A stretch of 10,230 bases of DNA from positions 1 through 10,230 of the forward strand of contig JAKOSS010000637.1 of assembly GCA_029777145.1 (NCBI GenBank), read 5' to 3'. Shown here piece by piece: positions 1-10,230 of this stretch. Under the pieces are notes generated by a model that worked only from the letters and a program-made list of their open reading frames with translations, was not told the DNA's origin and did no database searches. Origin of the DNA: Acidobacteriota bacterium (lineage in GTDB: Bacteria; Acidobacteriota; Blastocatellia; Pyrinomonadales; Pyrinomonadaceae). The translations under genes were made by a program, and so were the position numbers. The first letter of the stretch is position 1; each line of letters starts with the position of its first letter.

Positions 1-1
1 G

Positions 2-118
2 ATGATCGCGAAAGGGATCTCGCCGATCGACGCGGCCGACGTCGCGCTTTGCTCGCCGATCACCGATGACCGCGAACTCCAGCGCAGCATCCGTGAGATC
101 GTGACGACGATCATCTGA
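2..118 (+). CDS. 3' end of a gene, possibly CbbQ/NorQ-type AAA+ ATPase (partial)
   Basis: An open frame runs in from the window edge and stops at TGA 116-118, giving at least 38 C-terminal residues. The codons look coding, with G/C-rich third positions as in the neighbours. The first visible codon is ATG, but it is probably internal because nothing upstream can be seen. The pattern 'I-x-KGISP-x-x-A-x-x-A...PITDD-x-x-L...I' resembles, from memory, the C-terminus of MoxR-related ATPases of the CbbQ/NirQ/NorQ/GpvN group, whose tail often carries a P-[LI]-TDD motif after an alanine-rich helix. Those proteins are ATP-driven remodelers of partner enzymes such as nitric oxide reductase or RuBisCO. 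The Walker motifs would lie outside the window, so the family call is tentative; that this is a gene end is more secure. Confidence 0.5.
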
Positions 119-330
119 TTTTGGATCTTTGATTGCGGATTCTTGACCTCCGATCGTTCAAATTATACGGTTGAATTTCCGCAGAGACGCACAGGCGTAA
201 AGATTTCCGGACCGACGGACCTTTAGCCGCCGACTGAACTGACTTTCTGCCCCCGCGATTCATCGGTTGAAAAATCGACTTTCTCAAGTCAGACGATCGC
301 GAAGTTCGGTGTGCGTCGTCATCTCCGGAA
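119..330. other. Intergenic spacer with low-complexity sequence
   Basis: No convincing gene is visible between the upstream stop and the terminator at 331-366. The first part (about 117-175) is AT-richer and built of repeated GGAT/GATT-type words. Positions 178-205 hold a CGCAGAGACGCA-like phrase followed by AGGCGTAAAGA, a type of low-complexity spacer text I associate with environmental bacterial genomes. Open frames across this stretch are arginine/serine-rich and have no ribosome binding site. I see no promoter I would defend. Confidence 0.5.
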
Positions 331-366
331 AAATGAAGGGCCCGCACCTGAGTGCGAGCCCTTTTT
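331..366 (-). terminator. Rho-independent terminator, probably bidirectional
   Basis: The arms 336-347 and 352-363 form a 12-bp stem with one C-A mismatch and a CTGA tetraloop. On the plus strand the stem is followed by T-rich sequence (362-366). On the minus strand the distal side reads ATTTTT a few bases past the stem. It starts 24 nt beyond the stop of the large minus-strand peroxidase/VCBS gene, so it most likely ends that operon. It could also stop leftover plus-strand transcription from the gene ending at 118. Confidence 0.75.
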
Positions 367-386
367 CTATTCACGATCGGAATCAA

Positions 387-3182
387 CTATCTGGCCGAAG
401 CGACCGGAATATCCGTCGCGGCTCCGAAGTTCGTGATCATCAGACCGGCGGTCGAGCGTTGTGCGTACCACGTCGCCGACGACGCCCTGAAGACAGCGGT
501 GTCCCATCTGCCGTCGCCGTCGTAATCGCCAGGAATCGGCGTATCGGTGCTCAGCCCGAACGGCGTCGAGAAATACGAGAAATCCTCGGACCTCAGAACG
601 AACCACTCGCCTGTCGACGGTCGCCAGAAAGCGATGTCGGCTCTGCCGTCGCCGGTGTAGTCTCCGGCGACAGGACGATCGGTCGCAACGCCGAATGTTG
701 CCGCGATGACGCCGAGTGCCGAACGCTTGAGCCACCATTCTCCGTTCGACGGTCGGAAGATCGCCAGATCGGCGCGTCCGTCGCCGTCGTAGTCACCGAC
801 CTGCGGGACATCGCCCGCCGCGCCGAAGGTCTCGATGTTCGTACCGCCGTCCGATGAACGCTGGACGTACCAGGTGCCGGTCGACGGCCGGAAAACGGCC
901 GCGTCCGCCTTGCCATCGGCATCAAAATCACCCGGAGCCGGAATGTCGCCGGCGCTGCCGAACGGGAACGAGTAGAAACTCGCGTCTTCGCTCCGCATCA
1001 CGAACCAGACTCCCGACGAGGGCCGGAAGACGGCGATGTCGGTCTTTCCGTCGCCGGTGAAATCGGCCGGTACGACCGAATCTGATCCGTTGCCGAACTG
1101 AAATGCCCGATCGACGCCGTCCGAACTTCGCGCGTACCACCACTCCGCGTTCGACGGTCTGAAGATCGAGACATCAGTCTTGCCGTCGCCGTCGAAATCG
1201 ACGTAACCGCGATTCGTTGGCGCCGCTTCGCCGAAAACAGTGAATCGGAACGCCTGCGAGATGGCGACGCCGCCGGCCGCGCCCGGGTCAGTGACGTACC
1301 AGCGGCCGAAAAAGGTACGGCCGACAAGATCCGCATTGTTCGGGATCGCGAGGCTGACGGACGCGAATCCGTTGCCGGCGCCGGTTCCCTGCGTGACGAG
1401 TTCGACGCGCGCGAAGGTCCCGCTCGACGGAACCGAGGTCGCACCGGGGTCGGTGTCGTTGACGACGAGGACCACGGGCGCGTTACCGAGCGCACCGGAA
1501 ACGGCGACGGTAAAGCTCGGATTGCCGACCAGCGGAGGCTCGATCGCCATCGCCTGCGGAACGATCCCGTTTGTTCCTCCGACGCCGGTTCCAAGGATCT
1601 GCGGAACGCGGTTGGATTCCGTGAACAAATGCGGCCGGTCGAATGGCGGAAGCTCGTTCCGCACGCGGTCGTCGGTCAGCGCGTTTCGCAGAAAGGCCGC
1701 GAGATCCGCTTTCTGGCCGGCACTGAGATTGCGCGGCTGGATCAGATTGCCGGGAAAGTTCGGCGCGTTCCTGAAGTCGCCGCCGCGATTGTAGAACTCG
1801 ATCACGTCCTCGATCGCCCCGAATCGCCCGGTGTGCATCAGGGACGAACGCAGAGCGACGTTACGGAGTGACGGCGTTCTGAATTCACCGACGTTGTTCT
1901 GCGCGCCGGTCACTTGAAAACGTCCCGTATCCTCATTGGCCGGTCGGATTCCAATATAGTGGAAAGCATTGTCCGACAAGAGATTGCCGCCGTGACAGAC
2001 AGCGCATGAATTGGCGCCGAACACGCCCCGTCCGCGATTTTCCGCCGGACCGAGCGGTTGAATACCGGCGTTCGCCAGATCGAGCGGCGTCTGATCGGAG
2101 AACTGCGTCCGTTCGTAGGAACCGATCGCCAACGCGATTCGCGTCGGAGTTACATCAGGCGTGCCGAAAGCTTCCTCGAACAACTCGGGATATGTACGAC
2201 CGCCGATCCAAGTATCGAGCGCGGGCGGAATGTCGATCGCCAGCGCGAGCGGTTTTGAGGACGCGACCTGCGATGCGAGAAGCGACCAGTTGCTCGACGA
2301 GTGTCCCATTTCGACAGCGCTGACCGGCGGTCCGACCGCCTGGCTTTCGAGCGCGCCGCCGTTGTTCAGAACGATCGCGTTGGTGACCGGATCGCGAAAG
2401 GTGCTCGACGCGCGTCCGTCCCAGAACAGCAGCGGCGAGTAAACGGCGTTGATATGCGAATTGGACTTCCGCGGCGTCACCTGATTCCGGAAGCCGTAAT
2501 TGGCCGACCAGCTGTATGTGCCGTCCGCATTGTTCAGCGGCACGCCGGGCGATCCGATGACGTCGTCGGCAGAATCGTAAAGATTGTCGAAACCGGGATT
2601 CGTCGAGAAGAGCTGCGCCACCAGCGACCGCGGATCGGAACCGCCGGTCGCCGCGCGATGACACGTTCCGCACGCGACGGTTTTTGTCGCCGACAGCTGT
2701 TCGTCCCAGAACAGAGCCTTCCCAAGATACGCTTTTGCGGCCGTCGTCGTGTTTCCCGGCGGTCCGAGATTGGGCGGCTCGAGCGGCGGAACCGGGCCCT
2801 GATTTGTCGTCGTCGCCCGGAAACCCTGCGCAACCGGACTCATCGGACTGTTGCCGCCGGCGTTTTCGGCACGTACCCAGTAGAACAATTGCTGGCCTGC
2901 CGTCGCGCCGGTGTCAAAGAAGAAGTTCTGCGAGATCACCGCGATGCTGGTCGCGGTATCGGGATCGTTCGTCGTGTTGCGAAATACCCGGTAGCTCGTC
3001 GCTCCGCGGATCGCGTCCCAATAAACTCCGATCTTGTTGTTGTACCGGTTGTTCGATGCCTGAACGCCGGTCGGAGCCGAAAGCCCCGACTGACCTGTCA
3101 CGACCGGCGATGTATCGAACATCGCGACCGCCGCCGCGAACGCGGCAAAAATTCCAAGTATGAAAAATTTAGTCCGTTTCAT
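387..3182 (-). CDS. Secreted FN3 / di-heme cytochrome c peroxidase (MauG-like) / VCBS-repeat protein
   Basis: Residue numbers count from the upstream TTG at 3188 (933 residues). The better start is ATG 3182 (931 residues), which has an AGG ribosome binding site six bases upstream. A signal peptide occupies about 3-33 (KRTK, then a hydrophobic run). Residues 36-125 resemble a fibronectin type III domain. Residues 145-515 look like a bacterial di-heme cytochrome c peroxidase: heme motifs CGTCH (173-177) and CAVCH (395-399), the LFWDGRA motif (254-260), a VEMGH glutamate (293), and the MHTG...EFYNRGG segment (451-470) whose methionine is a plausible distal ligand. Residues 664-933 are six VCBS/FG-GAP-like repeats with D-x-DGDG-x-x-D calcium loops. 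The family reduces hydrogen peroxide or oxidises protein substrates in the periplasm. The hemes lie 222 residues apart, wider than in short CcpA-type enzymes. The start almost touches the sigma gene's stop, so the two are probably translationally coupled. The peroxidase class is secure; the substrate is unknown. Confidence 0.9.
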   Translation of the reverse strand: MKRTKFFILGIFAAFAAAVAMFDTSPVVTGQSGLSAPTGVQASNNRYNNKIGVYWDAIRGATSYRVFRNTTNDPDTATSIAVISQNFFFDTGATAGQQLFYWVRAENAGGNSPMSPVAQGFRATTTNQGPVPPLEPPNLGPPGNTTTAAKAYLGKALFWDEQLSATKTVACGTCHRAATGGSDPRSLVAQLFSTNPGFDNLYDSADDVIGSPGVPLNNADGTYSWSANYGFRNQVTPRKSNSHINAVYSPLLFWDGRASSTFRDPVTNAIVLNNGGALESQAVGPPVSAVEMGHSSSNWSLLASQVASSKPLALAIDIPPALDTWIGGRTYPELFEEAFGTPDVTPTRIALAIGSYERTQFSDQTPLDLANAGIQPLGPAENRGRGVFGANSCAVCHGGNLLSDNAFHYIGIRPANEDTGRFQVTGAQNNVGEFRTPSLRNVALRSSLMHTGRFGAIEDVIEFYNRGGDFRNAPNFPGNLIQPRNLSAGQKADLAAFLRNALTDDRVRNELPPFDRPHLFTESNRVPQILGTGVGGTNGIVPQAMAIEPPLVGNPSFTVAVSGALGNAPVVLVVNDTDPGATSVPSSGTFARVELVTQGTGAGNGFASVSLAIPNNADLVGRTFFGRWYVTDPGAAGGVAISQAFRFTVFGEAAPTNRGYVDFDGDGKTDVSIFRPSNAEWWYARSSDGVDRAFQFGNGSDSVVPADFTGDGKTDIAVFRPSSGVWFVMRSEDASFYSFPFGSAGDIPAPGDFDADGKADAAVFRPSTGTWYVQRSSDGGTNIETFGAAGDVPQVGDYDGDGRADLAIFRPSNGEWWLKRSALGVIAATFGVATDRPVAGDYTGDGRADIAFWRPSTGEWFVLRSEDFSYFSTPFGLSTDTPIPGDYDGDGRWDTAVFRASSATWYAQRSTAGLMITNFGAATDIPVASAR
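390..1199 (-). repeat. Six tandem ~135-bp coding repeats (VCBS/FG-GAP units)
   Basis: The 3' third of the peroxidase gene is an in-frame tandem repeat. Calcium-loop motifs of the type D-[FY]-x-[GA]-DG-[KR]-x-D start at residues 664, 709, 754, 799, 843 and 888 (numbering from TTG 3188), so the spacing is 45, 45, 45, 44 and 45 residues. Most units continue with [AV]-[FI]-[FW]-RPS-x-G-x-W, a short strand ending in RS, and FG-x-x-x-D-x-P. Such repeats usually fold into calcium-stabilised beta-propeller blades. Units are diverged at the DNA level, so the expansion is not recent. The protein ends a few residues after the sixth unit with no sorting signal. Confidence 0.85.
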
Positions 3183-3184
3183 AA

Positions 3185-3808
3185 TCAACCTAACCTATCC
3201 AATAACGTCCGCAAATAGTTTCTCGTCCGCATCAGCCGCACCTTGACGTTGCTTTCGCTCCATCCGACGGCTTCGGCGACTTCCTTCACCGACATTTGCT
3301 CGCCGTGATAAAGCGTCACCGCCAGCCGATCCTTCGCGTCGAGTGCCGACAGCAGTTTGTCCGCAAGCTCCCGATTTACAAGATCGTTCTCGTTGTCGCG
3401 GGTGCCGACCGCGATGTTCTCAACATATTCCGACTCGGCGGTTCCAAGTTCGGCGAACAGGTCTTCGGGCCGTCTTTGCCGACGCCGCAGCTCGTCGTAG
3501 CAGACATTGACCGCGACCCGCGAGATCCACGACGCGAACGACTTCTCCTGTCCGCCGCGAAAGTCCTTCAACGAAAAGTAAGCCTTCGTGAAGACGACCT
3601 GCGAGCATTCCTCGACCATCTCCCGACGATTGAAGAAACGTCCGACGAGATGAACGACAAGCCGCTTGTATCGCTCAAAGATCTCCGAGAAAGCCGCTTC
3701 GTCGCCGTCAAGCACCGCCCGGACGAGTTCCTCATCGGTTCCCGCTTCTCCGGTTGATGGCAGACGCACGTTGATCAGCTGTTCCAATTTGACGGCTTCC
3801 TCGGTCAT
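3185..3808 (-). CDS. ECF-family RNA polymerase sigma factor (sigma-70 regions 2 and 4)
   Basis: This 207-residue protein has the two-domain layout of extracytoplasmic-function sigma factors. Region 2 spans about 27-110 (DGDEAAFSEIFERY; EECSQVVFTKAY; F-x-SW-x-x-x-VAVN-x-CYDELRRR). Region 4 spans about 148-201, with the helix-turn-helix VKEVAEAVGWSESNVKVRLMRTR. It directs RNA polymerase to a dedicated promoter set, usually under control of a membrane anti-sigma factor. ATG 3808 is the only reasonable start, but the 25-nt gap after the EF-hand gene holds no good Shine-Dalgarno sequence, so expression may rely on coupling or be weak. It is third in the operon, behind a membrane protein that could be its anti-sigma factor and ahead of the peroxidase gene, whose start lies 2 nt past its TGA. 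The family call is firm; regulon and signal are unknown. Confidence 0.93.
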   Translation of the reverse strand: MTEEAVKLEQLINVRLPSTGEAGTDEELVRAVLDGDEAAFSEIFERYKRLVVHLVGRFFNRREMVEECSQVVFTKAYFSLKDFRGGQEKSFASWISRVAVNVCYDELRRRQRRPEDLFAELGTAESEYVENIAVGTRDNENDLVNRELADKLLSALDAKDRLAVTLYHGEQMSVKEVAEAVGWSESNVKVRLMRTRNYLRTLLDRLG

Positions 3809-3833
3809 TGAAATCAGTAAAGCAAAACTTCGG

Positions 3834-4961
3834 TTACTGTTCGGGGCGGCGCGGCGGCCGTTTGTTGTCCGGCTGCGGACGGCGCTGTTCCTGATTCGGC
3901 TGCATCGTGAAATCCGCCGGAACCTTGAAGAGATCCGCCGACGGTTCGCCGAGCTTGATGTTGGTCAGCCTGAACACGACCTCGCCGATGAACGGATCGG
4001 TGTGTTTCGACATCACCACCATCTGCAATTCCGGCGAATACCACTTTTCGCTGACGACGAGAACCGGTCGGTCGTTTCCGATCTGCCCGACCGGCACCTC
4101 GATCGTCGTACGAGTTCCCTCGGCGGTGACGCCATCGAAGGTCTTTTTGCCCAGCGACTCGGTTTTCGCGTCCTGCGGCTCTTCCTTCGTCGCCAGCGGC
4201 GAGTTCCTCGCAATCGGAATCTCAAAATAGGACTTCGCGGAATAGTCGAGCGAGTAGGCCTTTCCCGATGCCTGATCGACGATATGGGTCAGCTTCAGCG
4301 GTTCGTCGTCGCGGCCGAGTACCGGAAAGCCGTTGATCGACTCGAGCGGCATTTCCTGACGGATCCGGCCTTCACCGTCGCGGTAGATCTGTCCCTTGCT
4401 CTCATTCTTAACGAGCGTCCCGTCGAACAAACGTTTGGACTCTTCGCGGACCGTTTCGGCCGAAAAAGGAGCGCCTGTGACAAGTTTGTCGCCGAATCTG
4501 AATTCAGCCCCGACAAAGCGCGCGATCATCGTATTCGGACGCGGGTTCTGTCCGGGTCCCTGAACGCTTCTGAGCTCGCGCCAATCGATCGCGCCGTCGT
4601 TGTTCTGATCAAACATCCCGAAGCGCCGGTTCGACATCTCGTCGAAGGCGGCACGCGTGATGTCGGCCTGAACCCGTCCGAGGAAGAAAAAATGCGGCAC
4701 GACCTGCGGATTCGGCGGTTGGTTCGGATTCGGCGGACCCGGGATCTCGCTCATTTGAAGAATTCCGTCCGAGTTTCGGTCAACCTTCGTAAAAAATGCG
4801 TTGGCCGCCTGCCGGTACTCGTCCTGCTCGATCTTCCCGTTGCGGTTTACATCCACTTTCAAGGCCCACGGCGGCGGTCCACCGCCGGGTTGGGGGCCCT
4901 GCCCGATCGCGACCGCGGCAACGCCGGCGATCACGCAAATTGTCATCAAAACGCTTCTCAT
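3834..4961 (-). CDS. Secreted EF-hand protein with an acidobacterial C-terminal domain
   Basis: Residues count from ATG 4961, chosen because a GAGGTGA ribosome binding site lies just upstream; an in-frame GTG at 4976 is the weaker alternative. The 375-residue protein begins with a signal peptide (about 1-20). EF-hand calcium loops follow at about 37-48 (DVNRNGKIEQDE), 61-72 (DRNSDGILQMSE) and 118-129 (DQNNDGAIDWRE), with proline-rich linkers and possibly a degenerate fourth hand between the second and third. From about 160 on lies a domain with GAPFSAETV, IYRDGEGRIRQE, EGTRTT-x-EVPVGQIGN and WYSPELQMVV motifs. I recognise this as recurring in acidobacterial hypothetical proteins; no function is known to me. 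The tail is proline/arginine-rich. The protein is probably exported, binds calcium, and is co-expressed with the ECF sigma factor. EF-hand and secretion calls are firm. Confidence 0.82.
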   Translation of the reverse strand: MRSVLMTICVIAGVAAVAIGQGPQPGGGPPPWALKVDVNRNGKIEQDEYRQAANAFFTKVDRNSDGILQMSEIPGPPNPNQPPNPQVVPHFFFLGRVQADITRAAFDEMSNRRFGMFDQNNDGAIDWRELRSVQGPGQNPRPNTMIARFVGAEFRFGDKLVTGAPFSAETVREESKRLFDGTLVKNESKGQIYRDGEGRIRQEMPLESINGFPVLGRDDEPLKLTHIVDQASGKAYSLDYSAKSYFEIPIARNSPLATKEEPQDAKTESLGKKTFDGVTAEGTRTTIEVPVGQIGNDRPVLVVSEKWYSPELQMVVMSKHTDPFIGEVVFRLTNIKLGEPSADLFKVPADFTMQPNQEQRRPQPDNKRPPRRPEQ

Positions 4962-4965
4962 ACCT

Positions 4966-4972
4966 TCACCTC
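4966..4972 (-). promoter_or_regulatory. Ribosome binding site deciding the EF-hand protein start
   Basis: On the minus strand GAGGTGA lies four bases before ATG 4961. It sits inside the open frame that would start at GTG 4976, so it favours the ATG. The upstream membrane-protein gene ends at TAG 4978-4976, leaving 14 nt between stop and ATG, consistent with one mRNA. Confidence 0.6.
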
Positions 4973-4975
4973 GCA

Positions 4976-5635
4976 CTACTGGACAAAGCGGATCGCGCGG
5001 GCCGACCCGTCATCTCCCATCAAAACTTCAGCATTCACGTACTCAGCAGCATTCGCGACGTTCGTCGCAACGCCGAGTGAGACCATCATCGAACGCGGGA
5101 CCTTGACCTTGACCACCTGTCCGCTGTCGGATTTCGGCGAGTACATCAACGCGATGAACTCTGATTTGACTTCCGATTGCGCCGGCGCGTCGGGCGTCGT
5201 TGCCCGAACCGGGATCGCTTTCGGCGATTTTCGGATCCGGGCGGCGATTCTTATCGTTTTCGCGACCGGGGTGGTCGGCTGCGGCTTCTCCGGCAACGCG
5301 ATCGCCGCCTTCGGAGCCGCATCGCTTCGCGCGATCGTGATCGCATCTTGGTCAACGCCGTTTGTTGCGACATTCAGTGTTTCGCCGGTGCGATCAGAGA
5401 CAAAGACTCCGATCAGGAGCGCTCCCAACGCGAGCGATGCGAAAACGGCGATCCTCCAGTCGAACGTCGGGATCCATCCGCGCGCTTTCGCCGGTCGCTC
5501 GCCGGCGACGGTCCGTTGAACGGCCCACCAGAGTTGCGGCGAGTCGGCGATCTCGTCGAGCGTCTTTTCGTCGACGGCCGACTCATTCACTACTTGCTTC
5601 AGGATCAGATCCAATTGTTCATCCGAATACTTCAT
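4976..5635 (-). CDS. Single-pass membrane protein, probable anti-sigma factor-like regulator
   Basis: This 219-residue protein has a short cytoplasmic N-terminus (1-59, acidic and helical, with a DSPQLWWAVQ segment), one transmembrane helix at about 60-79 (R at 61, then AVFASLALGALLIGVFV), and a presumably periplasmic part. The linker is rich in alanine, proline and lysine. The C-terminal domain (about 154-219) carries VKVPRS and EVLMGDDGSARAIRFV motifs that I know from acidobacterial membrane proteins encoded beside ECF sigma genes. The topology and operon position fit an anti-sigma factor. There is no cysteine or histidine anywhere, so the classical zinc-binding HxxxCxxC anti-sigma motif is absent; the role is inferred from context. 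The start at ATG 5635 has GAGG six bases upstream. It is the first gene of the minus-strand operon. Confidence 0.75.
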   Translation of the reverse strand: MKYSDEQLDLILKQVVNESAVDEKTLDEIADSPQLWWAVQRTVAGERPAKARGWIPTFDWRIAVFASLALGALLIGVFVSDRTGETLNVATNGVDQDAITIARSDAAPKAAIALPEKPQPTTPVAKTIRIAARIRKSPKAIPVRATTPDAPAQSEVKSEFIALMYSPKSDSGQVVKVKVPRSMMVSLGVATNVANAAEYVNAEVLMGDDGSARAIRFVQ

Positions 5636-5666
5636 TTGAAACCTCGAAAAATGACGGTCACTTCAA

Positions 5667-5697
5667 ATGACGCGCCGCGCGTGCGGTCGGTTACAAT
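5667..5697 (+). promoter_or_regulatory. Weak candidate promoter for the DUF72 gene
   Basis: In the 117-bp divergent intergenic region, ATGACG (5667-5672) and TACAAT (5692-5697) resemble -35 and -10 boxes with a long 19-bp spacer. The -10 is good and the -35 mediocre. The region must also hold the promoter for the minus-strand operon; the best minus-strand -10 look-alike is TATTAT near 5729-5734, without a convincing -35. An ECF-type promoter there cannot be excluded because the local consensus is unknown. Confidence 0.25.
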
Positions 5698-5752
5698 CGA
5701 GCGAAGGTTTTTTTCGCGATGGCGGAAATAATAGCATCACGGGCGGTGTGAC

Positions 5753-6601
5753 ATGCAATCGAAGCTCGCGGACCCGCGATCAAGAATCATCATCGGCTGT
5801 CAGGGCTGGAACTACGACGACTGGACGACGGTTGATCCGTCGTCGCCGGTCTTTTATCCGCGTGGTACGCGGGCGCCGGAAATGCTCGGACTCTATTCGC
5901 GGGCCTTCGGCTCGACCGAGATCGACTCGACGTTCTATGCGATCCCGCCGTCTTCGAATATCGAAAAGTGGTTTGAACGCACGCCCGCGGAATTCACGTT
6001 TTCACCTAAAATGCCGCAGGAAATCACGCATGATCAGCGGCTTGGTGACGATTCATTTCCGGCACTCGACGAGTTTAGCGAACGGATTCGCGAACTTGGC
6101 GACAAGCTCGCTGTTTGCCTCGTTCAGCTTCCGCCGCAGTTTGAGGCGAATCGCGCGAACGCCGTCAGACTGCGCCGATTTCTCGAACGCCTGCCGCGCG
6201 ACATCAGATTCGCCGTCGAATTTCGCCGACGGGAGTGGTTCATCGACTGGACTTTCGAGGAGTTGGGGAAACACGGGATCGTGCCGGCGATCGTCGAGGG
6301 TAAATGGATTCCGAACGAGTTGATGTTCGAAGCGGCATCGCGCGTCCGCGGGGAGTTCTCGTATGTCCGTTTCATGGGCGAGCGCGACCTGACGTCGTTC
6401 GACCGCATCTGGCGCGACCGGACGGAACACCTGAAACGCTGGGCTGGCCTGATCGCGTCGATCGACACCGATGCGACATTTGTCTATTTCAGCAATTTGT
6501 ACGAGGGACACGCTCCGGAAAGCTGCCGCAAACTCGCCGCATACCTCGGCCTCGAATCGGTCGACCCCGAATCATTGGACGATCAGCGATCGTTGTTTTG
6601 A
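5753..6601 (+). CDS. DUF72 family protein (YecE-like TIM barrel)
   Basis: The 282-residue protein matches the DUF72/YecE family along its length. Signatures are IGCQGWNYDDW near the N-terminus (14-24), FYP followed by E-x-L-x-x-YS and TEIDSTFYAIP (55-65), FTFSPKMPQEITHD (81-94), AVEFRRREWF in the middle, FMGERD, and YFSNLYEGHAPES near the end. Family structures are TIM barrels with a conserved pocket of aromatic and charged residues. A nuclease- or isomerase-like role has been guessed, but no biochemical function is established that I can name. Length is typical and the frame looks intact. ATG 5753 has only a weak GGCGG-type ribosome binding site. It is divergent from the sigma-factor operon and monocistronic; I see no terminator before the repeat array begins. 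Confidence 0.92.
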   Translation: MQSKLADPRSRIIIGCQGWNYDDWTTVDPSSPVFYPRGTRAPEMLGLYSRAFGSTEIDSTFYAIPPSSNIEKWFERTPAEFTFSPKMPQEITHDQRLGDDSFPALDEFSERIRELGDKLAVCLVQLPPQFEANRANAVRLRRFLERLPRDIRFAVEFRRREWFIDWTFEELGKHGIVPAIVEGKWIPNELMFEAASRVRGEFSYVRFMGERDLTSFDRIWRDRTEHLKRWAGLIASIDTDATFVYFSNLYEGHAPESCRKLAAYLGLESVDPESLDDQRSLF

Positions 6602-6717
6602 TTGATGATCGATCAGTCCTACCGCGGATGGACAAGAAACAGGTTCAACAACTTCTGTGAACTTTGAGTCGAGGCGAAAGCCGTCCAGGCCCGTCCGCCT
6701 CCAGCAACACTTCGACT
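6602..6717. other. Spacer between DUF72 gene and the left repeat array
   Basis: No full gene is present. A ten-codon frame (ATG 6628 to TGA 6660; MDKKQVQQLL) resembles a protein N-terminus but has no ribosome binding site and stops at once, so it may be a gene relic or chance. Arms 6666-6672 and 6712-6718 (GAGTCGA / TCGACTC) are perfectly complementary, with a second pair GAGGCG 6671-6676 and CGCCTC 6696-6701. This could be a decayed outer member of the adjacent palindromic array. Confidence 0.4.
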
Positions 6718-7016
6718 CCAGCCAGCCATCGGCTGGCAAAAGAGAATTAGCTACACGCGTGAGCGGCAGAAAGGCGCAACCGCAAATCGCGTGCCCGCCA
6801 CTTGGCGAGTGAAATACGAATAGCTGCAGGCGTCAAACGATGCCGCGACGCCAGCCAGCCATCGGCTGGCAAAAGAGAATTAGCTACACGCGTGAGCGTG
6901 TAGGCAACGGCGCCAATCGACTCAAGCCCGCCGCCGGGCGGGCGACGGAGAATTAGCTACACGCGTGAGCGGCAGAAAGGCGCAATCGCAACTCGCGAGC
7001 CCGCCACCGGGCGGAC
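6718..7016 (-). repeat. Left array of ~73-bp bipartite palindromic (REP-like) units, about five copies
   Basis: Each unit has two palindromes. Palindrome B lies at 6721-6737, 6793-6810 (decayed), 6854-6870, 6926-6943 and 6999-7016. Starts are 72, 61, 72 and 73 bp apart. Two copies are GCCAGCC-ATC-GGCTGGC; the others are GCCCGCC...GGCGGGC types. Thirteen bases after B follows palindrome A: complete at 6884-6903 (CTACACGC-GTGA-GCGTGTAG), a half copy ending in GAGCGGC at 6751 and 6957, and decayed at 6824. Positions 6718-6765 and 6851-6898 are an identical 48-bp direct repeat. The array begins 13 nt past the transposase stop. Its units are the reverse complement of those in the right array; strand is marked minus to show this, not transcription. 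Confidence 0.85.
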
Positions 7017-7029
7017 GACCGGAAGCAAG

Positions 7030-7470
7030 TTAGTCCCGCCAGAAATTCGGGTCCAAGTCCATCCCATGAGCCCGGACCAAACCCTCCAATTCTGTCTTGA
7101 AATCGAACTTGCGGTGATGCTCCTCCTGACGTTGAATGTAGCGTCTCACGGTCGGAAACATTGATGAACTTACGCTGAATGCTGCATATCGCCGTTGCCA
7201 GGCAAAACGTCTTCGAAAATTCTCGTTTGCCCATTTCGACGAGCTTGATTTGAGCTGCCTAAGAAAATCGGCAACCGTGATAGTTGGAGGAATCCTGGTT
7301 AACAGGTGCACATGATCCTCGATACCGTTGATCTCGAAAGCCGTTCCGCCGAGGTTTCGAACTATTCCACCGAGATATCCATGCATTTGAGGGCGGAGTG
7401 TGGCGTTCAGAAGCGGTAAACGACCCTTCGTCCCAAAGACGATGTGAAGAAGCAGATTTGTATATGACAT
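7030..7470 (-). CDS. IS200-like Y1 transposase, REP-associated (RAYT/TnpA-REP type)
   Basis: This 146-residue HUH-family protein is intact and full length for a small Y1 transposase. The HUH motif is H53-V-H55 within EDHVHLL. WQRRYAAFSVS (91-101) is a family hallmark. The catalytic tyrosine is Y111 in VRRYIQRQEEHH, with Q115 following. IS200/IS605 TnpA proteins cut and rejoin single-stranded DNA at hairpins; RAYT relatives act on chromosomal REP palindromes instead of ordinary IS ends. Assignment to the RAYT side rests on context: palindrome arrays begin 13 nt past the stop and 33 nt before the start, and no TnpB partner is present. ATG 7470 has a good AGGAG site eight bases upstream (7479-7483). 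Base composition looks less G+C-rich than neighbouring genes, suggesting acquisition. Y1 transposase identity is firm; RAYT function is inferred. Confidence 0.9.
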   Translation of the reverse strand: MSYTNLLLHIVFGTKGRLPLLNATLRPQMHGYLGGIVRNLGGTAFEINGIEDHVHLLTRIPPTITVADFLRQLKSSSSKWANENFRRRFAWQRRYAAFSVSSSMFPTVRRYIQRQEEHHRKFDFKTELEGLVRAHGMDLDPNFWRD

Positions 7471-7503
7471 TGTGAGTTCTCCTGTTTGAGGTTTGTGAGT
7501 ATC

Positions 7504-8000
7504 GCCCGCCCGCTGGCGGGCTTATTAGTCTTCGTGTTCGAACTACACGCTCACGCGTGTAGCTATTCCTGTTTGCCCGCCGGGTGGCGGGCTTGCGAGT
7601 TGTAGTGTCGTCTTTCTACACGCTCACGCGTGTGGCTAATCCTGTTTGTCCGCCCGGTGGCGGGCTTGCGAGTTGTGGTGTCGTTTTTCTGCACGCTCAC
7701 GCGTGCTGCTAGTCCCGTTTTTCCCGCCCGGTGGCGGGCTCGTGAGTTGTGGTGTCGTTTTTCAACACGCTAACGCATGTAGCTATTCGTATTTCGCCCA
7801 CCTGGTGGCGGGCTTGTGAGTTTTAGCGTTCTAACTACACGCTAACGCATGTAGCTATTCGTATTTCGCCCGCCTGGTGGCGGGCTTGTGAGTTTTAGCG
7901 TTCTAACTACACGCTCACGCGTGTAGCTATTCGTGTTTCGCCCGCCTGGCGGCGGGCTCGTGACTTGTAACGCCTGACCTACAAGCTAACGCGCGGAGGT
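7504..8000 (+). repeat. Right array of ~73-bp bipartite palindromic (REP-like) units, seven copies
   Basis: Palindrome B (GCCCGCC-N4-GGCGGGC or a close variant) lies at 7504, 7575, 7648, 7722, 7796, 7868 and 7940, each 18 bp, spaced 71, 73, 74, 74, 72 and 72. Palindrome A (CTACACGC-TCAC-GCGTGTAG or variant, 20 bp) lies at 7543, 7616, 7689, 7763, 7835 and 7907, plus a decayed copy at about 7979-7998. The order on the plus strand is A, about 12 nt, B, about 21-23 nt, next A. The connecting sequences are also conserved. The units at 7766-7837 and 7838-7909 differ at a single base. The array fills the whole gap between the transposase start and the aminotransferase stop; no gene or T-run terminator is visible in 7471-8027. 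Confidence 0.9.
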
Positions 8001-8027
8001 AACAGGCTTTCGGTCGCCAAACCGCTC

Positions 8028-9332
8028 TCAACAAACCGAAAATCCGGCGTCGAGCGCGGAGATCATCTCGTCAACGTTATCTTTGGTCGAATTTAGCATC
8101 ATCCCGGTGCGAATGACGTTGCCATATAGTCCGCCCTTGCCGATCAGAACGCCGCGGCGCTTTGTTTCCTCGAAGACCTTCAAAACGGCCTGCGGATTCG
8201 GAGCCTTCGACTTCCGGTCAACGACCAGTTCGATCCCCTGCATCAGGCCTTTGCCGCGAACGTCGCCGATGATCTCGTACTTGTCCTTGAGTTCTTCGAG
8301 GCGCTCGCGCAAATAGTCGCCGACGACACGGCAGTTCGTCCGCAGATCGTTGTCCTCGATGAATTTGATCACCGCCAGGCCGGCGGCCATCGAAACCGGA
8401 TTGCCGCCAAATGTCGCGAATGTCAGGCCCGGGAATTTGTCGGCGATCTCCGGCGTCGCGATCGTCCAGCCGATCGGAACTCCGTTGCCCATTCCCTTAG
8501 CCGACGTGATGATGTCCGGTTCGACGCCCCAGTGTTCGATCCCGAACCACTTGTCACCGGTGCGTCCCCAACCGGTCTGCACCTCGTCCGCGATGCAAAC
8601 GCCTCCGTGCTCGCGCGCGATCCCGTAAACGATCTCGAAATACTCCGGCGGCGGAGTGATGAAGCCGCCGACGCCGAGGATCGGTTCGGCCATAAAGGCC
8701 GCGATCTCGCCGGTCGTCGTCGTCTGGATCAACTCCTTGACGTCCTTCGCGCATGCCAGATCGCACGACGGATATTCCAGTTTGAACGGGCAACGGTAGC
8801 AATACGGAGCCGGCGCGTGGATGATGCCGGCGACCTGTGAGGGCAGCGGCTTCCACGTCGAATGGCCGACCGCGGATAGCGCCGTCGCACTGCGTCCCGA
8901 ATAGGCGTGGCGGAGGACGATCACTTCGTGGCGGCCGGTCGCGAGTTTCGCGGCGACGATCGCCGTGTCGTCGGCCTCGGTCCCGCTCGAAGTAAAGAAC
9001 GACTTCTTCAAATTGCCGGGCGTGATCGCGGCGAGTTTTTCGGCGAGATCGGACTGGTTCGCATTCGCGTACAGCGTCGAGGTGTGCTGGATCTTGTTCG
9101 TCTGTTCGATGATCGCCGCATTGACCTCGGGATTTGCGTGCCCGACGCTGACGGTCAGCACGCCGCCGAAGCAGTCGAGGTACCTGTTGCCCTCGTTGTC
9201 CCAGACATACTCGCCCTCTCCGCGGACGAGCTCTATCGGCTCTTGGTAATAATTCGCGACGGCCGGGAACAGGAACTCTTTGTGTTTGCGGACGGCTTCA
9301 GAAACGGTCATTTTCGATTCGGTCGGATTCAT
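8028..9332 (-). CDS. Class III PLP-dependent aminotransferase (AGXT2/GABA-transaminase-like)
   Basis: The 434-residue protein is a complete fold-type I, class III aminotransferase. Visible features are the phosphate-binding SSGTEA-DD-TA segment (S116-G117-T118), the pyridine-binding D249 in IADEVQTGWGRTG, the Schiff-base lysine K279 in SAKGMGNG, T307 of TFATFGGNP contributed across the dimer, and a plausible substrate-carboxylate arginine R408. The motif LDCFGGVLTVSVGHANPEVN and the GDVRGKGLM-x-GIE tail resemble alanine-glyoxylate aminotransferase 2 and related omega-amino acid transaminases. It would move an amino group between an omega- or alpha-amino acid and a 2-oxo acid in the cytoplasm; the exact substrate cannot be read. 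Residues 178-194 hold a C-x2-C-x8-C-x3-C cluster. ATG 9332 lacks a clear ribosome binding site; ATG 9311 is an alternative. It is monocistronic. Confidence 0.92.
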   Translation of the reverse strand: MNPTESKMTVSEAVRKHKEFLFPAVANYYQEPIELVRGEGEYVWDNEGNRYLDCFGGVLTVSVGHANPEVNAAIIEQTNKIQHTSTLYANANQSDLAEKLAAITPGNLKKSFFTSSGTEADDTAIVAAKLATGRHEVIVLRHAYSGRSATALSAVGHSTWKPLPSQVAGIIHAPAPYCYRCPFKLEYPSCDLACAKDVKELIQTTTTGEIAAFMAEPILGVGGFITPPPEYFEIVYGIAREHGGVCIADEVQTGWGRTGDKWFGIEHWGVEPDIITSAKGMGNGVPIGWTIATPEIADKFPGLTFATFGGNPVSMAAGLAVIKFIEDNDLRTNCRVVGDYLRERLEELKDKYEIIGDVRGKGLMQGIELVVDRKSKAPNPQAVLKVFEETKRRGVLIGKGGLYGNVIRTGMMLNSTKDNVDEMISALDAGFSVC

Positions 9333-9369
9333 ATGAACTAATAAATAGCGGTTGGTCTAAAGTGGAACA

Positions 9370-9398
9370 AATATATGAGAACGGGGGGCGAAAGTAAA
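9370..9398 (-). promoter_or_regulatory. Candidate sigma-70 promoter of the aminotransferase gene
   Basis: On the minus strand TTTACT (9398-9393) and TATATT (9375-9370) are separated by exactly 17 bp, matching four and five of six consensus positions. Transcription would start near 9363, leaving a leader of about 30 nt before ATG 9332. The spacer contains a C6 run. Confidence 0.5.
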
Positions 9399-9535
9399 AA
9401 GGAGAAGGGTAAAAACAAAAAGTGAAAAGGGCAAAAGCAAAGAGGAAAAAGGCAAAAATTCCTCACGACGCGTAACCATGTTCGTTTTTCTACTTTCTAC
9501 TTCTTAGTTTTTACTTTTTTACTTTTTACTTTTCC
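9379..9535. repeat. Low-complexity purine-rich / pyrimidine-rich imperfect inverted repeat
   Basis: Positions 9379-9459 on the plus strand are almost entirely A and G, built from words such as AAAAGTGAAAAGGGC and GAGGAAAAAGG. After about 20 mixed bases, 9481-9535 is almost entirely T and C, built from CTACTTTC and TTTTTACTT words. The pyrimidine arm's reverse complement resembles the purine arm, so the two could pair imperfectly. No gene is present. The outer ends carry the candidate promoters of the aminotransferase (leftward) and the tRNA (rightward). Confidence 0.6.
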
Positions 9536-9554
9536 GCGTTTTTTTTGGTATAAA
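9525..9554 (+). promoter_or_regulatory. Candidate promoter of the tRNA-Thr gene
   Basis: TTTACT (9525-9530) and TATAAA (9549-9554) are 18 bp apart, an acceptable sigma-70 arrangement 37 nt before the mature tRNA 5' end. The T-rich stretch upstream could serve as an UP-like element. The leader contains CCTCGGACGAGG, a short hairpin that would be removed during 5' maturation. Confidence 0.4.
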
Positions 9555-9590
9555 GTTTATTCGCCTCGGACGAGGTGAGACGACAAACAA

Positions 9591-9666
9591 GCCACCCTAG
9601 CTCAGTTGGTAGAGCATTCGATTCGTAATCGAAAGGTCGTCGGTTCAAATCCGACGGGTGGCTCCA
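9591..9666 (+). tRNA. tRNA-Thr (anticodon CGU, reading ACG)
   Basis: The cloverleaf folds completely. The acceptor stem GCCACCC (9591-9597) pairs with GGGTGGC (9656-9662). The D arm is GCTC...GAGC. The anticodon stem TTCGA/TCGAA encloses loop TTCGTAA with anticodon CGT at 9624-9626. The T arm is GTCGG-TTCAAAT-CCGAC. Discriminator T9663 is followed by an encoded CCA (9664-9666). The first two pairs, G1-C72 and C2-G71, fit threonine identity. A dedicated terminator follows. Confidence 0.97.
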
Positions 9667-9685
9667 GAAGATTCAATAACCTACG

Positions 9686-9712
9686 GGCGCCGATTGTCGG
9701 CGCCTTTTGTTT
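9686..9712 (+). terminator. Rho-independent terminator after tRNA-Thr
   Basis: GGCGCCGA (9686-9693) and TCGGCGCC (9697-9704) form a perfect 8-bp stem with a TTG loop, followed directly by TTTTGTTTT. It lies 19 nt past the tRNA CCA end. Confidence 0.9.
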
Positions 9713-9798
9713 TCCTGTACAAGCAACTGAAAACACCGGCGGCACTGCACCTGTCAGAAATCGGACGGAAATGTCATTGACGTATTAGGGGATACGCG

Positions 9799-10140
9799 AT
9801 GGCACCGACGGGACACCACGAGGAAGACGGAAAGAAACGACGGCCGGCAAGTTCTTTTCGTGCGCCGAATTTCGGCGACGGCGGCTTCGAGCGCAAGATC
9901 GATATCGCGATCGTAAGTACATGCGCGGTGGTGGCACTCTTCGTTGGATTCGTCGATTCGAAGGAAACGAAGGCGATCTTCAGTTTCGCCGAGGCAGTAC
10001 TGGTCGCAATCATATGGCTCATCCCTCCGGCGATCATTGCGTGGATCGCGAAACGACTCGCGTTGTCGTGGAAAGCCGCCTTTGTCTTCACCTTCGTCGT
10101 GATCGCAGTCGTATTTTACTTGCTCAGGCAATACTCGTAG
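9799..10140 (+). CDS. Small membrane protein with three predicted helices, function unknown
   Basis: The 113-residue protein has a charged N-terminus (1-33, rich in H, E, D, K and R) followed by hydrophobic segments at about 34-52, 61-84 and 91-109, separated by short charged loops. ATG 9799 is preceded by AGGGGAT with about six bases of spacing, supporting both the reading frame and the start. I do not recognise a family. Open frames on the opposite strand over the same bases are rich in Arg/Asp or lack a ribosome binding site, so the plus-strand frame is preferred. It lies 86 nt past the tRNA terminator and appears to be transcribed independently, though I see no clear promoter. Confidence 0.72.
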   Translation: MAPTGHHEEDGKKRRPASSFRAPNFGDGGFERKIDIAIVSTCAVVALFVGFVDSKETKAIFSFAEAVLVAIIWLIPPAIIAWIAKRLALSWKAAFVFTFVVIAVVFYLLRQYS

Positions 10141-10230
10141 TGAATCCGACCCGATCTTGCGTTTCGGGCCGGGAAGATATTGACGCCGGCCTGGCCACAG
10201 CTAGCGGCCGGCATCGCCCGCGGGAGACGA
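10141..10230. other. 3' flank of the small membrane protein gene
   Basis: No gene is evident before the window ends. GCCGGCC (10185-10191) and GGCCGGC (10206-10212) can form a 7-bp GC stem with a 14-nt loop. It has no T-run, so it is not a standard terminator. Confidence 0.35.

Follow-up and report, generated by a model that had tools for sequence, protein, structure and literature searches.

The substrate of the IS200/IS605 and TnpA-REP enzymes is a single-stranded DNA hairpin, with a tetranucleotide at the 5' foot of this hairpin helping to pick the cut site, and cleavage involves the formation of a 5'-phosphotyrosine link. The ends of IS200 are not terminal inverted repeats. REPs of the GTAG type, their dimers and their tandem clusters have been described, including families from Planctomycetes (PMC3733652), and in two REPtrons of Marinomonas the REPs are multiplied near the gene (PMC8266576). 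In the survey of Quentin et al. (2018), the TnpA-Y1 proteins of subclass 1.2 were listed without REP and with few copies, mostly in Cyanobacteria and Bacteroidetes (PMC6006769).

The Acido-Lenti-1 motif (RF01687) was reported by Weinberg et al. (2010) in Acidobacteria and Lentisphaerae, where it was marked as probably RNA and not cis-regulatory (PMC2864571). Rfam types this family as an sRNA gene of unknown function. A paper from 2026, which still reads it as a non-coding RNA, describes its function as little known (PMC13298647), while another one merely lists it in an annotation (PMC10059132). In the passages covered of papers naming Acido-Lenti-1 or RF01687, no link to a transposase was found.

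The window analysed here is a stretch of 10,230 nucleotides from an Acidobacteriota bacterium (contig JAKOSS010000637.1), in which a gene for a small HUH/Y1 transposase, tnpA, is enclosed by two arrays of hairpins. With a probability of roughly 0.7, this locus is a REPtron-like system of TnpA-Y1 subclass 1.2 with a bipartite REP-like element.

The transposase gene and its two arrays

The tnpA gene sits in the intergenic space of two convergent ordinary genes (Table 1). Its product matches the Pfam family Y1_Tnp (E 7.5e-24) and passes the NCBIfam IS200/IS605 model (65.2 bits, cut-off 55), but it fails the REP_Tyr_transpos model (22 bits, cut-off 80), and its motifs are DHVH, WQ and the tyrosine motif YIQRQEEHH, without Y..NP. 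The label RAYT, inferred in the earlier note, is not supported by the REP_Tyr_transpos score or by this tyrosine motif, and the protein is not a classical RAYT (TnpA-REP, class 2). Judged by its signature motifs, the window TnpA is a member of TnpA-Y1 subclass 1.2, as it shows Y---Q--HH, DH[VI]H, WQ and a length close to the 148 aa or so of that subclass. An AlphaFold2 model of the protein (pLDDT 91.1) is predicted to lie nearest, among solved folds, to the TnpA proteins of IS608 and ISDra2 (best E 5.2e-9), with the TnpA-REP structure 4er8 at E 7.4e-6.

The protein was compared with 80 relatives from several phyla, kept of 159 found, whose loci and genomes are numbered here with L and G, respectively. 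The HuH motif and WQ are present in all 81 proteins and Y[IV]..Q..HH in 78 of them, while a motif scan of the same set yielded Y..NP in 0/81; Tyr111 is invariant across 40 aligned proteins. No tnpB was detected among the seven window proteins scanned with Pfam, and the sole Rfam match in the window is a tRNA. The three genes encoded on a single strand between the peroxidase-type protein and the DUF72 gene perhaps constitute one operon.

Table 1. Positions of the features found in the window
Feature	Position	Strand	Remarks
Right array, upstream of gene start	7504..7998	plus	Six CTA-footed A, each with B; also a B nearest the gene and a seventh, degenerate A
Hairpin A, right array	7543..7562	plus	Other copies at 7616, 7689, 7763, 7835, 7907; each then CTA
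Degenerate seventh A, right array	7979	plus	Without CTA
Hairpin B, right array	7575..7592	plus	Starts 12 nt after CTA start; others at 7504, 7648, 7722, 7796, 7868, 7940
Left array, downstream of gene	6721..7016	minus	Inverse orientation, partly degraded
Hairpin A, left array, perfect	6884..6903	minus	Then CTA
Hairpin A, left array, imperfect copies	6957-6976, 6751-6770	minus	Each then CTA
Further partial A, left array	near 6818-6835	minus array	By eye
Hairpin B, left array	6926..6943	minus	Others at 6999, 6854, 6721
Twelfth B, left array	about 6793-6808		By eye only
tnpA, HUH/Y1 transposase, 146 aa	7030..7470	minus	Pfam, NCBIfam, motifs, AlphaFold2
DUF72 gene	5753-6601	plus	
Class III aminotransferase gene	8028-9332	minus	
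933-aa protein	387-3188	minus	Di-haem peroxidase (MauG-like) domain and FG-GAP repeats
207-aa ECF-type sigma factor, EF-hand protein, 219-aa protein	3185-5635	minus	219-aa protein without Pfam match
Low-complexity short tandem repeats	9396-9533		Periods 7-22 (Tandem Repeats Finder)
tRNA gene	9591-9663	plus	

Both arrays are built from a unit of 72-74 bp, in which hairpin A comes first, then CTA and, after about 9 nt more, hairpin B, and they constitute oppositely oriented mirror images around tnpA, the left units being the reverse complement of the right ones, as the earlier note had described; it also gave the gaps between arrays and gene, 13 nt and 33 nt, correctly. Hairpin A has an 8-bp stem and a 4-nt loop, and hairpin B a 7-bp stem, with a 4-nt loop in the copy at 7575..7592; the unit carries CTACACGC. 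The A hairpins of the right array are spaced by 73, 73, 74, 72, 72 and 72 nt, and in the left array the 5' arm is damaged in two of three A hairpins. The count of at least twelve units given previously stands when B hairpins are considered, since a scan of the window allowing one mismatch at most gives 11 of them (four on the left and seven on the right) and another one was recognized by eye, but the number of CTA-footed A hairpins is only nine.

The arrays are real and far above chance, as shown by Tandem Repeats Finder and by folding against shuffled sequence. On the right side, the program reports 7543-7969 with a period of 72, 5.9 copies and a score of 518, and on the left side the rows 6713-6966 and 6875-7019; the right array (7543-7960), folded as single-stranded DNA, yields z = -6.45, a value that 0/100 shuffles equal. 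Moreover, 44 inverted-repeat pairs were found, and all of the 25 that are listed connect the two arrays (29-65 nt, 71-86% complementary). Read on the other strand, hairpin A shows a REP-like unpaired foot; of the nine window hairpins, eight have ATAG or TTAG there and the remaining one CTAG. The GTAG that had been noticed at palindrome A is present, but inside the 3' arm of its stem.

The six units of the right array are 69-97% alike to each other, and those lying side by side can be very close (97% for the units at 7763 and 7835, and 92% for those at 7543 and 7616), which fits the expectation of a stepwise tandem gain. The closest relative, L001, is an orthologous locus that shares with the window both neighbour genes (83% and 94%) and the A type, but it holds 1 + 3 A units versus 6 + 3 in the window, indicating that the array gains or loses units where it stands. 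An independent array with a period of exactly 73 bp is present at L021, a planctomycete locus. The earlier note considered a dense array beside the gene to be unusual; the array is certainly there, but local multiplication of REPs had already been described in the two Marinomonas REPtrons (PMC8266576).

A two-hairpin unit beside related genes

Plain counts of hairpins around the gene were too noisy against the background, and the analysis was based on shared words, the CTA foot and covariance models. Over the window and the 80 loci, outward-facing hairpins with CTA behind them reach a density of 1.21 per kb at no more than 400 nt from the gene (77 hairpins), versus 0.39 per kb (25) in the opposite reading; the rest of the loci has 0.055 per kb on each strand. 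In an open count, CTA was in fact the commonest trinucleotide after outward hairpins (73/510, 14.3%, against a background of 1.6%). A scan for CC-stem-loop-stem-GG followed by CTA, in which loops could reach 36 nt, recovered 92 units in 48 of the 81 loci, 34 of which have them on both sides. In 81 of these 92 units, a hairpin B with a stem of at least 5 bp begins 9-13 nt from the start of CTA, whereas shuffled sequence offers such a hairpin at any offset in 10/92 and shows no preferred offset. The order of the unit, going away from the gene, is the 8-bp hairpin A, CTA and hairpin B. The foot is strictly GTAG in 56 of the 92 units and ATAG, TTAG or CTAG in the others, and the eighth base of the linker, counted from the C of CTA, is C in 70. 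Stem sequences vary between loci, while the design of the unit is constant.

The covariance model R1 was built from 18 units coming from 14 loci; stem covariation has been left out as evidence because the units of the model were picked for having stems. At E <0.01, R1 finds 205 matches in the window and the 80 loci, of which 179 lie within 800 nt of the gene and 26 elsewhere, a density of 1.45 versus 0.024 per kb (about 60-fold), and 119 of the 179 are outward. A unit is present within 800 nt of the gene in 58 of the 81 loci (on both sides in 38), including 44 of the 67 loci that supplied no training unit. The gene-proximal unit is outward in 73 cases and inward in 23, and its spacing to the gene has a median of 82.5 nt (quartiles 64-102). 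The 23 loci in which R1 detects no unit beside the gene are L001, nine from Bacteroidota and 13 others; the array of L001 belongs to the divergent type of the window.

The flank repeats are inverted in most of the loci with a match, among the matches listed. G001 has seven gene copies: the flank repeats are inverted at four of them and direct, as best match, at two, while one copy lies at a contig end. Beside divergent gene copies (L117, L121 and L124-L126), hairpin A is followed on the outward strand by CTT or CAA in place of CTA, and these feet are possible guide variants.

Dispersal, co-occurrence and Acido-Lenti-1

R1 matches were found in all 18 gene-bearing genomes tried, which were chosen by hand, with 7 to at least 150 matches in each (E up to 0.1). 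In G047, which holds 141 units, 40 neighbouring pairs face outward, none inward and one has both units in the same direction, and 17 of the 20 pairs examined are intergenic as judged by ORFs of at least 150 aa. In G004, 14 places chosen for having two pattern matches close together were aligned, and all of them consist of two A-B units in inverted orientation on either side of a spacer, the layout of the gene flanks without the gene; among other regions of the same genome, at least L107 holds a single unit. The 14 aligned copies (L093-L106) appear as MITE-like elements of about 300 bp, and their consensus has conserved outer ends, AAATAAAATCC and GGATTTTATTT.

As for the sequence type of the window itself, its restriction to this locus, named in the earlier note as an outcome that would speak against a REP system, is nearly what G001, the closest relative, shows: a pattern search gave six matches, four of them at the locus, one a lone A-like hairpin elsewhere and one probably due to chance. 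G004, with a protein 61% identical, contains a related A type in dispersed form, with 50 pattern matches, two places being counted on both strands and most matches standing at the two mismatches allowed, while the reversed-pattern control gave 0.

Gene copies are few and divergent in the genomes of relatives, as in subclass 1.2. The median pairwise identity is 41% in G047 (seven of eight copies) and 40% in G001 (six of seven), with the best pairs at 55% and 63%, respectively; the 56 gene-positive genomes of the G001 family have 1-13 matches each, in a search (E up to 1e-5) that may include other Y1 subclasses. Each of the eight copies of G047 has its own inverted flank pair, different from the others. 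The A stems of six dispersed pairs of this genome were not found, by eye, at any of the eight gene copies, so that these pairs gave no one-to-one match with the gene flanks.

An Rfam search of 15 loci (141 kb), chosen by hand mostly for clear units and small size, placed RF01687 at 17 positions in seven loci (L007, L016, L018, L021, L032, L043 and L057), all at about 510 nt or less from the gene; the matches are full length and above the gathering score, and the sole other Rfam matches in these loci are three tRNAs. In the window (6600-8100), RF01687 has no match at E up to 1, the criterion being at least 37 bits. R1 recovers one window unit at 33.1 bits, although its training included an L004 unit with the same A stem. 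R2, a model made without L004, reaches 18.2 bits in the window (E 6.5e-4 in 62 kb), followed by 16.0, 12.5 and 9.9, and it scores two units of L004, whose protein is 61% identical to the window TnpA, at 34-35 bits and the array units of L001 at 9.7 bits or less. Going by these scores, L004 is the bridge between the window units and the others, and the window units are a divergent, locally amplified branch of the repeat.

The gene and the units also occur together across genomes. Among 80 genomes of the G001 family, 56 have the gene, and the median number of units (counted among the best 77 scored candidates per genome) is 17.5 with the gene and 1 without it (p=1.4e-5); the rank correlation between gene and unit counts is 0.64, or 0.59 after genome size. 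At least five units were counted in eight of the 24 gene-negative genomes, and none in five of the 56 gene-positive ones. RF01687 itself is found in 42/56 genomes of this family with the gene versus 13/24 without it (medians 7 and 1, p 0.003). In Planctomycetota, where an A3 profile at E up to 1e-15 calls the gene in 23 of 119 genomes, RF01687 is present in 22 of these 23 versus seven of the 96 others (Fisher p 6.5e-17), and in control genomes it was found in 0/14. Among the best 150 listed RF01687 matches, 20 are no more than 800 nt away from one of the gene copies listed, where about 0.1 would be expected by a rough uniform estimate; 16 of them are outward and four inward, and of the 53 gene copies used, 13 have such a match. 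This adjacency guards against a mere shared clade as the cause of the co-occurrence. In two planctomycetes, G103 and G133, RF01687 copies are numerous and the search at E up to 1e-15 gives no gene of subclass 1.2, which may reflect orphan repeats, an incomplete genome or another enzyme.

The proposal of the earlier note that repeat and transposase belong together, and that the repeat is REP-like, is supported. The scattered copies that it suggested searching for are dispersed in relatives and commoner in gene-bearing genomes, both in the G001 family and in Planctomycetota.

Proposed mechanism and comparison with known systems

On a scale wider than the locus, and with a confidence just short of that given to it, it is probable that in many phyla the enzymes of subclass 1.2 have a two-hairpin repeat of their own, conserved in geometry and variable in sequence, which would represent a third kind of single-strand TnpA/repeat system, and that the Acido-Lenti-1 'RNA' is their DNA substrate and not an RNA gene. 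The predicted protein fold, nearest to the TnpA proteins of IS608 and ISDra2, which bind hairpins, speaks for the reading of the locus as REPtron-like. The mechanism that we infer comprises the substrate role of the units, cleavage, mobility and any benefit to the host. The strand read by the enzyme would be 5'-[hairpin B]-about 10 nt-(G/A/T)TAG-[hairpin A]-3'. The REP-like module for binding and guiding would be hairpin A together with its TAG foot, and hairpin B, at its fixed distance, may be a second binding site or may hold the linker single-stranded. The elements stand inverted around the gene, and at other places in the genomes of relatives this inverted pair recurs with a short spacer in between. 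On DNA exposed as a single strand, as at the replication fork, TnpA would bind hairpin A, and the TAG foot would guide the choice of a cleavage site beside the hairpin, the linker between B and A being a candidate site. Tyr111 would then cut, and rejoining would follow. As a result, inverted pairs would spread through the genome and tandem units would be added next to the gene, the 73-bp array being the presumed outcome in the window.

Other explanations have also been considered. The RF01687 unit might be a true structured non-coding RNA lying near the transposase by chance and regulating, for example, tnpA or other genes. The 2010 survey lists it as 'probably' RNA (PMC2864571), Rfam types it as an sRNA gene, and the paired design would appear identical in RNA, but an opposite orientation on both sides of the gene, inverted pairs, tandem arrays and the tracking of a DNA transposase are unexpected for a single RNA gene, which makes this explanation unlikely. 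A secondary RNA role of the units, as for REPs, is possible. Still somewhat more doubtful is an ordinary active IS200/IS605 insertion sequence with hairpins at its ends, the arrays being remnants of repeated insertions: family and fold of the protein are IS200-like and the flanking hairpins resemble IS ends, yet the gene copies of G047 and G001 are few and divergent, where an IS would have near-identical ones, the flanks are inverted, unlike the ends of IS200, and the dispersed elements are pairs without a gene.

The units could also belong to another mobilizing enzyme, a class 2 TnpA-REP, with subclass 1.2 genes preferring to insert within these units or next to them. The TAG-footed hairpin A does resemble the GTAG REPs of class 2, some gene-negative genomes contain many units, and the six dispersed pairs compared in G047 differ from the flanks of its gene copies. 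Against this stands the fact that eight of eight gene copies in G047 have an inverted pair of their own, so that the flanks vary with the gene and are not one resident repeat, and the spacing of units proximal to the gene is tight (median 82.5 nt); ownership by a class 2 enzyme is improbable to much the same degree as a chance neighbouring RNA.

The reading of the locus as a REPtron-like system of subclass 1.2 provides a testable function for sequences that have been filed since 2010 as a non-coding RNA without explanation, and, if it is true, many genes annotated for Acido-Lenti-1 RNA are repeats in the DNA. A transposase subclass listed without repeats is now given repeats, and the fixed spacing of the two hairpins together with the varying foot offers a handle on how single-strand transposases choose their cut sites.

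With regard to known systems, Acido-Lenti-1 is the same two-hairpin unit as that found here, as RF01687 matches fall at the repeat positions of seven related loci; it differs in having been described as a candidate RNA and in that the window units are below its detection. The REPtrons (RAYT, class 2) share with this system a hairpin-flanked Y1 gene, a TAG-type foot, inverted pairs, dispersed copies that are mostly intergenic where examined, and local amplification, but here the protein is of class 1 (Y..Q and not Y..NP), a second hairpin stands at a fixed distance and the foot varies. Compared with the unpaired 5' GT[AG]G foot of REPs and REPINs, NTAG is enriched and GTAG is found in 56/92 units, but not in the ATAG/TTAG-footed eight of nine window units; their dispersal as many, mostly intergenic, inverted pairs is seen in relatives, while in G001 the window type is almost confined to the locus. 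The window TnpA is not a RAYT by membership, and it would be REPtron-like in its working as far as can be read from sequence. Some A hairpins may be included in the GTAG families described for R. baltica and O. terrae, and a subclass 1.2 gene may be among the RAYTs of the same study (PMC3733652).

In the TIRtrons (TIRYT) of Di Nocera et al. (2013), inverted repeats also flank a Y1 gene, some of them being self-complementary and some forming dispersed families (PMC3733652). Nevertheless, 20 of 26 TIRtron proteins belong to subclass 2.1 with a C-terminal HTH (PMC6006769), and many TIRtron repeats share GGGGWSAS, not two hairpins and CTA (PMC3733652). The IS200/IS605 elements IS608 and ISDra2 have the nearest solved fold and a hairpin-binding single-strand transposase, whereas this system shows no tnpB among the seven window proteins, symmetric flanks and no near-identical copies in G047 and G001. 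The near-identical mobile copies and subterminal hairpins of an IS200/IS605 insertion sequence are not what relatives contain, as their copies are divergent and their flanks mostly inverted.

Finally, the members of subclass 1.2 share with the window protein a length of about 148 aa, DH[VI]H, WQ, Y---Q--HH, an IS200-like core and few divergent copies per genome; unlike in the 2018 listing (PMC6006769), two-hairpin flank units are common here (58/81 loci) and other phyla are involved. These flanking units contradict a stated observation of that survey and not a sequence criterion, and they thus extend the subclass.
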